Source: a virus. Taken from it: a stretch of DNA of 64,000 nucleotides. A program made the translations under genes and the position numbers. Below the pieces are notes generated by a model that saw nothing but the letters and a program-made list of their open reading frames with translations, ran no database searches and had not been told where the DNA came from. Of the stretch, positions 1 to 64,000 are shown in pieces; position 1 is the stretch's first letter, and every line of letters begins with the position of its first letter. The stretch covers positions 1 to 64,000 of the IMG/VR virus record IMGVR_UViG_3300025652_000049, one strand, 5' to 3'.

Positions 1-3000
1 TGCTATTGTTCTCGTCTGCAATTAAAGCAATATCAATTGCTCCAACTGGAAGGTGCTTAATCTTTTTAAGATTATTAGGAACATAGTAAGCCGTTCTATT
101 AGCTATCTCTCTAATGCGAGTTTCTTTAGCTGTATTGTTGTTCTCTGAATTAATTAAATGTTTTTCATCTAAAGTAAATTTAGGAATATGATATAGAACG
201 CTTTCACCAGTTGATGATTTTACATTTACAAACATACCCTTGCCTTCTTTAAGAACAGCTTTTACAGTAGGGCTATTCATTATATCAGGTAGTGCTTCGT
301 TTTTGTTTTTAACATTAAGCCCTTTCTTAAGAGTAATTTTTGCTAAAGGATTATTTCTTGAAGCAGCCATTTTTAAAGCAATGTTTGTCTCAAGTTTCCT
401 AAGTACATTTCCTGATATAGCTTGGTCTTTATTTTGAGACATTTGATTTGACGCGTAATTAATTAATGAATTAGTTTCTTCATCAAAGAATATAGAAATA
501 CTCTGAGGGCCCGACCAATTATTATTAACGAGGTCATAAAGTATTAATGCATCTTTTATATTATTTGGAAGTTCTGCAAATTCATTCTGAGCAGCTTTAC
601 GTTCTTCAGGGTTCATAGTTGGACCAGAGAAGGATCTATTAGCTGATATATATTGTGAGTTACCAGACAGAGATAAATTAAGAGCCTGGTTAAATAATAT
701 AGAGTTATCATAATCAGAAACAGTTTCTTGATTATTCCCATCAACAGCAGTAATTCCTTTCTGTAACGGATCCAAATATCTTTGTAGCTCTACAAATATA
801 GATTTCGGATTTCCCGGAGTAAGTAAAGCAACAGCTTCATCCATATTAAAATTATTCAACCCCAACAATCTTGCAGTTTGAAAGACTTTAATACTATTTG
901 AAATATCTTCTACTTGAGATGTCGTTAATCTATCAGCACCAATCTTATTCACTAAAGAATTAAGCACTTTATTAGTGGCACCTTGATATACTGGGTTCAA
1001 CACTTTCAAGTGGCTTAAAACCTCTCTTGCTACATTCTCGTAGTTTTTCAAATCAGGGTTTGTTCTAAACTCAGGAGTAAACTTCAAAGTTCTTTTTGCT
1101 ATTTCTTTTTTGGTTTTTGGCGCAGCCATAACCTCATCATAACGATCTAGTTCTTTTTCTAAGACGTGTGGGTTTACATGAATCTTCTTATGACCTCCCA
1201 TTACTTTAGAAACCTTTTGAGTTTCTGAATTCATTTCTTCTAACATTCTAAACAATTCCAAAACATTACCAAATTGCGAACGATTTAATATTTTGCTTTT
1301 TCCTGTTTTTTTATCAATGCTAGTATCAATACTTAATTTTGGTGTTTTAGCTTTCTTAATCTTAAGAGCTTTATAGGCTTGATCAAAAACATTAGAGTAG
1401 TTTGACTCTTCATTATAAATGTTTTTCATTTTAGACTTTAGCTTTCCATATACCTTAGCTGGCTCCGAGTTAAGTATTAAAGCAACTTCCTCTAAACTTA
1501 CCCCTAGGTTCACTAACAATGTAGCTTGTGCTATATTGAAGCTGTCAATACCTAGCTTATCAGCAAAGTGGTGACTTGCATTATCCAATTGGATATTTGC
1601 TAATTCAGCAGATTTTTGATTCCTAGAGTTTTGACCTACCTCAGCATCTCTAAACCTATTGTAAACAGCACCATTTATACTAACTGGTCTAGTAAGTTCA
1701 ATTTCATATGCTGCATATAAGTTCGCAACCTTATGAAGATTGAATATAGGCCCAACATTGTTTTTGGCAACTAGTGTATTATCATAATCTGCGGCTCTCT
1801 GCTCAGGAGAACCGGGCAAATGATACTCTTGATTGTTTTTAAATGTCTGTTCGACTTTCTTAACAACTGCTTCAGTAGAAGCTTTAATATCCATTTTAGC
1901 CTGTATCTGTTCAGCCATAGCACTAGAAGTCCAGTACTTTGTCATTTTATCAAAAGCTTGATTCCATTCAGAGTATTTCTTATTATCTCCTTTGTGCTGA
2001 ATGTAAAGAGCATCACCATCGTTATCAGCTCCAATGATATCATTAAATTCAGAAGATACCATTACTTGATTACCATCACCGTCGTTGTACGCCATAACCT
2101 CAAACACACCTGTTGAAGATGGCCCATGACCAGGAATCCTAGAAGCGATTACAGTTTGCCCTTTTACGTGATATCCAATATGAACACCATTTTCATTGAA
2201 TTCTTCACCAATAAACTTATTAGCTTCTTCATTAGTACTAACACCATGAACGCTTCTAGCTACTTTTAAAGCTGCATATTTAATAGCATTTAAGTCTTGA
2301 AGATGAGTCTGGGTTTCTCTTTTCTTTTTTGGATCACCTGCATTGTAATGATATAAAACACCTTTTCCAGCTTGATTATAAACAGTCATTTTCTGCCTAG
2401 CCATTAAAGGCTTTTGACCTGACTTAGAAACCATACTCATATGACGAGGTAATTCAATTCCAGCAGGATTAATTGAACCGTCGGTATTCTTAGTGTAACC
2501 TTCTAATTTGTCTTTAATACGAACATCTGGCTTTTGGTGAGCGATAGTACCCGGAGTTAACAACTTGTTTCCCGCGACACGTAAAGTCTTAGCTAATTGG
2601 TTTGTTACAATCTCTGTGATATAAGGATGAGACAAAGAACCACCATCTTCAAAGATAATTCTCTGGGCTTGATCCATATCTTCTTTATTAAGACCTGATT
2701 CAATAAGAGCGTGATAATCTTCCATTTTACCACTAGCAATCTTTTCAAGTATTTCATTGAAAGCTTTTTGCTTCTGGTTAGATATGTAGTCTTGTATTTC
2801 AATAGCTAAGTCCATATTACCATTAGCGGTAGCACCTACAATAACCGAGTTAATCATTTGGGTTGGTGTAGTAGATAAACTTTTTACAACGTCCATTAAT
2901 TGTTGAGGTCCGAAATTATAACTTTCTAAACCTACGAAATTTCCTTTTTTGTCATAGAACATTTTATCATAATACTCCATTACACCCTCATGGTCTTGTG

Positions 3001-6000
3001 ACAATGCTTCCATTGTAAACTTAGAACCTAAATCAGTATGTGTTAATTCACCAGTAGTCTTGTTTTCGTCAATAAATTTATCTGGATATAGACTTCCTTT
3101 ATCTGAGGATTGAGTAACAGCAATTGCAATATGATTAAACGACTGATCCGTTAAATCCATACTAGGCTCAACTCCATATTTATCTTTATGTTGCTTATCA
3201 TACTTAGCTTCACGAGCTGTAAGTATATTGTAAAGAGGATGCCCCTTTCTAGCGATTGTTGTGTATCCTTTTAAGTAAGCTAGTTTCCCCGCAAATTGTG
3301 GGTTGTCTTTTTCAACAGAAGCATTTAATAGTTTGAAACCATCGTTCATATCAAATACACCAAGCCCAAGGTTTACTAATTTCTGTGCTGTCTTTTCAGT
3401 AATGTACATAGCACCATCGGTACCAGAAACACTATTGTTTGCAATACTATCAGCTATTGGTATTGCTTCTATTTTGAAGTTCTCATTTTTTGCTGACATA
3501 ATAGGAGAACCGTTAGACTTAAATCTTTTTATTCCTCCGGCCTTTCCTTTGACTCCTGGAATAAATATCTCTCTTGAATAATATCCATTAAGAACACTAT
3601 TGACATATTGTTCAGCAGCTAGGTTTCTACCTTCAGAAGTAAGAACTCCGTCTTTATAGTAATCTGAAAATTGTTTCTTCTTAGAAAAAATATCTGCATT
3701 CTCTCTCATGAATTTAACATTGTTGTTAATTCCTTTAAGAAGATTCTTTTTAAACTCGGCTTTTGTTTGTTTCTCATCAGGAAACAATTCATTGTGCATA
3801 TGAAGTACACTGTTGATCAACTTTCCATCACTGTTAAATTGTAATTTTCTTGATGAAGGAGTTTTTAAAGTTTCTGATATAGTTCCTTTTGGATTACTAC
3901 TAGAAAGAACATTATTAAAAGCATTGTTAAATTCTTTTTCAGTTATCTCCGAAGTATAAGATTGAACAACTGCCTTTGGGTGTGTTCCTACTGGATTCTT
4001 TTTAAAGAACTTCCCGTCTCTTTCGAAAAATTCATAATCAAGCATACCATCACCATCGTAAACTTCTTTTTTAAATGACTTGATTCCTTCTGGAGTTGTT
4101 AAAACATCAAACAAATCTTTAACATCATGTCGTTTCATATTCATATAGAACTTTCTAGGAGAGTCTGAAAAAGCACCCATACTCTGTAAGTATGAACTTG
4201 CTTTTCTTCCATTACCAGACCTCGAGGTAGCAACATACTGTAACATTTCATCAATACGCTGTTCGAATGAAGTACTGTTTTTATAAGTATTCCCTTTGTT
4301 GTTCTGTAAATCTTGAATACCATGAGTTATACTAATGGTTGGCAAGATTCCTAATTGAAACTGGTCGTATATGTGACCTAACAGCAAGTTAGGCTCATAA
4401 GCCTTGCCTAAGAGCTTTGCTTGTTTTTTAGATACATGAGAATACCTGTCAATGAATACCTCTCTAGTAGGCTTGTTTCCGTTGTTGTCTGCTGACATAA
4501 ACTCAATCATGTTATCGACTTCCTTAGTCAAATGATTGTTTGTTATTTTAACAGCCTCCATATTGCCCTCGGCATTTACAACAGTGCTGAGGTTTGTAAA
4601 CTTACGATTTGTAGAAATTAATGCTTCTGCAAGTAATCTACCTTCATATAGATTTACCTGCCCAACAATTCTCTTATTGGTTCCCCTAACCTTCTGATAC
4701 AACAAGTTCTGTTTGATATATCCAGAAATCAAAGTTTCAATTGGTATCATAGTTCCTTTATGAATCAAGACACCTTGCTCCATAACCTTAGAATACTTAA
4801 AGTTTCTAGGGCGATACATGTCGATAACATTAAGATAATCCTGTTCAGTGTCTTTACCTTCTTTAATGTTTTTAACAGACTGTAGAAATGAATTCCACTT
4901 ATCAGAACCTACTTGTTTACCACTAGCATCTTTTACAGATCGCTCTTTGTAAACTCTTGCTAGCACATCTTGTGTATCAGTAATTTCTCTTTGGTTCAAG
5001 GAGTTTACCATCTCATAACTACCATCTGCCTTTAAAGCAGTACGAATACCATTGATATGCTTTCCATTAGAAAATATAAAATGTATTCCAGAAAGCAACT
5101 GCTCATTAGAATCAGGATATACCTTTTTCATAAATCTATTGAAAGCAGCTATCTCCTTAATTTCTGAATTCTCAATATTGTAAATAAACGCTGCTGCGCT
5201 TTTGTTTTCAATAGCAAGATTATACATTACAGACTCCAACAACTCTTGGTTAAGAATAGGAGAGTTTTTACGATTAGTTTTTTGAGTCCTAGTGGCTTTA
5301 AGATGTTTTAACCTGAAAGCCTTATTGTAAATCGTTCCGAATCTTTTTAAAATTCTAGTTGCTGATTTTTTATGAGAATCAAAGTCTTTGTTTTGAAATG
5401 AGATACCATCTTCTACATCATCATCGTAGTCATTGGTTTCTTCGTAAAACTCATCTTGAAAGATGTTTTTTAAAGACCGGCCATTAGTAGCCTTACGTTT
5501 AATTCTCTCTTGAATCTCATTTAAAGCCTCAACATACTGACTGTCATTTTCTCGAGCTCTCTGGTCTAATCCATAAGCATCAAACTTAACTCCTTTGGTT
5601 ACAGCTTTGAATGTATTAAATAAATAGTCCTTCATATTACCTACAGGAAGAGTCTTATCTTCTGCAAGTTCTTTAAGCATTCTATCTACTCCTGTTTCAG
5701 CTTCAATTAATTCGCCTCTTTTCCGAAGCATTCCCCACCATTTCTTAGTATCACGTTTTCTTCTACCTTCATTCTTTAAGGTAAAGACCATATCAAAATT
5801 AGCAGCCAACGGCCCTTCTAAGGTCTTAGCTAACATTTCTTCAATTAAATACTTTTGCTCAGTAAGAGGTACGGTTTTTAAATCACCAGAAGCAACCTCT
5901 TTAGCAATCTGATCATTAAGTTCATCAATTTGAGCTCCATTAAAACCTAGTGCGTTTGCAATCTGTCCTTTTGTAAGTTCTTGGTAGTTTCCTTTTTCAT

Positions 6001-9000
6001 CTAAAACAAGACGATATAGGGTAACATCATCATAACGCTCTCTGATATCTTTAACAAGTTCTTTGTTTGCTAACGATGCTTTAACAAGGGCTTGAGTCTC
6101 TGGCGTATTAATACTAAGTTTAAGATATATATGCGACATCTCGTGCATAAAAGTCTTATCCTGATTAGGAGCCTTTTCATCTATAAAAATAGTCGCGGCC
6201 AATGCATGACCTAAACCTTGTGAACCTACAGATTCAAACAAGTTTCTTACTATAATCAATTGCGCTGGGTCATTGGTGTTTGGAAACATTGTCTTAAGAG
6301 AATGATTCACCACAGCCATTGAGTGCCTTCTTGATGGACTAAGTAAGTTATAGGTTGTGTACCTGTTGAGGTAATTATCTAATTCATTCTGAGAAAGATC
6401 TGTTGCCTCAGTAACCTTAATACCTTTTATCTTATTAAGAACGCTTCGAACAAATCTTGTCTCAAGTATGTTTTGAAGCTTAACCTTTCCTTCAGCTCTT
6501 GATTCACGACTATCAAAAGCTACTGTTTCTGAATTGGCTACTTTCTTAGCATTCTTCTTCCAGTTCTTTTTAGCTTTATCAGCCTTAGCCTCTTCAACGC
6601 TTTCTAAATCTGGTTGTTTCTTTTTATTAGTAACCTCATCTTCTAAAAATGCTTGTTCCTCTTTACTTAAATCTTTATCGACTTCAACCTTCTCTTCGTC
6701 TTTATCGTCGGTATCTTCATCACCTTTTTTAGTTCCATCTTCATTAACACCTGGTTTAATTATCGGCCCCTCTGGAGGATCAATAACTGCATCAGTAGAA
6801 GCATCCTTTTCAATCTTTAAAATTTTTCTAGTTATTTCACTTAAAACAGCATCCGGATTATTTGCACGAATTTCTTCTTCCCTAGTAGAAAGCTTTCCTT
6901 CGGACATAATCTTATCAGCGATATCACTTAAAATACCATCTGGCAAAGTTCCTGTCTCTTCAAAGTTTGACCAAACATCATCACCAATAACTTCATTCTC
7001 ATCAACAGTAGTATCGTCTACCATTTGTTCAGCTTCTTGCTGGGCTTGTTCTTGGGTTTTAGGAGTTCCGTATGCTACACCATCTATAATAGTAGTTCCG
7101 CTAGTTTTTTGTTCTTCTACTTTTTCTATCGGGCCTTCAGCTTCTTCTTGAGCTTTAGCTTGTGCTTCTTCTTCTGCTGCAACTTCACCCGCGGCTTCTT
7201 CATCTATTTCAGGAGTTTTAAACTTATCCTGAATAGACTTAGCCATAGCTTTTACTTTGTCTGTAGCATTTGCAAGAGATGGCATTTCAAATATACCTTT
7301 AGCTTTCTTTTCAGCTTTCTCTGCCAAGTCTAATGCTTCAACGGTAATTCCCATTGCGGTAGCTTTTGCTTTCTTTCCTGCGTTTAAAGCACCATCTATA
7401 AACTTTTTACCTTTACTACGCGTATCTCCTTCACCAGTGTACTCCTTCATTTGTTGAGAAGACAATCCACCAATAACCATTTCATTACCAAATTCATCAA
7501 GTACAATTTCAACCTCTAATGGATTTGCTTTTTTTCCTAGTATTAAATTTTCTTGGTTTTGACGTGCCTCAGCTTTTAATATAGAAAGAGCCTTTACTCT
7601 GGCAGTATATATTTGTTGAGTTTCAGAAATACTCTTTTTCTTATCCTTAATCTCTTGAGCACTCTTAGCATCTATTGCATTTATAACCTCAAGCTTTTCT
7701 TCGGCAATAGCTTTATATTCTTCTAATTTTTTATTGAAATAGTTTTCATCAGCAATATTAGTAAGCAATGCTTTCTTACCTTTTACATTTAAACGATCGG
7801 CTTTTTCAGACTTTTCTTTAAAGCCAAAATACATAGCATCTAAATCAGGTATTTGCTCTTCGTTTATATTTCCATTTTCTAAAAGTGAATTACGAAGGTC
7901 TACATATGCTTGGTCACCATATTTTTCATCAATAGCAATATTACCTACTTGATGCTCTATGTGATATTCTTGATAAGCAAGTTCATCTTTAGTTCCTTGC
8001 TTATTTGTTATGTTAGTTAGGTTTTCAATAGAATTATGTAATCTTAAAGCATCATCAGCTTTTTGATTTACAAGTGTGTTTAAATTAAAAGCACCACCAC
8101 TCACAGCACCCATTACACCAGCTAATACTTTAGTTCCTTTATTCTCTTTAGAATTATAGAAATCCATGAATGAACTTACATCTAACAGGTCTGGATGTGG
8201 AACACCAGTCTTATCAGCAACAGCTTTCTTAGAAGCCCACTCTTCAAATGTTTCTTGAAAGGATTCTTCAATTCCCTCAAAAGCCATTTTCTTTGATAAT
8301 CGACCTAAACCTTTTATTATTGGTGCAACATCATAAGTAAATAAACTAGAAGACATTTTTGCTCTAGCAGCAGCAGTTCTAGGTATGCCACCTTTAGACA
8401 TTGGATTAAGACTTTTTAATGCCTTATACCCACCTCCATAAGTTAAACCCCAAGAAGCCATATCAGCAGCAAGCCAAGCGGAATTATTACGCATAGTTCC
8501 AGCTGCCATATCTCCAAGGTCTTCTTCGGAAAACATTTTTACCTTTTCACCCTGTTCATTTGTATAGGTTAGGTCTTTGTTGTTATTAACGACTCCTGCC
8601 GCGTTTAACATACCTGCATAAACATTACTAGCAATACCCCCACCAATTGCACTAGCAGTTGCATTACCTAATGTAGTAAGCCCTATATCAGTTCCTAGCT
8701 TACCCGCAAGACCTGAACCTTTTCCAGCAGCACCAAATATTTCAGCACCTAAAGCAGTCTTTCCAACTTGCCCTGGTAGTTTTGTAACACCTTTCTTTAA
8801 AAGTGATTTAGCAATAGCTGCACCTCTACCCCCAATATATACAGACTGTACAATCTGAGGTATCATACTAGCTATATTCTGACTCCAAAACTTAGGATTG
8901 GTAACCGAACCCCAACTTAAATTTTCATTCTTTAATTCTTCAGGTATGGCGCTTTTAAAGTTTTCAGCAACATCGGTACCAACATCTTGAAGCATTCTAG

Positions 9001-9439
9001 ATAATACCGTTCCATCAGATATAGTAGGATCAACAATAGCACCCGCCATTTGAACCAAATCACCAGTACCTTTGATAATATAATTACCAACACCTTGCAT
9101 TATATTAACTCCTGCTTCTTCCATCCAACCACGAGCACTATACTCTGGACTCCAAGAATCAGGATCCTCTTCTAAGTCTCTAGTGTTTTGCCCAGCAATA
9201 GTACCTAGCTTTTGATTTGAATATATTTCATTATTAACAGCTTCTTGGTCTTGAGCGTTAGCTTGAACGTTATCAGGTAAGGCTAAATTTTCTTGCTCTT
9301 GCCCTTGCCCTTGTTGTTCTTGCATTTGCTGTCCTCTTTCGGCAGGTGAAAAAGACAAGTCTTGTTCTCTTTCTTCTACTGGTGGAGCAGAACCATTTCC
9401 GTTTTTTGAATTATTAAAAATTTCAAAGATATCTGGCAT
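1..9439 (-). CDS. Giant virion RNA polymerase / metallopeptidase protein (partial, runs off left edge)
   Basis: The frame is open from the ATG at 9439 to the window edge, at least 3,146 residues. Residues 2472-2476 read DNDGD, the metal-binding DxDGD loop of YonO-like single-subunit polymerases such as the virion polymerase of Cellulophaga phage phi14:2. It is preceded near residue 2430 by RIPGHGPSS and followed at 2618-2624 by LDNASHH, both typical of this polymerase core. Residues 1099-1103 read HEMSH, a zincin HExxH motif, with a possible third ligand in the later EEMLAKTL segment. Residues about 130-330 are Gly/Ala-rich and hydrophobic, and about 740-970 form an acidic Glu/Lys/Asp linker. 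The protein is last in the cargo cluster, so it is probably packaged and injected. The domain fusion in one frame is seen; self-cleavage by the peptidase is inference. Confidence 0.92.
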   Translation of the reverse strand, partial: MPDIFEIFNNSKNGNGSAPPVEEREQDLSFSPAERGQQMQEQQGQGQEQENLALPDNVQANAQDQEAVNNEIYSNQKLGTIAGQNTRDLEEDPDSWSPEYSARGWMEEAGVNIMQGVGNYIIKGTGDLVQMAGAIVDPTISDGTVLSRMLQDVGTDVAENFKSAIPEELKNENLSWGSVTNPKFWSQNIASMIPQIVQSVYIGGRGAAIAKSLLKKGVTKLPGQVGKTALGAEIFGAAGKGSGLAGKLGTDIGLTTLGNATASAIGGGIASNVYAGMLNAAGVVNNNKDLTYTNEQGEKVKMFSEEDLGDMAAGTMRNNSAWLAADMASWGLTYGGGYKALKSLNPMSKGGIPRTAAARAKMSSSLFTYDVAPIIKGLGRLSKKMAFEGIEESFQETFEEWASKKAVADKTGVPHPDLLDVSSFMDFYNSKENKGTKVLAGVMGAVSGGAFNLNTLVNQKADDALRLHNSIENLTNITNKQGTKDELAYQEYHIEHQVGNIAIDEKYGDQAYVDLRNSLLENGNINEEQIPDLDAMYFGFKEKSEKADRLNVKGKKALLTNIADENYFNKKLEEYKAIAEEKLEVINAIDAKSAQEIKDKKKSISETQQIYTARVKALSILKAEARQNQENLILGKKANPLEVEIVLDEFGNEMVIGGLSSQQMKEYTGEGDTRSKGKKFIDGALNAGKKAKATAMGITVEALDLAEKAEKKAKGIFEMPSLANATDKVKAMAKSIQDKFKTPEIDEEAAGEVAAEEEAQAKAQEEAEGPIEKVEEQKTSGTTIIDGVAYGTPKTQEQAQQEAEQMVDDTTVDENEVIGDDVWSNFEETGTLPDGILSDIADKIMSEGKLSTREEEIRANNPDAVLSEITRKILKIEKDASTDAVIDPPEGPIIKPGVNEDGTKKGDEDTDDKDEEKVEVDKDLSKEEQAFLEDEVTNKKKQPDLESVEEAKADKAKKNWKKNAKKVANSETVAFDSRESRAEGKVKLQNILETRFVRSVLNKIKGIKVTEATDLSQNELDNYLNRYTTYNLLSPSRRHSMAVVNHSLKTMFPNTNDPAQLIIVRNLFESVGSQGLGHALAATIFIDEKAPNQDKTFMHEMSHIYLKLSINTPETQALVKASLANKELVKDIRERYDDVTLYRLVLDEKGNYQELTKGQIANALGFNGAQIDELNDQIAKEVASGDLKTVPLTEQKYLIEEMLAKTLEGPLAANFDMVFTLKNEGRRKRDTKKWWGMLRKRGELIEAETGVDRMLKELAEDKTLPVGNMKDYLFNTFKAVTKGVKFDAYGLDQRARENDSQYVEALNEIQERIKRKATNGRSLKNIFQDEFYEETNDYDDDVEDGISFQNKDFDSHKKSATRILKRFGTIYNKAFRLKHLKATRTQKTNRKNSPILNQELLESVMYNLAIENKSAAAFIYNIENSEIKEIAAFNRFMKKVYPDSNEQLLSGIHFIFSNGKHINGIRTALKADGSYEMVNSLNQREITDTQDVLARVYKERSVKDASGKQVGSDKWNSFLQSVKNIKEGKDTEQDYLNVIDMYRPRNFKYSKVMEQGVLIHKGTMIPIETLISGYIKQNLLYQKVRGTNKRIVGQVNLYEGRLLAEALISTNRKFTNLSTVVNAEGNMEAVKITNNHLTKEVDNMIEFMSADNNGNKPTREVFIDRYSHVSKKQAKLLGKAYEPNLLLGHIYDQFQLGILPTISITHGIQDLQNNKGNTYKNSTSFEQRIDEMLQYVATSRSGNGRKASSYLQSMGAFSDSPRKFYMNMKRHDVKDLFDVLTTPEGIKSFKKEVYDGDGMLDYEFFERDGKFFKKNPVGTHPKAVVQSYTSEITEKEFNNAFNNVLSSSNPKGTISETLKTPSSRKLQFNSDGKLINSVLHMHNELFPDEKQTKAEFKKNLLKGINNNVKFMRENADIFSKKKQFSDYYKDGVLTSEGRNLAAEQYVNSVLNGYYSREIFIPGVKGKAGGIKRFKSNGSPIMSAKNENFKIEAIPIADSIANNSVSGTDGAMYITEKTAQKLVNLGLGVFDMNDGFKLLNASVEKDNPQFAGKLAYLKGYTTIARKGHPLYNILTAREAKYDKQHKDKYGVEPSMDLTDQSFNHIAIAVTQSSDKGSLYPDKFIDENKTTGELTHTDLGSKFTMEALSQDHEGVMEYYDKMFYDKKGNFVGLESYNFGPQQLMDVVKSLSTTPTQMINSVIVGATANGNMDLAIEIQDYISNQKQKAFNEILEKIASGKMEDYHALIESGLNKEDMDQAQRIIFEDGGSLSHPYITEIVTNQLAKTLRVAGNKLLTPGTIAHQKPDVRIKDKLEGYTKNTDGSINPAGIELPRHMSMVSKSGQKPLMARQKMTVYNQAGKGVLYHYNAGDPKKKRETQTHLQDLNAIKYAALKVARSVHGVSTNEEANKFIGEEFNENGVHIGYHVKGQTVIASRIPGHGPSSTGVFEVMAYNDGDGNQVMVSSEFNDIIGADNDGDALYIQHKGDNKKYSEWNQAFDKMTKYWTSSAMAEQIQAKMDIKASTEAVVKKVEQTFKNNQEYHLPGSPEQRAADYDNTLVAKNNVGPIFNLHKVANLYAAYEIELTRPVSINGAVYNRFRDAEVGQNSRNQKSAELANIQLDNASHHFADKLGIDSFNIAQATLLVNLGVSLEEVALILNSEPAKVYGKLKSKMKNIYNEESNYSNVFDQAYKALKIKKAKTPKLSIDTSIDKKTGKSKILNRSQFGNVLELFRMLEEMNSETQKVSKVMGGHKKIHVNPHVLEKELDRYDEVMAAPKTKKEIAKRTLKFTPEFRTNPDLKNYENVAREVLSHLKVLNPVYQGATNKVLNSLVNKIGADRLTTSQVEDISNSIKVFQTARLLGLNNFNMDEAVALLTPGNPKSIFVELQRYLDPLQKGITAVDGNNQETVSDYDNSILFNQALNLSLSGNSQYISANRSFSGPTMNPEERKAAQNEFAELPNNIKDALILYDLVNNNWSGPQSISIFFDEETNSLINYASNQMSQNKDQAISGNVLRKLETNIALKMAASRNNPLAKITLKKGLNVKNKNEALPDIMNSPTVKAVLKEGKGMFVNVKSSTGESVLYHIPKFTLDEKHLINSENNNTAKETRIREIANRTAYYVPNNLKKIKHLPVGAIDIALIADENNS

Positions 9440-9459
9440 GATATGTTATTTTGTTTTTG

Positions 9460-11538
9460 TTATTGGTTCAACATTTTTACTGTCTGAAACCACTTACTAG
9501 CAACTTCTTTATTTCTTTGGAAAGCTACACTATTTTTATCTAAATCTTCATTTACGTTTAGAAGCCAAGAACCAATAAGCTTTTCGTCTGTATATCCTTG
9601 ATCATAAGACTTAAGATTTTCATCAATATTACCTCCACCTTCACCCATGAGTGTCGTGAACAACTCTGCATCTACTGCTTGTTGAGTAGTTGTCATATTC
9701 ACAGCTGGATTACCATCTGGATAGTCTGCGTTTCTTTGATAGCTATTTCCAACATAATCAAAAGCCATATAAAACCCTTTCATTAAATCAGCTCGGTTAT
9801 CCTCTCCGGCAGAACCTTGCCCCCAATATCTTTCTCCTTCTGTTTTAAAAACATCATCGTTAAAGATTTTTTCATCCAAAGTATTAATAGCTCCTTGAAA
9901 TATGATTTGCTCTTCTTTAGAATTTTTAGCAATATTCTGAAGCATAGCAGCACTATCATTATCCTGTTTTACCGTTTCAGTCAAATCATCATCATCAGCC
10001 AAAGTGTTAGACATTACTGTTTTTATTTGAGGTCTAGAAATATCAATCTCTTTATAGAATAAATCTCCATTTTCATTCTTCATTGCCATAACAGTTGTTA
10101 ATTCAACTTCAGACTTGTAAAATTCGTCTAGCTTCGCTGTTGAACTTTTATCTAAATCCCCATTATCATCATATGCATTTACTAACAGTGCTGGCTTACC
10201 ATCACTTTTCATTGGTGACTTAACCGCTGTTGTAATTCCTAATATTTGATAATTACCTTTATGATCATCTGGGTCTAGTGCATTATCTCCTGTTATCATA
10301 ACTCCGTCCATTCTATACATTTCAGAATCAGGAGTAAAGTTTTGAAGTGTTCCATCTTGAATAGTAAATCCACCATTTTCAGGGAAAACAACAGAGGCAA
10401 TATCAAAAGTATTATGTTCTAGGATTCTTTTAGATTCCTTTAAACCCATATTATCTCTAGTTAAATATATACCGAATTCTCTAGCTTTTGCAAGAGGCCC
10501 AGACTCAGGCATAAAATCAGTTATATCAACACCTTCTTCAGAAAGACTACGGTTTCTAGAGGTTTCAGTAAAGTCTTCTCCAAGTAGTTTTTTAATAGTA
10601 GGGTCATTTTCAGCAAGTGTATCTAATAGTTTTCCATTATAACCACCTTCCTCTTTAGATTTGTTGATGTCAGCAACTTTTAATCCTTTATTTATAATGC
10701 CACTTTTAAGAACATTCACTTCGTTTAAATAACTAGTTGTTGGGTCTTTTTTAGCAAGAGACGATTTTCTGTCATAGACAGCCTTTTGTCTATCTCTAAT
10801 CATTTGCTCACGTATTCTAGTAGTATTGCTACCAGTACCGCCATAACCCATTTTCTTAGCAAATGCAACTATCTTTAAATAATCATCTTGGTTTTTACTA
10901 GGATCTAATGGAGGTCTGTCTGGATAATTAATAGCGTAGTTGTTCATAATCTTCATCATGTTACTACCATTAGATAATATCTTTTCAATAGGAATATCAG
11001 TACCAAAGTCGAAGTTCTTAGAATCAGGTATTTCTACTTCAGACATAATACCATTATAACTAATCGGACCTCCTTCTTCATTAGCATTGTAATCTTCCAA
11101 AGACTTTAAATCTGTTGGAGATATTAAATGACCAAGACCTTTTTCTTTAGCTTCTAATATCTTAGCTAAGTTCTTTTGATTTTCTCCAAACTGAACAGAC
11201 TCATCAGATTGAAGGATATCATTTTTAATTTTATTAAGAGCAGAGAAACCACCTTGTTCCATAAACATTCTCTTAGAACCACCAGTTCTTGCTAAGTGTT
11301 CGGTTACTATTTGTTGAGAAGATGCTATTTTCTTATTTATTCTTTTTCTGTCTTTATCAAGAAAGGTTCCCGCTTTAGCATACATCTGCTCAAACATAAG
11401 TTGCTCTTGCTGTTGCGCTACAACTTCCTTGTCTCTATCTTGCTGGACTTTAGAATCCATTCTTTCCAAGACGTTTAAATCTCGAACCCTACTCTCGGTG
11501 CTATTGATGTTTTGCCTTAAACCTATTAATCCCTCCAT
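9460..11538 (-). CDS. Virion cargo protein (crAss-like), function unknown
   Basis: 692 residues, 20 bases upstream of the giant polymerase gene and clearly in the same operon. The sequence is hydrophilic and rich in Asp, Asn and Lys. A charged Gln/Glu-rich helical N-terminus (residues about 20-60) looks like coiled coil. No catalytic motif or membrane segment is recognised. In crAss-like phages the genes between the muzzle and the polymerase encode cargo proteins held in the capsid and tail barrel and ejected with the DNA, so that role is inferred from position alone. The start is the ATG that gives a compact join to the upstream gene, whose stop is at 11558. Confidence 0.8.
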   Translation of the reverse strand: MEGLIGLRQNINSTESRVRDLNVLERMDSKVQQDRDKEVVAQQQEQLMFEQMYAKAGTFLDKDRKRINKKIASSQQIVTEHLARTGGSKRMFMEQGGFSALNKIKNDILQSDESVQFGENQKNLAKILEAKEKGLGHLISPTDLKSLEDYNANEEGGPISYNGIMSEVEIPDSKNFDFGTDIPIEKILSNGSNMMKIMNNYAINYPDRPPLDPSKNQDDYLKIVAFAKKMGYGGTGSNTTRIREQMIRDRQKAVYDRKSSLAKKDPTTSYLNEVNVLKSGIINKGLKVADINKSKEEGGYNGKLLDTLAENDPTIKKLLGEDFTETSRNRSLSEEGVDITDFMPESGPLAKAREFGIYLTRDNMGLKESKRILEHNTFDIASVVFPENGGFTIQDGTLQNFTPDSEMYRMDGVMITGDNALDPDDHKGNYQILGITTAVKSPMKSDGKPALLVNAYDDNGDLDKSSTAKLDEFYKSEVELTTVMAMKNENGDLFYKEIDISRPQIKTVMSNTLADDDDLTETVKQDNDSAAMLQNIAKNSKEEQIIFQGAINTLDEKIFNDDVFKTEGERYWGQGSAGEDNRADLMKGFYMAFDYVGNSYQRNADYPDGNPAVNMTTTQQAVDAELFTTLMGEGGGNIDENLKSYDQGYTDEKLIGSWLLNVNEDLDKNSVAFQRNKEVASKWFQTVKMLNQ

Positions 11539-11557
11539 TGTAAGTATTGTTTATATT

Positions 11558-14203
11558 TTAATTTTGATCTATTGGTGTTCCATCTGGCCATAGACCTGCC
11601 GAAGCCATTGTAGCAGATTCAGGAACTACTGTATATGGATTTACCCCTCCAGGAAACACACTAGGGTCAGTATTCTCATCCCTATCTTCCATCAATCCTT
11701 TTTGTAAAGGAAAAGGTGGTGGTGGTCCTGAGTTGTTTTGTTTTATTATAGGTGGCAACCCTGAGTTATTAGGTGTATTTCTAGGGTCTCCACTAATTGA
11801 ATTATTAAAGCCCGGTGTCATAAAACTAAGGTCATTACCAATTGCTGCTCTTTCTTTTTGAGCTTTAGCATTGTTTAATGTCTCTCTGTCCGTAGATAAA
11901 AGACCATAGTTACCTTCTTTAGAAGCTAAATCTATATTATCCATTGATACATTTTCAGGATTTATATCTGGATTCTGTTCTAAGTAATCAATGTATTCAA
12001 AAACTTTCGAAGGATCCTTTACTTGGTCAATAAATTTATTTGCCGCTGCTCTTTGATTAGGGTTGAGGTTTTGCATTTTACCACTATAACCTTGCATTTT
12101 AGCTTCGAGTGCATCCGTTTTAGACTTCTTCATATCAAAAGCGCTTTTTGTTCCTGGTTTACCAGTACCATCATCTTTAGCTTTAGGGTCAAATCCAAAC
12201 ATTCTTTTCATAAGAAAACTTTCGTACATAGAATTTGCACTTCCCGGACCATTGTCGCGTTGGTACTTTAAACCTTCCATGAGTTTTTCCATTCCAGCAG
12301 TAGCTAAATCTCGTCCTCTTTTTTGATTGTCCTTAGCTTCTCCAAATTCAATAGCATGATTTGCTATATCCCTTCTAGTGTCAAACTCATTGATATACTG
12401 CATTACGTTTCCGTATTTTTCAAATGCTTTTTCTTTAGCTGCATAGTCGGCTGCTTGAATTGCAACAAGACCTTTTGTTTGTTGAGCCTGTAATCCAGCA
12501 ACATTTCCAAGTACTACAGCAGCGTTACCACCAGAAGCATTTGTGATAGCCATTAAGCCACCTTGCATCGCATCTGCTAATTCTGCTTTCATAGCTGCTT
12601 CAACCTCAACAGGAAGTCCATGGTGTGCTCTCTTAGACATTTCAGCAGCATATACCTTTATTGCTTCTGAAACTTCTTCAGTACGTAAAGGTATCTTAGC
12701 ATCTTTGGCTTGTTGGTTTCCAATAAGCCCCATTCCTAATCCCATGATAGCATCAATAGGAAGTTCCTGTTTTCTATCATTGTAATCAATACTGCCATCT
12801 TTAACCCCCAACAAACCTAATTGCTGATTGAAGTAATCGGTACCAGTATTATCAAAATCTTCTTTTGCTTTTTCTGCTACTTTTTCTTCTTCAGTTTTTT
12901 CTTCTTCTGCTACTTTTTCCTCTTCTTTAACTGGTGGTTTATAGATTTTTTCTCTTTCAATAGTAATTTCCTTCCTTTTGTTTTTAGGATATATTTTTTC
13001 TAAATTTTTAAATTGGATTTTTGTTTCAGAACCGGGTCCGACATTATGACCAAAAATAGTATCCATAAAATCAATATCAGTATCTACATTAGATTTATCG
13101 TCATTAAGATTAAACGAAATTTCTTTGCCTGACATTTTTTTATACTCACTGGCAAATAGAGTTTGCATTTCATCAATATTAAAAGTAGGAGACATTCCTT
13201 TTTTCCCTTTTGTTAATTCAGGGTATCTCTCTAACATTTTATTATACTGCTCTATGTCTCCGGGCTGTAAGTTTGGAAAAACTGCCGTTTTACCTAAAGT
13301 GTATTTACCATCCTTTCCTTTGATTTTATTTACACGAAGTTTTTCAATAACACTTTGTAGTTCTTCAAACTCAGCAAATTCTTGAGAATTAAATTCATTT
13401 TCAGATTCAATAACTTCATTTAAAAAATCTTGATGACCTGCTTCAGTAGCATCTTTATATAATTGCTTTCTAAGAACTTCACCGGCGCCTTGCTCAATGT
13501 CACCATCTTTAATCATTTGAGTGATCTGCGCATCTCTTTGTCTAAGGTCTTTTTTAGTCACCTCTTTCTTAACCAAAAAACCCTTTTCTTCTTTTGTTAA
13601 TTCAACAGATTTTTTATTGTTAACAGATTCTTCTATTTTTCCAGTAACATAGTCATTTGTTGTTATAGGCGTTCTACCTGCTTCCTTAAGACCTTCGTTG
13701 TATTTTCTAAGATATGTTCTTCCAGAAGCATTTGTTGAGGTTTCTTCTATTAGATTCCCTGAACTAATAGAACTTCTAGCAACGCTTGGAGGTTGAAAAT
13801 GGAATTGACTAGCCATTTCACCCATAGTTAATCCGGCGGGGTTTTTATCTATCATTGATTTAGCTTGAGGTAAAAGAACTTCATTTGCATAATAACCAAA
13901 ATAAGCCTCTTGTAAAGCTGGAGAGTTTTTAAAATCTTCCATAGATTCTACTTTTCCAAAAACACCTTTTTTTGAAGCAGCAAATTCTTTAATACCCATC
14001 ATAGATCCTGTCTTAGAAAACCATTCTTTTAAGAATTGATATTTTCCAGTAGCACTAGAATCTGGCTTGCCATCTTTATTTTTATCACCAGCTAAAGTTG
14101 TATAAGGATTCGGATAACCACCGGTTTCTATTTTAGCAATTCCAACTCTTAAGTTTTCTATAATCGCTTTATCTCTTTCGGATATTGGTTTTTTATCAGG
14201 CAT
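11558..14203 (-). CDS. Virion cargo protein with N-terminal lysozyme/transglycosylase-like domain
   Basis: 881 residues. Residues about 13-170 resemble a lytic transglycosylase or muramidase: AKIETGG places a candidate catalytic Glu at residue 26, followed by SSATGKYQFLKEW at 49-61, the usual S-x-x-G-x-Y-Q-F motif, then a helical region. Such domains open the peptidoglycan as DNA is injected. Residues about 420-450 form a Glu/Lys/Ala repeat that should be a charged helix, and the C-terminal about 80 residues are Pro/Asn/Gly-rich and probably disordered. It lies in the cargo cluster between the small Gly-rich protein and the 692-residue protein, consistent with an ejected virion enzyme rather than the lysis endolysin, which is encoded separately at 20981-21430. 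The lysozyme assignment rests on motif recognition only. Confidence 0.8.
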   Translation of the reverse strand: MPDKKPISERDKAIIENLRVGIAKIETGGYPNPYTTLAGDKNKDGKPDSSATGKYQFLKEWFSKTGSMMGIKEFAASKKGVFGKVESMEDFKNSPALQEAYFGYYANEVLLPQAKSMIDKNPAGLTMGEMASQFHFQPPSVARSSISSGNLIEETSTNASGRTYLRKYNEGLKEAGRTPITTNDYVTGKIEESVNNKKSVELTKEEKGFLVKKEVTKKDLRQRDAQITQMIKDGDIEQGAGEVLRKQLYKDATEAGHQDFLNEVIESENEFNSQEFAEFEELQSVIEKLRVNKIKGKDGKYTLGKTAVFPNLQPGDIEQYNKMLERYPELTKGKKGMSPTFNIDEMQTLFASEYKKMSGKEISFNLNDDKSNVDTDIDFMDTIFGHNVGPGSETKIQFKNLEKIYPKNKRKEITIEREKIYKPPVKEEEKVAEEEKTEEEKVAEKAKEDFDNTGTDYFNQQLGLLGVKDGSIDYNDRKQELPIDAIMGLGMGLIGNQQAKDAKIPLRTEEVSEAIKVYAAEMSKRAHHGLPVEVEAAMKAELADAMQGGLMAITNASGGNAAVVLGNVAGLQAQQTKGLVAIQAADYAAKEKAFEKYGNVMQYINEFDTRRDIANHAIEFGEAKDNQKRGRDLATAGMEKLMEGLKYQRDNGPGSANSMYESFLMKRMFGFDPKAKDDGTGKPGTKSAFDMKKSKTDALEAKMQGYSGKMQNLNPNQRAAANKFIDQVKDPSKVFEYIDYLEQNPDINPENVSMDNIDLASKEGNYGLLSTDRETLNNAKAQKERAAIGNDLSFMTPGFNNSISGDPRNTPNNSGLPPIIKQNNSGPPPPFPLQKGLMEDRDENTDPSVFPGGVNPYTVVPESATMASAGLWPDGTPIDQN

Positions 14204-14221
14204 GATACTACATTTTTATTA

Positions 14222-15019
14222 TTAACTAAGACCTAGTTGTTTTTTTCTAAGTTGTTTTAAATTTTCCATTGAAGCAAGACCTTCGGACATTTTATATTCT
14301 TGCTCGCTTTCCTTTCTTTCTAAAAGGGTTTGTTTCTTAAATCTTTTAGCGTATTCTGCCTGACGTGTTTTAAGACGGTCAGCATGTATCATCTGACCAG
14401 CTAGACCAGGTGCAAGAAATGAGGCCGCAGTAGCTAACGCTTTATCACCACCAGACATATTACTTTCTTGAACATTCATAACGCTTGAAGATGGAGAAAA
14501 CATCGCTTGAGATACAGCACCTCCTTCTTCTCCATGAGTGGCTGTTGCAATTCCAATACCTGCTTTTTCAATACCTCTAAAAACTCCTGCCATTGGAATT
14601 GCTTTACCAACGGCATCTTTAGTTGCATTCATTGCATTATTGTATTGCTCTTGTTTGCCCGATCCTTCATACTTGTTTTTTGCATCATAAGCATTGGGAG
14701 ATGGAAGAGCGTTACCCATTTCTCCAGCAGCAGCACCATACTTTTTAAGACCTTCTCTAAAACCATTTTTAGCATCTGGAGGCATGTCAAATTCTTGTCC
14801 GGAAAGCTCGCTGTTGAAATCTTTTCCCATCAAACCTATACCTCCATTAGAAGTATTTGACGTCATGCTCTGTTTTGAATTTTTCTGCCAACCACCATAC
14901 ATACCATCGCTTGTAGAAGACAAAGATTGTGGTGCATTTTCTAATTCTAAACCAGTCGTGTTTGCTTTGTCGGTATCACCAAATCGACCTAAAAAACTAC
15001 TTAATCCTGCTCCTAACAT
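14222..15019 (-). CDS. Small Gly/Ser/Met-rich virion cargo protein, unknown
   Basis: 265 residues, between the muzzle-like gene (11-base gap) and the lysozyme cargo gene. The N-terminal half is low-complexity and rich in Gly, Ser and Asn. A Gly/Ala-rich stretch near residues 130-165 and another near 185-215 are mildly hydrophobic, and the last 45 residues are strongly basic and helical (many Lys, Arg and Glu). It could insert in membranes or line the ejection channel, as cargo proteins at this position in crAss-like phages may do. No family motif is recognised. The ATG at 15019 starts the only sizeable frame here. Confidence 0.75.
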   Translation of the reverse strand: MLGAGLSSFLGRFGDTDKANTTGLELENAPQSLSSTSDGMYGGWQKNSKQSMTSNTSNGGIGLMGKDFNSELSGQEFDMPPDAKNGFREGLKKYGAAAGEMGNALPSPNAYDAKNKYEGSGKQEQYNNAMNATKDAVGKAIPMAGVFRGIEKAGIGIATATHGEEGGAVSQAMFSPSSSVMNVQESNMSGGDKALATAASFLAPGLAGQMIHADRLKTRQAEYAKRFKKQTLLERKESEQEYKMSEGLASMENLKQLRKKQLGLS

Positions 15020-15029
15020 AATGTTTTAT

Positions 15030-18000
15030 TTAAAGGTGGCTTACTCTTAAACTATTTAATACTGCTAAGATATCAACTTTATTCTGATTTAAGCTCTCAG
15101 CTGTTATTTCAACATACACCCATTTACCTCTAACACTACCTGATTGTTCTATATCATCGGTATCATTAATTGCCGGCACTGTATGTGTTCCTTCTCTGAT
15201 TCTATAAGCATCATGAGTACCTAATATCATTCTGTCATATCCTAGATTAGATTTAAAGAATACAGATTTAATAGGATAATCTAAATTGGTAACCATACCC
15301 CATTGTCTATAAAGAAATATTGTTTCGGTATTCGCGTGAATGTAAAAACCTAATGTAAGTTCTTTTTGTACTTCAAAGAAATTAAGGATATCACCAGCAT
15401 TTAATTGATGTAATCTTGCGCTTTCTAAATCAACTCCCGAAGTACCTGTTGTGATTGGTGCATAAACTTTTTCTTTAAAGGTTATGTACATATCATTATC
15501 ATACTCAAAGTCACCATTAAACTTCTGACTTACTTCATTATAAGATAACATAAAATTAGTTCCATCTTTAGTTCTTAGACGAATACCTGTTTCTTTATTT
15601 TCATGGTCGTAGTAAGCTTCAGTATCTATGACTGGATTTTTCTTTAACTGCTCTAGGTATAATAGATGAAGTAAGTTTTTAACTAACAACGGATCTTTAC
15701 CTCTTACAAACTCATTTTTAGTTTCATCAAAAAATGTAAACCCAAAATCTCCATTAGCAACAGCTCGACGTATAGCAGTACCATATTTACTTATAATCTT
15801 ATGACCGTCTATAATAGTTCCAGAACCTTGCTGTACATTTATAGAGCCTCCATCTTGGTCTGAAATAACTCTATCCATACCAACATAAATAAGTGAAGTC
15901 TGCTTGCCTTGTATTGCGTATACGTTATCATCATATCTAAATATGTTTGAAACATCACCCTTATTCTTTTCTAATAAAGCATAGAAGTTGTTTACTTTAA
16001 AAACTGTCCAAGCATCATAAGGATCTCCAGCTAACTTAACATCGGAAACGGCAATAACGTTACCCCTGTTTGGGTCGTTCTTTAAATCAAATGGTTTCGG
16101 AATATATGTTTTTATATTATTCTCATTAAAGTATGCATTGTTGATTATTTCGTTTCTAGTAGTATTGAAACTGTGTTTTGAATTAACTCTATAAAATTCA
16201 TATCCATAGGTTAACTTAGGCTCTACTTGTGATTCTAAAACAAAAAGATAAGTCCAAGCACCGTTACGTTGCCAAACCTCTATATCTCCTGATTGTCTAC
16301 CATTACCATGATTATTATAACCTCTTTCTTCAACTGGATCAGTACCCCAATCATTTTTAGTTCTAATACTTAAAGTAACATAAACATCAGCACCTACATC
16401 AAAAAACTGTGCATTATTAGAAGATTTTAAAACAGGTATTGTTTTACTAAGTGGTATGTATGTATTTGCAGTATAAGCCTGTTTTGTCCGACCACCAAAT
16501 ATAGATTCTCTGTTGTTTCTAAAAAGAGTTATTAATGGAAGGCTATCATAAACAACATGATTATCATCTCCTAGTCTTATTTGTGAATTTACAGTATGAA
16601 TGTCTGGACCAACCACAACAGGACTAAATACATCTGTAACAGTTTTTATAATAACAGTTGGATAACCAGGGGAAGTAATTGCACCTCCAAATATTTCAGA
16701 TTTTACACGACCATCTATATAATCCCATTTTCTTTGAAAATTACCATAGTACCAAGGCTGCGATTGCATCATAACAGCATTGTTAGAAACATCATTGGTT
16801 ACTCCAAAAGCAAAGCCTGAGATGCTAACACCTCTTTCTAGACTTTCAGCACTATCAATAACATGTTCAATAGGCCCATTAATTACTTGTACGTATTTTG
16901 AAAACACTGAAACATTAACAAAATGAGTTTCCCATGTTTCATTGTAATCTTCTTCTCGTGCAAATCTTGGTAAATCTCCTTGATAGTTTTCTCCATCAAC
17001 TTCTTGTTCAAGTATTTTTCTAGAAAACTTAGGATAAACCTCATCGCCAAAGTTAAAACCACTACCTCCAGAAACATCACCGCCTCTTTCTCTAATAACT
17101 CCGGGTGTGTGATCAGTGTTTAAAACAGCATAGATTTGAAGTTTGCACTTCTCTACATACTGGTCAGATATCTTACCGTAGATTATATCTGGTGAATCAA
17201 AATACATTAAAGACCTATTAACCATAGTTCTTTTTAAATACTCTATATCATCTGTGTATTGATAATCTTCACCATAAGTATCATAATTTATAAGTCCTTG
17301 CTTTTCATATGTAGGGCCTCCATTGTAAGGAATATTCCATTTGTTTTGAATAGCGGTAGGCATTTCGTTTTGTGGCTTACCATTTGTTTGAACTCTAGAT
17401 AATGGGGCTGAGATACCACGACACAAAATAGTTCTATTATCTTCAGTTCTTTCTACATAGACAATTTGATACATTGGTATTACTTCTTGCAACTCACAAG
17501 ACAATCTAACCTCTATATGCATTTTAATTCCATGTCCATAAAGAGTATCACCTACTACGCTTTGATTAAGATACCTACTAGAAGATATGATTATGTTACC
17601 TGAGTCTGTAATTTCTTTTTTTAATTCTCCCATATTCGGAATCATTAAATCTCCTAAAGGAATTACAAAGTATTTTGTAGAATCAGAATTATATATCTGA
17701 AGTCCTATTCTATAAAGTTCACCTTTCATACAAAACTTTACTCCTGTTGGCTCTATATAATCAACCAATGTTCCAGTACCGTCATAAATGCCAGTGGCTT
17801 TTTTCATTAAAGGCTCTGTAAACTCTCTGTAAGTTACACGTAACCCATTTCCTTGGTCGAACCCAATACTTTTACCTCCATATACCAAAGAATCTAAATC
17901 AACCGTTACAGGTAGGAATTGAATGTCATTATCAAATGTTTCTACATACTGATCGTTATTTGATTCAAACACATAACTACTCATGTCTGTTTGAATTAAA

Positions 18001-19682
18001 TCATTAGTTGGTTTTAGTAGCAATTGTCCATTAATTTTCTCAACCGTTAGGTTTGGGAAATATGATGCGAAAAGTATATTATTAGCTTGTTGGTCAATTA
18101 ACCAATCAGCTACTAAAACAGTAATGTTCGTATAATTAGCAAGTCCTAAGTCAGAAAATATAATTGTAACCTCATCCGAAGTTACACTGTTTTTGAAAGT
18201 TAAACCTAATGGCCCAAAGCAAGATATGTTTCTATATACTTTTTGTTTGATATAAACTAAAGGCTCTGTATTTGTAGGGTCTATGTATCTATACTTCCAA
18301 GGCTCTGGATTAAGAATACAGTCATGAGTAGCGCCAGTATCATCCCATCCATGAAGAGGGAATAAGTATTCAAGATTTGCAACAGACGTTGGTATTGGTT
18401 GGTCACGTAGCCCAGCCGCGATTAATTTGTTTTTCTTAGAAGTGAAATCATTACAATACTTCCAAGTGTTTTTATAATTTATAATATCATTAAAAGTAAT
18501 GTTATCGGCAAACTCAGCTTCATTACCAAAGTGATCAAATTCTACAACTGATTTTACCGGCTTACGTCCTAAATTACGAATCGCCGTAGGAGGTCCAAAT
18601 GCCTCTAATTCTATAGCAACACATTCTACTTCCGCAGAATCTTCAGGATCTATAAGATTTACTTTTATTCGAACTTTTTTATCAGTAGCTTCTGAAAAGT
18701 CACCCCCTCTAAATTCAACAGGAGTATTTTCAACAAGTATTCTTTGTACTTCTGAAGTAGGTGAGAATTCACTTAACTGTCCGTTTTCTGAAATAATACG
18801 ATAACTATAAACAACAGTCATTGATTTTATTTGTCCTCCTTCTTCTATGTTTAATACTTCTGGTTGAAGTAATACATTGTTTAATACCTGGTTAAATTCA
18901 TCTGACGTTCTTGATGGCAAATTAACATCATGAAGATTTACAACTCTTCTTACATTAAAAGCATCAGTATAATAAACTGGCTTTCTGAATTTGTTTTCCT
19001 CAACTCCTTCAGTAGTTATTTTTGCTTCTACAGGCCAATTCTGAGCTCCTATCCACCTTAATTCTCCAACAAGGTTGTAATTGTCATTTAATCTCATGCT
19101 GTAAATAGCATCCCAATAAATTTCATTGTTTACTGGAACCTCAGCAATATTAATAGAACATGCAATTGGATTTTGAACATTAGCGTTTACTCCGTAATAT
19201 TCTGAAAAATCAATTTGATCATCAGTACCTCCATCACAAACAAGATTATCTTCGAATTCTGTTTCAGATGGTGGATTTATTATTTTATTATAAGTACTTG
19301 TTGCTTCAATTGAATTAACAGAAAACTCATCTACTATATCTATTTCCGTAGCTCCAACAGAATCTACGGTTATAGTAAATAAGTCACTATTTATTGTTGA
19401 GATATCTTCTGTTATTACAACAGGCTCTTTTGACCCACCTTTTAAAACTTTTGCAAAAACAACTATTTCATCTTCGAAAACATGAACTCCTAGATATTTA
19501 ACTATCTCTGTATTTTGATAAATAAGTTTTGATCCAACACCTCCGGAGAAAGAGAAAACTCCATCTTTAGAATAGAGTCTACCGTTAGTTGCTTTTTGGT
19601 AAGTGTTTTTAGCCTCAGCCGCATTAGTTAAATCTGAAGAGTAACCACCTTCTAATGTTTTGACTAGGTTAAAATTTACCAT
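15030..19682 (-). CDS. Very large tail (muzzle / stabilization-like) protein
   Basis: 1,550 residues, the second largest gene of the window. It begins with MVNFNLVKTLEGGYSSD and has a beta-rich, Asn/Asp/Tyr-rich sequence throughout, without membrane segments or catalytic motifs. crAss-like phages encode a protein of this size and composition directly before the cargo genes. In the phiCrAss001 virion structure it forms the muzzle at the tail tip, and earlier annotation called it a P22 gp10-like tail stabilization protein. Length, position and the opening segment (a proteins-of-interest list ending GGYSSD, as in P22-type stabilization proteins) support this. The N-terminal quarter also contains YSYRIISENGQLSEFSP, resembling a fibronectin-like strand pattern. 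A possible minus-strand TAATTTTG promoter box lies upstream at 19706-19713. Confidence 0.8.
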   Translation of the reverse strand: MVNFNLVKTLEGGYSSDLTNAAEAKNTYQKATNGRLYSKDGVFSFSGGVGSKLIYQNTEIVKYLGVHVFEDEIVVFAKVLKGGSKEPVVITEDISTINSDLFTITVDSVGATEIDIVDEFSVNSIEATSTYNKIINPPSETEFEDNLVCDGGTDDQIDFSEYYGVNANVQNPIACSINIAEVPVNNEIYWDAIYSMRLNDNYNLVGELRWIGAQNWPVEAKITTEGVEENKFRKPVYYTDAFNVRRVVNLHDVNLPSRTSDEFNQVLNNVLLQPEVLNIEEGGQIKSMTVVYSYRIISENGQLSEFSPTSEVQRILVENTPVEFRGGDFSEATDKKVRIKVNLIDPEDSAEVECVAIELEAFGPPTAIRNLGRKPVKSVVEFDHFGNEAEFADNITFNDIINYKNTWKYCNDFTSKKNKLIAAGLRDQPIPTSVANLEYLFPLHGWDDTGATHDCILNPEPWKYRYIDPTNTEPLVYIKQKVYRNISCFGPLGLTFKNSVTSDEVTIIFSDLGLANYTNITVLVADWLIDQQANNILFASYFPNLTVEKINGQLLLKPTNDLIQTDMSSYVFESNNDQYVETFDNDIQFLPVTVDLDSLVYGGKSIGFDQGNGLRVTYREFTEPLMKKATGIYDGTGTLVDYIEPTGVKFCMKGELYRIGLQIYNSDSTKYFVIPLGDLMIPNMGELKKEITDSGNIIISSSRYLNQSVVGDTLYGHGIKMHIEVRLSCELQEVIPMYQIVYVERTEDNRTILCRGISAPLSRVQTNGKPQNEMPTAIQNKWNIPYNGGPTYEKQGLINYDTYGEDYQYTDDIEYLKRTMVNRSLMYFDSPDIIYGKISDQYVEKCKLQIYAVLNTDHTPGVIRERGGDVSGGSGFNFGDEVYPKFSRKILEQEVDGENYQGDLPRFAREEDYNETWETHFVNVSVFSKYVQVINGPIEHVIDSAESLERGVSISGFAFGVTNDVSNNAVMMQSQPWYYGNFQRKWDYIDGRVKSEIFGGAITSPGYPTVIIKTVTDVFSPVVVGPDIHTVNSQIRLGDDNHVVYDSLPLITLFRNNRESIFGGRTKQAYTANTYIPLSKTIPVLKSSNNAQFFDVGADVYVTLSIRTKNDWGTDPVEERGYNNHGNGRQSGDIEVWQRNGAWTYLFVLESQVEPKLTYGYEFYRVNSKHSFNTTRNEIINNAYFNENNIKTYIPKPFDLKNDPNRGNVIAVSDVKLAGDPYDAWTVFKVNNFYALLEKNKGDVSNIFRYDDNVYAIQGKQTSLIYVGMDRVISDQDGGSINVQQGSGTIIDGHKIISKYGTAIRRAVANGDFGFTFFDETKNEFVRGKDPLLVKNLLHLLYLEQLKKNPVIDTEAYYDHENKETGIRLRTKDGTNFMLSYNEVSQKFNGDFEYDNDMYITFKEKVYAPITTGTSGVDLESARLHQLNAGDILNFFEVQKELTLGFYIHANTETIFLYRQWGMVTNLDYPIKSVFFKSNLGYDRMILGTHDAYRIREGTHTVPAINDTDDIEQSGSVRGKWVYVEITAESLNQNKVDILAVLNSLRVSHL

Positions 19683-19724
19683 TTTAAAGTGTTTTATATT
19701 CTATTCAAAATTACTAATTTATTT

Positions 19725-20168
19725 TTAGATAAGTATAATCATTAAAGCTGCTGTAATTAATCCTCCAATAAAACCGCTAAGACCCCACCATATCTTTTGT
19801 GACTTCTGTTTCTTAACTTGTCCTTCAAGGCTTCCTATTTCTAATTTATTATTGACATTATTAAGAGAATCTTTTTTAGCCAAACTTCTTATATTCCCTT
19901 CTAAGATGGGAATTGTAACAACTTCTAATTGGTGAATGATTAATTGATCAGAAGCTTCAATCATTTTTAAAGCATCAATACGCATTTCTAACGTAATGAC
20001 CTCTTTCTTTTGCAAGTTATACGCTTCAAGTAATTTAGCGAATTCACCAAGCTTCTCATAAGTAATGTCTCTATTTTCGGAATAGAAAGTCGTTTGCGAG
20101 TGAATCCAAGTACTGTTGAGTATAAAGCTTATAAAGAATAACATCGTAATCTTTTTGAAGGGCTTCAT
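19725..20168 (-). CDS. Spanin-like protein: signal peptide plus C-terminal membrane segment
   Basis: 147 residues. The N-terminus (about 1-25) is a typical signal peptide, two lysines then a hydrophobic run ending IHSQ, with no lipobox cysteine. The middle is helical and probably coiled coil. Residues about 124-147 are a membrane segment at the very C-terminus. This layout resembles a single-chain spanin linking both membranes, except that a cleavable signal replaces the usual lipoprotein anchor. It overlaps the preceding gene by 98 bases in another frame, the arrangement typical of Rz/Rz1 pairs. The lysis role is inferred from architecture and from its place at the end of the lysis cassette. 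A different envelope role is possible. Confidence 0.7.
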   Translation of the reverse strand: MKPFKKITMLFFISFILNSTWIHSQTTFYSENRDITYEKLGEFAKLLEAYNLQKKEVITLEMRIDALKMIEASDQLIIHQLEVVTIPILEGNIRSLAKKDSLNNVNNKLEIGSLEGQVKKQKSQKIWWGLSGFIGGLITAALMIILI

Positions 20169-20448
20169 ATTTTCGTTTCCATTTTAAGTCTGCATTAATA
20201 TAAACTATTTTACTTTCTCTAATTTTCCGAATAGAATCATCGCTTTTAAGCCTGTCTCTTTCGCCTCTCGCGATCAAAGTATCTTCTATAACGATTAAGC
20301 TATCATTACTGCTTTTCCATTGCTCTACGATGTCTTTGTGCATTTTCCATCCTAAACCACCGCCACCTAAAGAAAGTAGAAAGAGGCACCCTAAAATCAC
20401 TATCCCGATAATCAAATACTTTTTAGAATTATCCGCTCTCTCTTGCAT
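20071..20448 (-). CDS. Inner-membrane spanin-like protein (Rz-like)
   Basis: 125 residues with one N-terminal membrane segment (about residues 11-34, including LGCLFLLSLGGGG) followed by a charged, helical periplasmic domain. This is the type II topology of i-spanins. Its 3' end overlaps the next gene (19725-20168) by 98 bases out of frame, as in embedded or overlapping spanin gene pairs. It starts directly after the stop of the holin-like gene at 20449. No sequence motif proves the function. An unrelated membrane-anchored coiled-coil protein is the alternative. Confidence 0.7.
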   Translation of the reverse strand: MQERADNSKKYLIIGIVILGCLFLLSLGGGGLGWKMHKDIVEQWKSSNDSLIVIEDTLIARGERDRLKSDDSIRKIRESKIVYINADLKWKRKYEALQKDYDVILYKLYTQQYLDSLANDFLFRK

Positions 20449-20661
20449 CTATTGTTTTGATTTAAAAACGTCCATTGACATTGCTGCAAATCCAGCCGTA
20501 ATTATACCTAGTATTAAAACGTCTGTAACATCCCCTTTCTCTTCTATAAAGTATTTAGCAACTCCCATAGCAAGACCAATAAGAACAGCGATTGTTCCCA
20601 TTACTCTCTTAGGAGATAGTTTCCCACTTGAGTCTGTAAAAAAAGTCTTTTTAGTTTCCAT
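20449..20661 (-). CDS. Holin-like small membrane protein
   Basis: 70 residues with two hydrophobic segments (about 20-37 and 46-63) separated by the charged turn EEKGD. The soluble N-terminus contains FTDSSGKLSPKR, a pattern common in small holin-like proteins of Bacteroidota phages (a short F-x-D-x-x-G-x-x-S-x-x-R lead before the first helix). It sits between an anchored coiled-coil gene and the spanin-like pair, two genes after the M15 peptidase, so a holin is the most reasonable reading. The assignment rests on topology and context. Confidence 0.7.
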   Translation of the reverse strand: METKKTFFTDSSGKLSPKRVMGTIAVLIGLAMGVAKYFIEEKGDVTDVLILGIITAGFAAMSMDVFKSKQ

Positions 20662-20977
20662 TTCTATGATATATTAATTCGTGATTTTTAACCTTTCTAT
20701 CTGTTCTAGAATTAATCCATCCTTGTCTAGTAACACCATCCTCTCTAACATCTGTTATTTCTCCACGAATATATTTGTCCTCTTTAATTACCTCTCCACG
20801 CAAAAGACTTATTTCTCTGTCCATATCATTGCGTAATCCTCCTACTTCAGCATCAATCTTACTACTTATCCCAACTAAACCAACCCAGATACCTCCTAAA
20901 CTAAAAGCTGCTACTATTAACATAGCTATTGCCCCTATACTTATATTTATTTTATTGTTAAATTCTGGTGGTGGCAT
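20651..20977 (-). CDS. Membrane-anchored coiled-coil protein of the lysis cassette
   Basis: 108 residues: a Pro-rich N-terminal start, one membrane helix (about 12-36) and a charged, heptad-like tail with alternating Asp/Arg/Glu (for example EVGGLRNDMDREISLLRGEV). Its end overlaps the holin-like gene by 11 bases and its start is three bases after the stop of the M15 peptidase gene, so the genes are probably translationally coupled. It might be a holin, antiholin or an accessory spanin. The sequence does not decide. Confidence 0.65.
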   Translation of the reverse strand: MPPPEFNNKINISIGAIAMLIVAAFSLGGIWVGLVGISSKIDAEVGGLRNDMDREISLLRGEVIKEDKYIRGEITDVREDGVTRQGWINSRTDRKVKNHELIYHRNGN

Positions 20978-20980
20978 ATC

Positions 20981-21430
20981 TTATGGATTGAATAAATAAA
21001 CTTTTGAGTTTTTTTCCTCGTCGATGTCGTCTAAATGTACCCAAGAAACACCGTCCTCTAATCTAATTTTGAATGGGAATAATTCTGAATTACTTACAAT
21101 CCAATCCCTGACCTCCTTTGCCGTCATTTCTTTTACATCAAAATCGAACGCCCTTCCAAGTATATGCGCTGATATATATAACTGGTTTCTTTCCGCTTTA
21201 TCTCTTACAAGTGGTTGGATATTTGTCCTAAGACCTCTCTGCTCTCTACTTCCGCTATTTACTGTAATAGGCTTATCTATATTAACTCTTACAATAAGCA
21301 ATGCGTGTAGTGCATTCGTTCCAAAGAACCTCCACGCTTTATCACCGTACTTCTTAAAAGTTCTACTACCTACAAGTTCGTGTATTCCAAAATACTTTTT
21401 AATTTCAGTTAAAATTTCTGTTCTTGTCAT
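20981..21430 (-). CDS. M15-family peptidase endolysin
   Basis: 149 residues with the full zinc site of VanY/D-Ala-D-Ala-type M15 peptidases: SAHILGRAFDFD at residues 87-98 gives the S-x-H-x-x-G-x-A-x-D pattern (His89, Asp96), and WVHLD at 130-134 gives the third ligand His132. Enzymes of this family cut peptide bonds in peptidoglycan and serve as endolysins in many Bacteroidota phages. There is no signal peptide, so release through the nearby holin-like proteins is expected. The start overlaps the stop of the cupin gene by four bases (ATGA). Confidence 0.9.
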   Translation of the reverse strand: MTRTEILTEIKKYFGIHELVGSRTFKKYGDKAWRFFGTNALHALLIVRVNIDKPITVNSGSREQRGLRTNIQPLVRDKAERNQLYISAHILGRAFDFDVKEMTAKEVRDWIVSNSELFPFKIRLEDGVSWVHLDDIDEEKNSKVYLFNP

Positions 21431-21879
21431 TGTTTTTTATTTAAAAATTCAGCTTCCCAACCATTCATTTTAGGTTTCCACATTACTATAAATTCTACCC
21501 TCTTACCACTTTTATTTACAATAGCGTGTTTTTCTCCTTTTTTAAAGTGGCAACTATTTGGAAACTCAATAAGACATTCTTTTTCTTCTGTTATAACCTC
21601 CCAAATAGCCCCTTTAGTTATCGGTATAAACTGTTCGCAACTATCTAAATGAAAGTGGGGAGGAAACACACTATCTATACCAAACTCATAAACACAAGCT
21701 GTTACGTTATCATTTCCTGTAATATCTAGTTCATACCAATAATCGTCTTTTGTACCCGGAAACTTGGTTCTTTTTTTCGGTATTACAGGAATGCTAACTT
21801 GGGGGATCTCCCGAAACCCTGCCATCATATTGAGCCGAAACCCTGCCCTTTTTTTTGATAATTCCTTTTTGTGTTTCAT
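21427..21879 (-). CDS. Cupin-fold protein
   Basis: 150 residues with both cupin motifs. PPHFHLDSCEQFIPITKG at residues 73-90 supplies His75, His77 and Glu82, and FKKGEKHAIV at 112-121 supplies His118, the fourth metal ligand. Small single-domain cupins bind metal and may isomerise or modify sugars, or act as sensors. The reaction cannot be read from the sequence. It overlaps both neighbours by four bases (ATGA at 21876-21879 and 21427-21430), so it is translated together with the holin-like gene and the endolysin. A cupin inside a lysis cassette is unusual. Confidence 0.85.
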   Translation of the reverse strand: MKHKKELSKKRAGFRLNMMAGFREIPQVSIPVIPKKRTKFPGTKDDYWYELDITGNDNVTACVYEFGIDSVFPPHFHLDSCEQFIPITKGAIWEVITEEKECLIEFPNSCHFKKGEKHAIVNKSGKRVEFIVMWKPKMNGWEAEFLNKKQ

Positions 21880-22166
21880 TCTTTTAACTTGTCAATCTTG
21901 TCAGAATTTTTATCTATAATCTTAACTAATTGTGTCAAAGTTATATTTACGTTTTCAATTAAAGCTATATTCTTTTCTCCCTGTAACCTTGAATAATCTC
22001 TCTCATCCTTTAATTCTGTCTTTAATAATTTATGCTCTACTTTAACGTAAGCCAATAATCCTAAAATAAAAACTATTAAAGAGTATATAATCCAAACATA
22101 TAATTGAGCTGTTCCCTCGCTTGCTGGTGGCATCGGCTCTAATTGCCACATTAAGGTTAATATCAT
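21876..22166 (-). CDS. Small membrane protein with coiled-coil tail, holin-like
   Basis: 96 residues. A short N-terminal stretch ends in EGTAQ, then one strong membrane helix (about 22-43), then a long charged helix with heptad-like spacing to the C-terminus. The pattern resembles class III-type holins or membrane anchors in phages of Bacteroidota. It overlaps the cupin gene by four bases. An internal start at the Met of MWQLEP, six codons in, is possible. Confidence 0.65.
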   Translation of the reverse strand: MILTLMWQLEPMPPASEGTAQLYVWIIYSLIVFILGLLAYVKVEHKLLKTELKDERDYSRLQGEKNIALIENVNITLTQLVKIIDKNSDKIDKLKE

Positions 22167-22194
22167 ATTTTATTATTATGTGCTCGCTTGCTAC

Positions 22195-22563
22195 TCACAC
22201 GTTATTAAAATCATTTATTGATTTTAAACAATGATCCTTATCTAATATATCCAAAAACAAACACATCCCAGAGCCTATTTTAGTTAGTGTTCCGTCCCTT
22301 TGGTTTTTACCTAAAGCGCTGGAAATAGTTTCTCTTTTGTCTCCAAAAAGATAACCGCCTTCTTTCCTAAAAAGTAGATTCCAAGTTGCTCTGTAAGCAT
22401 AGTTCCCAAAGACGTCAACTGCGATAGCGTGTTGCTTCCAGTACTCATTAGTAACTATAAAGAACCCTTTCGCTTTGACGTGTTGAATCAAAACGATAGG
22501 GAAATTTATAATCCACATTATTGAGAATAAAATATATGATATGAAGGCTAAAATAAATCCCAA
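22195..22563 (-). CDS. Conserved phage protein, N-terminal membrane helix, unknown
   Basis: 122 residues. An N-terminal hydrophobic segment (about 2-26) is followed by a soluble domain with HAIAVDVFGNYAYRATWN, GGYLFGDKRETISSALGKN and a late HCLKSI. This D-x-x-G-N / F-G-x-x-x-E-T-I-S-x-x-L-G-K-N pattern recurs in small proteins beside the lysis genes of Bacteroidota phages. A role is not known. The stop is one base before the next start (22564), which points to coupled translation. Confidence 0.75.
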   Translation of the reverse strand: MGFILAFISYILFSIMWIINFPIVLIQHVKAKGFFIVTNEYWKQHAIAVDVFGNYAYRATWNLLFRKEGGYLFGDKRETISSALGKNQRDGTLTKIGSGMCLFLDILDKDHCLKSINDFNNV

Positions 22564-22974
22564 TTAAACCAATATCTCCCAATCCTGAGCCGTTGTTCCG
22601 TATATTGGCTCTCCTTGCGTTACAATTAACATCGCTCTTCCTTGCAAAATACTTAATTGTGAACTAAAACTTTCACCTATTTCTATTGGGTCTCCAATTG
22701 CAACAAATAGCCCATCAATCATTTCGTAAGAATAAAACACTGCTCTACTAACAAGTTTTTCAACAACTGTCAAAACATCTATTAAAATCGTTTCTTCTGG
22801 ATTGTCAGGGTCAACCACTTCTGTTTCTATGTATTTAACTGCTGTATCTGTTACAATAGCATTGAACCCGTTTTTTCCTTTTATCTCGTCAAAGCTGTCA
22901 ATTGCTACTTGAACTAGACAAGCCTTTCCATCCCTAGTCGTGTATGCATTTACTTTTGTTATGATTTTGCTCAT
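22564..22974 (-). CDS. Tail-associated protein, unknown
   Basis: 136 residues, directly downstream of the tailspike gene (20-base gap). The sequence is beta-rich with a short acidic loop (VDPDNPEE) and no membrane segment, signal or catalytic motif. Its position suggests a spike chaperone, cap or small tail protein, but nothing in the sequence shows this. It is translated toward the conserved gene at 22195-22563 without a gap. Confidence 0.7.
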   Translation of the reverse strand: MSKIITKVNAYTTRDGKACLVQVAIDSFDEIKGKNGFNAIVTDTAVKYIETEVVDPDNPEETILIDVLTVVEKLVSRAVFYSYEMIDGLFVAIGDPIEIGESFSSQLSILQGRAMLIVTQGEPIYGTTAQDWEILV

Positions 22975-22994
22975 TTTAATATTTGTTATTTAAT

Positions 22995-25900
22995 TTACGT
23001 TAATCTTCTATGAACGGCGCCCGTGGAACTATTTATATAGCCGAAGCCTACCGCTACCCCGCCAGTATTTGCGGCCGCGTCGTCGGCGTACGAACCTAGG
23101 CCGGTAAGGTCTAGTTTTCCCATTTTCACAATACCGGGAAATTCTGCTTTTGCGCCGTTGGCGTCCGAAGTTGTCATTATTAGGACTTCGTCTTCGGAGG
23201 AGGGAAGGTCTTTTCTGTTTTGTATAGTAAAAATAGTTTTCGCCGTTCTACCTGAGTATGACCCCCTATTTCTAAACCGTATAATTTTTTCGTTTGTGTC
23301 TACGCCAGATAAGGCTTGAAGCAAAAAGTCGTGTCCGTTATTTTCGTCTTCGTGTCTTAAAACCGCTATAACTACTAATTTGCTTTCTGCTTTGCTGTAA
23401 AAGCCGCCCGTACTTTGGAACCTATCCGAAGTAAACCCCAAATAGGAATGTACCCCAGCCGCTGCAACTAGCAAAGCGTTAACTTTTGCCCCGTTATTAT
23501 AAATAGCGGTATATAGTTCGGAATAGTAGCCCGCCTGTAGCCTGTTAGACATTGCGTATATCTCATATTGAGTTATCGGGACGTTTGCGGACACGCTGTC
23601 GCCCATTGTTACCCCCTTAATAGTTAAGCGGTCGCCCCTTGAATTGTTATCGTTGTCAAAGGCGTTAAAACCTATCTCTAGTTCTCCAAGTATCCCAAAA
23701 TAATCGACTAAAAGCTTCGCTAGTACTTTATTGTTTGGGGCGTCGAAAGTGAAACCATCAAAAAGAATTTCATCACCAATGAATTGTGAAATTCCACTTC
23801 CATCTTTTACATTTAATTGGGTTCCTTTGTAATTGTAAAGGTATTTTGTGACAACCATAGTTGCCTTTTTTTCGTTTATCATTTCCGCATTTGTGGAAAA
23901 TTCACCATATAAACTGACAATAATATTGTTAATGTCAACAATAATACTTGACATCAAAGGACTGTTTGGTGTTTTTGCCTGATATGAACAATGACCAACA
24001 GTTGCCAAAATAACGCCTGTGTAATTGATTGTAGTTCCACCACCACCATCATAAATCAGAAAACCGCTTGCATTGTCTTGATAAATATATGTATTTGTCA
24101 GTACATTGTAATAGTTTGAGTTTCCTCTTAAAACTCCTTTGACTGCACCGTAAACCTTTATCACACAATCAATCAACTTGACTTGATTTGAAAAAACCCA
24201 ACTTCCTGATGTATTTATGAAAGTGGCGTTTCCTTCAAAATTCCAATTTGTTCCGTTAAATTCAACAATTCCGTCAATAATAGAATCTTTAAATTTTACA
24301 AAACAATTAGTACTTGAACTCCTGACTAGTAAACTTTTAGCACCAACAGTGACATCTCCTAATTCAATTTCAATATTATTTGCTATATAAGTAATTTGAA
24401 ATGAATTTGCAGCTTCAATCTTTCCTATTTTTATTTTTACACCTAATCCCGTTGTGTCTGATTCAATAAGTTTTGATGCAGTTGTTGAAATTATTGTTCC
24501 AAAGGTTAAATTGCAAATTCTTAATACATCAAAAGGTCTGTAAAGTGCAGTGCCTTCAAGATACAATGTTTCAACATTCATGTCAAGTGCTTTTGGAAGT
24601 TCAAGTCTTGTGTTTGAACCAATAAACATTGTTTTGACGCTGAAAGTCCAATCAGAACGAACCATGTAAATTTCTGCAACATTTGGTGTTGACATTCTTA
24701 AAGTTCCATTTGGAAGGTCAAACATCATGAAGGTGTTTGATTGAACAATTGGTTCATATAAGTCACCAACAATTGGACTTCCATCAAATGAAATTGTTGC
24801 AGTTTCCTTTGTGAAAAATCTGATGTTTTTATTTGCAGGAATAATTGCGTTTATTGGATATGTTCCACTTGTTAAAAGTTCGACTGTCCAAAATTTTGTT
24901 CCTGTTGGAATTGCTGAAATTGCTGAATCAATTGTTTCATATGGAAAAGTCACTGAATTTGGTTCTGCAGTTGCATCATTTCCATTTGCTTCATCAACAA
25001 ATAATGTGTTTGCAAGGCTCACACTTGTCACAAAAGGATTTATACCATCTTCACCAACATTGTTTAATGTAGACGTTTTGTCTCGAACATCTTTGTCGGC
25101 TCCTGCTGTTGACAAATCAATATATTTAATATTTACAGTGTCCATAACAGGACTTATAATTTTAAGCCTTAGATTTTCTGTAAGAGTAATGGGGGTTAAG
25201 GTATCCTTTAAAACCCCATCCCACAATACTGTCATCAATCCACCTACATACTTAAAAGTAAAAGTAGTATTGAAAAAATCTGCATAATCTAAAGCAGCAA
25301 AATCCGATTGTACACCATTAACGTAATAAACACTTAAAACAGAGGTCGGATTTGGACGAAATTCAGCCCCATAGACTTGACTTCCAGCACCATTAATTAA
25401 CTGTAGGTCTGAAATGTAATCGCCATTTCCTGAAGCACCAGCATCTCCAAGTGGAGTCTCCTGCATTTTCCATTCAAAAAGCCAATCTTTAGTATAGTCA
25501 AGTTCTTGTGTCCAAATTCCTATTCCATTTTGTTGAAAAACAGTAATTTTTGCTGCCCCTTCTTGCGAAACATCTAACCTTGTAAGGTCAATCCATTCAC
25601 CACTAGAAGGGATATATAATGTTCCGCTTACAATTTGAATCTTATCTACGTAAGTAATAGCACCTGTTCCATTATTGTTATCCAAAGTAAGGTCATAACT
25701 ACCTTCAGTAGCTATAGTTGTCAAATTAACCCTAAATGTATTATCGTCTATAAATAAAGTACTTGTAATAGTATTTCCCTCAATAACGACAGTCATATTT
25801 TCGGTAAAATAAGAACCTTTTAAAATGAAGTACGTGGGATTTGATGGTAAAGTACTAACTTGCCTAACCTCTTCTAAATAAGGAGCTTGTAAACTTGTTG

Positions 25901-26810
25901 TATCTATAAAAGGATTTATACCGTCATCACCATTATTGATAAGCTGATTTGTGTAAGCAGGAACTTCGGGGTCTGTAGAATCTCCCGCAGGAAAAATTCT
26001 AAAGTCTGTCGTAAATACTGTTGCAAATCCTGTACCTATCTCCTCTCCTTGACCTAAGTACAACCAAAGAGTTTCAGTACCATTTTGAATAGCTCTGAAA
26101 ATAACTGTTGCACTATTAGGAGTACTGTAAGGACCATTGGCAGTAACAAAATCCCAGACATCTGCTGCTCCTATATCTCCAAGATCAAACTCAGTGGGTG
26201 CAACATTACGAGAGTCAATCGTATTAAAATATTGGACATCTACTTCGGTTAATACTGTTCCAGAACCTATATTTACATACGGTTTTGTTAGAGTATAAAG
26301 AGTTCTTACAATAGCATAGTCGGGTTGCCCTGTTAATTCTATACCTTCTCCATTAGCTAATACAATTCGAGTAGTTACAAAGATTGCTACAGCACCCACA
26401 GTTAGGGGAGTAGAGGGTAAAGCATTTAAGGCTATAATTGTTTTTGCCTTCTCTGTTTTAGTAGCATCATTAAAGTCAATTTCAACTCCTATTGAACTAA
26501 CAGGAACATTAGTAGTACTAGCCCCGTTACCTCCCGAGGCCTCAAGAAAAAAACCATTAGAAGCACAGTAATCTACGAAAGCTTCAGCATTGGCTGTTCC
26601 ATAATTATTATCTAAGTCTGCGAAAGCTATTGATAATACAGGATTAGATTTAGAAGGTGGTTCAATATTAAACGTTCCTTCTCTATTGGAATTATATGTT
26701 ATTTGAGCCCCATCATTGTAGACATATACCTCTTTTTTTGTTGGATCAGCGGTATTCCACGTTTTTATAACGGTAGCTCCCGGCTTTGTGATTGATACTA
26801 CTTGTGACAT
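22995..26810 (-). CDS. Tailspike / receptor-binding protein with beta-helix region
   Basis: 1,271 residues. After an N-terminal attachment part, residues about 315-395 resemble an IPT/TIG beta-sandwich. From about residue 600 FVDEANGNDATAE and FPYETIDSAISAI mark the entry of a pectate-lyase-like right-handed beta-helix that continues to about residue 1015. The linker NxGxDGINPF occurs twice (residues about 292-304 and 588-600), bracketing the TIG-containing block like a domain joint. The end, YADDAAANTGGVAVG then a short tail, is a widespread phage-fibre C-terminus. The last 250 residues (23020-23755) are much richer in G+C than the surrounding DNA, with GCGGCCGC at 23071-23078, suggesting that the tip was exchanged. 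Substrate or receptor is unknown. Confidence 0.85.
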   Translation of the reverse strand: MSQVVSITKPGATVIKTWNTADPTKKEVYVYNDGAQITYNSNREGTFNIEPPSKSNPVLSIAFADLDNNYGTANAEAFVDYCASNGFFLEASGGNGASTTNVPVSSIGVEIDFNDATKTEKAKTIIALNALPSTPLTVGAVAIFVTTRIVLANGEGIELTGQPDYAIVRTLYTLTKPYVNIGSGTVLTEVDVQYFNTIDSRNVAPTEFDLGDIGAADVWDFVTANGPYSTPNSATVIFRAIQNGTETLWLYLGQGEEIGTGFATVFTTDFRIFPAGDSTDPEVPAYTNQLINNGDDGINPFIDTTSLQAPYLEEVRQVSTLPSNPTYFILKGSYFTENMTVVIEGNTITSTLFIDDNTFRVNLTTIATEGSYDLTLDNNNGTGAITYVDKIQIVSGTLYIPSSGEWIDLTRLDVSQEGAAKITVFQQNGIGIWTQELDYTKDWLFEWKMQETPLGDAGASGNGDYISDLQLINGAGSQVYGAEFRPNPTSVLSVYYVNGVQSDFAALDYADFFNTTFTFKYVGGLMTVLWDGVLKDTLTPITLTENLRLKIISPVMDTVNIKYIDLSTAGADKDVRDKTSTLNNVGEDGINPFVTSVSLANTLFVDEANGNDATAEPNSVTFPYETIDSAISAIPTGTKFWTVELLTSGTYPINAIIPANKNIRFFTKETATISFDGSPIVGDLYEPIVQSNTFMMFDLPNGTLRMSTPNVAEIYMVRSDWTFSVKTMFIGSNTRLELPKALDMNVETLYLEGTALYRPFDVLRICNLTFGTIISTTASKLIESDTTGLGVKIKIGKIEAANSFQITYIANNIEIELGDVTVGAKSLLVRSSSTNCFVKFKDSIIDGIVEFNGTNWNFEGNATFINTSGSWVFSNQVKLIDCVIKVYGAVKGVLRGNSNYYNVLTNTYIYQDNASGFLIYDGGGGTTINYTGVILATVGHCSYQAKTPNSPLMSSIIVDINNIIVSLYGEFSTNAEMINEKKATMVVTKYLYNYKGTQLNVKDGSGISQFIGDEILFDGFTFDAPNNKVLAKLLVDYFGILGELEIGFNAFDNDNNSRGDRLTIKGVTMGDSVSANVPITQYEIYAMSNRLQAGYYSELYTAIYNNGAKVNALLVAAAGVHSYLGFTSDRFQSTGGFYSKAESKLVVIAVLRHEDENNGHDFLLQALSGVDTNEKIIRFRNRGSYSGRTAKTIFTIQNRKDLPSSEDEVLIMTTSDANGAKAEFPGIVKMGKLDLTGLGSYADDAAANTGGVAVGFGYINSSTGAVHRRLT

Positions 26811-26813
26811 AAT

Positions 26814-27806
26814 TTAAAGATTTGTTATTAATTGAACTGTGTTTGTTGCACTAACTAATGCTGGATTACCGTCTATGCTTATAAGATTCACGTCTATTTG
26901 ACCTGTCTTTGCTCCTGGTGCATCCACCACAATTATATTGCTTATTTTAATTTTAGCATTTCCGTTGACATCTAATTTTGCGTTGAGGTTAAAAGTTCCG
27001 TCAACTGTATATAGTGTTTCATCGCCATTTATATTTACAATAATATTATTCCAAACATTTAACGCAAGATACGGAGATAAAATAACAACGTCAATATTCG
27101 ATATTCCAAGAGAAGATCCTTTTGTAATATCAATAAATAAACTTTGATTTTTTACTGGGTAAACCGTAGGGATACCACCATCATCAAAAGTGTCTGAATA
27201 CTCTGTTACAAACTCCACACCATCAGCTGCAATTTCAGCTAAGGAATCGACATTAAGCTCGTAAGTATATATAGCTGGCTCTATTGCATTAAACTGTCCA
27301 ACTTTATAAGTCATACTAAAATATGGTAGTCCACCTCCAGTTGCTCCAACTGTATAGATTGCATAAAATAAATATTGAACATTTATAATTTGTCCAACAT
27401 AAACATTTGAACCATTAAAAACTAATGAGGGAACGCCTGACAGTGAAACTATCTCGATAACCTCCACAGTTCCGTTTATAGGAAAAGCATCAAGGAGGCT
27501 CTCTGTAAATGAATTTAAAACTGTTTTAACAACTGATACAGATTCAGGACTATCTTCGATTATAGACTTCCATTCTAGGTAAGAAACGGTTTCGGATCCA
27601 ATCGTTTCAGAAACATCGTTAATAGCTCTCCATTTAAAAGGTGCTTTTACATAGAATTCATCTAACAATGCTATTCTTTTAAAATTAACATTACTCTGGT
27701 CTGTTATAGGATAACGAGTGTCAATCAACAAAGGAGTTGCTGAAATTTCACTGATAACAATGTTTTCATCTGGTAACTCTAATATTTCGAAATGAGTAAT
27801 TGCCAT
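26814..27806 (-). CDS. Tail fibre-associated protein, beta-rich
   Basis: 330 residues between two fibre genes, three bases before the tailspike. The sequence is almost entirely short beta-strand patterns with frequent Gly, Asn, Ile and Val, and ends in a region (NVWNNIIVNINGDETLYTVD and following) that resembles an Ig-like or jelly-roll sandwich. No signal, membrane segment or active site is seen. It is probably a fibre adaptor or baseplate-like connector, inferred from its place. Confidence 0.75.
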   Translation of the reverse strand: MAITHFEILELPDENIVISEISATPLLIDTRYPITDQSNVNFKRIALLDEFYVKAPFKWRAINDVSETIGSETVSYLEWKSIIEDSPESVSVVKTVLNSFTESLLDAFPINGTVEVIEIVSLSGVPSLVFNGSNVYVGQIINVQYLFYAIYTVGATGGGLPYFSMTYKVGQFNAIEPAIYTYELNVDSLAEIAADGVEFVTEYSDTFDDGGIPTVYPVKNQSLFIDITKGSSLGISNIDVVILSPYLALNVWNNIIVNINGDETLYTVDGTFNLNAKLDVNGNAKIKISNIIVVDAPGAKTGQIDVNLISIDGNPALVSATNTVQLITNL

Positions 27807-27833
27807 TATATTGTTATATTGATTTGATCACTA

Positions 27834-30800
27834 TTATCTTTCTTCTACTGTAATATCTGAATTTAATTCAGCAGTTATATTATTAGTGGCTGCTACGTTT
27901 GCTACTTGTAGCTTAACATAGTCATTTTTATCTAAAATGATATTTGTTATTATCGTATAAAAAGCCACATCTCTACCGCCTTGCAAATTATTAACCACTC
28001 TTCTTGTAATTTTATAATCTACAAATCCGCTTGCTGAATCATCCCATACAACTACTTTTAAATCTAATTCATCTCCAGAAGTAGAAACTAATATTCCTTC
28101 AAATATAACCTTAAACTCTCTTGGTGAATTCCCTAAGTGTCTAAGTTGTCCATTTAAGGGAACATCAAAATGTTGTAAATCTGAATCTACAAAAGTTCCA
28201 AGTAAATCTACAAATACTCCTGGAGTAGTTATGACGCTTTCCACTTCTACTGTTAAGCTTAGACTACCTCCTACAAAAGTGTTTTGTATTCCTACATTAC
28301 CTTGCCATATACTTTCAAGATTAGTTTGTGATATATTAGGGATTAATGTTGCATCACCAGCATTTATAACACCATTTCGAGTTACTAAACATTTATCTAA
28401 TTGCAATGTACTAGGATTTGTAAAATTAGCTGGGGCAAAGTCTAATAAAGCAACTGTAGCATTTAAGTCTACATTCTGATTAGACCTAAACCTTGATGCC
28501 ATTGTAAATCCTGTTCCTGCTTCATATAGTGCATAAGCTCCGTCTGTTAAACCCCTAACTATTGAAGCATCTATAAAAAAGCCACCTGACCAAACACCTG
28601 ATAAAATCAAATTTGGAGTACCACCAAATCTACCTGTTCCTGTTTCTAACCCTTGTCTGTAGTTATCAATTTCACCTAATGAAGTACAATTATTAAAATT
28701 TATTCTATCTATTTCAAATGCTTCATTCCCAGTATCACTTACAATATCTAAAACCTGTGAGCCTGCACCAGTAACTTCTATTTTAAAATCTTTCCAAAGA
28801 ATATCACCAGAACCTCCGATAGGACTTGTAAACATAGTATAAGCTGCTTCTGAAGATGTTAGTCCACTTATATTAAAATCATATCCTTTAATATTCATCC
28901 CTCCAGCAGGAACTTCTATTGATACTGCTCCCAAATCTATTACACCATCAAGAAAATATTCCTTCGTAGAGTCTATTGTAGCACCTAGTGTAGTTGCTAT
29001 ATTTGCTTGATTACAAATAATTTGATTACTAAAAGTCATTGGCAACAACTTAGAGAGAATCCACTCAACAGTTGTAAGTTCTTTTCCTGAAGCTGCGTTT
29101 AAAACAGCTGTAGTCATCATATCTGCTGTTATGGTACCTGTAACTCCTTGAACTTGAAATGCCTCATTAAATATATTAAGATCACCTAATGAGTTTCCAA
29201 TCAAAATTTTATAATCTCCATTTTGACCAACAGTATCGAATCTATCTCCATAAGATTGAACAGTAGTTTTCTCTCTTAGATTTGCTTGAGCATTAGTTTT
29301 TGAAAATACAAACATTCCAATATAAGGAGTTGCGTAAAGCTCTGGGCTACTTAACCTAGCTTTAAATCCTGCTATAGCAGAAGCTCCTTCATTTCCATTT
29401 GCAACATCATACCCAACATATCCATTAGTGTCTTTTTCAACCATAAACCCATGTAAGTCTGTTTTGACTGGCTTTAATCTATCTCCAGTAAAAGAGTCAT
29501 TTGTTTTTCTTTCAAGAGGTTCTATTACAGAAACAATAGGTCTTTCTGGATCTGTTGAATCAATAGATATTCCACTACCAGGTAAAACTTCTTTTACAAA
29601 GATATCCGGAGATGTAACTACAGGTACGCCACCTTGTATGTTTACTCTATCAATATTAATATCATTGTTGTTTGTAAAGGATATAGAAATTCCATCGTAT
29701 TGTGTTTCTCCTGAATTATCAACAACAAATAATGAAAGTGGTATATTGATTACATGCCAGTCTGTGCTTTGGATAATAAAACCATAACTCTGCATTTCAA
29801 ATAAAGATACAGTTTTAATGAAATTAGCCCCACTAACACTGTTAGTAAGTTTAAACTCAAATACTGTATCTCTGAAACTAGTAACATTATTTATAATACT
29901 AAATATAAAATTGTTTTCTCTAACATAAGTAGTTAGTGAACCTCTATCCCAAAATATTGTTCTAGGAAAAGTATTTGCTAATGTTTCGGGTATATTTACG
30001 CTTTTAGTTCCAGTAAATGGAGCTATTGAAACGTCATTAAAGTTTATTCCAGCTGAACTTGTTCCTGTCCATTCAATATTTTCATCAAAAACAAGGTCAA
30101 TAGTTGCTGTTGGGTCTACAACAGCATTAGCTAGTACGGTTCTTCTTGAAAGAATAACTTCCCTGGTTAAATCTATAGTTGGCTCAACAGGATCTCCAGA
30201 CGGGTCTCCTTCACGAACTGTAATTATAGGATTACTCAGGTTTAAATCTAATCGAAGTATAATGAGGTCAATTCTATTAAATGTAACGTCTCCATTAGTA
30301 AGTGTGATTCTTTTTGATGCAAATAAATTGTAATCTAACTGATTTATAATATACTTAGAACAAAAGACGTCATATACAAATCCAGAAACCCAAGATACTC
30401 CAAAATCAATAGGTGCATTAGCTCTGTAAATATCAGCTAGGGTTAATGCTTTTTTAAGTTGAAGATAATAATCACCTTCTAAAAGAGGATTTGCAGTTAC
30501 TATAGGGGCGTAGCCCTCTTTGCCATAATATGTACTATCTAAAACATCATGTAAGTCTACAAAAGATTTTACACTATAAACAAAGAAATTAAACGATCTA
30601 CCACTATAATCTATACCATCAACAATAGGTGTACTAGGATAAGTATAATCTTGAGCCATAACAGAAATTCCTGTCTCTGACACTTTTCTTTCTCTCCAAA
30701 TATATGCATATTCATTATTAGCAACATAAGCGATCATACCTTCATAGAAGGTATAAAAATCAGAACTTTCAGTTCCACTAAGGTCTTGTATTTCTTGAAG

Positions 30801-30878
30801 TGTTTGAAAATGTTCTTTTGGATTTAACGGAGTTTGTGTTATCGGCCGTATTCCAGTTGTTAAGTCTATAAATGGCAT
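27834..30878 (-). CDS. Large tail fibre / spike protein
   Basis: 1,014 residues. The N-terminal 130 residues (MPFIDLTTGIRP, then the segment around EHFQTLQEIQDLSG) look like a virion-attachment domain. The centre (about 600-830) has strand patterns typical of a beta-helix or lyase-like spike, for example GNEAFEIDRINFNNCTSLGE and later NVDLNATVALLDFAP. The C-terminus is a beta-sandwich-like domain. There is no recognised enzyme site. It is the first gene of the fibre block, after the ring/adaptor proteins, matching the receptor-binding apparatus position of crAss-like phages. Confidence 0.8.
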   Translation of the reverse strand: MPFIDLTTGIRPITQTPLNPKEHFQTLQEIQDLSGTESSDFYTFYEGMIAYVANNEYAYIWRERKVSETGISVMAQDYTYPSTPIVDGIDYSGRSFNFFVYSVKSFVDLHDVLDSTYYGKEGYAPIVTANPLLEGDYYLQLKKALTLADIYRANAPIDFGVSWVSGFVYDVFCSKYIINQLDYNLFASKRITLTNGDVTFNRIDLIILRLDLNLSNPIITVREGDPSGDPVEPTIDLTREVILSRRTVLANAVVDPTATIDLVFDENIEWTGTSSAGINFNDVSIAPFTGTKSVNIPETLANTFPRTIFWDRGSLTTYVRENNFIFSIINNVTSFRDTVFEFKLTNSVSGANFIKTVSLFEMQSYGFIIQSTDWHVINIPLSLFVVDNSGETQYDGISISFTNNNDINIDRVNIQGGVPVVTSPDIFVKEVLPGSGISIDSTDPERPIVSVIEPLERKTNDSFTGDRLKPVKTDLHGFMVEKDTNGYVGYDVANGNEGASAIAGFKARLSSPELYATPYIGMFVFSKTNAQANLREKTTVQSYGDRFDTVGQNGDYKILIGNSLGDLNIFNEAFQVQGVTGTITADMMTTAVLNAASGKELTTVEWILSKLLPMTFSNQIICNQANIATTLGATIDSTKEYFLDGVIDLGAVSIEVPAGGMNIKGYDFNISGLTSSEAAYTMFTSPIGGSGDILWKDFKIEVTGAGSQVLDIVSDTGNEAFEIDRINFNNCTSLGEIDNYRQGLETGTGRFGGTPNLILSGVWSGGFFIDASIVRGLTDGAYALYEAGTGFTMASRFRSNQNVDLNATVALLDFAPANFTNPSTLQLDKCLVTRNGVINAGDATLIPNISQTNLESIWQGNVGIQNTFVGGSLSLTVEVESVITTPGVFVDLLGTFVDSDLQHFDVPLNGQLRHLGNSPREFKVIFEGILVSTSGDELDLKVVVWDDSASGFVDYKITRRVVNNLQGGRDVAFYTIITNIILDKNDYVKLQVANVAATNNITAELNSDITVEER

Positions 30879-30883
30879 AATTC

Positions 30884-31936
30884 TTAGATAAATTTATAAT
30901 AGATTTCACCTTCAATATAATGAACTTTAGATATATAAATCTGTAACTCTAAAGTAGGATTGTAATATTTATCAAATACAACATCTGTAATATCAGCTCC
31001 TAAAGAATCCATGATTCTATATACATCTTCTGCAACGTTTGTAATTCCAAAAGCTACTCGCCCTACGTTTACGTATGGAATTATTTGACCTAGTTCAAGA
31101 TTAGCTATTGGTACTTGAGATTGATTGTTTAGAAACGCTTGATCTATTGATGGCGCGTTTGAAATATCTGAAAACAATTCATCATATTGCCAATAATAAA
31201 CATCAACATCAACGACTGTTGATGGTATAGAAGGATTTATGTGTTCTGGAATAGAACAGAAACATTTTCCCCTATCATCACTGTAAATCAATATATCTCT
31301 ATAACTCATTTTCCACAAATCAGCTATCTTATTCCACTCTAATTCTGTAGACGGCCACATGTCGTCACCTCTTGCCTCGGCAAGCCTATCGTGATAAAAC
31401 CTTTCAAACTCTCTGTAAACATTTAAAGAGCCTTCTTTTCCATTCCATATCTTAGGACGATATAGCATATAGGTTAATCCAGCAACAACTGCTTCAGTAT
31501 GATTCTCTGTAGTTACAGGATTACCCTCATTGTCTAGAATTAAAGTCCAATAAATAAGGCTAAACTCTTCAATAGGTTTACATATGAAAATATAATTACC
31601 TTGTACCGTATAGTCTCCTGGACAAAGCCCTTCATTACACATACCGACTTCTTCAAGATAAAGAATATCTACGGGTAGCTTGGCTCTATATTGAGTTGTT
31701 CCTAGCGTATCGTCTACGATAATAGTATTCCCTAAAGGCGCATCAGTTTTAATACTGTCGTTAAGGACTTTGTAAGTAATTCTTTTGAGTATTGCGGTTC
31801 CACCATATCCTAAATCTTTTTCGACTTGGAATATCATTCGTCGAAGTTTTGGATAATGATTGCGAAGGTTAGTTATACCGGTGCTATCTTTAACGCGCTC
31901 GACAATGGTTTCGAATGGTACTAAGTTAGAGTACAT
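30884..31936 (-). CDS. Tail ring / tubular protein
   Basis: 350 residues. The start (VKDSTGITNLRNHYPKLRRMIFQVEKDLGYGG) and the later ENHTEAVVAGLTYMLYRPKIWNGK are the helical and strand features of crAss-like ring proteins, structurally related to the T7 gp11/P22 gp4 family. Residues about 170-200 form a charged helix with FERFYHDRLAEARGDDMWP. It overlaps the upstream gene by 16 bases (31921-31936), so translation is coupled. Ring number cannot be assigned from sequence alone. Confidence 0.75.
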   Translation of the reverse strand: MYSNLVPFETIVERVKDSTGITNLRNHYPKLRRMIFQVEKDLGYGGTAILKRITYKVLNDSIKTDAPLGNTIIVDDTLGTTQYRAKLPVDILYLEEVGMCNEGLCPGDYTVQGNYIFICKPIEEFSLIYWTLILDNEGNPVTTENHTEAVVAGLTYMLYRPKIWNGKEGSLNVYREFERFYHDRLAEARGDDMWPSTELEWNKIADLWKMSYRDILIYSDDRGKCFCSIPEHINPSIPSTVVDVDVYYWQYDELFSDISNAPSIDQAFLNNQSQVPIANLELGQIIPYVNVGRVAFGITNVAEDVYRIMDSLGADITDVVFDKYYNPTLELQIYISKVHYIEGEIYYKFI

Positions 31937-32445
31937 ATAAAAAACATATTTTTATGACGAAATTTCCGCGTTTCATTGGTAAAGATAGGTAATATATCTT
32001 TATCATTTGCAGCAAGCCAAGAAGCTTCCATAAGCGGTATTTGATTGGTACTTCCAGTTAGCTTGTGTATATCTACCATATAAAATACATGTCTTGACGG
32101 ACGAAGGTACCAAAACCAACCTATTGAACCATCTGAACGAACGACCTGAGCATCTTGGTTTCCTCTTTTTTGTAAATTAATAAATGGTCTAAAAAGAACT
32201 TTTTTCATCCAACCACCAAGAGGGAAATAAATTGGAAACTTACTACTGTAGAAATCAAAAAAATAAAATTTCAAATACTGCTTAATGATTGTTTTAAATA
32301 AGGTAAACGGTACTAAGGTTTTTCTTTTTAATTTGGTTTTCTTACTAACAGCAAAATACCCCGGAGGGTATTTCAACTTTCTTTTCTCAAAAGTTTTGTG
32401 AAAATCTTTTATGTTTAAAACCTTATTAGTCGAGCTCTTTTCCAT
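31921..32445 (-). CDS. Conserved crAss-like structural-cluster protein
   Basis: 174 residues counted from the ATG at 32445. A longer frame reaches 32478, but that start lies further inside the preceding gene. The protein is very basic in its first half (KLKRKTLVPFTLFKTIIKQ), then has an aromatic centre (YFFDFYSSKFPIYFPLGGW) and WYLRPSRHVFYMVD, HKLTGSTNQIPLMEASW. This FPLGG / WY-x-RP / KLTGSTN pattern seems conserved at this place in crAss-like tails, between two ring genes. It could be a small ring or adaptor subunit. Confidence 0.7.
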   Translation of the reverse strand: MEKSSTNKVLNIKDFHKTFEKRKLKYPPGYFAVSKKTKLKRKTLVPFTLFKTIIKQYLKFYFFDFYSSKFPIYFPLGGWMKKVLFRPFINLQKRGNQDAQVVRSDGSIGWFWYLRPSRHVFYMVDIHKLTGSTNQIPLMEASWLAANDKDILPIFTNETRKFRHKNMFFICTLT

Positions 32446-33160
32446 TTTGATATTGACCAGGGTTATCACGACCGTCACCTACCTCATCAGATTTTGTTCT
32501 TAAAAAAACATTGAAATCTCTAGCCGTTACTGAATTAATTAATTTGTCTAAAAGTTCATTAGGAAATGGATAAGCCGAAGTATTGAAGTCATAAAGAGCA
32601 TCATCATCTGGATTGACTAACACACCTCTCATTTTAATTGTTATTTTATTACCCAAAGCCTCTGTTGCTATGGCAGCAACAGCATTGTTTAAAACAGAAG
32701 GTAGATCTCCTAGTGGATTTCCAGTTTGCTGTATGCCTGTATATAAAATCATTTCTCTTCCAATGTATTGTATAGATGGATGAAATTTACCATAACGGTC
32801 ATACTTGTTATTTCTAAATTCTTCAGAATTTAAGAAAGAAACTATATAATGTTCTTTTTCAGCCATGAAGCCAAAATTTTCTTTAAATCTAATTACCGTA
32901 GGTATTGCGCTAGTGGCAATCCATTGGTTTCTTGTTAATGAGAATGTTACATCTCCTTGATTTGGACCTACGGCACCAAAGTTCTGAAAAACCTCATCTG
33001 GCAATTGCCTAGCATTTACATAATGCTCATTTAATATTCTACCTCTATGAGAAGCTAGATAAGCACGCATTAATCTTTCATTGATAGGATCGTCTTGGTT
33101 TTTTAAGCCAGCTCTTACAGTATCCCAAATTGTATTGATTATGTGTAGTTCGGTCTGCAT
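32426..33160 (-). CDS. Tail ring protein
   Basis: 244 residues, in the block of ring/adaptor genes. It starts with a helical segment (LHIINTIWDTVRAGLKNQDDPI) and has a strand-rich body with ITIKMRGVLVNPDDDALYDFN. The C-terminal helices end in an acidic, Asp/Gly/Asn-rich tail. Start and stop overlap neighbours (one base with 33160-33840, 20 bases with the next gene), as in tightly coupled virion operons. Ring assignment follows position and size. Confidence 0.75.
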   Translation of the reverse strand: MQTELHIINTIWDTVRAGLKNQDDPINERLMRAYLASHRGRILNEHYVNARQLPDEVFQNFGAVGPNQGDVTFSLTRNQWIATSAIPTVIRFKENFGFMAEKEHYIVSFLNSEEFRNNKYDRYGKFHPSIQYIGREMILYTGIQQTGNPLGDLPSVLNNAVAAIATEALGNKITIKMRGVLVNPDDDALYDFNTSAYPFPNELLDKLINSVTARDFNVFLRTKSDEVGDGRDNPGQYQNGKELD

Positions 33161-33840
33161 TATCTAAATATTTTTCTAAAAGATTCTTCTACTTCATAAC
33201 TTGATTTACTTCTCTCGTCACCTGTATTGACAAATAAAGAGGTTACAACATCAAGTAGTATTTTTTCAATAGCATCATCTGGCAAGTTTATTATTCTTCC
33301 ATCTGGAGTACTAGTTGTTCCGAAGGTTGGTTTTTTACAATATGTCAATCTAAACGTACTAGCAACAGCTTCGCCGCAGTCTATTTGAAATTGACTTGCC
33401 TCTTGAAGTATAAGAGGGTATTGCTTATTAGCAGATTTATTTGGGTTTCTAAGCGCTACTCTGTATTCTGATTGCGCAATCTTATCTGCTCTAAGAGCTT
33501 TTGTTCCATCATTATAATAAACATCATAAGCAACTGTCCTGTGGTAGTCTGACGGCTCAGCAGATAAATATCTTGGTTTAATAATAACACCGGTAGGAAC
33601 TGCATCTACTACCGACTCATCTAAGACAGCAAGATTCCTAGTAACTATTAAGGGTCTTATATCGTCTGTTATAGTTTGAGTTGTTTCAATTAACTTTAAC
33701 TTCTCTCCTATGAAATCCCAAGCTGAGGTTTCAAATTTATTTAAAAGGACTGGCAATGTAAAATAATCAGAGCCTAGTTTGTCAGCGAACTGATTGATTT
33801 TATTCTTTACTTCAGATACAGTATATATAATACTTGCCAT
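33160..33840 (-). CDS. Head-tail adaptor / ring protein (P22 gp4-like)
   Basis: 226 residues, first of the ring series after the capsid region. Opening helices (SEVKNKINQFADKLGSDYFTLPVLLNKFETSAWDF), a middle strand region and the final helix (IEKILLDVVTSLFVNTGDERSKSSYEVEESFRKIF) follow the layout of the T7 gp11 / P22 gp4 adaptor family: N-terminal helical bundle, beta-insertion, C-terminal helix that docks to the portal. The match is structural pattern, not identity. Confidence 0.7.
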   Translation of the reverse strand: MASIIYTVSEVKNKINQFADKLGSDYFTLPVLLNKFETSAWDFIGEKLKLIETTQTITDDIRPLIVTRNLAVLDESVVDAVPTGVIIKPRYLSAEPSDYHRTVAYDVYYNDGTKALRADKIAQSEYRVALRNPNKSANKQYPLILQEASQFQIDCGEAVASTFRLTYCKKPTFGTTSTPDGRIINLPDDAIEKILLDVVTSLFVNTGDERSKSSYEVEESFRKIFR

Positions 33841-33860
33841 TATCAGTCCTTTTAAATTAT

Positions 33861-34703
33861 TTACTCTTTTTTCAACTCATTGTAAAGCTTTTCAGTAAGC
33901 TCTACTTTTAAGTCTGGATTGTTACCGAAATAATCTCTAACACTCTCTTTAGACATTCCTAAAGGATTACCAAGGTAAAGATACATACCATTACTGATAT
34001 CTAAAACTCCCACGCGAAGCATTTCCTTTAATTCAAATTCAAACTGTGCTGCATCAAGGTTATCTAAAATCAATTCAACCTTTTGAGCATTAGCAAGTGA
34101 AGATCTAACAAATGTTTTAAGAGTCTTTCTTAGCTTTTGCTTTTCAATAACCGGTTGAGTTAAATACTTAGCTTCTCGATAAGTCATGTTAAGCTGGGCT
34201 AACACGTAACGAAGCTTTTTTAATCCAACAGATTTTGCTCCAGTATCTAATGATAAAAGACCAATAAGCTTATCGATAAAATCTTCTTGTTCTAAATCTT
34301 CTATTTCTTCGAAATCCAAATTAACTAATTTAATTCTTGGATTACTTCTTTTGTCCTCAATGTATCTTGCAGATAATTTTGTTTGAGATACTTCTACACC
34401 AACTTCAGGGTGGCCAACAAGCCAGTCAATGACTTTACGATGCTCCCTGTTAGTTGTGGGATGCAACATTGTGACTATTTTTTGAATAAAATAACCAGGA
34501 ACGAATTGACCGTTTCTATTTTCAAGATGTCGGTCTTGACCTGTTATCGCATCTGGATAAGAAGATAAAAATCTTCCTGAAAATCCAGCGACTCCAAGAT
34601 TGTTTGTTGTTTTGTAAACTAGTTTCCAAGTTCCATTAATAGCCTCTTCGGTCATTAACTGTTCTGGTCTGTCTAACTTTACTACATTTTTCTGTGCATT
34701 CAT
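33861..34703 (-). CDS. Structural-region protein, unknown
   Basis: 280 residues between the capsid gene and the ring genes, separated from the capsid gene by a terminator hairpin at 34716-34741, so it begins a new transcript or is read through. The N-terminal half is mixed alpha/beta, the C-terminal half helical and charged, ending NNPDLKVELTEKLYNELKKE. There are no membrane or catalytic features. It may be a head-completion or DNA-binding protein. Nothing further can be said from the sequence. Confidence 0.7.
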   Translation of the reverse strand: MNAQKNVVKLDRPEQLMTEEAINGTWKLVYKTTNNLGVAGFSGRFLSSYPDAITGQDRHLENRNGQFVPGYFIQKIVTMLHPTTNREHRKVIDWLVGHPEVGVEVSQTKLSARYIEDKRSNPRIKLVNLDFEEIEDLEQEDFIDKLIGLLSLDTGAKSVGLKKLRYVLAQLNMTYREAKYLTQPVIEKQKLRKTLKTFVRSSLANAQKVELILDNLDAAQFEFELKEMLRVGVLDISNGMYLYLGNPLGMSKESVRDYFGNNPDLKVELTEKLYNELKKE

Positions 34704-34715
34704 TATTTATAGTTT

Positions 34716-34741
34716 AAAAACCCCCCTCGTGAGAAGGGGGT
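34716..34741 (-). terminator. Intrinsic terminator after the major capsid gene
   Basis: On the minus strand CCCCCTTCTCACGAGGGGGG is followed by TTTTT (plus-strand 34721-34740 hairpin arms, A-run 34716-34720). Stem of five to six G-C pairs, small loop, U-tract. It lies 21 bases past the capsid stop at 34762 and would give the capsid message its own end. Confidence 0.85.
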
Positions 34742-34761
34742 AATGTTAATACTCAATACTA

Positions 34762-36438
34762 CTAGAACGTGAACGTATTCGCTCCCGCATCTGCAATAGC
34801 AGTTCCAGTTAAAGCACCTCCTGTAAAAGGAGTTGTAGCTTTAAGAATTCCGCATGAGCGAACATCATAAAGAACAGCCATTAACTCAGAAAGCATGTGT
34901 GTTTGACATCCGTCAAATCCACTTGCAGCTGTATTACCTTGGTCAGAACTTGGATCAAAAGAATGCATTCCATCTACGTTCTTTCTGATCATATTACGAC
35001 CTGAACGAGAAAGCACCTCAAAATTCGGTACACCATCGATATCTGTTGCGTTCAGAATATAAATGTGACCTGTTCCTACCAATCCACCATTCACTGGGAA
35101 TAATCCCGGGTGGTTTAATAACTCGTCTTCAATGATTACGAATTCGTTACCAAGATACTTGTAAATAGTAACTTCGAATCCAAGAGTCATTTTCTCTCCA
35201 GAAGCAACATTGTAAACAATGTTTGAAGCCCCCGAAGTTGCAGTGTTCAAATCAAACTGCATCAATTGCTTCATTCCATAATCAAAAGCAGTACAACCGA
35301 TACGGTCAGTAACTCCTAAGAATACATTACCTCTATTCCCTTTTGGAGAACGAGTTGCAAGTACATTAGTAATCGCTTCAATAATCGTATGCGATAAACC
35401 GTTGTTTGGATTGTAATCGAAAGTCGCATTATCTTCGATTTCTGGAATCCAACCATTACCGATAACCGGAGCTTCGATACCTGACTCAGCTTGGAACCCA
35501 CTTACAGTAAGTGCATTTGTTCCATAGTTTTCAAACCATGCGTGAGTTGATGGATCCATAGAGATACGTGAATAACGTAACGCTAATTCATTCATCATAC
35601 GGAAAACGCTTTCCCCACGAAGAACCTCATCAAATTCCCACATCTTACTATCTCTCTTGTCAGAGTTATAGATGTAAGCGATTTTTTGCTTTTTAGCAGA
35701 ACCAGTCATTGTCAAACTGTAACGAGTAATAAAAGAATAGTTAATTCTCCACTTGTTACGGTTGGTTCTTTGTGAACCTTTCAATGAACCTTCTCCGAAA
35801 GCAGAACCAGCTTCAGTAAGAACATTCCCATCAGCCAAATGACTTGTGCTAAACAAAGCAGCAGGTCCAATGGTTTTTCCATCATACACATAATGGTCAT
35901 TTGTAGAAGCTCTACGACCTGGTGAAACTATGATAACGTTCACACCTAAACCATTGTCTAAAACAATTTTGTCGTTAGGATTGAATTTGTCACCATAAAT
36001 TTCAGAAGTCGGATCGTGAGTTACCGAAAATGAAATTAACGTGTCTGTTGCAACATTGGTAAAACCAGCATTGACAGTTCCAGTATTTGTAAATCCATTA
36101 CCCGTCATATCAGGGTTTGGATTGGCGGCATCAAAAAGAGTACCTATTTGTGCTTGACCAAATGAATATGCAGGTAAGATGTCCATACCTTCGTAATTAA
36201 CACGATATGCATTGTCATTGATATCATTAGAGGCAGCCTTAAGCTTTCCTTTTTTGATACCTTGGTTTACACGACCAGAGTAATACATCCAAGATTGAAA
36301 CTTGTTGTATTTTGTAAATAAGTCAAAAGTCTTTCTTTTGACTGCGAAGTCTTTCTTCATCAACGTTGTTAATGAATTTGCTTCTGTGTGAATTTGGGGA
36401 TTAAACCTTTCTTGGCTCCCTCTTAATAAAACTCCCAT
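34762..36438 (-). CDS. Major capsid protein
   Basis: 558 residues. Position (portal, acidic scaffold-like gene, then this), length and composition fit the HK97-fold capsid protein of crAss-like phages. Features seen: a basic N-terminal segment (KKDFAVKRKTFDLFTKYNKFQSWMYYSGR), a long middle domain and an aromatic/Gly-rich C-terminus without membrane segments. Codon choice is noticeably cleaner than in neighbours (for example many AAC, TTC and GGT codons), as expected for the most strongly expressed gene. It has its own terminator (34716-34741) and a 116-base upstream gap that probably contains a promoter. Confidence 0.85.
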   Translation of the reverse strand: MGVLLRGSQERFNPQIHTEANSLTTLMKKDFAVKRKTFDLFTKYNKFQSWMYYSGRVNQGIKKGKLKAASNDINDNAYRVNYEGMDILPAYSFGQAQIGTLFDAANPNPDMTGNGFTNTGTVNAGFTNVATDTLISFSVTHDPTSEIYGDKFNPNDKIVLDNGLGVNVIIVSPGRRASTNDHYVYDGKTIGPAALFSTSHLADGNVLTEAGSAFGEGSLKGSQRTNRNKWRINYSFITRYSLTMTGSAKKQKIAYIYNSDKRDSKMWEFDEVLRGESVFRMMNELALRYSRISMDPSTHAWFENYGTNALTVSGFQAESGIEAPVIGNGWIPEIEDNATFDYNPNNGLSHTIIEAITNVLATRSPKGNRGNVFLGVTDRIGCTAFDYGMKQLMQFDLNTATSGASNIVYNVASGEKMTLGFEVTIYKYLGNEFVIIEDELLNHPGLFPVNGGLVGTGHIYILNATDIDGVPNFEVLSRSGRNMIRKNVDGMHSFDPSSDQGNTAASGFDGCQTHMLSELMAVLYDVRSCGILKATTPFTGGALTGTAIADAGANTFTF

Positions 36439-36554
36439 GTTAAAATAGATTTTTAAAATTAATAATTTGTTTTAAAAACCTCCTACTTAATTGCCCTTGG
36501 CCACTTTGCAAAAGGATACATAATTTTGAAAAATAACTAGAACATTGTTCATGT
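36439..36554 (-). promoter_or_regulatory. Capsid gene leader, probable promoter region
   Basis: A 116-base gap in an otherwise packed operon. It contains the palindrome GAACATTGTTC at 36540-36550 and, on the minus strand, TATCCTTTTG about 60 bases before the capsid start, which is close to but not a clean TAnnTTTG box. A gap before the most expressed late gene suggests a separate promoter or leader. No exact promoter can be fixed. Confidence 0.35.
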
Positions 36555-37616
36555 TTACTCTTCTCTTTTCACAGGTGCGTTATAAAGCACATCTGCAATT
36601 AGTCCATCTTGTGTTGAAGCGCTGCTTGCTGGGGAACTTCGTCTACTACTAGTTCCGGGAATTGGCTTAGAATCCTTGTTGTTTTTGAATTCGTCCAACA
36701 TGGCCTTAATACCATCCTCATACTTCATCCCTGTCGAAGATTTAAAGATTTCCTCTTTGTATATTCGGAACAGGGCGAGCTCAGCTAAAGCTTCTTTATC
36801 GGCTTTCAACTCATCGATAAACTTACCCGACTGTACATCCTTGTACGTATCGACTATTTTTTTGTTGTCAAGATTAACCCCAAAAAAACTTTGTTGTTTA
36901 GATATCTTGGCAAATACATTTTGTAATTCTTCTTTTTCTGTTTTTTCTAATACCGCCGCAGCAGCTTCACGTTGAGAGACAACCCCACGCTTTGCCTCTA
37001 TAGCTGGATTTACTTTTAAGTTTTCTATCTCACCTCTTAATTTAGCAGCTTGAAGGCTTAGTGTTCTTGAATCTATTAAATCTTGAACTTGCTCTTCAAT
37101 ATCAATTTTTACATCTTCGTCATTCAGATTTTGCTTATTGTTGATAGCAATCATTTCAAACTGCTTAGTCATAAGAGCTTCGTCCTCTAACTTTAATAAA
37201 GGCTCATAAAAGTCAAGGGTAAGTTCAGCATCTTCTAGAATTTTCTCATTAGTTTCTTTTTCTTCTTCTTCTTTTTTTCCATCTAAAAATGATTTAAACT
37301 CAGCTTCATTCTCGAAGTTAGTATCCATTTTTTTATTCAAAGCTTCAATATCAAAGTCTCCTCCTTTATCTTCTTCTCCTTTATCTTCAAAGTTTAACCC
37401 AGTTTGCTCTTCCTCTTCTTCTTCATTTTCTTTAGCTTCTTCAGCAGCAACTAACAATGGGTCTTTATCTAAAACTACACCATCGTAATCTTCTGGATCA
37501 AAAGTATCATCTTTATCGTCCAAGTCGTCTTGGTCAAATTCAAATAACTCATTTGCATCGCTTTTGGGAAACATGTCTTCTTGGAAATCTAGGTTTTCTG
37601 TGCCTTGCTTATTCAT
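36555..37616 (-). CDS. Acidic scaffold-like protein
   Basis: 353 residues lying between portal and capsid genes. The first 120 residues are extremely acidic (EEEEEEQ, DQDDLDDKDDTFDPEDYD). The rest is predicted long helices with heptad-like spacing, and a Ser/Arg-rich tail (TSSRRSSPASSAS) follows near the end. This composition and place are typical of phage scaffolding proteins, which direct capsid assembly and leave before DNA packaging. A candidate minus-strand promoter box TAAATTTG lies at 37630-37637. Confidence 0.75.
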   Translation of the reverse strand: MNKQGTENLDFQEDMFPKSDANELFEFDQDDLDDKDDTFDPEDYDGVVLDKDPLLVAAEEAKENEEEEEEQTGLNFEDKGEEDKGGDFDIEALNKKMDTNFENEAEFKSFLDGKKEEEEKETNEKILEDAELTLDFYEPLLKLEDEALMTKQFEMIAINNKQNLNDEDVKIDIEEQVQDLIDSRTLSLQAAKLRGEIENLKVNPAIEAKRGVVSQREAAAAVLEKTEKEELQNVFAKISKQQSFFGVNLDNKKIVDTYKDVQSGKFIDELKADKEALAELALFRIYKEEIFKSSTGMKYEDGIKAMLDEFKNNKDSKPIPGTSSRRSSPASSASTQDGLIADVLYNAPVKREE

Positions 37617-37644
37617 AGTTTAGTTTTAACAAATTTATAAAAAA

Positions 37645-39891
37645 TTATTTTACTGATTCTTTTTGCCTACTCTGCTCTCTAGATTTTTCTAAATCAACAT
37701 CAAGCTTTGCTGCTGTTTGACGTTCTTGAGATTGATTTTTCTGAAGACCATCTTGCGCTTTACCATCTTTATAAATGTATGCCACATCTTTGTCTTTTTG
37801 ATAACCATCCCTAGTAAGAGTTCTATCATCTTCCTTGCTTTTGGCTTCTGCTTCCATAGCAGCTTGTGCTTGTTCTGCATCTGCCTTAGCTTGTTCCTCT
37901 CTAAGTTTAGCCATAGAATTAACCATTCTTTGGAAAACAGCTTTCTTTTCATTTGCGCTATCTCCCTCAAATACTTCAATAAGACCTAAAGCCATTTCTG
38001 GCGCCGAGCTATTACCTAATGCAACCTCAGCAGCTCTATCTATGATATCGCTCATTTCTTGGTCTTTTCTTGCATCACCTAGATATATACCCATGTCAGC
38101 AAGGAAAAACTCTTTAAATAATTTTAAGAATTTTGTTTTAAACTCTCCAACTACATACTGCAACACTTCACCTTCTTCATAATCAAATTTCATTTTCATG
38201 ATAGCCTTGCTTAAAATAGCCTGGACAAACTCATCGAATGGTGTATAGAACACTTCAGTACGCGCAGCCGAAGCTCTAATAGCTTTGTCGGTTCCTGTCG
38301 CTGTTTGGTATTGACCAATGTTACCTTCCCTCTCTGGTGTAAACCCAGTGAACTTAGCAGCTAAGTCTTCTATAATAGCAAGACCATTAAATAAATCTTG
38401 AATAACTCCTTTTTGACTGAGGTCTAAACTTGTGAATTGATTGAAGTTTTGTTTTGCTCCTTTGTCTTTAGAATTAAACATAAGAAACTGATCCTTCTTA
38501 ACATGGTGCATTACTCTGTTAAGACCATTTTCATAACCACCTTTAGTAAATGCTTTTGGTGTTTGGGCAGTATCGTATAAAAGAACTTTTGAATTACCAA
38601 CTTTCTTAAGAGCAAGACGAATTTCAAATAACGTTTCCGAAGCTAGTTCTTGAAGCTGATATAATTTAGAAGCCATTGATTTAACTTGAGATGTACCACT
38701 GTCATTATCTCTTACAATAGAAATAACAGGCAGTGTACATGACCAAGGAGCATCTTTCCTTGATAGTCTCTGTTCCATTACCCCCCACTCTAATACAATC
38801 TCTGGGCCCAACATAATACAATGTCTAGGAACTTCACCAATGTATTTTTTGATAGTATCAGTTTTTCTAATTCTATCTCCTTCTTTTAATTTTTTATGAA
38901 ATTTCTGACCTTCCTTATTTTCATTAACCTTAATGTTAACTGTCTTTTGAGACTTCCACATACATTTACTTAAACGAATGCGATTCACTTTGTTGTCAGT
39001 CTTATACCAACCATCATATTTCATTGAAGATGATAGTTGCTCCGAGTCATGAGAGCTAGTGCTTAAAGATGTCATATTCGTGAACATGATATTTATAGAC
39101 TCTTTTTGCCCTTTGTCAAGTTCTGGAAATGTATTGTAAATTTCATTCTGAGTAAGCCACCAACTTTGATAAAAGAACTCATGGTCGTCTTGAACAACTT
39201 TATAAGGATCTAAATCATAGTCACAATCTAAAGGATGTGTGCCGTACATTGTCGTATGTCCTTTAGCTTTATCTAATACAGCGTGTCCTCTATCAGAAAT
39301 AAGGTAATTTCTAAACATACCTTTAAGTTTTTTCTTTTCTCCACGTACATCTAAGAATAAATCTATTAAATCGTTAGCTACTGTTTCAGCTACAGATTTG
39401 AAGTCTTGTGAAAAGAATTCTTCTACATCTTCAGGAAGATCTAAATCTTTTAATGGAGTTTCCGGAGTATAACCCAAATCAGGATTTAACTGTTCGGCTA
39501 TGTCTCTCATAATTTCTTCACCGAGCATTTCAAGTTTCTTCTGAAACTTAGCATTCTTAGAAGATTTGTCCATTGCGTAGGCTCTACTTTTTATAGGTCT
39601 ACGAATAAAATCACCGATCGCTTGTTCTATTTTTGATTGAATAAGAGGGTAAACTATATACTCAATACCTAAATCATATCCATTTGGACAAGTAATTGCT
39701 TGTGCTAATTTAGTTTCTGCAGGGCCAAGTTCGGCATTATAACCGCGAAACATCTTTAAAATATATTTTCTTTGGTCGTCGTAATTAGTGCTTAATGTAA
39801 AAGCAGAGTGAGCAAGATTGTGGTTTACATGCCACTGCTTGTCCTTTAACGATTCTGGTATCGTCTGGTCTGGAATTCCTAAAACACTCAT
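37645..39891 (-). CDS. Portal protein
   Basis: 748 residues, directly downstream of terL (21-base gap), the standard location. It shows the long helical/strand pattern of crAss-like portals: an N-terminal helical segment, a core with EIYNTFPELDKGQKESI, and a Gln/Lys/Glu-rich C-terminal helical tail (about residues 670-748) that would form the barrel or crown. It forms the 12-subunit DNA channel at one vertex. No single motif proves it. The call rests on order, length and overall pattern. Confidence 0.85.
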   Translation of the reverse strand: MSVLGIPDQTIPESLKDKQWHVNHNLAHSAFTLSTNYDDQRKYILKMFRGYNAELGPAETKLAQAITCPNGYDLGIEYIVYPLIQSKIEQAIGDFIRRPIKSRAYAMDKSSKNAKFQKKLEMLGEEIMRDIAEQLNPDLGYTPETPLKDLDLPEDVEEFFSQDFKSVAETVANDLIDLFLDVRGEKKKLKGMFRNYLISDRGHAVLDKAKGHTTMYGTHPLDCDYDLDPYKVVQDDHEFFYQSWWLTQNEIYNTFPELDKGQKESINIMFTNMTSLSTSSHDSEQLSSSMKYDGWYKTDNKVNRIRLSKCMWKSQKTVNIKVNENKEGQKFHKKLKEGDRIRKTDTIKKYIGEVPRHCIMLGPEIVLEWGVMEQRLSRKDAPWSCTLPVISIVRDNDSGTSQVKSMASKLYQLQELASETLFEIRLALKKVGNSKVLLYDTAQTPKAFTKGGYENGLNRVMHHVKKDQFLMFNSKDKGAKQNFNQFTSLDLSQKGVIQDLFNGLAIIEDLAAKFTGFTPEREGNIGQYQTATGTDKAIRASAARTEVFYTPFDEFVQAILSKAIMKMKFDYEEGEVLQYVVGEFKTKFLKLFKEFFLADMGIYLGDARKDQEMSDIIDRAAEVALGNSSAPEMALGLIEVFEGDSANEKKAVFQRMVNSMAKLREEQAKADAEQAQAAMEAEAKSKEDDRTLTRDGYQKDKDVAYIYKDGKAQDGLQKNQSQERQTAAKLDVDLEKSREQSRQKESVK

Positions 39892-39912
39892 AATATATTT
39901 TTTATAAAGGTA

Positions 39913-42090
39913 TTAATTTTCATTCAATTTATTGTGATGCTGTTCAAGTACAAAAGCCATTGGGTCATTTCCGTACTTTTTAAGGATATCTTCACGTTCT
40001 TTTTTAATCTTATTTATAGAACTTACTTTAGCCTGTTCGTAGCTTTTCTTATCTTCTCCGCTGAGGTCGTACTCTGGATTCCATACATTAATCTTCTCTT
40101 GATCAAACCCATCATCATAGTCCTGAGTTTCAGCGTAGGTCTTAAAGATACGAATACCATCTTCAATAACCCAATGCCCCATGTTATCTAAAATATCACC
40201 TTCATACTGAGTATCTTCATCAATACCATCGGTTAAATCTCCAAAACTATCAAGTCTAGAAATAAGAACCATTCCGTAAGCTGAAGCTAAATCGGCATTG
40301 GCATCACCAAAATCAATCAAGTGGTCTAGTATTTCTTCAAACCATATGTTGTTGAAATTCTCATTAACCTCTTTCTTTAGTAATCTTACAATTATTTTAA
40401 AAGCATGTTGGTTAGACATTTTAAATCCATACTGGTTTACTGCTTTTGAATTATAGCCCTCACCACTTAAGTCCGGCCGACCTTTTAAATGCTGTAAAGC
40501 TCCGACATCTTCGAAATGAGTTTTAATTAAAATCTTAGTCCATTCTAACAATACCTCTGAATCATAATAGATAGCAAGTCTTAATGTGTTAGAATAGAAT
40601 TCATCATCATTATCAGAAGTACCCCTATCCATTACATACGCGATAGGCATATTGTAAGGATGAGTAACCCCATGAAAACAACGATATACGATAGTAGCTC
40701 CTAATGAACCAGTACCTTCTGCAACCTCATCATCATAACTATCACAACCGATAATATCAGGATTGTACGCAACCTTTTTCTGATCAACTGGGTCCAGAAG
40801 TTTTTTAATAGTACCAAGTTCTTCATCTTCAATAAATTTAATCTTAGAACCTCTTTGGAAATGAATTTTATCTTCTTCCTTTATGTTTTTTGCTCGAGCA
40901 ATAAGCCTAAGTGTTGTTGGGTCTTTAGTGGTCCACTCTAATCTACCTGTTTGAATTAGGTAAGGACAGTTTTCTAAATTGTTACGTTGCGCATTTAACT
41001 TCTGACGGTTTAATAAACCTCCTGAGTTTTTAATAAAGATTTCAGACTCTTTAAGTGGGTATGACTGAATATGTTTTACGAAGCCTTCTGAATTCTTTTT
41101 TGCTTCACGCTCTGCCTCAATATGTATTCTTGCAGCTTTATGATTGGTACGTCCTGTTCTGAAATCAAAGAATGAAATTGTTTTCTTAGTTTCTTTATCT
41201 GGAATACCATCACCAGGGTAAAAGTCAGTCGCAGAAATAAATACTTTTTTAAGATTGTACACATCCTTATCAGCGTACCACATTTTCTTGTAACCTTTAG
41301 ATCCTTTCTCGATATCACCACCGGTACCATAAACGATTGGAGTTCCAAACTGATTTGAACCATCTTTGAAACAAGGTTCGGTAGATTTGAAAGCTGCTAC
41401 TATATCCGCGAATAAACCAGCCTCTTCAAAAATTACTAATGCTAACGATTTACCCTCAAACCCTGTTGGCTTGGCATACATCGTTTTCATAAACATTTGA
41501 GATAGCAAACCACCTTCCTTTGGTTGCTTGTTATCAATGTACTTATATCCTAGTTTTATTTCCTCACTATTTTTAGTAATGATACCTGAAGCATACTCTG
41601 GACGTACATTATCTAGAAGCGCTTTTACTTTCTCATAGAAATCTTGAGCTTTATCATCTTGCCCAGCTGCTACACCAATCTTACCGTTTTTGTAAAATAA
41701 CAACTCATAGGTTGATGTTGTAGCACCTACCCAAGACAATCCTACCCTACGAGGCTTTCCAACAATAAGACCATGCTTGTGTCTTTTAGCTCCTTTTATT
41801 TCATCAAAAAGCCTACGATCTAACTCCCGATAAAATGGGTAATCATAGGACTTTCTTGTAGCTCCTTTTTTAAGAAGCTCAATTTTACACATGTTCAAAT
41901 AGAAGTAATGCTCATTGGATATCGATGGCATAAACCTCGAAGGCTTATATCCATTAAGACAGCGATTATCCTGTTCATCCCAAAAATCATCATATGCTAA
42001 AGTACCAGGATTAAAATCTGGTATTGGCATTTCGACTAATGGCCGATAAAGAGTACTATCAAATTTATTCCAATCTATATTTACTTCCAT
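39913..42090 (-). CDS. terL: Terminase large subunit
   Basis: 725 residues. ATPase motifs: GKPRRVGLSW at 111-120 (Walker A variant), LALVIFEEAG at 216-225 (Walker B with catalytic Glu), TGGD at 256-259 (coupling motif). The nuclease half begins near residue 440 with DIIGCDSYDDE, which gives the first RNase H-fold acidic residues. The protein pumps DNA into the prohead and cuts the concatemer. Order terL-portal-scaffold-capsid is conserved in crAss-like phages. An 80-base gap upstream (42091-42170) is unusually G+C-rich. Confidence 0.95.
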   Translation of the reverse strand: MEVNIDWNKFDSTLYRPLVEMPIPDFNPGTLAYDDFWDEQDNRCLNGYKPSRFMPSISNEHYFYLNMCKIELLKKGATRKSYDYPFYRELDRRLFDEIKGAKRHKHGLIVGKPRRVGLSWVGATTSTYELLFYKNGKIGVAAGQDDKAQDFYEKVKALLDNVRPEYASGIITKNSEEIKLGYKYIDNKQPKEGGLLSQMFMKTMYAKPTGFEGKSLALVIFEEAGLFADIVAAFKSTEPCFKDGSNQFGTPIVYGTGGDIEKGSKGYKKMWYADKDVYNLKKVFISATDFYPGDGIPDKETKKTISFFDFRTGRTNHKAARIHIEAEREAKKNSEGFVKHIQSYPLKESEIFIKNSGGLLNRQKLNAQRNNLENCPYLIQTGRLEWTTKDPTTLRLIARAKNIKEEDKIHFQRGSKIKFIEDEELGTIKKLLDPVDQKKVAYNPDIIGCDSYDDEVAEGTGSLGATIVYRCFHGVTHPYNMPIAYVMDRGTSDNDDEFYSNTLRLAIYYDSEVLLEWTKILIKTHFEDVGALQHLKGRPDLSGEGYNSKAVNQYGFKMSNQHAFKIIVRLLKKEVNENFNNIWFEEILDHLIDFGDANADLASAYGMVLISRLDSFGDLTDGIDEDTQYEGDILDNMGHWVIEDGIRIFKTYAETQDYDDGFDQEKINVWNPEYDLSGEDKKSYEQAKVSSINKIKKEREDILKKYGNDPMAFVLEQHHNKLNEN

Positions 42091-42170
42091 ATAGTGACAC
42101 TAAAAAAACAAAGACACCAGCAGTCTCCCACCGATGCCCCTGCACAGAAAACTGATAAAACGCGAATTTC
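42091..42170 (-). other. G+C-rich leader before terL
   Basis: 80 bases without a gene. The centre (about 42118-42140) is much richer in G+C than the surroundings and can form a weak GCAG/CTGC stem on the minus strand. TGTCTTTG, one base off TAnnTTTG, is the closest promoter-like box. No confident function. Confidence 0.3.
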
Positions 42171-42767
42171 TCATCTGACTTTCTGATAAAAAGAATTCTT
42201 CTTATCTACAAGCTGTTCCAATCTAGACAAAGTATATCCTTGCTTAACTGGTGACTTCTCATAAATATCTTTTCCTTGTACTTGTTCTTCAAAATATTTT
42301 ATATCTGCATTTATATCACGAAGCTCTTTAGCTACGGTTGCAGGATTTCTAAATGTAAGTTCTTCCCCATTAGGACCTTTATGGCCTTTGCCATACATTT
42401 TCTCAGACTCACTAAACTCCCTAAGCTTATTCACTTTCCTTTGGTAATGTATCTTACCTTCCTCAAGAGTTGGGTCGTATTGCAAAGCATCGTATTTAAT
42501 CAACGCGTCCTGAATCTCCTTTCTTTTCCAAATAAACTTGTCACGCTCGCCAGTAACCTCTTCCATTGCAGCTCTAGGTCTGTCCTTCATGTTATAGAAT
42601 CTCTTCGGAGATTGATAGTCAGCTACGAGAGCAATCGCAGTTAAGCACTGAAGACCTAATTCTTCAATGTCTAATATAACACGAAATTCTTTAATAGCAA
42701 GTAAACCATCATTGTTTTCTCCAAGCTCTAAAAGACCGGTCTTTGGGTTTATGGATACTAAATACAT
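42171..42767 (-). CDS. Conserved gene next to terminase, unknown
   Basis: 198 residues with a beta-rich N-terminal third (MYLVSINPKTGLLELGENNDG) and two long charged helical regions (about 85-125 and 140-195). Its place directly before terL raises the possibility of a terminase small subunit or packaging accessory, but no helix-turn-helix is evident. The start overlaps a TAAATTTG box (42772-42779) that would leave almost no leader. Confidence 0.7.
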   Translation of the reverse strand: MYLVSINPKTGLLELGENNDGLLAIKEFRVILDIEELGLQCLTAIALVADYQSPKRFYNMKDRPRAAMEEVTGERDKFIWKRKEIQDALIKYDALQYDPTLEEGKIHYQRKVNKLREFSESEKMYGKGHKGPNGEELTFRNPATVAKELRDINADIKYFEEQVQGKDIYEKSPVKQGYTLSRLEQLVDKKNSFYQKVR

Positions 42768-42780
42768 TTGTCAAATTTAT

Positions 42781-42812
42781 AAAAAAATAAGGGAACCATT
42801 TGGATCCCCTGT
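42781..42812 (-). terminator. Intrinsic terminator between small-gene cluster and packaging genes
   Basis: On the minus strand GGGGATCC, loop AAAT, GGTTCCC then TTATTTTTTT (arms at plus positions 802-808 and 791-797 of this kb). One internal A-A mismatch. It separates the chaperonin/KTSC transcript from the terminase block. Confidence 0.75.
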
Positions 42813-42815
42813 TTT

Positions 42816-43136
42816 TCATTTGAATATATCATTACTGGCATACTCTTTCATTTTTCTTTCTATTGCACGACGATCTAAAAAGACTTGGTATCTTTCATTT
42901 ATTATTTCACAGAAATCAGCAATTTTTTTTTCAGGATATATAAATTTTAAAAACTCCACAAGCCAACCTATTTTATAAATAGTCTTGTTTTTATTGCTTT
43001 TGAACTTAGAAGGAATGATAAAAATTAAATCTCCTTTCATTTCACTTTTAAGTAAAGTTTCTAAATCTTGAGGAAAAAGCCTTTCAATATCAGAAACATT
43101 TTCTATTATAAATCCTGTGTGTTTAAATGAAATCAT
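42816..43136 (-). CDS. Small protein with possible helix-turn-helix, unknown
   Basis: 106 residues. N-terminal half mixed alpha/beta. The C-terminal half (WLVEFLKFIYPEKKIADFCEIINERYQVFLDRRAIERKMKEY) is two or three basic helices with a spacing that recalls the C-terminal DNA-binding part of RteC-type proteins of Bacteroides elements. That resemblance is weak. It overlaps the neighbouring gene by one base and ends just before a terminator. Confidence 0.6.
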   Translation of the reverse strand: MISFKHTGFIIENVSDIERLFPQDLETLLKSEMKGDLIFIIPSKFKSNKNKTIYKIGWLVEFLKFIYPEKKIADFCEIINERYQVFLDRRAIERKMKEYASNDIFK

Positions 43137-43534
43137 TAATCGTCTTTTACAATTTTAAAATTAGATTTAGGCTTAGATTTTATAGAAGGTTTTAAGTCCT
43201 TTTTTTCTTTAAGCTTAAACATCCTGTCTCTTTCTTGCTCAAAAGCTTCTGAGATCCTAGCCATATCATCAGACAAAGTTACATCTTTTCCGAATTGTCC
43301 TCTTACACGTTTGCAAATTTCTTTATCAATCGATGCGCTGGCTTCATTATTCTTTCCAAGCTTAAAGTGAAATTCTTTTTCAATCTTACTTACATATCCC
43401 GGACTTACCTCGCCAGTCTTTGCTAATGTTTCAGCTTCTTGAAATAAACCATATAGTGATCTACTTGTAAACTCAAGTAACTGTTGGTAATTTAATAATA
43501 CGGATGTTGGTATTTCTGTTATTTTTTTAGCCAT
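43136..43534 (-). CDS. Small helical protein, unknown
   Basis: 132 residues, largely helical, with a strongly basic C-terminal tail (LKPSIKSKPKSNFKIVKDD). No membrane segment, signal or motif recognised. Overlaps the KTSC gene by eight bases and the next gene by one base. Possible terminase-small-like DNA-binding protein by size, charge and nearness to terL, without direct evidence. Confidence 0.6.
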   Translation of the reverse strand: MAKKITEIPTSVLLNYQQLLEFTSRSLYGLFQEAETLAKTGEVSPGYVSKIEKEFHFKLGKNNEASASIDKEICKRVRGQFGKDVTLSDDMARISEAFEQERDRMFKLKEKKDLKPSIKSKPKSNFKIVKDD

Positions 43535-43775
43535 TGTGAATTTTTGTTGCGTTAATACTTCTTTTTATAACACTATGAAAATGCTTTCCTTTACTTTCGG
43601 ATTCATAGAAATTATCATAATCTTCTTGAGTTGATGGACTGTATCTATAAATACTTCCATTACCAAATCTAATATATATTGCTTTTCCTGAAGCAGTATG
43701 TCCAATCTCTTTAATTTGAGAACTTGCAACTTCCTCTGTTTGCAAGTCCTCTTCTTTTGCGTAGCTACTTATCAT
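43527..43775 (-). CDS. KTSC-domain protein
   Basis: 82 residues. From residue 17: SSQIKEIGHTASGKAIYIRFGNG then YRYSPSTQEDYDNFYESESKGKHFHSVIKR, the pattern of the KTSC domain (small, often beside lysyl-tRNA synthetase or in phages). KTSC proteins have been linked to RNA or nucleic-acid binding, and the biochemical role is not settled. It overlaps the chaperonin gene by four bases (43772-43775) and is therefore coupled to it. Confidence 0.8.
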   Translation of the reverse strand: MISSYAKEEDLQTEEVASSQIKEIGHTASGKAIYIRFGNGSIYRYSPSTQEDYDNFYESESKGKHFHSVIKRSINATKIHNG

Positions 43776-45430
43776 CCGAACATTGGATTAGGACTCGTAG
43801 TTTTACTGTAAACCGATGGGTCAATTATTACACACTCTGTTGTCAATAGCATTCCAGAAATAGAACCTGCGTTTTGCAAAGCTACTCGCGTAACCTTTAC
43901 TGGATCTATAATTCCTTGTTTAATCATACTCTCAACAAAGACACCAGCTCTAGCATCATAACCATGTTCCCAATTATTTTGACAATTGTCAAAATCTTCT
44001 AAATCTATTTCTTCAACTCCTACATTACTTATTATCTGATTAAATGGAGATTTAATAGCTTCCATCACAATATCAATACCAGCCTGTAAAGATGGATTAT
44101 TGTTTCTTGTTTCAATTTCCATCTTGCTTAATGATAGCAAAGCCGTTCCACCACCGGGAATAATACCTTCCTGAACAGCGTTCTTAGTCGCGTGCAAAGC
44201 ATCGTTAATCCTATGCTGCTTTTCTAGAAACTCTGTGTCTGAATAAGCACCAAGATTTATATAAGCTACACCATCAGTAAGCCTAGAGATACGCATATGT
44301 AATATGTTTTTCTCATAAGGAGTTGTTACAGTTTTTATTTTTTCTCGTAAAGAATCTGCTCTTTCTTCCATTTGCTTACGAACCTTCGCTCTGTATTCTT
44401 TTGTTCCAGCTACGCCTTTAATGGAAGTATATTGTAAACCAACACTAATGCCTTTTGCTTTTGGTAAAGAAGCCATTACATCCTCTTTAGCAAGACTATT
44501 AAACTGAACACCTTCTTCTTTAAGAAACGGAGCTTTGCCAAGGGCAGAACCTATATCTCTAAGAGTATGCATTTGCTCATCACCGAAGTCTGGAGCTACA
44601 CACACGCATACTTTAAAGTTTGCCTTTGCGACATTAGTAACTAACATTGACAATACAACATCATCGATTTTAGGAACTACAATAAGTAAATTAGCCGTTT
44701 CTTCATTAACAGTTTCTAACAAATGATTGAAGTTCTCACTTACATCTGTAAGAGGCTCATTACTAAGATACACATAGGTTTCGTCAAACTCACAAGTCTC
44801 GTTCTTCATGTCTGTCATAAAGTAAGGAGAAGCTAACCCCATTGGTAAGTTCATTCCTTGAATTGTAGTCAAATACGTTTCATATGTTCTAGATCGTTTG
44901 ATGTTTACGATACCTTGCTTTCCAGCAGCTTCGTAAGCTTGAATAACTAAATCTGCAATTTCCTCATCGTTATTAGAAGATATCAAAGCAACTTGCTTTA
45001 ACATTTTTGGAGAATCTTTAACCGAAATAGATTTTGACTCTAAGGCATCTACAATTAATGAAATACACTTATCAATACCTCTTTTAACTTCTAAGCGGTT
45101 GAGGTTTTTATCTAAGTTAACTCCAGCTTTGAAAATAGCTGCGGCCAAAACTGTTGCAGTCGTGGTACCATCTCCTGCTAGTTCATCAGATTTGTTGGCA
45201 ACATCCTGAACCGATTCTATAGCAACCATCTCAATAGGTACGTCAGAGAAAACTTCTCTAGCAACTGTTACTCCATCCTTAACCGAGAAAGGACGAGCCT
45301 CACCTTTTACCCTAATCAGAACATTAGATCCGCTTGGACCCAATGTAACCTTTACCGCTTTTTCAATTTGTTCAAGACCCGAAAGCAATCCTTTACGAGC
45401 CTCATCACCATATATAATATTTTTGTTCAT
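43772..45430 (-). CDS. groEL: Phage-encoded GroEL-type chaperonin (HSP60)
   Basis: 552 residues, close to bacterial GroEL (about 545). ATP-site motifs keep GroEL numbering: KVTLGPSG at 27-34, DGVTV at 52-56 with Asp52, GDGTTT at 86-91 with Asp87. Later NDALHATKNAVQEGIIPGGGTALL carries the third catalytic Asp, and the C-terminal DPVKVTRVALQNAGSISGMLL is classic. The C-terminus NPMFG lacks the usual GGM repeats, so the cavity floor may differ. It lies four codons from the KTSC gene and follows the Lys-rich gene (45431), with a GroES-like gene just upstream. Likely folds phage capsid or giant cargo proteins. Confidence 0.97.
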   Translation of the reverse strand: MNKNIIYGDEARKGLLSGLEQIEKAVKVTLGPSGSNVLIRVKGEARPFSVKDGVTVAREVFSDVPIEMVAIESVQDVANKSDELAGDGTTTATVLAAAIFKAGVNLDKNLNRLEVKRGIDKCISLIVDALESKSISVKDSPKMLKQVALISSNNDEEIADLVIQAYEAAGKQGIVNIKRSRTYETYLTTIQGMNLPMGLASPYFMTDMKNETCEFDETYVYLSNEPLTDVSENFNHLLETVNEETANLLIVVPKIDDVVLSMLVTNVAKANFKVCVCVAPDFGDEQMHTLRDIGSALGKAPFLKEEGVQFNSLAKEDVMASLPKAKGISVGLQYTSIKGVAGTKEYRAKVRKQMEERADSLREKIKTVTTPYEKNILHMRISRLTDGVAYINLGAYSDTEFLEKQHRINDALHATKNAVQEGIIPGGGTALLSLSKMEIETRNNNPSLQAGIDIVMEAIKSPFNQIISNVGVEEIDLEDFDNCQNNWEHGYDARAGVFVESMIKQGIIDPVKVTRVALQNAGSISGMLLTTECVIIDPSVYSKTTSPNPMFG

Positions 45431-46147
45431 TTATTTTCTAAGTTTTGCGAGTTTATATCCTAATTCAAAACGTGCTTCACAATAATGTGACCAAGCATTA
45501 GTAATACTAACATTTACTTTAACTGCATCTTTAAAATAACCGTTTGTACCATTTTCATAACAAGCAGCAATTAAAGAATATATAGACTTTTTAATACTAG
45601 ATATTCCTTCGCGTGCTTCTAATGTAGCTTCTAAAGAACCAAGAAGACTAAACTCACGAACATCAGCAGCAATCTCTTTATCTTCTTTTACAACATCTGT
45701 AGTAGCAGGAATATCAAATGCTGTTTTAACCTCAACATTATAAGGATTCTGTGTTCCAATAGCACCAAGTAGTTGGCCCAACCAAGCTCTACCGTTATTC
45801 ATAGAATCATTTAAAGAAGCACTAAAAATGTTTCGATTTCCTAAAATAATCTTTTGCATCCTGTCAGCATTCTTACGAATCTCTTTGATGTGCTCAATTA
45901 ATTCTGAATTAGGATTAATAGTTTCATCACTAAGGTCTGGAGATTTTGTTTCACTCATTGCCTTAGCAATCTGAGCATTCTCTTTAGCACCATCGATAAC
46001 CTGTTCTTCATCAAGAATAATAGGATCCACAACTGGAACATCAAATGCAACCACATCTTCTTTTTTAACCATAGCTTTCTTTTTAGCTACTGGCTTTTTA
46101 GCTACTGGCTTTTTTGCTTTGTCTTCATTACTTTTTTTAGCAGACAT
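45431..46147 (-). CDS. Conserved Lys-rich protein between GroES-like and GroEL genes
   Basis: 238 residues. Residues about 3-30 are a basic repeat of AKKPVAKK type, then an acidic stretch, then helical segments (SELIEHIKEIRKNADRMQKIILGNRN and SLLGSLEATLEAREGISSIKKSIYSLI). It could bind DNA or RNA through the Lys-rich arm. Its stop is directly followed by the GroEL start, so it is in the same transcript. No family name can be given; similar-looking proteins occur in Bacteroidota phages. Confidence 0.75.
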   Translation of the reverse strand: MSAKKSNEDKAKKPVAKKPVAKKKAMVKKEDVVAFDVPVVDPIILDEEQVIDGAKENAQIAKAMSETKSPDLSDETINPNSELIEHIKEIRKNADRMQKIILGNRNIFSASLNDSMNNGRAWLGQLLGAIGTQNPYNVEVKTAFDIPATTDVVKEDKEIAADVREFSLLGSLEATLEAREGISSIKKSIYSLIAACYENGTNGYFKDAVKVNVSITNAWSHYCEARFELGYKLAKLRK

Positions 46148-46163
46148 AATAAATTATTTTAAA

Positions 46164-46499
46164 TTAAACTTCCTTGAAAATATACTCATCTAAACGAATA
46201 GCAATAACAGCTTCTTTCGTTACATTTAAAAAACGCTCCCTTTCTCCAACACCAGGAAACTTCATCATCGTTGAAACATGACTGTGATAAAAAACAACAC
46301 AACCAACTGCCGCCGCATTACCCTGTTCACCAACAGCCTCAATCACTCCTACATCATATAGATACTCTTCCGCATCCGATGTAGAGAACTGACTAGAATT
46401 CTTATTCTTATAATAATCTTCTAGAGGGGTAACCAATAAATTAGTCTCTCCGACCCAAATACCTTCTAGCCCTTTAATAACACTCATTACTTTATTCAT
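46164..46499 (-). CDS. GroES-like co-chaperonin
   Basis: 111 residues, slightly longer than GroES (97). GVIEAVG at 51-57 and AVGCVVFYHSH at 64-74 correspond to the G-x-V-x-A-V-G and V-G-D-x-V-x-F core of GroES. The last strand ends LNVTKEAVIAIRLDE, like the GroES V-x-E-x-D-I-L-A-I end. Residues about 25-43 are hydrophilic (EDYYKNKNSSQFSTSD), where the GroEL-binding mobile loop would lie. It is the first gene of the operon ending in GroEL and has a clear promoter 24-55 bases upstream. T4 gp31 is a precedent for a highly diverged phage co-chaperonin. Sequence identity is low, so this rests on pattern plus context. Confidence 0.75.
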   Translation of the reverse strand: MNKVMSVIKGLEGIWVGETNLLVTPLEDYYKNKNSSQFSTSDAEEYLYDVGVIEAVGEQGNAAAVGCVVFYHSHVSTMMKFPGVGERERFLNVTKEAVIAIRLDEYIFKEV

Positions 46500-46522
46500 A
46501 AAATATTATTTATAATTTTTAA

Positions 46523-46554
46523 CAAATCTACGCCTATTAGACGTAATCCGCAAA
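46523..46554 (-). promoter_or_regulatory. Promoter of the chaperonin / late operon (Bacteroidota type)
   Basis: On the minus strand TTTG (46554-46551), 20 bases, then TAGATTTG (46530-46523), matching TTTG-N20-TAnnTTTG. The start codon of the GroES-like gene is 24 bases downstream. The inverted repeat at 46529-46545 fills the spacer next to the -7 box, so a bound protein would act on this promoter. Confidence 0.7.
46529..46545. promoter_or_regulatory. Operator-like inverted repeat, copy A
   Basis: TACGCC-TATTA-GACGTA (one mismatch in a TACGTC-N5-GACGTA inverted repeat). Copy B is at 47594-47610. Both overlap the TA of a minus-strand -7 box. Confidence 0.6.
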
Positions 46555-46616
46555 CTTTTATAATAGTACATCCATACATCCCCTTTTCCTCCACATACAT
46601 CATAACCTATTATAAT

Positions 46617-46647
46617 AAAAAACCACCTGCCGAAACAGGTGGAAAAA
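46617..46647 (-). terminator. Intrinsic terminator
   Basis: CCACCTG (46623-46629) and CAGGTGG (46636-46642) with a GAAA-type loop, followed on the minus strand by a T-run (plus A-run 46617-46622). Second of two terminators downstream of the secreted-protein gene at 46767-47120. Confidence 0.8.
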
Positions 46648-46694
46648 GTATTGAGTTAATTAAAACTACATTCATTATAGCAAGTGCAAGATAC

Positions 46695-46726
46695 AAAAAA
46701 AAGCCTAACACGAATGCAAGGCTTTA
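46695..46726 (-). terminator. Intrinsic terminator
   Basis: AAAGCCT (46700-46706) and AGGCTTT (46719-46725) with a 12-base loop and an eight-base T-run on the minus strand. It lies about 40 bases after the stop of the gene at 46767-47120. With the hairpin at 46617-46647 it insulates that gene from the late-operon promoter. Confidence 0.8.
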
Positions 46727-46766
46727 AATTCAAATATTTAGATATCCATTATGTCCTTAGACGCAC

Positions 46767-47120
46767 CTAATTATAAACCGAGCGAAAGCTCGACAATCTA
46801 TTGGGGAGGGTTTCTAATGGTGGCTTCTCGATAATGCTTATGTAATTATATTTATAACGACTCCTTCGAAACAAGTCTGGGCCCATATACGAGGGAACAA
46901 AAAACGTGCGATCAATACGATTAATCTTTTCTAAGGTAGAAGCACTTGTTATCTGATAATCAAAACTCTCTGTTTGATTAAGGACAACTGCATCCGGTGA
47001 AACTGAATCAACGAATGATACTAGCTCAATGCCAACATCATCATCTAATAGCTTAGGAACCTCTGCCGAAGCAATGGAAAACGTAAAAGCCATTAGGAGT
47101 ACTACAAGGAAATTTTTCAT
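46767..47120 (-). CDS. Small exported protein, unknown
   Basis: 117 residues from the ATG at 47120. A longer frame upstream would bury the signal, so this start is preferred. Residues 1-19 form a clear signal peptide (MKNFLVVLLMAFTFSIASA) with a likely cut before EVPKLL. The mature part has no cysteine or membrane segment and is Arg/Tyr-rich near the C-terminus (LFRRSRYKYNY). It stands alone between terminators. It may act in the periplasm, for example in superinfection exclusion, but nothing in the sequence proves this. Confidence 0.7.
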   Translation of the reverse strand: MKNFLVVLLMAFTFSIASAEVPKLLDDDVGIELVSFVDSVSPDAVVLNQTESFDYQITSASTLEKINRIDRTFFVPSYMGPDLFRRSRYKYNYISIIEKPPLETLPNRLSSFRSVYN

Positions 47121-47160
47121 TGTATTTCTGTATTTAATGATTAATAAAGTATAAATATAT

Positions 47161-47196
47161 AAAAAAAATGCTTCCCTACTACAAGAAGCATTTTTC
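47161..47196 (-). terminator. Intrinsic terminator
   Basis: ATGCTTC (47168-47174) and GAAGCAT (47185-47191), loop about ten bases, with T-run on the minus strand (A-run 47161-47168). The right arm also has T5 on the plus strand, so it may work both ways. It ends the transcript of the 67-residue gene at 47262-47465. Confidence 0.8.
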
Positions 47197-47261
47197 ATAT
47201 CAACTAATTAACTAAAAAACATACCAACCAAATATGTCTTATGAAAACATAAATATACAAC

Positions 47262-47465
47262 TTATTTCGGAACTGTATAATCAAGGATAATATGAACCAT
47301 AGCCTCAAATTTAAAATTGTCAGCAATCTCACTCGCGCTATTTTTGTGAAAAGTAGGATATAAAAAAATATTGCAGTACCCATGAATCTCAGCACCATCC
47401 ATACCCTTATCTATCATACGAGCAATAATATCATCATTCCAATATGGCGTCTTACACCTACTCAT
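47262..47465 (-). CDS. Small protein, unknown
   Basis: 67 residues: MSRCKTPYWNDDIIARM, two cysteines and many aromatic and acidic residues, no membrane segment. An overlapping frame at 47204-47398 is less likely because this one has a promoter pair upstream (47588-47628) and a terminator downstream. The first gene reading left from the divergence point, so it may be among the first minus-strand genes expressed. Confidence 0.55.
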   Translation of the reverse strand: MSRCKTPYWNDDIIARMIDKGMDGAEIHGYCNIFLYPTFHKNSASEIADNFKFEAMVHIILDYTVPK

Positions 47466-47587
47466 ATTTCTTATTCTTTAATCTGAAACATTCCTCAGTA
47501 AAACCTCGCATCAATAAACGATTCCGAATACGCCTCTCTAAACATAATTCTACCATAACACCACTATTTATATTAATATCTATTAAG

Positions 47588-47610
47588 CAAAACTACGTCA
47601 AATAGACGTA
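47588..47610 (-). promoter_or_regulatory. Promoter with operator-like inverted repeat, copy B
   Basis: Minus-strand TAGTTTTG (47595-47588) fits TAnnTTTG, and TACGTC-AAATA-GACGTA (47594-47610) is a perfect 6-bp inverted repeat overlapping it. Over 29 bases, copies A and B agree at 23 positions, covering repeat plus -7 box. The -35-like TTTG lies 16 or 25 bases upstream, a weaker fit than copy A. Confidence 0.6.
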
Positions 47611-47620
47611 ACAAAAAAAC

Positions 47621-47628
47621 CAAACATA
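47621..47628 (-). promoter_or_regulatory. Second candidate -7 box
   Basis: Minus-strand TATGTTTG, an exact TAnnTTTG match upstream of copy B. The nearest TTTG on the -33 side is only 14 bases away, so it is weaker than the main box. Confidence 0.35.
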
Positions 47629-47678
47629 AAATAAAAAATTTCCAAAATTTATTCGCTCGTTTGCTTAATAGTAAAATT

Positions 47679-47713
47679 CCCCCTACCATAATCTTGTTTA
47701 TGGGGTAGGGGGG
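47679..47713 (+). other. G+C-rich hairpin at the early-gene border
   Basis: CCCCCTACC (47679-47687) pairs perfectly with GGTAGGGGG (47704-47712), loop about 16 bases with an extra AUAA/UUAU pairing. No U-run follows, so this is a leader or barrier structure rather than an ordinary terminator. Confidence 0.6.
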
Positions 47714-47723
47714 TCTCTATTAA

Positions 47724-47738
47724 AAACTCATAAAAGAG
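47724..47738 (+). repeat. 15-bp early-region element, copy 1
   Basis: AAACTCATAAAAGAG. Identical copies at 48198-48212 and 50542-50556. The ends CTC and GAG can pair. Copy 1 lies 44 bases before the first plus-strand gene. Confidence 0.75.
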
Positions 47739-47781
47739 AGTCCTAATCGTTAGTGTCTCTTTATAATTTAATTTATTTACT

Positions 47782-47940
47782 ATGTCTTATTTATCATCAC
47801 TTCGTACCAAAGTATCGACCCTTAATGCACAACCTGTGCCTAACTCTTACACCAAGCTTGACATCTTTCGTGTTAAAGCTACAGTTGTTGCTGGCTTTAC
47901 TGTGGGGTATATTCAAGGATCATTAACTAAAACTAAATAG
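47782..47940 (+). CDS. Small membrane peptide, first early gene
   Basis: 52 residues: a polar N-terminal half (MSYLSSLRTKVSTLNAQPV) then a weak membrane helix (VKATVVAGFTVGYIQGSL) and a basic tail. The start ATG follows an A/T-rich leader and its stop is four bases from the next start. Likely an early host-takeover peptide by position; no function visible. Confidence 0.65.
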   Translation: MSYLSSLRTKVSTLNAQPVPNSYTKLDIFRVKATVVAGFTVGYIQGSLTKTK

Positions 47941-47944
47941 ACTC

Positions 47945-48199
47945 ATGGCTATCAAGAAATCTACTACCATTGCATCAGCTGTCGCTGCTGCTGGAACTAC
48001 TGCATCCATCTGGCATGCCTCTACTGCCACTACTATGGCTGTCACATCTACTGCTGGCGCTACCGCCGGCTCAGGCACAATGGTCTTTAAGACTGTTGCC
48101 GCAGGCTTGGGCTCCAAGCTTCTCATCGGTGCTTTATGCATCGGTGCTACTGCTGCCGTCACCTACATGGTTTACACTCACCTAGAGAGTAAATCATAA
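47945..48199 (+). CDS. Ala/Thr/Gly-rich small membrane protein
   Basis: 84 residues with at least two membrane-prone segments: SAVAAAGTTASIWHASTATTMAVTS and KLLIGALCIGATAAVTYMVYTHL. Gly and Ala recur in helix-packing spacing. Composition and codon choice (GCT, ACT, TCT) differ from the late genes. The stop codon overlaps the second copy of the 15-bp element. Unknown function; a membrane-active early protein is plausible. Confidence 0.7.
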   Translation: MAIKKSTTIASAVAAAGTTASIWHASTATTMAVTSTAGATAGSGTMVFKTVAAGLGSKLLIGALCIGATAAVTYMVYTHLESKS

Positions 48200-48212
48200 A
48201 CTCATAAAAGAG
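48198..48212 (+). repeat. 15-bp early-region element, copy 2
   Basis: Identical to copy 1, begins inside the TAA stop of the 84-residue gene and is followed by the terminator hairpin at 48238-48264. Confidence 0.75.
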
Positions 48213-48237
48213 AACTTTTGTTCATCCTCTTGCTCAT

Positions 48238-48264
48238 CCTCTTGGATAGGCAAGGGGCTTTTTC
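48238..48264 (+). terminator. Intrinsic terminator in the early region
   Basis: CCTCTTG (48238-48244), loop GATAGG, CAAGGGG (48251-48257, one G-U pair), then C and a T5-run. It closes the first two early genes. Confidence 0.75.
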
Positions 48265-48337
48265 TAATTCTGTCGTGTAGTATGTGCTACACCTGATGAG
48301 GTTGTTAGACCGAAACAGTTACTTAATACTTATTCTA

Positions 48338-48613
48338 ATGGTACATTCCTTCTCATCCGACTATAAGAACGGCAACATCACTATCACCTTCACCGATGGT
48401 GATGAGGTTAAGACGATCTTCTTTGTTAATAGCACTGTCGCATACGACATCGCTTATAACACACTTCAATGGCGATATGATATGTCTGGTTACACAGAAT
48501 ATCAAGGAGACTCTGGCTACTTAAAAGCCATCACACACATGCGCAAATGTGGTCTCTCATTCATGAAGCATCCACAAGATTGCGACATGTTTATTCCCCA
48601 CTATAAAGCATGA
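48338..48613 (+). CDS. Small early protein, unknown
   Basis: 91 residues from ATG at 48338. The extended GTG frame from 48284 would add an implausible hydrophobic lead next to the terminator. The protein is beta-rich with aromatic residues (GNITITFTDGDEVKTIFFVNS), two Cys and two Met-rich turns near the C-terminus. No family recognised. It lies between the terminator at 48238-48264 and the structured non-coding region. Confidence 0.65.
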   Translation: MVHSFSSDYKNGNITITFTDGDEVKTIFFVNSTVAYDIAYNTLQWRYDMSGYTEYQGDSGYLKAITHMRKCGLSFMKHPQDCDMFIPHYKA

Positions 48614-48651
48614 CATCATGTCAATTTATAGCCTTCAAACTACATCTGTAG

Positions 48652-48672
48652 AGTAAGCGAGATCTGTTTACC
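48652..48672 (+). promoter_or_regulatory. 21-bp operator-like element, copy 1
   Basis: AGTAAGCGA then GATCTGTTTACC. It differs at two positions (first base G to A, and A to G in the middle) from the copy at 52296-52316. Outer arms GTAA/TTAC are inverted. Confidence 0.65.
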
Positions 48673-48693
48673 CAAATCTATTAATCTATTTTG

Positions 48694-48714
48694 GGTAAGC
48701 AGGATCTGTTTACC
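48694..48714 (+). promoter_or_regulatory. 21-bp operator-like element, copy 2
   Basis: GGTAAGCAG then GATCTGTTTACC, one base different from the copy at 52296-52316. Its left arm pairs with the right end of copy 1 (TTTGGGTAA with TTACCCAAA), so the two can form a 9-bp stem. Confidence 0.65.
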
Positions 48715-48952
48715 GCCCGATTACGATGATGCCAATGTTTACAGGGCTTCACACGTTTTACCTAAAAAAGTCGTATAGTATATACTATATATACCGACGG
48801 ACTAGGACGTGGCAGAGACTGACAGAGTGTGCTCAATCAGTATGTGTCCTCTTAGTCTAACTTGGTAAACCACTGCGGTTCTCTGCGGTGTTATACTAAT
48901 GTTATCTGTCTTATTATAAGCTGTCATTGTTTGTTATTAAAAAGGCGTAGTT

Positions 48953-49063
48953 ATGTGCCTACTATGGTGCATTACTATTTTGTTATTTATAAACATCTTT
49001 TACTTTATTAACGTAGTGATTGCTTGCGGTCACTATGTTGATTTATTTAAGTTACTGCGGTAG
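48953..49063 (+). CDS. Tiny membrane peptide
   Basis: 36 residues, MCLLWCITILLFINIFYFI then VVIACGHYVDLFKLLR. Almost entirely hydrophobic, three Cys. Its position inside the otherwise non-coding early stretch and a good A/T-rich start context support translation, but a chance frame cannot be excluded. Confidence 0.45.
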   Translation: MCLLWCITILLFINIFYFINVVIACGHYVDLFKLLR

Positions 49064-49195
49064 TTTACTATCGCTTCGTCTTCGTTCGGTGCTACGCACC
49101 TCTCTCATCCTCGCTAGGGGATATTATTTAATTTATTATTTATTTATTTAAAATCATCTGATTCCAAGGATGTAAAATACTTGGTCACTATTGTT
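49064..49195 (+). other. Non-coding stretch with small hairpins
   Basis: 132 bases. GGTGC-TAC-GCACC (about 49088-49100) and ATCC-TCGCTAGG-GGAT (about 49107-49122) form short hairpins, then an A/T-rich run precedes the next start. No gene, promoter box or T-run found. Confidence 0.4.
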
Positions 49196-49477
49196 ATGAT
49201 ATCTATATCGCTTGATGATGTTGTTATTGCGAAGCAATCTGCTACTGGTTATGCACCTCTATGTATGGAGGTTGCTAACGTTGCAATATATCTTCATCGT
49301 GAGAGAACACATGGGTTCTCTAACTACTCTTTCAGGTTATGTCCTGACGACAACTGCTATTATGGTAAGATTCGAGGCTCTGTTCAAGGGCTTGAGCTTG
49401 CTATGGCAGATATTGAATTCTTTGGTATTTCTATCAAAGACTTCGACAGATACCTACGTCCTCTTTTAGACGACTAG
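49196..49477 (+). CDS. Small early protein, unknown
   Basis: 93 residues from ATG at 49196 (a TTG start five codons upstream is possible). Mixed alpha/beta, four Cys, a charged C-terminal half (KIRGSVQGLELAMADIEFFGISIKDFDRYLRPLLDD). No signal or membrane segment. The TAG stop at 49475-49477 lies inside the left arm of the hairpin at 49474-49508. Confidence 0.65.
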   Translation: MISISLDDVVIAKQSATGYAPLCMEVANVAIYLHRERTHGFSNYSFRLCPDDNCYYGKIRGSVQGLELAMADIEFFGISIKDFDRYLRPLLDD

Positions 49478-49531
49478 GTATCAATGCATGTATGGTATGA
49501 TTACCTAGAGGTTCGATTCCTCTTCATGCAG
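49474..49531 (+). ncRNA. tRNA-like hairpin (T-arm plus acceptor), not a full tRNA
   Basis: AGAGG-TTCGATT-CCTCT at 49507-49523 is a perfect T-arm with consensus loop. TGCATG (49485-49490) pairs with CATGCA (49525-49530), an acceptor-like stem. Between them lies only GGTA-TGAT-TACC, so D-arm and anticodon arm cannot both exist. A competing stem CTAGGTA/TACCTAG (49474-49480 with 49502-49508) overlaps. May be a tRNA mimic, a tRNA remnant or an attachment-site relic. Confidence 0.45.
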
Positions 49532-49576
49532 CTAACTTTAAATCTAAAAGGTTGTGACTTACCACACACATTTATT

Positions 49577-49948
49577 ATGAGAAAATTATCTTTATTACGT
49601 GAATCTCTTATGCAGTCTAAGACTGCTGCTACTTCTATGGAAACCTTCAACAACTTAAGGTTTACTAGTCTATCCTCTGCTTATGAACATAAGATTGTTG
49701 CTGACAAAATCAACTCAAACAATTACAAAACTATGCTTACTGCTAGTGGTATTGTTTGGGGTGCTGCTATTGGAACTTATGTTGCAGGCTCAACACTACT
49801 TGTTGCAGGCGCAGTATTAGCAGGAACTACTGTTGTTGGCACTGCTACTGCTCTTGCTGTTAACAACAGGCGTATTATTAAAAACTCTAATGAGTTTTTG
49901 AATAACGGAGATTACATTACTCCTGAGCCTATAACTATTAATCTTTAA
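49577..49948 (+). CDS. Small protein with Gly/Ala-rich membrane segments
   Basis: 123 residues from the ATG in ACATTTATTATG. A longer frame from 49484 would cover the tRNA-like hairpin and is rejected. A polar N-terminal 60 residues, then two close Gly/Ala/Val-rich membrane helices (MLTASGIVWGAAIGTYVAGSTLLVAG and later AVLAGTTVVGTATALAV), then a polar tail. Resembles the 84-residue early protein in composition. Membrane-active early function likely. Confidence 0.7.
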   Translation: MRKLSLLRESLMQSKTAATSMETFNNLRFTSLSSAYEHKIVADKINSNNYKTMLTASGIVWGAAIGTYVAGSTLLVAGAVLAGTTVVGTATALAVNNRRIIKNSNEFLNNGDYITPEPITINL

Positions 49949-49958
49949 TCTATAAACT

Positions 49959-50114
49959 ATGTACAATCCTCGTCTTATTATCTCAGCTATGAGAACTTAT
50001 GGTTGCTCTGCTATTGAAGCTATTCAATGGCTTGGGCAACCTCATGAAAATGCATTCTTATTTACTAACGGCAATGTTCATATTCCAGAGTGCTGGAATA
50101 CTGATGCCATTTAA
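49959..50114 (+). CDS. Tiny protein, unknown
   Basis: 51 residues, MYNPRLIISAMRTYGCSAIEAIQWLG then a short strand-rich end. The first half could be one helix-turn-helix-sized unit but no DNA-binding signature is clear. Starts ten bases after the previous stop in a TATAAACTATG context like its neighbour at 50384. Confidence 0.55.
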   Translation: MYNPRLIISAMRTYGCSAIEAIQWLGQPHENAFLFTNGNVHIPECWNTDAI

Positions 50115-50126
50115 AACCTATCTATT

Positions 50127-50369
50127 ATGGATTCTTATTTCCTTGCACAGTTATTACGTCTAAAGATACACCTAATCACTATCAATGATTGTGATGATGT
50201 TGTTGCCTACTATACTGAAAAGTTTGTCAATACTGATAAACACGTCTTCATTTATACTCATGGGTACTTCAGTACCAATTCTAATAGTTGGGTTAATAAA
50301 ACCCATATCGTCACCTCCAGTGAGGATCTTGAGTATCACCTAAAGAACTTTGGTAAATCTTTTTACTAA
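50127..50369 (+). CDS. Small early protein, unknown
   Basis: 80 residues, strand/helix mixed, with YTHGYFSTNSNSWVNKTH in the middle and no membrane segment or motif. The start lies in CTATTATG, 12 bases after the previous stop, and the stop is 14 bases before the alpha-CTD-like gene, so these small genes form one transcript. Confidence 0.65.
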   Translation: MDSYFLAQLLRLKIHLITINDCDDVVAYYTEKFVNTDKHVFIYTHGYFSTNSNSWVNKTHIVTSSEDLEYHLKNFGKSFY

Positions 50370-50383
50370 AAACTATATAAACT

Positions 50384-50551
50384 ATGAATTATAATATTCC
50401 TGTTATTGAATTAGACCTATCCATTCGGCTTCTCAATGTGTTAAAGCGTAATGGTATATTCTTTTTGTCTGACATTAAAAACATCGATAATGTTAAATGG
50501 CTTGACAAACGTACCAAAGATGAGCTATTGTTAGCTCTCAAAAACTCATAA
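50384..50551 (+). CDS. Stand-alone RNA polymerase alpha C-terminal-domain-like protein
   Basis: 55 residues. IELDLSIRLLNVLKRNGI at 8-25 aligns with the bacterial alpha-CTD core (E. coli E-L-T-V-R-S-A-N-C-L-K-A-E-A-I) and SDI at 29-31 matches G-D-L. The two main DNA-contact positions of E. coli, Arg265 and Asn268, correspond to Arg15 and Asn18. LDKRTKDEL at 40-48 resembles L-G-K-K-S-L-T-E-I, with about four residues missing before it. The rest of alpha is absent, so it cannot assemble polymerase and may bind promoter DNA or the host enzyme. Too short for usual gene finders. The stop overlaps a 15-bp element. Confidence 0.75.
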   Translation: MNYNIPVIELDLSIRLLNVLKRNGIFFLSDIKNIDNVKWLDKRTKDELLLALKNS

Positions 50552-50556
50552 AAGAG
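50542..50556 (+). repeat. 15-bp early-region element, copy 3
   Basis: Identical to copies 1 and 2. It covers the TAA stop (50549-50551) of the alpha-CTD-like gene and precedes the hairpin at 50610-50629. Confidence 0.75.
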
Positions 50557-50609
50557 TACCACGTATTAAAGAGTTTCTTGCGTGTCTAAATAACGAAGCC
50601 TCTTAACCC

Positions 50610-50629
50610 TAGCCCTCTTTTGGGGGCTA
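50610..50629 (+). other. G+C-rich hairpin without U-run
   Basis: TAGCCCTC (50610-50617), loop TTTT, GGGGGCTA (50622-50629) with one G-U pair. Lies 46 bases before the next start. Probably a leader or processing structure; terminator unlikely because no T-run follows. Confidence 0.55.
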
Positions 50630-50674
50630 ACATTGCGCGATGTCAAGCGCATTATAAGTGTGACCACATTTATT

Positions 50675-51004
50675 ATGAAAGCACCTGCTTTTAAATCAAT
50701 CCTAGCTACGGCTATTGGGTATGCCTCTGGCGATGCCCACATTATTGTTCAATCAATGGCTGACGGTATCGTTCGCTTTGAGTCTAAGCTTGTTAACAAG
50801 CTGACCAAAGAATCACGTCACGACATTGAAAAACAACGTCATCAGCACACAGTTGAGACACAAGAGCTTGTTAAAGCCACTACTGCTAGAGCTGTAGGCT
50901 TTATCGGAGCGATATTCAAAGCTTCTACTAAACCATTAGTTAGTGGTGAGAATATAAATTTCGAGGAAGGACAAACCATTTATGCTCCTGAATCAAATGC
51001 GTAA
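50675..51004 (+). CDS. Small early protein with Lys/His-rich helix
   Basis: 109 residues from the ATG in ACATTTATTATG. A longer frame from 50633 would start inside a hairpin and is rejected. A weak hydrophobic N-terminus (FKSILATAIGYASG), a long charged helix (ESKLVNKLTKESRHDIEKQRHQHTVETQEL), and a Gly/Ala segment (RAVGFIGAIFKAS) follow. Could be membrane-peripheral. The stop overlaps the start of the next gene (ATGCGTAA). Confidence 0.65.
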   Translation: MKAPAFKSILATAIGYASGDAHIIVQSMADGIVRFESKLVNKLTKESRHDIEKQRHQHTVETQELVKATTARAVGFIGAIFKASTKPLVSGENINFEEGQTIYAPESNA

Positions 51005-51377
51005 CTCTCACAAGGGAGCTATATTATTTATAGCCATCTGTATATTGGCATTCCTAATTGGCAGTTATATCTTAACTGCTACATTCTTTGGAGTGCTAAT
51101 ATTAGTTGGTTTAATAGTGCTCATCGAAAGCATCCCACCTTTACGGTGGTTGATGGCAAAGACCTCAAGAGTCGTAGACATATGCATCTTTGTATTCTCC
51201 ATTATAGCAATGGCATCTTATGGCTTAAACATCACCGCTGCGCTTACCGTAGCTGGTGTTGGTTACACATTGATATATGCACCCCATTTAAGGGAGCAGA
51301 GTATCATTAATAAAAACAAAACTAACCGATCCGCAGCGGCCGGTTATAAATCTAAATTTAATCACAATCCAAAATAA
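50997..51377 (+). CDS. Small multi-pass membrane protein
   Basis: 126 residues from ATG at 50997 (an upstream frame to 50982 exists but the overlap ATGCGTAA points to this start). About four membrane segments: GAILFIAICILAFLIGSYIL, LILVGLIVLIES, VVDICIFVFSIIAMASYG and the last hydrophobic run. Ends in a basic tail (LREQSIINKNKTNRSAAAGYKSK). An inner-membrane protein, possibly for superinfection exclusion; speculation. Confidence 0.7.
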   Translation: MRNSHKGAILFIAICILAFLIGSYILTATFFGVLILVGLIVLIESIPPLRWLMAKTSRVVDICIFVFSIIAMASYGLNITAALTVAGVGYTLIYAPHLREQSIINKNKTNRSAAAGYKSKFNHNPK

Positions 51378-51385
51378 GTATTATT

Positions 51386-51721
51386 ATGAGAACTAAATTC
51401 GTACCAGTTACATTAGTAACATCTTCGGACCAGCAAGACGCTATAATGTCTTCAACATTTCCAATCTTCAGCTCTAATGAGTTTAAAGAAACAAGATCTT
51501 CTGTCTTAGAATTCTTAGACTCATGTGTCTATATCACTAGACCTATGAGCATACCTAACCAGTATTCTAAATTTATCAATCGATACTTTCCTGTCTCTGA
51601 AGCAGGAGTAGAATCACTGATAAAGTTTCGTAAGCATAACCGTCAATCGATTAAGCAACGAAACAAAGGCGCTGTTAAAGCGCAAGCTATGTTTGTTCGT
51701 GATATAAAACAAACAGCTTAA
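51386..51721 (+). CDS. Small early protein, unknown
   Basis: 111 residues: a strand/helix mixed body and a very basic tail (IKFRKHNRQSIKQRNKGAVKAQAMFVRDIKQ). The charge suggests nucleic-acid contact. The stop is followed by a strong terminator-type hairpin (51730-51757), so it is the last gene of the first early cluster. Confidence 0.65.
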   Translation: MRTKFVPVTLVTSSDQQDAIMSSTFPIFSSNEFKETRSSVLEFLDSCVYITRPMSIPNQYSKFINRYFPVSEAGVESLIKFRKHNRQSIKQRNKGAVKAQAMFVRDIKQTA

Positions 51722-51729
51722 AAACAACA

Positions 51730-51757
51730 AAGCCCAGTTCTACAGAGAGCTGGGCTT
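51730..51757 (+). terminator. Strong bidirectional terminator
   Basis: AAGCCCAGTTCT (51730-51741), loop ACAG, AGAGCTGGGCTT (51746-51757), 12-bp stem with one T-G pair. Followed by GTTTT on the plus strand and TGTTGTTTTT on the minus strand. Ends both the plus gene before it and any minus transcript from 51814. Confidence 0.85.
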
Positions 51758-51777
51758 GTTTTCATATATGAAGATAA

Positions 51778-51795
51778 TGTCAATAACCTAAAATA
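51778..51795 (+). repeat. 18-bp inverted-repeat pair flanking the 134-residue gene, left copy
   Basis: TGTCAATAACCTAAAATA. The minus strand at 52274-52257 reads TGTCAATAACTTAGAATA, 16 of 18 identical. The two copies face each other around the gene at 51846-52250. Confidence 0.55.
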
Positions 51796-51800
51796 TATGA

Positions 51801-51815
51801 ACACTACAAATATAT
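51801..51815. repeat. 15-bp direct repeat, left copy
   Basis: ACACTACAAATATAT, identical to 52272-52286. Read on the minus strand both contain TATATTTGTAGTGT with a TAnnTTTG box. Confidence 0.65.
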
Positions 51816-51845
51816 GCTATTTATACTTACGAGTTATAACTAGTA

Positions 51846-52250
51846 CTAAAATTCTTTGTGTGTCCATCTACCTAATGGTACATGATATTTACATTCTTTT
51901 TTAAGATTATCCATATCAGGCTTTCCAATGTAATGCATTGCCCAAGGTAGTACTACAAAGTATCTAACCGCATCAATGGTATATTCATTCATAAAGCCAA
52001 TACCTATTAACTTGTTTTTGTCTCGGTGAAATGACTGCTTGTGTTTATAATTATAACTCAAGTAGTCGCCGGGCAAGAACATCTTTTCTACCGTATGACC
52101 TTGCTTTGGTCTACGGTTCCAGACATCCCTCAACAGCTTGTTAGAAGTGGCTGATAGTTGATACATATTATCAATCAATTCATCACTGATAACTCGTGCG
52201 TACTTACTACTGTATTCTTTGAGAAGGGTTCGGACTATTTGTTGTTTCAT
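51846..52250 (-). CDS. Minus-strand gene in the early region, unknown (possible regulator)
   Basis: 134 residues: helical first half (KQQIVRTLLKEYSSKYARVISDELIDNMYQLSATSNKLLRDVW) then a basic, strand-rich second half (RRPKQGHTVEKMFLPGD, HKQSFHRDKNK). It is flanked by repeats (15-bp direct, 18-bp inverted), has its own promoter box and a facing terminator, and opposes all nearby genes. That is the layout of an inserted cassette or moron. Its promoter overlaps a 21-bp element (52296-52316), so it is probably regulated with the early genes. Confidence 0.7.
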   Translation of the reverse strand: MKQQIVRTLLKEYSSKYARVISDELIDNMYQLSATSNKLLRDVWNRRPKQGHTVEKMFLPGDYLSYNYKHKQSFHRDKNKLIGIGFMNEYTIDAVRYFVVLPWAMHYIGKPDMDNLKKECKYHVPLGRWTHKEF

Positions 52251-52256
52251 ATTGCT

Positions 52257-52274
52257 TATTCTAAGTTATTGACA
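52257..52274 (-). repeat. 18-bp inverted-repeat pair, right copy
   Basis: Minus-strand TGTCAATAACTTAGAATA, 16 of 18 bases shared with 51778-51795. Forms the leader of the 134-residue gene. Confidence 0.55.
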
Positions 52275-52286
52275 CTACAAATATAT
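52272..52286. repeat. 15-bp direct repeat, right copy
   Basis: ACACTACAAATATAT, identical to 51801-51815. Carries the -7 box of the 134-residue gene. Confidence 0.65.
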
Positions 52287-52304
52287 ATAATTCTCGGTAA
52301 GCAA
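52278..52304 (-). promoter_or_regulatory. Promoter of the 134-residue gene
   Basis: Minus-strand TATATTTG at 52285-52278 (exact TAnnTTTG), a TTG at 52304-52302 with a 16-base spacer, start codon at 52250. The -33 side lies inside the 21-bp element 52296-52316, a good repressor site. Confidence 0.6.
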
Positions 52305-52316
52305 GATCTGTTTACC
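52296..52316 (+). promoter_or_regulatory. 21-bp operator-like element, copy 3
   Basis: GGTAAGCAA then GATCTGTTTACC. Differs from copy 2 by one base and from copy 1 by two. It lies between the divergent genes at 52250 and 52355. Confidence 0.7.
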
Positions 52317-52354
52317 GTACTACATTTATTAATTAATTATTTAATACATTTATT

Positions 52355-52780
52355 ATGAGAAATTTAAGCTTAATGATTGTCGGATTTAAAATAACTAGCT
52401 ATGTATCATCAACACGTAAAGCTAATGTTAGCGTGGTCTTCGGAGAAGAAGGAGACTTGAAGCGTAAGCTATTCAAGAACATGACCATTAGTGGTCTATT
52501 GCGTTCACGTCTGGATAGACAAACGCAAGGATATGAGGTAGGCACTCAATATTTATCTGTAAACAATAGTACAGATTGGAAAGAGAATCCTTTTCAACTA
52601 ATTCGCTATGGTTCTAAAGAATCTCCTGAGTACATGCTTGACTGCGTAGATAAACGCAACAGCAGTAAGAAGGTATCTCAAAGCCCTATCGATGGTAGTA
52701 ATGTTATTACCTATAAGAACAGATGGCACAAGCCAGAGTTTTACTTACGTTACAGAGATAATACTAAAGCTACTGTATAA
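52355..52780 (+). CDS. Early/middle protein, unknown
   Basis: 141 residues starting in the ACATTTATTATG context. Beta-rich basic protein (VGFKITSYVSSTRKANVSVVFGEE; SGLLRSRLDRQTQGYEVGTQYLS), no membrane segment or active site. TAATG joins its stop to the next start, so at least the next two genes are translationally coupled. First gene after the third 21-bp element. Confidence 0.65.
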   Translation: MRNLSLMIVGFKITSYVSSTRKANVSVVFGEEGDLKRKLFKNMTISGLLRSRLDRQTQGYEVGTQYLSVNNSTDWKENPFQLIRYGSKESPEYMLDCVDKRNSSKKVSQSPIDGSNVITYKNRWHKPEFYLRYRDNTKATV

Positions 52781-52896
52781 TGAAGCATCTAAATAAGACC
52801 GAAAAGGTCTACATAGCCAGCATCGTAGTTATATCTACGGTGCTTGTCGCTGTATGCGCATACAAAATCATTATTCATAATCTAAACATACTCTAA
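52780..52896 (+). CDS. Tiny membrane peptide
   Basis: 38 residues: charged MKHLNKTEKV then one membrane helix (YIASIVVISTVLVAVCAYKIII). Start overlaps the previous stop (TAATG) and stop overlaps the next start (TAATG), which argues strongly that it is translated. Confidence 0.65.
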   Translation: MKHLNKTEKVYIASIVVISTVLVAVCAYKIIIHNLNIL

Positions 52897-53408
52897 TGGC
52901 AAAGCCACTATACCGAATACTAAGTCCTGATGGTTTTGATATTTATCAAAACAAGCTATATCTTAAGTCTGAGATTAACGATGCTTATCAAAAATGGAGC
53001 GATGGCTTCAAACATCAAGGCTATTATAGTTTATTAAGAACTAAAATACCACTTGACAAACTCAAAGACTATTGTATAATAAATAAAACAAGAGCCAAGC
53101 GTTACAAATCTAAAGAGATTTTGAAGCTTGATGATTTGTATGAACTACAAGACTCATTCTGTAGTTCTGGTATTACATTCCAATACAGGTTAACTGCCGG
53201 TGAACTTAAATGGGCAAGACATATTAATGGTAAATACCTTATTGCTGATTTTGTTTTCGAAAATATTGACGAAAACAACATACTTACTTTCTGGGATCCT
53301 GAAGAACTTAAACAAGTTATCGAGGACGATGGCATGCCTCCGAAAGCTGTAATGCTTTCTGATGATACGGCTTTACAGAAATTATTCTTTTGGTTATCGA
53401 ACAATTAA
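52896..53408 (+). CDS. Unknown phage protein
   Basis: 170 residues, mixed alpha/beta. A middle stretch has ITFQYRLTAGELKWARHINGKYLIADFVFENI, suggesting a beta-sheet core, and there are few hydrophobic runs. No signal, membrane segment or catalytic motif. Coupled to the preceding tiny gene. No function is proposed. Confidence 0.65.
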   Translation: MAKPLYRILSPDGFDIYQNKLYLKSEINDAYQKWSDGFKHQGYYSLLRTKIPLDKLKDYCIINKTRAKRYKSKEILKLDDLYELQDSFCSSGITFQYRLTAGELKWARHINGKYLIADFVFENIDENNILTFWDPEELKQVIEDDGMPPKAVMLSDDTALQKLFFWLSNN

Positions 53409-53419
53409 ATCTTAAACTT

Positions 53420-53752
53420 ATGGAAACTCTATCAATTGTTTTGACAATACTTTACATTTTAATGAACCTCATCTATATGATTAAAAGCCACAGGTTTTTA
53501 GGTTGTATTTATGGAAAATACAATTCACCCATACATATTCTTTCATTTGTTCTTATATTAGCATACTTCTATGTGATTGTGTTTCGAACAGATTGGTATT
53601 TGTATAATATCATTAGCATTTTAATAGGAGCTCTAATAGGTGCCTGGGCTACATTCTTTGCGAAGCGATTCATAAAACATAACGATCTTGTAGAAAATGC
53701 TTATAAGAATTATACTCATATTAAAAAAGATGATAATGAAATTAACAGCTAG
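53420..53752 (+). CDS. Membrane protein with three helices
   Basis: 110 residues from ATG at 53420. A TTG start at 53390 would overlap the previous gene. Helices at about 2-20, 39-59 and 65-85 (TWYLYNIISILIGALIGAWATFF), then a charged tail ending KKDDNEINS. It overlaps the next gene by 17 bases. Inner-membrane location expected. Confidence 0.65.
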   Translation: METLSIVLTILYILMNLIYMIKSHRFLGCIYGKYNSPIHILSFVLILAYFYVIVFRTDWYLYNIISILIGALIGAWATFFAKRFIKHNDLVENAYKNYTHIKKDDNEINS

Positions 53753-53981
53753 GCAAATAATAACCAGCAAGGTCTTACATATCAACGGAACTAATCGCAC
53801 ATATTCAATGACTCCAGAAGGTCAAGTTTATAATCGTTTTACCAAAAAGATTCTCAAAGAGCTTGAGCATTCTTCTGGTAGTGGAAACAAATACGTTTCT
53901 ATTCGAATAGCAAAAGATAAAACTAGCTTCAAGGTTTATATTGATAAATGGCGTAATGAATTGTTTCCTAAAAACTCATAA
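53736..53981 (+). CDS. Small protein resembling a NUMOD4-like domain
   Basis: 81 residues from ATG at 53736 (a longer frame from 53697 is entirely inside the previous gene). NRTYSMTPEGQVYNRFTKK, then NKYVSIRIAKDK and FKVYIDKWRNELF follow the Y-x-V-S-x-x-G-x-V / G-Y-x-x-V-x-L / V-H-R-L-V pattern of the DNA-recognition domain beside HNH homing nucleases, but the HNH part is missing. May be a nuclease remnant. Weak match. Confidence 0.55.
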   Translation: MKLTARQIITSKVLHINGTNRTYSMTPEGQVYNRFTKKILKELEHSSGSGNKYVSIRIAKDKTSFKVYIDKWRNELFPKNS

Positions 53982-53982
53982 A

Positions 53983-54099
53983 ATGAAATACATGCATTCT
54001 AAAGCCCTAACTATAGGCAAAAGGATACTAGGGTATCTTTTAACGTCAGGATGGTTTATAATAGCCATCTACTGGATGTCGAGAGCATATATCTGTTAA
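53983..54099 (+). CDS. Tiny membrane peptide
   Basis: 38 residues: short basic start, then a membrane helix (LTSGWFIIAIYWMSRAYI). Starts two bases after the previous stop. Resembles the other single-helix peptides of this region. Moderate support only. Confidence 0.5.
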   Translation: MKYMHSKALTIGKRILGYLLTSGWFIIAIYWMSRAYIC

Positions 54100-54110
54100 G
54101 ATATATTCCT

Positions 54111-54118
54111 TATCTTTG
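54111..54118 (+). promoter_or_regulatory. Promoter box for the 123-residue gene
   Basis: TATCTTTG, exact TAnnTTTG, 29 bases before the start at 54147. No clear -33 TTG at the usual distance. The gene has its own terminator too (54541-54568), so this is likely one transcript. Confidence 0.55.
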
Positions 54119-54146
54119 AATATATTAATATATAAATCTATTCAAA

Positions 54147-54518
54147 ATGAGTGCATCTGCAAGAAAAGATTACGGAGCTGGAGCCGTAATCGACCCTTCA
54201 CAAGAAACGGTGAAGCGTATTAACAACATGAATAACCCATATAGTGTTCAGCAACTAGGGTTAGACAAAAGTGATGATAACGGAGCATCGCCTAAATACA
54301 TCGCGATTACATCCGAATCATTAGATGCTTTAACAGCTAACACCAGAGTATTACTTGGTAACCGAGAGGGAGTTGTTAAAAGCGTAAATACACCAGTGGC
54401 AACGCTAGTGGATTGTGTTATCACTATTCGTGATAAAGAAAAAGTTGATATTGACACAACCTACACAAAGGCTGAACTGTTGGCATCACCAATTATATTC
54501 TTTGCGACGAACGCATAG
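54147..54518 (+). CDS. Protein with own promoter and terminator, unknown
   Basis: 123 residues. N-terminal 50 residues polar and partly disordered (SASARKDYGAGAVIDPSQE), then a strand-rich core (KYIAITSESLDALTANTRVLL; VKSVNTPVATLVDCVITIRD) typical of small beta-sandwich proteins. It is the only gene of the plus block with a close promoter (54111-54118) and an intrinsic terminator right after it, which suggests high or separately timed expression, as for a decoration or DNA-binding protein. No family recognised. Confidence 0.7.
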   Translation: MSASARKDYGAGAVIDPSQETVKRINNMNNPYSVQQLGLDKSDDNGASPKYIAITSESLDALTANTRVLLGNREGVVKSVNTPVATLVDCVITIRDKEKVDIDTTYTKAELLASPIIFFATNA

Positions 54519-54540
54519 AATACATTTTAACTTATGAATT

Positions 54541-54568
54541 AAGCTACCATTCTTTGGTGGCTTTTTTT
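54541..54568 (+). terminator. Intrinsic terminator
   Basis: AAGCTACC (54541-54548) pairs with GGTGGCTT (54556-54563, one wobble pair), followed by a T7 run. Closes the 123-residue gene. Confidence 0.85.
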
Positions 54569-54586
54569 ATGCAATAAATTATAGCA

Positions 54587-55129
54587 ATGAGTCAAACAAT
54601 TAAAAAGTTAGATCTTCTCAATGAGAAGACAACAGTAGACAACTACCCTTACGGTAGAAAACAATGCGAAATGACATTCGCAGTTGAGCATAAAACAGGT
54701 AAAGGATTTCGTACTTGGAGACAATCCAAGAACCCTACAACTGGTAGATTAAACAAACCAAAGCTTAGTACATACTACAGTTTCTTGGCAATGTATATGA
54801 ATGAAGATAATCACGTAAAATATTACGCGAATAATATTCGAGGTATTGATGATGTTAAAAATCTACAGCAATGGCTTAAAGTACACGCTGATCAGATTAA
54901 TTTAACAGACGAAGAATCACAAACCTTATGGTGTACCATTGTAGCATCGTATAAAATTAGCATGGCTTGGTTCGACTGCAAGGAGGGATTTACTATTAAA
55001 GATGCACTAGAGGCTTCCCCAATCAAAGACCTCATCACTTGCTACGGTTCTCATGCACCTATCCAACAATTAATTGATGTAGAACTAGACCGACCTGAAA
55101 TGGAGGCTATGCGTAAAACTAAATCGTAA
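54587..55129 (+). CDS. Unknown phage protein
   Basis: 180 residues. First 90 residues basic and Gly/Tyr-rich (GRKQCEMTFAVEHKTGKGFRTWRQ), the rest helical with an acidic end (VELDRPEMEAMRKTKS). It is followed after one base by the barrel protein gene, so it begins an operon that runs to the helicase. No function is proposed. Confidence 0.65.
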   Translation: MSQTIKKLDLLNEKTTVDNYPYGRKQCEMTFAVEHKTGKGFRTWRQSKNPTTGRLNKPKLSTYYSFLAMYMNEDNHVKYYANNIRGIDDVKNLQQWLKVHADQINLTDEESQTLWCTIVASYKISMAWFDCKEGFTIKDALEASPIKDLITCYGSHAPIQQLIDVELDRPEMEAMRKTKS

Positions 55130-55130
55130 A

Positions 55131-55637
55131 ATGAAAAACCTCATAATAGTTTTATTGTTTACTTGCATGCAAGTAATGCAATCACAGAATGCTGTTGGTT
55201 TTAGCGCAAGCTTAGACAACAAGCTGACATTCCTAGAAGACAATCATGGCAATATGCCATTTACTCTTGACTTATCTACAAAGATGTCGCTACAAGGGTA
55301 TCAGAAAAAGCTAGGTTACTTACAAATTGCTATTAAATATGAATATGCAGATTTGTCTAGTGGAGACTTCCATAGATATGCAGCAGAAGTAGGATACGTA
55401 TTTACCAATGGAGCATTAGGATTAATGCCTTCGGTTGGTTACGGATTTATAGGGCGCGAAAATAGAGGCTCTACTCAATCTTGGGAGTTTGGTATAATGC
55501 CATCGTTCTTAATAATCCCTAACTTAAAGCTTATTGTTGGATTTGTTTGGACAGAGAGAACAGACCTTCTAGGTCAATACAGATTTAATATTAACACAGG
55601 CTTACAATTTGATATAGCCTTAAAAGACTACAGATAA
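55131..55637 (+). CDS. Predicted outer-membrane beta-barrel protein
   Basis: 168 residues. Residues 1-19 are a signal peptide (MKNLIIVLLFTCMQVMQSQ). The mature part is a run of alternating strands separated by polar loops, for example LGYLQIAIKYEYADLSSGD, YAAEVGYVFTNGALGLMPSVGYGFIG and LQFDIALKDYR at the C-terminus, the size of an eight-strand barrel. The final aromatic/charged end is usual for barrel proteins. A phage that places such a protein in the outer membrane may block further infection at its receptor, as known outer-membrane exclusion proteins do. That role is inference. Confidence 0.75.
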   Translation: MKNLIIVLLFTCMQVMQSQNAVGFSASLDNKLTFLEDNHGNMPFTLDLSTKMSLQGYQKKLGYLQIAIKYEYADLSSGDFHRYAAEVGYVFTNGALGLMPSVGYGFIGRENRGSTQSWEFGIMPSFLIIPNLKLIVGFVWTERTDLLGQYRFNINTGLQFDIALKDYR

Positions 55638-55639
55638 CT

Positions 55640-55969
55640 ATGGACAATTTAATATTTATATTAATAGCAATAATATCATTCGCGTTAGGCTTTACAGTAG
55701 CCTCAAGAATGATGAGAGAAAGAATGGAAGAATCTATTGATGCTTTAGACGATTACTATCTTAAGGAAAACCAGAGCTTGATCAGTAAGCTCCATAAAAT
55801 GAGATTGAGAAGAAATGAAATAGTATCATTTGTAGACAGCAGTGAGTTTGCTGACCTGCTCCATAAGTTTCGACATGGAGACAGGGCTAACATTAAACAA
55901 AATGCTGACAGATTCAGAGCATTAAAAATATCATTAATTTCTAAACTAAACGATTATAATGAGAACTGA
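55640..55969 (+). CDS. Membrane-anchored helical protein, unknown
   Basis: 109 residues: one N-terminal helix (LIFILIAIISFALGFTVAS) and then a long charged helical domain. Its start is three bases after the barrel gene and its stop overlaps the next start by 11 bases. With the barrel protein it may form an envelope complex; not shown. Confidence 0.6.
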   Translation: MDNLIFILIAIISFALGFTVASRMMRERMEESIDALDDYYLKENQSLISKLHKMRLRRNEIVSFVDSSEFADLLHKFRHGDRANIKQNADRFRALKISLISKLNDYNEN

Positions 55970-56609
55970 AACGATAGTGATATACGAGTTTCATGAGCTT
56001 GACATACCTGTTCAACAAAGTCTTGTTGATAAAGTTGAGGTATCCACTGAGTTTATATATCAAGACGCAGAAGAAACTGTCAAATCTTTTTGTAAAGCAT
56101 TTGACGTTAAAACACACATAAACAATTGGCTTCAATTTGCTTGTTGGAATCCTTATCTAGATCACGAATATGAACAAGAAGTTTGTGAGCTTACAGGTAT
56201 GCGATTAAGAACATATCTAATTAATAACTATGGACATGTTTTGTACAAAGGTAAATACTATGGTAACCTTTCTAAAACTCATAAAAATGGAACTCCTATA
56301 CTTGTATGTAAAGCACATCCGGCTGGAATGAGACATATCAAAAGATATTCAAAAGTTATTTTTGAAAGAGATTGTAGTTTAACTGGAGTTTGTTATGACA
56401 TTTCTATAATGAAACCAATTTATAATTTCATTGACAACCCTAATGAAGTTGATACTATCGATGTATTATTTGACAATTGCTTCACTTCACTTGAAATAGA
56501 CATTAAAGGTCAAGAAGATTATTATCATACAGATGATGCTAAAGCGGAGCAAGTAGAGATTAACGATAACGAATATTTAAAAGATGGAACAATATGGATA
56601 AACGAATAG
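55959..56609 (+). CDS. Phage protein of the Y-E-F-x-E-L family, unknown
   Basis: 216 residues. The opening IVIYEFHELDIPVQQSLVDKV and later YQDAEETVKSFCKAFDVKTHINN resemble a widespread family of phage and plasmid proteins that begin with a Y-x-F-x-E-L-x-x-x-x-Q motif and carry a short helical Cys/Trp region. Function of that family is unknown. Overlaps the next gene by 16 bases. Confidence 0.6.
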   Translation: MRTETIVIYEFHELDIPVQQSLVDKVEVSTEFIYQDAEETVKSFCKAFDVKTHINNWLQFACWNPYLDHEYEQEVCELTGMRLRTYLINNYGHVLYKGKYYGNLSKTHKNGTPILVCKAHPAGMRHIKRYSKVIFERDCSLTGVCYDISIMKPIYNFIDNPNEVDTIDVLFDNCFTSLEIDIKGQEDYYHTDDAKAEQVEINDNEYLKDGTIWINE

Positions 56610-57265
56610 TAAATTTTCTAGGATTTAATTGCATAGTACAAATAGGTGCTTATGGCAATGGTAGAATGGCAATATCATTGGTGTCTAAAAAAGACCATGA
56701 ACCAGTGGCTACAGCAACAGTAAACTTGCCGGCCGAACCTATTATGGGAGGTCATGTTTTCATTAAAGATTATTCTGAAAACAAAGGAATGCTTGATGCA
56801 TTAGTTAGTGCTGGTATTGTTATTTTTGACGAGCATGACCAGCATGCAATTGATACAACAGGACGAAGTGACATGGCTTGGATGGTAAAATATGTACCAC
56901 CAGGACAAATACCTAAACCACCTAAAGCAGAATCAATTCCAAGTCCTGAAACCTTTTTAAAGACATTAGGTTTTAAACCATATATAAATGCTTTTCCTGA
57001 TACACATCAATGGAAAGTTCATGATAATTATATGGACAATGAGTTTTGGATTGTACATGATATTGAGATTCTAATGAAAATAGCATATACTGATTCAACT
57101 AGAAAGGATCAACAAGCATTTGCTAATCTTGTTTCTAATATGCCCAACCTAATTGCATGCACAGAAATATTGCATGACATACAATATGTTGGTGCCGAGA
57201 AAGAAAACTTAGTGGGCCTAATGGTTAGAAACTTTCTAATAGAACTGGGTACTATTAAAAAATGA
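56594..57265 (+). CDS. DUF4313-like protein
   Basis: 223 residues. The N-terminal 75 residues (GFNCIVQIGAYGNGRMAISLV, later PVATATVNLPAEPI and IKDYSENKGMLDALVSAGI) follow the DUF4313 pattern, G-x-x-x-x-x-G-x-Y-x-N-G-R-x-A-I-x-L and K-D-Y-S-E-N. The C-terminal half is helical and aromatic with no named domain. DUF4313 proteins occur on phages and mobile elements; the job is unknown. Confidence 0.75.
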   Translation: MDKRIVNFLGFNCIVQIGAYGNGRMAISLVSKKDHEPVATATVNLPAEPIMGGHVFIKDYSENKGMLDALVSAGIVIFDEHDQHAIDTTGRSDMAWMVKYVPPGQIPKPPKAESIPSPETFLKTLGFKPYINAFPDTHQWKVHDNYMDNEFWIVHDIEILMKIAYTDSTRKDQQAFANLVSNMPNLIACTEILHDIQYVGAEKENLVGLMVRNFLIELGTIKK

Positions 57266-57278
57266 TAAAATATGAAGA

Positions 57279-59813
57279 ATGACACTTAATTTTACAGATG
57301 ATACTGTATATAACTATGAACCTGGGAGCATTGACAACATACGTCGTATGCTCCCTAAGTTATATGAGGAACAAGTTGAAGATGTTCTTAGAGCTGAAAA
57401 CAGATACCTATCAGGTGGAAAAGGATATCTGTTCACAAATGGAACAGGTACCGGAAAAACCTATGTAGGTCTTGGTGTAGCTAAGAGATTTTGGGCTCAA
57501 AACAAAAGAGATATATTGATTGTTGTTCCAACAGAACAGAAGTGTATTGACTGGATTTCAGAAGGTAGTGTTTTAAACCTTACGATATCTATGCTCAAAG
57601 ACACAAACGACGGAGGTAGTTTGTTTTGCGTAACTACTTATGCAAACTTCTACCAGAACGATGCATTGATTATGAGAAATTTTGATTTAATAATATATGA
57701 CGAATCTCATTATTTGAATCAGAACCAACAAGGCAAAGAGACAAGCTACCTATCTAAACACAAGTTAATATCAAAGCTACCATCTGCTTGCAAGGAGTTA
57801 GCAAAGGGTGTTATTTCAGAATACCCGCAGTTTAATGATGGTGATGATTATGAAACTTGGAGATGGCAATTAGATGCTTGGAACAAACAGCTTACTCACC
57901 ATACTGTTAGTCTGGTTGGTAGTACTAAGGTTTTGTTTCTATCAGCAACTCCTTTTGCTTATCACAAGTCTATTAAATATGCTGATGGTTGTTTGTTTGA
58001 TATAAACGAAACCATTAACGAAGGTTATAAGGATCATCCTTCATACAATGAGCCAGTAGGCTTTGACAATTTCCTTGTACAAAACTTTGGATATCGTATG
58101 CGTTACAATAAAGTGACCATACCCGAAAGTGGTGTAGATGTAAATCTTTTAGAACGACAGTTCTTTGAGAAACATAGAGAAATGGGTGTAATGTCTACAA
58201 GAGTTTTAAAGCTTGATGTAGATTATTCTAGAGATTTCATAACCGTAGAAAGTGAGATAGGAACTTTCATTAATAGTGGTATGGAACTTTTTCATCATTC
58301 AGATTTCAGAGAGAAATATAAATACTTATCTGAAGTTGCAAGTAAAAAATACAATTACTTGTATGTGAATCAACTTTTAGAAGCTGTTAAAGCTCAAGAA
58401 GTAATTCCACGAATTCAATCTCATTTAAACTTAGGAAGGAAAGTTGTTATATTTCATGGATATAATAACTCCGTAGTATCACACCCATTTCATTTCGATT
58501 TAGACAAGCTTCTTACATCTGACACTGAATGGATGTTTTCTTTGATTACCAAAGAGATTGCTCGTTTCAATATGGAATATCCTGAATATGTAAATCTTGA
58601 CTTATCTAGGTTAGGAAACACCAGAGAAGTTATCTCTAGTGCATTTTATAATATGAAGCAATACAATGGTACTGTTTCTAAAAAGAAACGGAAAGATTAC
58701 ATAATTGACTTTAATCATGGAGAAACCTATTCTATTCTAGTACAAACTAGAGCAGGTAGAGAAGGTATATCACTACATGATACTGTTGGTGATAAACAGC
58801 GTGTTCTTATCAATCTAGGGCTTCCAGTCGCTCCTACCGAAGCTATTCAAACCGAAGGTAGAATATACAGAAGTGGAAGCAAGAGCGATGCTATCTATGA
58901 ATACATAACGCTTCAAACTAATTTTGAGCGATATGCATTTGCAACCAAGATAGCAGAGAGGTCACGTACTGCCGAAAACCTAGCTATGGGTAACTTAGCT
59001 AGGGATTTACATACTGGCTTTACCGAGGGTTACTTAAACTCTCACTATGAACCTCCTACCTTAGACCAAGGTAAAGGCGGTAAAGAATCAGATAGGCAGT
59101 TGCTAGACATTACAGATTTCGATAGAGCAAAAACATATTATTTTGCTAAAGGAAAGAAAACATCTAGTAATAAGTCTAGAGAAGGTACAGATTACTATGC
59201 GACTCCTGAGCCATTAGGATATAAGATGGCAGAGTGGTTAGATATTAAAGCTGACAAACGAGCATTAGAACCTAGTGCTGGTCATGGTGCAATCGCGAGA
59301 TGGTTTCCTGAACACTGTAACAATACATTTATTGAACCTAGTTATGACTTACAATCACAATTAGTTATCAATTCAGGAAAAGCAAGAGTTATTCAAGACA
59401 GTTTTGAGAACTTTAATAATCATAACAAGTTTGAGTACATAGCAATGAATCCTCCTTTTGGACAAGCTGGTAAAACAGCTATGGAGCATATTGACAAAGC
59501 TGTTACTATGCATATGTTTCGATATAGTCAAGAAGGATCTAAGTTGCTTGCTATCGTGCCTCAAGGTAATTCAATGCAAAAGAGATTAGATGCTTTTTAT
59601 GAAAGCGTTCTCTTTGATGATTTCATAATGACAGGTGAAATTATATTACCTAGTTGCACATTCTCTAGAGCAGGAACTAATGTACATTGTAAAATAATAC
59701 GAATAGTACATAAAAATACTCCTGGTGCAACATACAATCTAAAGTCAAAGGATTTTAGTTACTGTAAAGACATCGGAGAATTCTTCGATGAAATAGAACA
59801 TTTTAATTTTTAG
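57279..59813 (+). CDS. SF2 helicase fused to an adenine methyltransferase-like domain
   Basis: 844 residues. Helicase part: GTGTGKT at 55-61 (motif I), DESH at 141-144 (motif II), SATP at 222-225 (motif III), QTEGRIYRSG at 524-533 (motif VI). The C-terminal domain begins YYATPEPLGYKMAEWL at 639-654, then EPSAGHGAIA at 664-673 (SAM-binding motif I) and MNPPFG at 723-728 (the N-P-P-F catalytic motif of N6-adenine methyltransferases). Related fusions act in phage anti-restriction (DarB-type) and as strawberry-notch-like proteins. Both active sites look intact. It may modify or unwind incoming or replicating DNA. It ends the operon with an A/T-rich gap of five bases before the next small gene. 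Confidence 0.9.
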   Translation: MTLNFTDDTVYNYEPGSIDNIRRMLPKLYEEQVEDVLRAENRYLSGGKGYLFTNGTGTGKTYVGLGVAKRFWAQNKRDILIVVPTEQKCIDWISEGSVLNLTISMLKDTNDGGSLFCVTTYANFYQNDALIMRNFDLIIYDESHYLNQNQQGKETSYLSKHKLISKLPSACKELAKGVISEYPQFNDGDDYETWRWQLDAWNKQLTHHTVSLVGSTKVLFLSATPFAYHKSIKYADGCLFDINETINEGYKDHPSYNEPVGFDNFLVQNFGYRMRYNKVTIPESGVDVNLLERQFFEKHREMGVMSTRVLKLDVDYSRDFITVESEIGTFINSGMELFHHSDFREKYKYLSEVASKKYNYLYVNQLLEAVKAQEVIPRIQSHLNLGRKVVIFHGYNNSVVSHPFHFDLDKLLTSDTEWMFSLITKEIARFNMEYPEYVNLDLSRLGNTREVISSAFYNMKQYNGTVSKKKRKDYIIDFNHGETYSILVQTRAGREGISLHDTVGDKQRVLINLGLPVAPTEAIQTEGRIYRSGSKSDAIYEYITLQTNFERYAFATKIAERSRTAENLAMGNLARDLHTGFTEGYLNSHYEPPTLDQGKGGKESDRQLLDITDFDRAKTYYFAKGKKTSSNKSREGTDYYATPEPLGYKMAEWLDIKADKRALEPSAGHGAIARWFPEHCNNTFIEPSYDLQSQLVINSGKARVIQDSFENFNNHNKFEYIAMNPPFGQAGKTAMEHIDKAVTMHMFRYSQEGSKLLAIVPQGNSMQKRLDAFYESVLFDDFIMTGEIILPSCTFSRAGTNVHCKIIRIVHKNTPGATYNLKSKDFSYCKDIGEFFDEIEHFNF

Positions 59814-59818
59814 AAATT

Positions 59819-60058
59819 ATGGCAAATACATTGAATAGTAGAGAATCTATAAAAGGATTTGATTTTGAATATAGTAAAGAACATAACTTCTACGAGTGTA
59901 GAGGTGAAGTGATGTACGACGATGACCACGATCAAATGCCTGAACCAGCTCTTTGGAGAGCTGCTGGAATATTAATTGAAAGACTAAAAGAAAGAGGTAT
60001 CCAATCTCTTCGTAATCATTCTGAAAAAGGATGGGTAGAAGTTTTAATAAATGATTAG
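59819..60058 (+). CDS. Small protein, unknown
   Basis: 79 residues, mixed alpha/beta with an acidic middle (YDDDHDQMPEPA). No motif recognised. It overlaps the next gene by eight bases. The first of seven short genes after the helicase. Confidence 0.6.
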   Translation: MANTLNSRESIKGFDFEYSKEHNFYECRGEVMYDDDHDQMPEPALWRAAGILIERLKERGIQSLRNHSEKGWVEVLIND

Positions 60059-60266
60059 TGGTTCTGATATCTTATACCTTCAAATAAACAAGAAGGTCAT
60101 TGTATTGAATCACCAATGCAAAACAGAAAACGGTATTGAAAGTGATGAAGATTTTACTGTCTCTAAAATAATAGGGAATTATGAACAACTGGAAATAGTA
60201 AACCAGTACAATCAAAAATATATTATTAATCCAAATCAAATAATAAATAATATATATGGCAAATAA
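60051..60266 (+). CDS. Small protein, unknown
   Basis: 71 residues, beta-rich with a SH3-like or OB-like appearance (ILYLQINKKVIVLNHQCK, LEIVNQYNQKYIINPNQI). No function proposed. Overlaps its neighbours, by eight bases upstream and 11 bases downstream. Confidence 0.55.
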   Translation: MISGSDILYLQINKKVIVLNHQCKTENGIESDEDFTVSKIIGNYEQLEIVNQYNQKYIINPNQIINNIYGK

Positions 60267-60390
60267 TATAGTACCAAGTCCAATGAGTGATGCTTTTCAC
60301 GATTGGCTAGAACAATGCCCTAACGGATGGGTTCGATTAGATGTTCATGAAGATTGGGTAGATTATCAATTTGATATAAAAGAAAAATAA
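60256..60390 (+). CDS. Tiny acidic protein
   Basis: 44 residues: MANNIVPSPMSDAFHDWLEQCPNG then VRLDVHEDWVDYQFDIKEK. The start overlaps the previous gene by 11 bases and the stop is two bases before the next gene, so it is packed as a real gene. Function unknown. Confidence 0.55.
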   Translation: MANNIVPSPMSDAFHDWLEQCPNGWVRLDVHEDWVDYQFDIKEK

Positions 60391-60392
60391 TT

Positions 60393-60731
60393 ATGGCAAT
60401 AGAAATTAAAGTAGACGAGAAACGTGAAAGAATAATTTTCGGAATTGAACACATCTCTGACGAAATGATTGACTTCATTGATAAGCTAGTAAGTATGCCT
60501 AGCTTTCCAAACAAGAATGACCTACGAGTACTTGCCGGTATTGAAGATAAAGACTGGCGCGTAGACACTGCAACTCCAATCGATTACTACCGAAGAATTG
60601 AAGAGCTATACCCTAACTTTAATAAGGGTAATATGGTTTATGATTATAGCGAGCCTAATACATATGGGGCAATGCTTAACGTAAACGATTTGCTTGCTCA
60701 TGCAATTATTAAACTTTGTAAAACAAACTAG
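60393..60731 (+). CDS. Small protein, unknown
   Basis: 112 residues, beta-rich start (IEIKVDEKRERIIFGIEHISDE) and a long helical second half with YYRRIEELYPNF. No motif recognised. One base separates it from the next gene. Confidence 0.6.
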   Translation: MAIEIKVDEKRERIIFGIEHISDEMIDFIDKLVSMPSFPNKNDLRVLAGIEDKDWRVDTATPIDYYRRIEELYPNFNKGNMVYDYSEPNTYGAMLNVNDLLAHAIIKLCKTN

Positions 60732-60732
60732 C

Positions 60733-60957
60733 ATGCACTACACAACGGTACATATCGATGTAGCTGCTCAAAAAGCAGAGCAGTGGAGAAAAGAAGCACA
60801 AGCTGAGGTAGACGAGCAAAAAGAAATGCTTAGTCTAGCTATTGCAGAGATCTGGGAACTATTAAGCCTAGAGTCATTTAGAGGTTACAGTGATATCGAA
60901 GATATAGCTAGTAGCTACGGAGTTTCAGAAGAAGATTTAATCTTCGGTTTAATTTAA
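60733..60957 (+). CDS. Small protein with charged helix, unknown
   Basis: 74 residues from ATG at 60733 (a longer frame from 60694 lies inside the previous gene). A short strand then a charged helix (KAEQWRKEAQAEVDEQKEMLSLAIAEIWELL) and an acidic end. No function proposed. Confidence 0.55.
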   Translation: MHYTTVHIDVAAQKAEQWRKEAQAEVDEQKEMLSLAIAEIWELLSLESFRGYSDIEDIASSYGVSEEDLIFGLI

Positions 60958-60967
60958 AATTATAACT

Positions 60968-61465
60968 ATGTTCTACGAAGGAAGAGTAAATCAAATATGG
61001 AATATTGATGGAGATGAAATATTATCAGTATTAGGACAAGGACAAGAAGTAGAATTGAAGCATGTTAAAAAGAAAGATGGAACTCCATATCAGGCTGGTC
61101 TATATGCTGAGATTTTATATGTGTTCGAACATAACGGCAAAAAATATGCTTTTGCAAACGATGCTAGTAGCTGTAATGGAATTGTAGAACTTGCTATACT
61201 AGATTTTGATAAAATGATTCAAATCGAAAGCCTAACAATTGGTTGGGTTAAAGGAGATAAGCTAAATTCTATATTAAGCTGTTGCGATAATCCTATGCTT
61301 TCTAGAAAAGTTGATATTACATTCGACGAATCAGGGAAAGTAACCAGACAACCCGAAACATACTTTGAGTGTGGTTGTTGTGGTGAAGGATTTAAGAGTA
61401 CTGCTAAACTACAAGCAATACACGATCAAGACATGGGTTATGGAATCTGCGAAGATTGTGAATGA
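60968..61465 (+). CDS. Protein with C-terminal zinc-ribbon-like Cys cluster
   Basis: 165 residues. A beta-rich body, then at about 134-165 CGCCGEG followed by GICEDCE, two CxxC-type pairs spaced like a zinc ribbon. An additional CC pair at about 105. May be a nucleic-acid- or metal-binding adaptor. Overlaps the next gene by 26 bases in another frame. Confidence 0.65.
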   Translation: MFYEGRVNQIWNIDGDEILSVLGQGQEVELKHVKKKDGTPYQAGLYAEILYVFEHNGKKYAFANDASSCNGIVELAILDFDKMIQIESLTIGWVKGDKLNSILSCCDNPMLSRKVDITFDESGKVTRQPETYFECGCCGEGFKSTAKLQAIHDQDMGYGICEDCE

Positions 61466-61682
61466 AACTCCTAAACGATGTTTCCTTGTTGATGGCAAGA
61501 GAGTAAGTATCATAACTTCCACCTCACATACATACAATGTGAGGTTTGTGAAGTCTGGTATATTCATGGATGTAAAGAAGTGCTACGTAAAGACGTGGTA
61601 CCCTAAACCCAAGAAGGTAATACCAAAGAAACCAATTATTAAAACCGAGATTAAAAACTCACAAACTGAATTAAAATTTTAA
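61440..61682 (+). CDS. Small basic protein, unknown
   Basis: 80 residues from ATG at 61440. A longer frame upstream would overlap the zinc-ribbon gene further. Strand-rich, with a Lys/Pro-rich tail (KPKKVIPKKPIIKTEIK). Could bind nucleic acid. Overlap with the previous gene supports coupling. Confidence 0.5.
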   Translation: MESAKIVNETPKRCFLVDGKRVSIITSTSHTYNVRFVKSGIFMDVKKCYVKTWYPKPKKVIPKKPIIKTEIKNSQTELKF

Positions 61683-61693
61683 TACAATTTATT

Positions 61694-63418
61694 ATGGAAA
61701 AATCTGAATATTTAAAAATGTTACGATGGCCGGAGGCTGAATGGGATTTACTAACTGCTGAAGAAGCTGTACCATTTGTGACCCTTGATGGTCATACTAA
61801 CAACATGTATGCTGTTGGTGACCCACAAGGAAAAAAGGCATTCGGTTCTGGTGCATTCGTTGTTAAAAAAGAATGGATTGCAAAGAACCTTACTCCTGTT
61901 ACTAATACAGAAGTAGTTGTTCCACCACCTCCTGTTGAGGAAGTTATTGTTCCTGCATTGTCAGAGTTCTTGAAAGCTCGTATTGCCAACCTCATCAAAA
62001 TAGGATGGGAACAAATGGATAATTCCGATATGCTTGTCAATACACCTGTAGATGGTGAACTGCTTACATATACGCAGATTGATGATATGGACAATCCAAC
62101 TTGGTTTTCTAGGATTACACCTAAGCCTAATCCAGTAGCGGAAGTTGTTGAGGTTATTAAAGAGGTTGTAAAAAAAGTAGAGGAAGCACCAGTAGAAATA
62201 ACTATTGATGCTCCTACAATGTCTAGAGTAAAAAGACTATTGGCTTTGGATCCTTCTTACAGACTTACAGACGACCAAGAAGAAGTTGTTTTTGGTGTCA
62301 ACAAATCCGTAAAAGTTTCAGTCGTTAAGGTTATGCCTGATTCAGTATTTGAGAACTTGCTTCAAAAATATCTTCCAACAACTGTTGAGACTGGTAATTC
62401 TATTGCTGAGAGAATAAAAGACTCAGCTGCGAAAGTAGAAGCCAAAGAAAAGATTGCTAAAATTGCTAAGGCTTCTGGTATTCCTGATTCCAATATTGTG
62501 ATAGCATCTCCTAAGCCATTGCCTTCAATTGATGCTGTTGATGAACCATACGTAAAAGCAACTCGTAAAAACGTGTTTGAATATCGCAAAGGTGTTTTAG
62601 TAGAATGGGGCTATACGCATGTGCCTGAGAAAAATCACATTAGCTTTGGTGGAGTAGCAATTGATGATAAAGAGCTTTCCGAACTATTAGTTCCAGATTG
62701 GGAAATATTACTGAATCGATGGAGACCTAAAGCAGAACCAGTACCGGCTAGTATTCCAGTTGTAGATGCAGAGGAAGTTGAGCCAATTCCTAGCGAAATT
62801 ATTGAAGAGCAAGCTGCCGATATAACAGAGTTTGAGAATAGAGCTCATGCTGCCAATGCTAAAGCTGAAATTGAGAACGAAGAAAAAGCCTTGGAAGCCC
62901 TTCGTGAAAATCGTATTGAGGAACTTGCACGTCATGGATTTGTGTATCATGAAGAAAATGATTTATTCGAACATGAAGCTGACCAAGATTTCAAACCTAA
63001 TTGTATAGAAGTTGAAGGTGAGGCTGCTTGGGAAAAAGTTGTTGTTGATGCTAAACAAATTAATGATGCTCATAATCTTGCTTTAGAGGAAGAGAAGTAT
63101 CGTGAACTTGAGAAAGATAATCTTCTTGATGAAAAAGTAATCGATGGTACTGATCTGCTTGAAAAGAAAGAAGCTTCTGTTTCTGATGGAGTTACAACTT
63201 CTGTTATTGTTGAAGGACATATAGATGAATTAATTAGTCCTCTTCCAAATAAGGAAAGAATGCTTGAGCAATTCGAAGTTCTTGACCAGGTAATGAATGC
63301 GGCGAAAACTTTCAAAGAAGTTTACTATGCAGTTCATTTAATTAAGCTGACTCTTGAAACAGATGAAATTCCATCTAAAAAGATAGCAGCTATCAAACGA
63401 GCAGTTAGAAAACTGTAG
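61694..63418 (+). CDS. Large acidic multi-helix protein, unknown
   Basis: 574 residues starting in the AATTTATTATG context. Features: Pro-rich PPPPVEE near 78; repeated Val/Glu-rich helical linkers (EVVEVIKEVVKKVEEA at about 150); Tyr/Trp-rich middle; long acidic helices at 380-460; a final basic helical bundle (KIAAIKRAVRKL). No catalytic motif. It precedes the PcfK-like gene. It may be a scaffold for replication or transcription proteins; the sequence does not decide. Confidence 0.65.
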   Translation: MEKSEYLKMLRWPEAEWDLLTAEEAVPFVTLDGHTNNMYAVGDPQGKKAFGSGAFVVKKEWIAKNLTPVTNTEVVVPPPPVEEVIVPALSEFLKARIANLIKIGWEQMDNSDMLVNTPVDGELLTYTQIDDMDNPTWFSRITPKPNPVAEVVEVIKEVVKKVEEAPVEITIDAPTMSRVKRLLALDPSYRLTDDQEEVVFGVNKSVKVSVVKVMPDSVFENLLQKYLPTTVETGNSIAERIKDSAAKVEAKEKIAKIAKASGIPDSNIVIASPKPLPSIDAVDEPYVKATRKNVFEYRKGVLVEWGYTHVPEKNHISFGGVAIDDKELSELLVPDWEILLNRWRPKAEPVPASIPVVDAEEVEPIPSEIIEEQAADITEFENRAHAANAKAEIENEEKALEALRENRIEELARHGFVYHEENDLFEHEADQDFKPNCIEVEGEAAWEKVVVDAKQINDAHNLALEEEKYRELEKDNLLDEKVIDGTDLLEKKEASVSDGVTTSVIVEGHIDELISPLPNKERMLEQFEVLDQVMNAAKTFKEVYYAVHLIKLTLETDEIPSKKIAAIKRAVRKL

Positions 63419-63427
63419 TTATTAACT

Positions 63428-63449
63428 AGCGGGGGTTTCGGCTCCCGCT
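63428..63449 (+). other. Hairpin before the PcfK-like gene
   Basis: AGCGGG (63428-63433) pairs with CCCGCT (63444-63449), loop about ten bases. No T-run follows. It may attenuate or protect the message. Confidence 0.55.
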
Positions 63450-63462
63450 TAATACATTTATT

Positions 63463-64000
63463 ATGGCAAAAGGAAACAAAGGAACTCAGAACTTCCAAGA
63501 TGAAGTTGAGTCACATTTAGAAGAACGAGCTTTTAAAGAACCATTGTTCGCAAAAGCTTATGCTAACAAAGATAAGAGCATTGACAAATGCATTGCTTAT
63601 ATGCTAAATGAAATCAAAGCAAGCGGTAAGCAAGGTTGGACAGATAACGAAGTATTTAGCTTGGCTATACATTATTATAGCGAGCCCAATCTTAAGTCTG
63701 GCTCTAAACCAACAGGAACAATTATAATCAATCATCACGTAGAGCTTACTGATGCTGAAATAGCTAAGGCTAAGTCTGATGCTAAGATTCACATTACTAA
63801 GACTGAGGAAAGCAGTCTTAAAAAAATAGCTATGGATAAAAAAGCTGAGGAGATAAAAAATAATTTAACTCCAGATGATATTGCTCTAGCTAAAAAGAAA
63901 GCTCTTAAAGAAGTTGTTGAAGAAACTAAAACAGCTATGACAACTAAGACCAGTAAGAAACCTATCCAATCGCTTGCTGAAAATGCAGCTATGGATTTAT
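63463..64000 (+). CDS. PcfK-like protein (partial, runs off right edge)
   Basis: At least 179 residues, start in ATTTATTATG. FQDEVESHLEERAFKEPLFAKAYANKDKSIDKCIAYMLNEI and SGKQGWTDNEVFSLAIHYYSEPNL follow the PcfK pattern (E-x-x-L-E-E-R-A, D-P-L-F-A, S-I-x-x-C-I-x-Y-I-L-N-E). PcfK is often followed by PcfJ on conjugative elements and phages of Bacteroidota. The later part is Lys/Ala-rich and helical. Role in phages is unknown. Confidence 0.9.
   Translation, partial: MAKGNKGTQNFQDEVESHLEERAFKEPLFAKAYANKDKSIDKCIAYMLNEIKASGKQGWTDNEVFSLAIHYYSEPNLKSGSKPTGTIIINHHVELTDAEIAKAKSDAKIHITKTEESSLKKIAMDKKAEEIKNNLTPDDIALAKKKALKEVVEETKTAMTTKTSKKPIQSLAENAAMDL

Follow-up and report, generated by a model that had tools for sequence, protein, structure and literature searches.

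A free-standing 55-residue protein resembling the RNA polymerase alpha C-terminal domain in a distant crAss-like phage

The locus and its phage

The stretch of DNA analysed here (the window) covers positions 1-64000 of a virus record that is 76,423 bases long. On its plus strand an open reading frame (ORF P0002) of 55 codons begins at an ATG at 50384, ends with a TAA at 50549-50551 and encodes MNYNIPVIELDLSIRLLNVLKRNGIFFLSDIKNIDNVKWLDKRTKDELLLALKNS, a product resembling the C-terminal domain of the alpha subunit of bacterial RNA polymerase (RNAP), the alpha-CTD. Structural genes occupy the minus strand, and from about 47.7 kb small genes and then replication genes follow on the plus strand. 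The immediate neighbours of the 55-codon frame are small genes of no assigned family, not recombination genes. The features discussed below are as follows.

2..9439, minus strand: giant ORF of at least 3146 amino acids, truncated where the record ends; from its size, motif and crAss-like context a candidate virion RNA polymerase
49577..50369, plus strand: three small upstream ORFs (49577-49948, 49959-50114 and 50127-50369) from the ORF listing
50370..50383, plus strand: A/T-rich start region lacking a Shine-Dalgarno sequence; a repeat (D8) that recurs ahead of ORF 49959 (TATAAACTATG)
50384..50551, plus strand: alpha-CTD-like ORF; PF03118 at 28.5 bits, held-out profile at 38.3 bits, weak coding score
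50402..50506, plus strand: residues 7-41, corresponding to alpha-CTD helices 1-3 (alignments A7 and A8; HMM alignment of residues 9-41)
50426-50428, plus strand: R15, aligned with Arg265
50435-50437, plus strand: N18, aligned with Asn268
50501..50506, plus strand: codons 40-41 (L40, D41), site of a five-residue deletion (MAFFT gap placement and single-gap scoring)
50507..50545, plus strand: residues 42-54, alpha4-like last helix, KRTKDELLLALKN against KKSLTEIKDVLAS (AlphaFold2 helix 42-54)
50610..50629, plus strand: G+C-rich hairpin TAGCCCTC-TTTT-GGGGGCTA 3' of the ORF; the fold of 50590-50640 has -14.0 kcal/mol, z -1.39

Family profile searches gave no match over the cut-off for any of the three small upstream ORFs, which probably share a transcription unit with the alpha-CTD-like ORF. 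The downstream hairpin, with no T run after it, is a possible end of this unit. The ORF lies among small plus-strand genes, next to the structural block that runs divergently, and from this position we infer an early gene. Codon statistics rank its frame best of six at a weak 0.01 bits per codon, as with several of its neighbours. The alpha-CTD-like protein recurs, 100% identical, in a second IMG/VR contig of this phage (99.96% identity over 13.4 kb), which rules out a one-off assembly error.

Several repeated and structured elements mark the surrounding region. The sequence AAACTCATAAAA recurs at 47724, 48198, 50542, 53972 and 56275, on the plus strand only, and three of its copies span a stop codon, that of the alpha-CTD-like ORF among them. 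The leader ACATTTATTATG lies directly at start codons on the plus strand (49568, 50666, 52346 and 63454) and is possibly a promoter or a translation start signal common to early genes. Between 46900 and 54600 there are 17 terminator-like hairpins against 3.3 expected from shuffles, an excess that suggests many short transcription units. A near-palindrome, GTAAGC..GATCTGTTTACC, is confined to this region in three copies (48653-48673, 48695-48715 and 52297-52317), the first two of which fold with each other at -30.2 kcal/mol (z -5.35). At 48267-48321 on the plus strand, running into the beginning of a small early ORF (48284-48613), lies a candidate type III hammerhead ribozyme whose CUGAUGA, GAAA and GUC core is intact; it matches Rfam RF00008 at 32.3 bits, under the gathering score of 48.5, with E 6e-4 on 7.7 kb. 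A tRNA-like mini-structure at 49485-49530 (plus strand) combines an acceptor-like stem with a single 4-bp arm and a canonical T-arm (GAGGTTCGATTCCTC) and lacks an anticodon arm; ARAGORN reports no tRNA there. Further along, 57279-59813 on the plus strand encodes an 844-residue DarB-like antirestriction/helicase-methylase protein. Its best relatives, at about 40% identity, come from phages that infect Proteobacteria, which is odd for a crAss-like phage.

The terminase matches Crassvirales terminases at 23-29% identity to named members, and the genome also encodes a crAss muzzle domain, a portal and a head protein; on these matches the phage is a distant crAss-like one. Its giant ORF carries an RNAP-like ADNDGD motif (DNDGD at 2012-2026), and homology searches with it returned no polymerase match. 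From motif, size and context we regard it as a candidate virion RNA polymerase, one that would suit the giant polymerase known to be injected by Crassvirales, which is responsible for early and middle transcription, with late transcription probably left to host RNAP (PMC10136315).

A trimmed domain with a predicted alpha-CTD fold

The first-pass annotation had proposed a free-standing 55-residue alpha-CTD-like protein, and had named a profile search and a structure prediction as checks. The position of the ORF, a match over the Pfam cut-off and a held-out profile confirm the observation. Pfam RNA_pol_A_CTD (PF03118) matches residues 3-34 significantly, its 28.5 bits exceeding the cut-off of 23.8 (E 1.3e-6), and when the whole 76.4-kb record is searched this is the only PF03118 match over the gathering score, at 26.1 bits. 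A profile that leaves the protein out and uses eleven further alpha-CTD-like domains of fetched loci, plus E. coli, B. subtilis and Goe8, scores it at 38.3 bits (E 3.9e-11, residues 9-41); the next of 805 window ORFs reaches 5.2 bits, and no shuffle out of 20,000 exceeds 13.9 bits. The domains in this profile were mostly found from searches with the 55-residue protein, so that the sample is not wholly independent; the Pfam match is independent. Homology to the alpha-CTD, as judged from sequence, is firm for residues 7-41 only. The protein lies far under all cut-offs of the rpoA equivalog models and lacks the N-terminal dimerisation and assembly domain of full RpoA, and no PHROGs family matches it (best E 0.042). 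Leucine-rich repeat proteins that topped a plain phmmer search of the PDB were rejected as repeat-driven matches aligned piecemeal, and 'phage' records 70-87% identical to Bacillus alpha-CTD were left uncounted because they look like bacterial rpoA contamination.

Using an E. coli alpha reference whose sequence and numbering were checked against the PDB, we aligned R15, N18 and K21 with Arg265, Asn268 and Lys271, positions that are invariant among the relatives; the earlier claim that the first two are kept thus holds. E9 and D11 occupy the positions of Asp259 and Glu261, and E47 that of Glu302. Between W39-L40 and G-K-K-S the relatives all carry about five extra residues (RFRNG, KTPNL or similar), where the present protein continues directly with D-K-R-T. 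When all single-gap placements were scored, a five-residue deletion at this point was best, at 52.9 against 38.6 for the gapless alignment, which was dropped. As a result E. coli K291-L295, the loop that joins helices 3 and 4 and includes Asn294, has no counterpart. The equivalent of Gly296 is Asp, K298 and S299 are conservatively exchanged for R43 and T44, and the equivalent of Cys269 is Val. Asn294 and Gly296 of E. coli alpha are known DNA-contact residues, and the alignment indicates that both have gone with the second helix-hairpin-helix loop. Beyond this point the resemblance fades: the C-terminal stretch alone is weakly alpha4-like (p = 0.08 against shuffles) and profile alignments stop at residues 41-44. 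The likeness of LDKRTKDEL to the L-G-K-K-S motif, which had been put forward on first reading, is thus weaker than claimed and needs the deletion just upstream.

AlphaFold2 guided by an alignment of 11 sequences predicted an alpha-CTD fold (pLDDT 82.7, pTM 0.59); neither of the outcomes that would have spoken against the first-pass annotation, a missing profile match or another fold, was seen. In a Foldseek search of the PDB with this model the alpha-CTDs of Synechococcus and B. subtilis were best, accompanied by many full RNAP alpha chains; all of the matches listed were RNAP alpha chains or alpha-CTDs, with TM scores of 0.6-0.8 (0.79 normalised to the query), probabilities up to 1.00 and a best E of 5.7e-3, none being below 1e-3. 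Since the guiding alignment consisted of alpha-CTD relatives, toward whose fold the model could be drawn, we take the match as support rather than proof. Predicted from the single sequence, the model had a pLDDT of 62 and no PDB match.

Relatives and distribution

None of 48 other crAss-like records, many or most of them partial, contains a PF03118 domain, and the same holds for three short contigs (4.6-10 kb; L012-L014) whose TerL exceeds 60% identity. Weak matches to the 55-residue protein in two crAss-like records were rejected, the ORF in question being hydrophobic, membrane-like and free of an alpha-CTD match. Searches started with the adjoining genes, in order to find kin of the early region, returned the same phage only, and conservation of the protein is seen in one near-identical contig. 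From its absence from the 48 records, though many are fragments, the alpha-CTD-like protein does not appear to be a core function of crAss-like phages.

Elsewhere the module is common. Scanning IMG/VR turned up ten other phage-like contigs with alpha-CTD-like domains; the proteins that contain them have about 100-180 residues and varied extra parts. Unrelated phages carry the module fused to other N-termini, and several phage proteins in BFVD are already annotated as alpha-CTD. One of these contigs (L098:3893-4198) encodes an alpha-CTD-like protein of about 100 residues between RecE-like exonuclease and Sak4-like annealing genes, followed by an SSB-like gene. The closest local match to our protein is bacterial: over residues 9-34 it is 69% identical, with LKRNGIFFLS unchanged, to the N-terminal domain of an 898-residue protein from a Pseudobutyrivibrio MAG (L004), which is large and multidomain, keeps the hairpin and contains a sigma-70 region 4 motif as well. 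Besides an rpoA-sized ORF, that genome holds two more ORFs with an alpha-CTD. Found in such varied phage and bacterial proteins, the module is, by sequence matching, widely reused.

Against this background the 55-residue protein shares with bacterial RNAP alpha helices 1-3, the R265, N268 and K271 positions and the predicted overall fold, but has neither N-terminal domain nor linker and differs in the deleted second hairpin and the two exchanges at Gly296 and Cys269. Phage-encoded modules outside rpoA are also present in annotated proteins of Mycobacterium phage Mithril, Rhodococcus phage Finch and uncultured Caudovirales, in Bacillus phage Goe8 gp005 and in IMG/VR loci L095-L109. The phage proteins examined have about 100-210 residues, an extra N- or C-terminal part and the hairpin, whereas ours is the module alone, hairpin-less. 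Phage alpha-CTD proteins are thus an already known kind, of which the present one is a smaller, hairpin-less member; a protein such as this was not described in the open-licence PMC papers searched. A small hypothetical family of 95 positions, NF005841/PRK07758, may be similar in size and in an alpha-CTD-like region, as judged from a weak match to Goe8 gp005; its model gives no match to the 55-residue protein at E <= 1.

Possible functions in the infected cell

We tentatively favour an early modulator of host RNAP, acting more as a decoy or tether through protein contacts than by competition for UP-elements, a reading to which we give somewhat less than an even chance. The protein would appear early in infection, when the injected polymerase is reading the phage genome, and would take the place of the host alpha-CTD on sigma region 4 or on an activator; alpha-CTD-dependent host promoters would be damped, or host polymerase shifted toward phage promoters. 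Protein contacts are the likelier means, since E9 and D11, the protein-facing acidic residues of the 261 type, are kept, whereas the hairpin and the equivalent of Gly296 are not. Such a modulator would have a use because in Crassvirales the virion polymerase reads early and middle genes and host RNAP probably the late ones (PMC10136315). A stricter version, in which a minimal mimic has shed the DNA-binding hairpin to become a pure protein decoy that displaces host alpha-CTD from sigma or activators during injected-polymerase early transcription, is distinctly unlikely as it stands. The occurrence of the module in non-transcription settings, such as the L098 recombination cluster, counts against a modulator.

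That same cluster, with its RecE-like, Sak4-like and SSB-like genes, and the presence of the module in varied larger proteins of bacteria and phages speak for the main rival, which we consider rather unlikely: a small DNA-binding or nucleic-acid accessory protein of the helix-hairpin-helix type, perhaps serving recombination or replication, which uses the alpha-CTD module and is unrelated to RNAP. Such a role would, however, call on the second hairpin for DNA contact, which the protein has lost, and the genes adjoining it are small ones of no assigned family rather than recombination genes. Loss of the hairpin also weighs on the version put forward by the first-pass annotation, a DNA-binding decoy on UP-elements or A/T-rich promoter DNA that competes with host polymerase. 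The equivalents of R265, N268 and E302 are kept and R43 and T44 are conservative, but Asn294 is deleted, Gly296 is Asp and Cys269 is Val, and even the intact alpha-CTD binds DNA weakly when isolated; we find this version improbable. What stands of that annotation is a free-standing alpha-CTD-like protein in a crAss-like phage; its proposed competition on DNA is weakened by the hairpin loss and Gly296 exchange, but it may make contacts by its protein-facing side. Just as improbable, in our estimate, is a degenerating or non-functional remnant of a gene captured from the host or another phage and kept by chance. The deleted hairpin, a barely recognisable C-terminal part, a coding score near zero and the lack of relatives in other crAss-like records would fit it, against which stand an intact frame, a start region common to the neighbouring gene (ORF 49959), the kept core residues of helices 1-3 and a compact genome.

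If the protein does modulate host RNAP early, it would share its target function with T4 Alt and ModA, which modify Arg265 of the host alpha-CTD (PMC2988021), and with Rac of phiKMV-like phages, which removes the domain (PMC7552054). All of these work on the host alpha-CTD as enzymes or modifiers; none is a copy of the domain (PMC2988021, PMC7552054). The known phage routes to the host alpha-CTD are thus to modify it or to cut it off, and a phage's own trimmed copy would be a third, carried here by a protein small enough for direct testing. More broadly, the alpha-CTD module recurs in unrelated phages with different fusion partners, a pattern that suggests a neglected class of phage transcription or DNA-binding factors.
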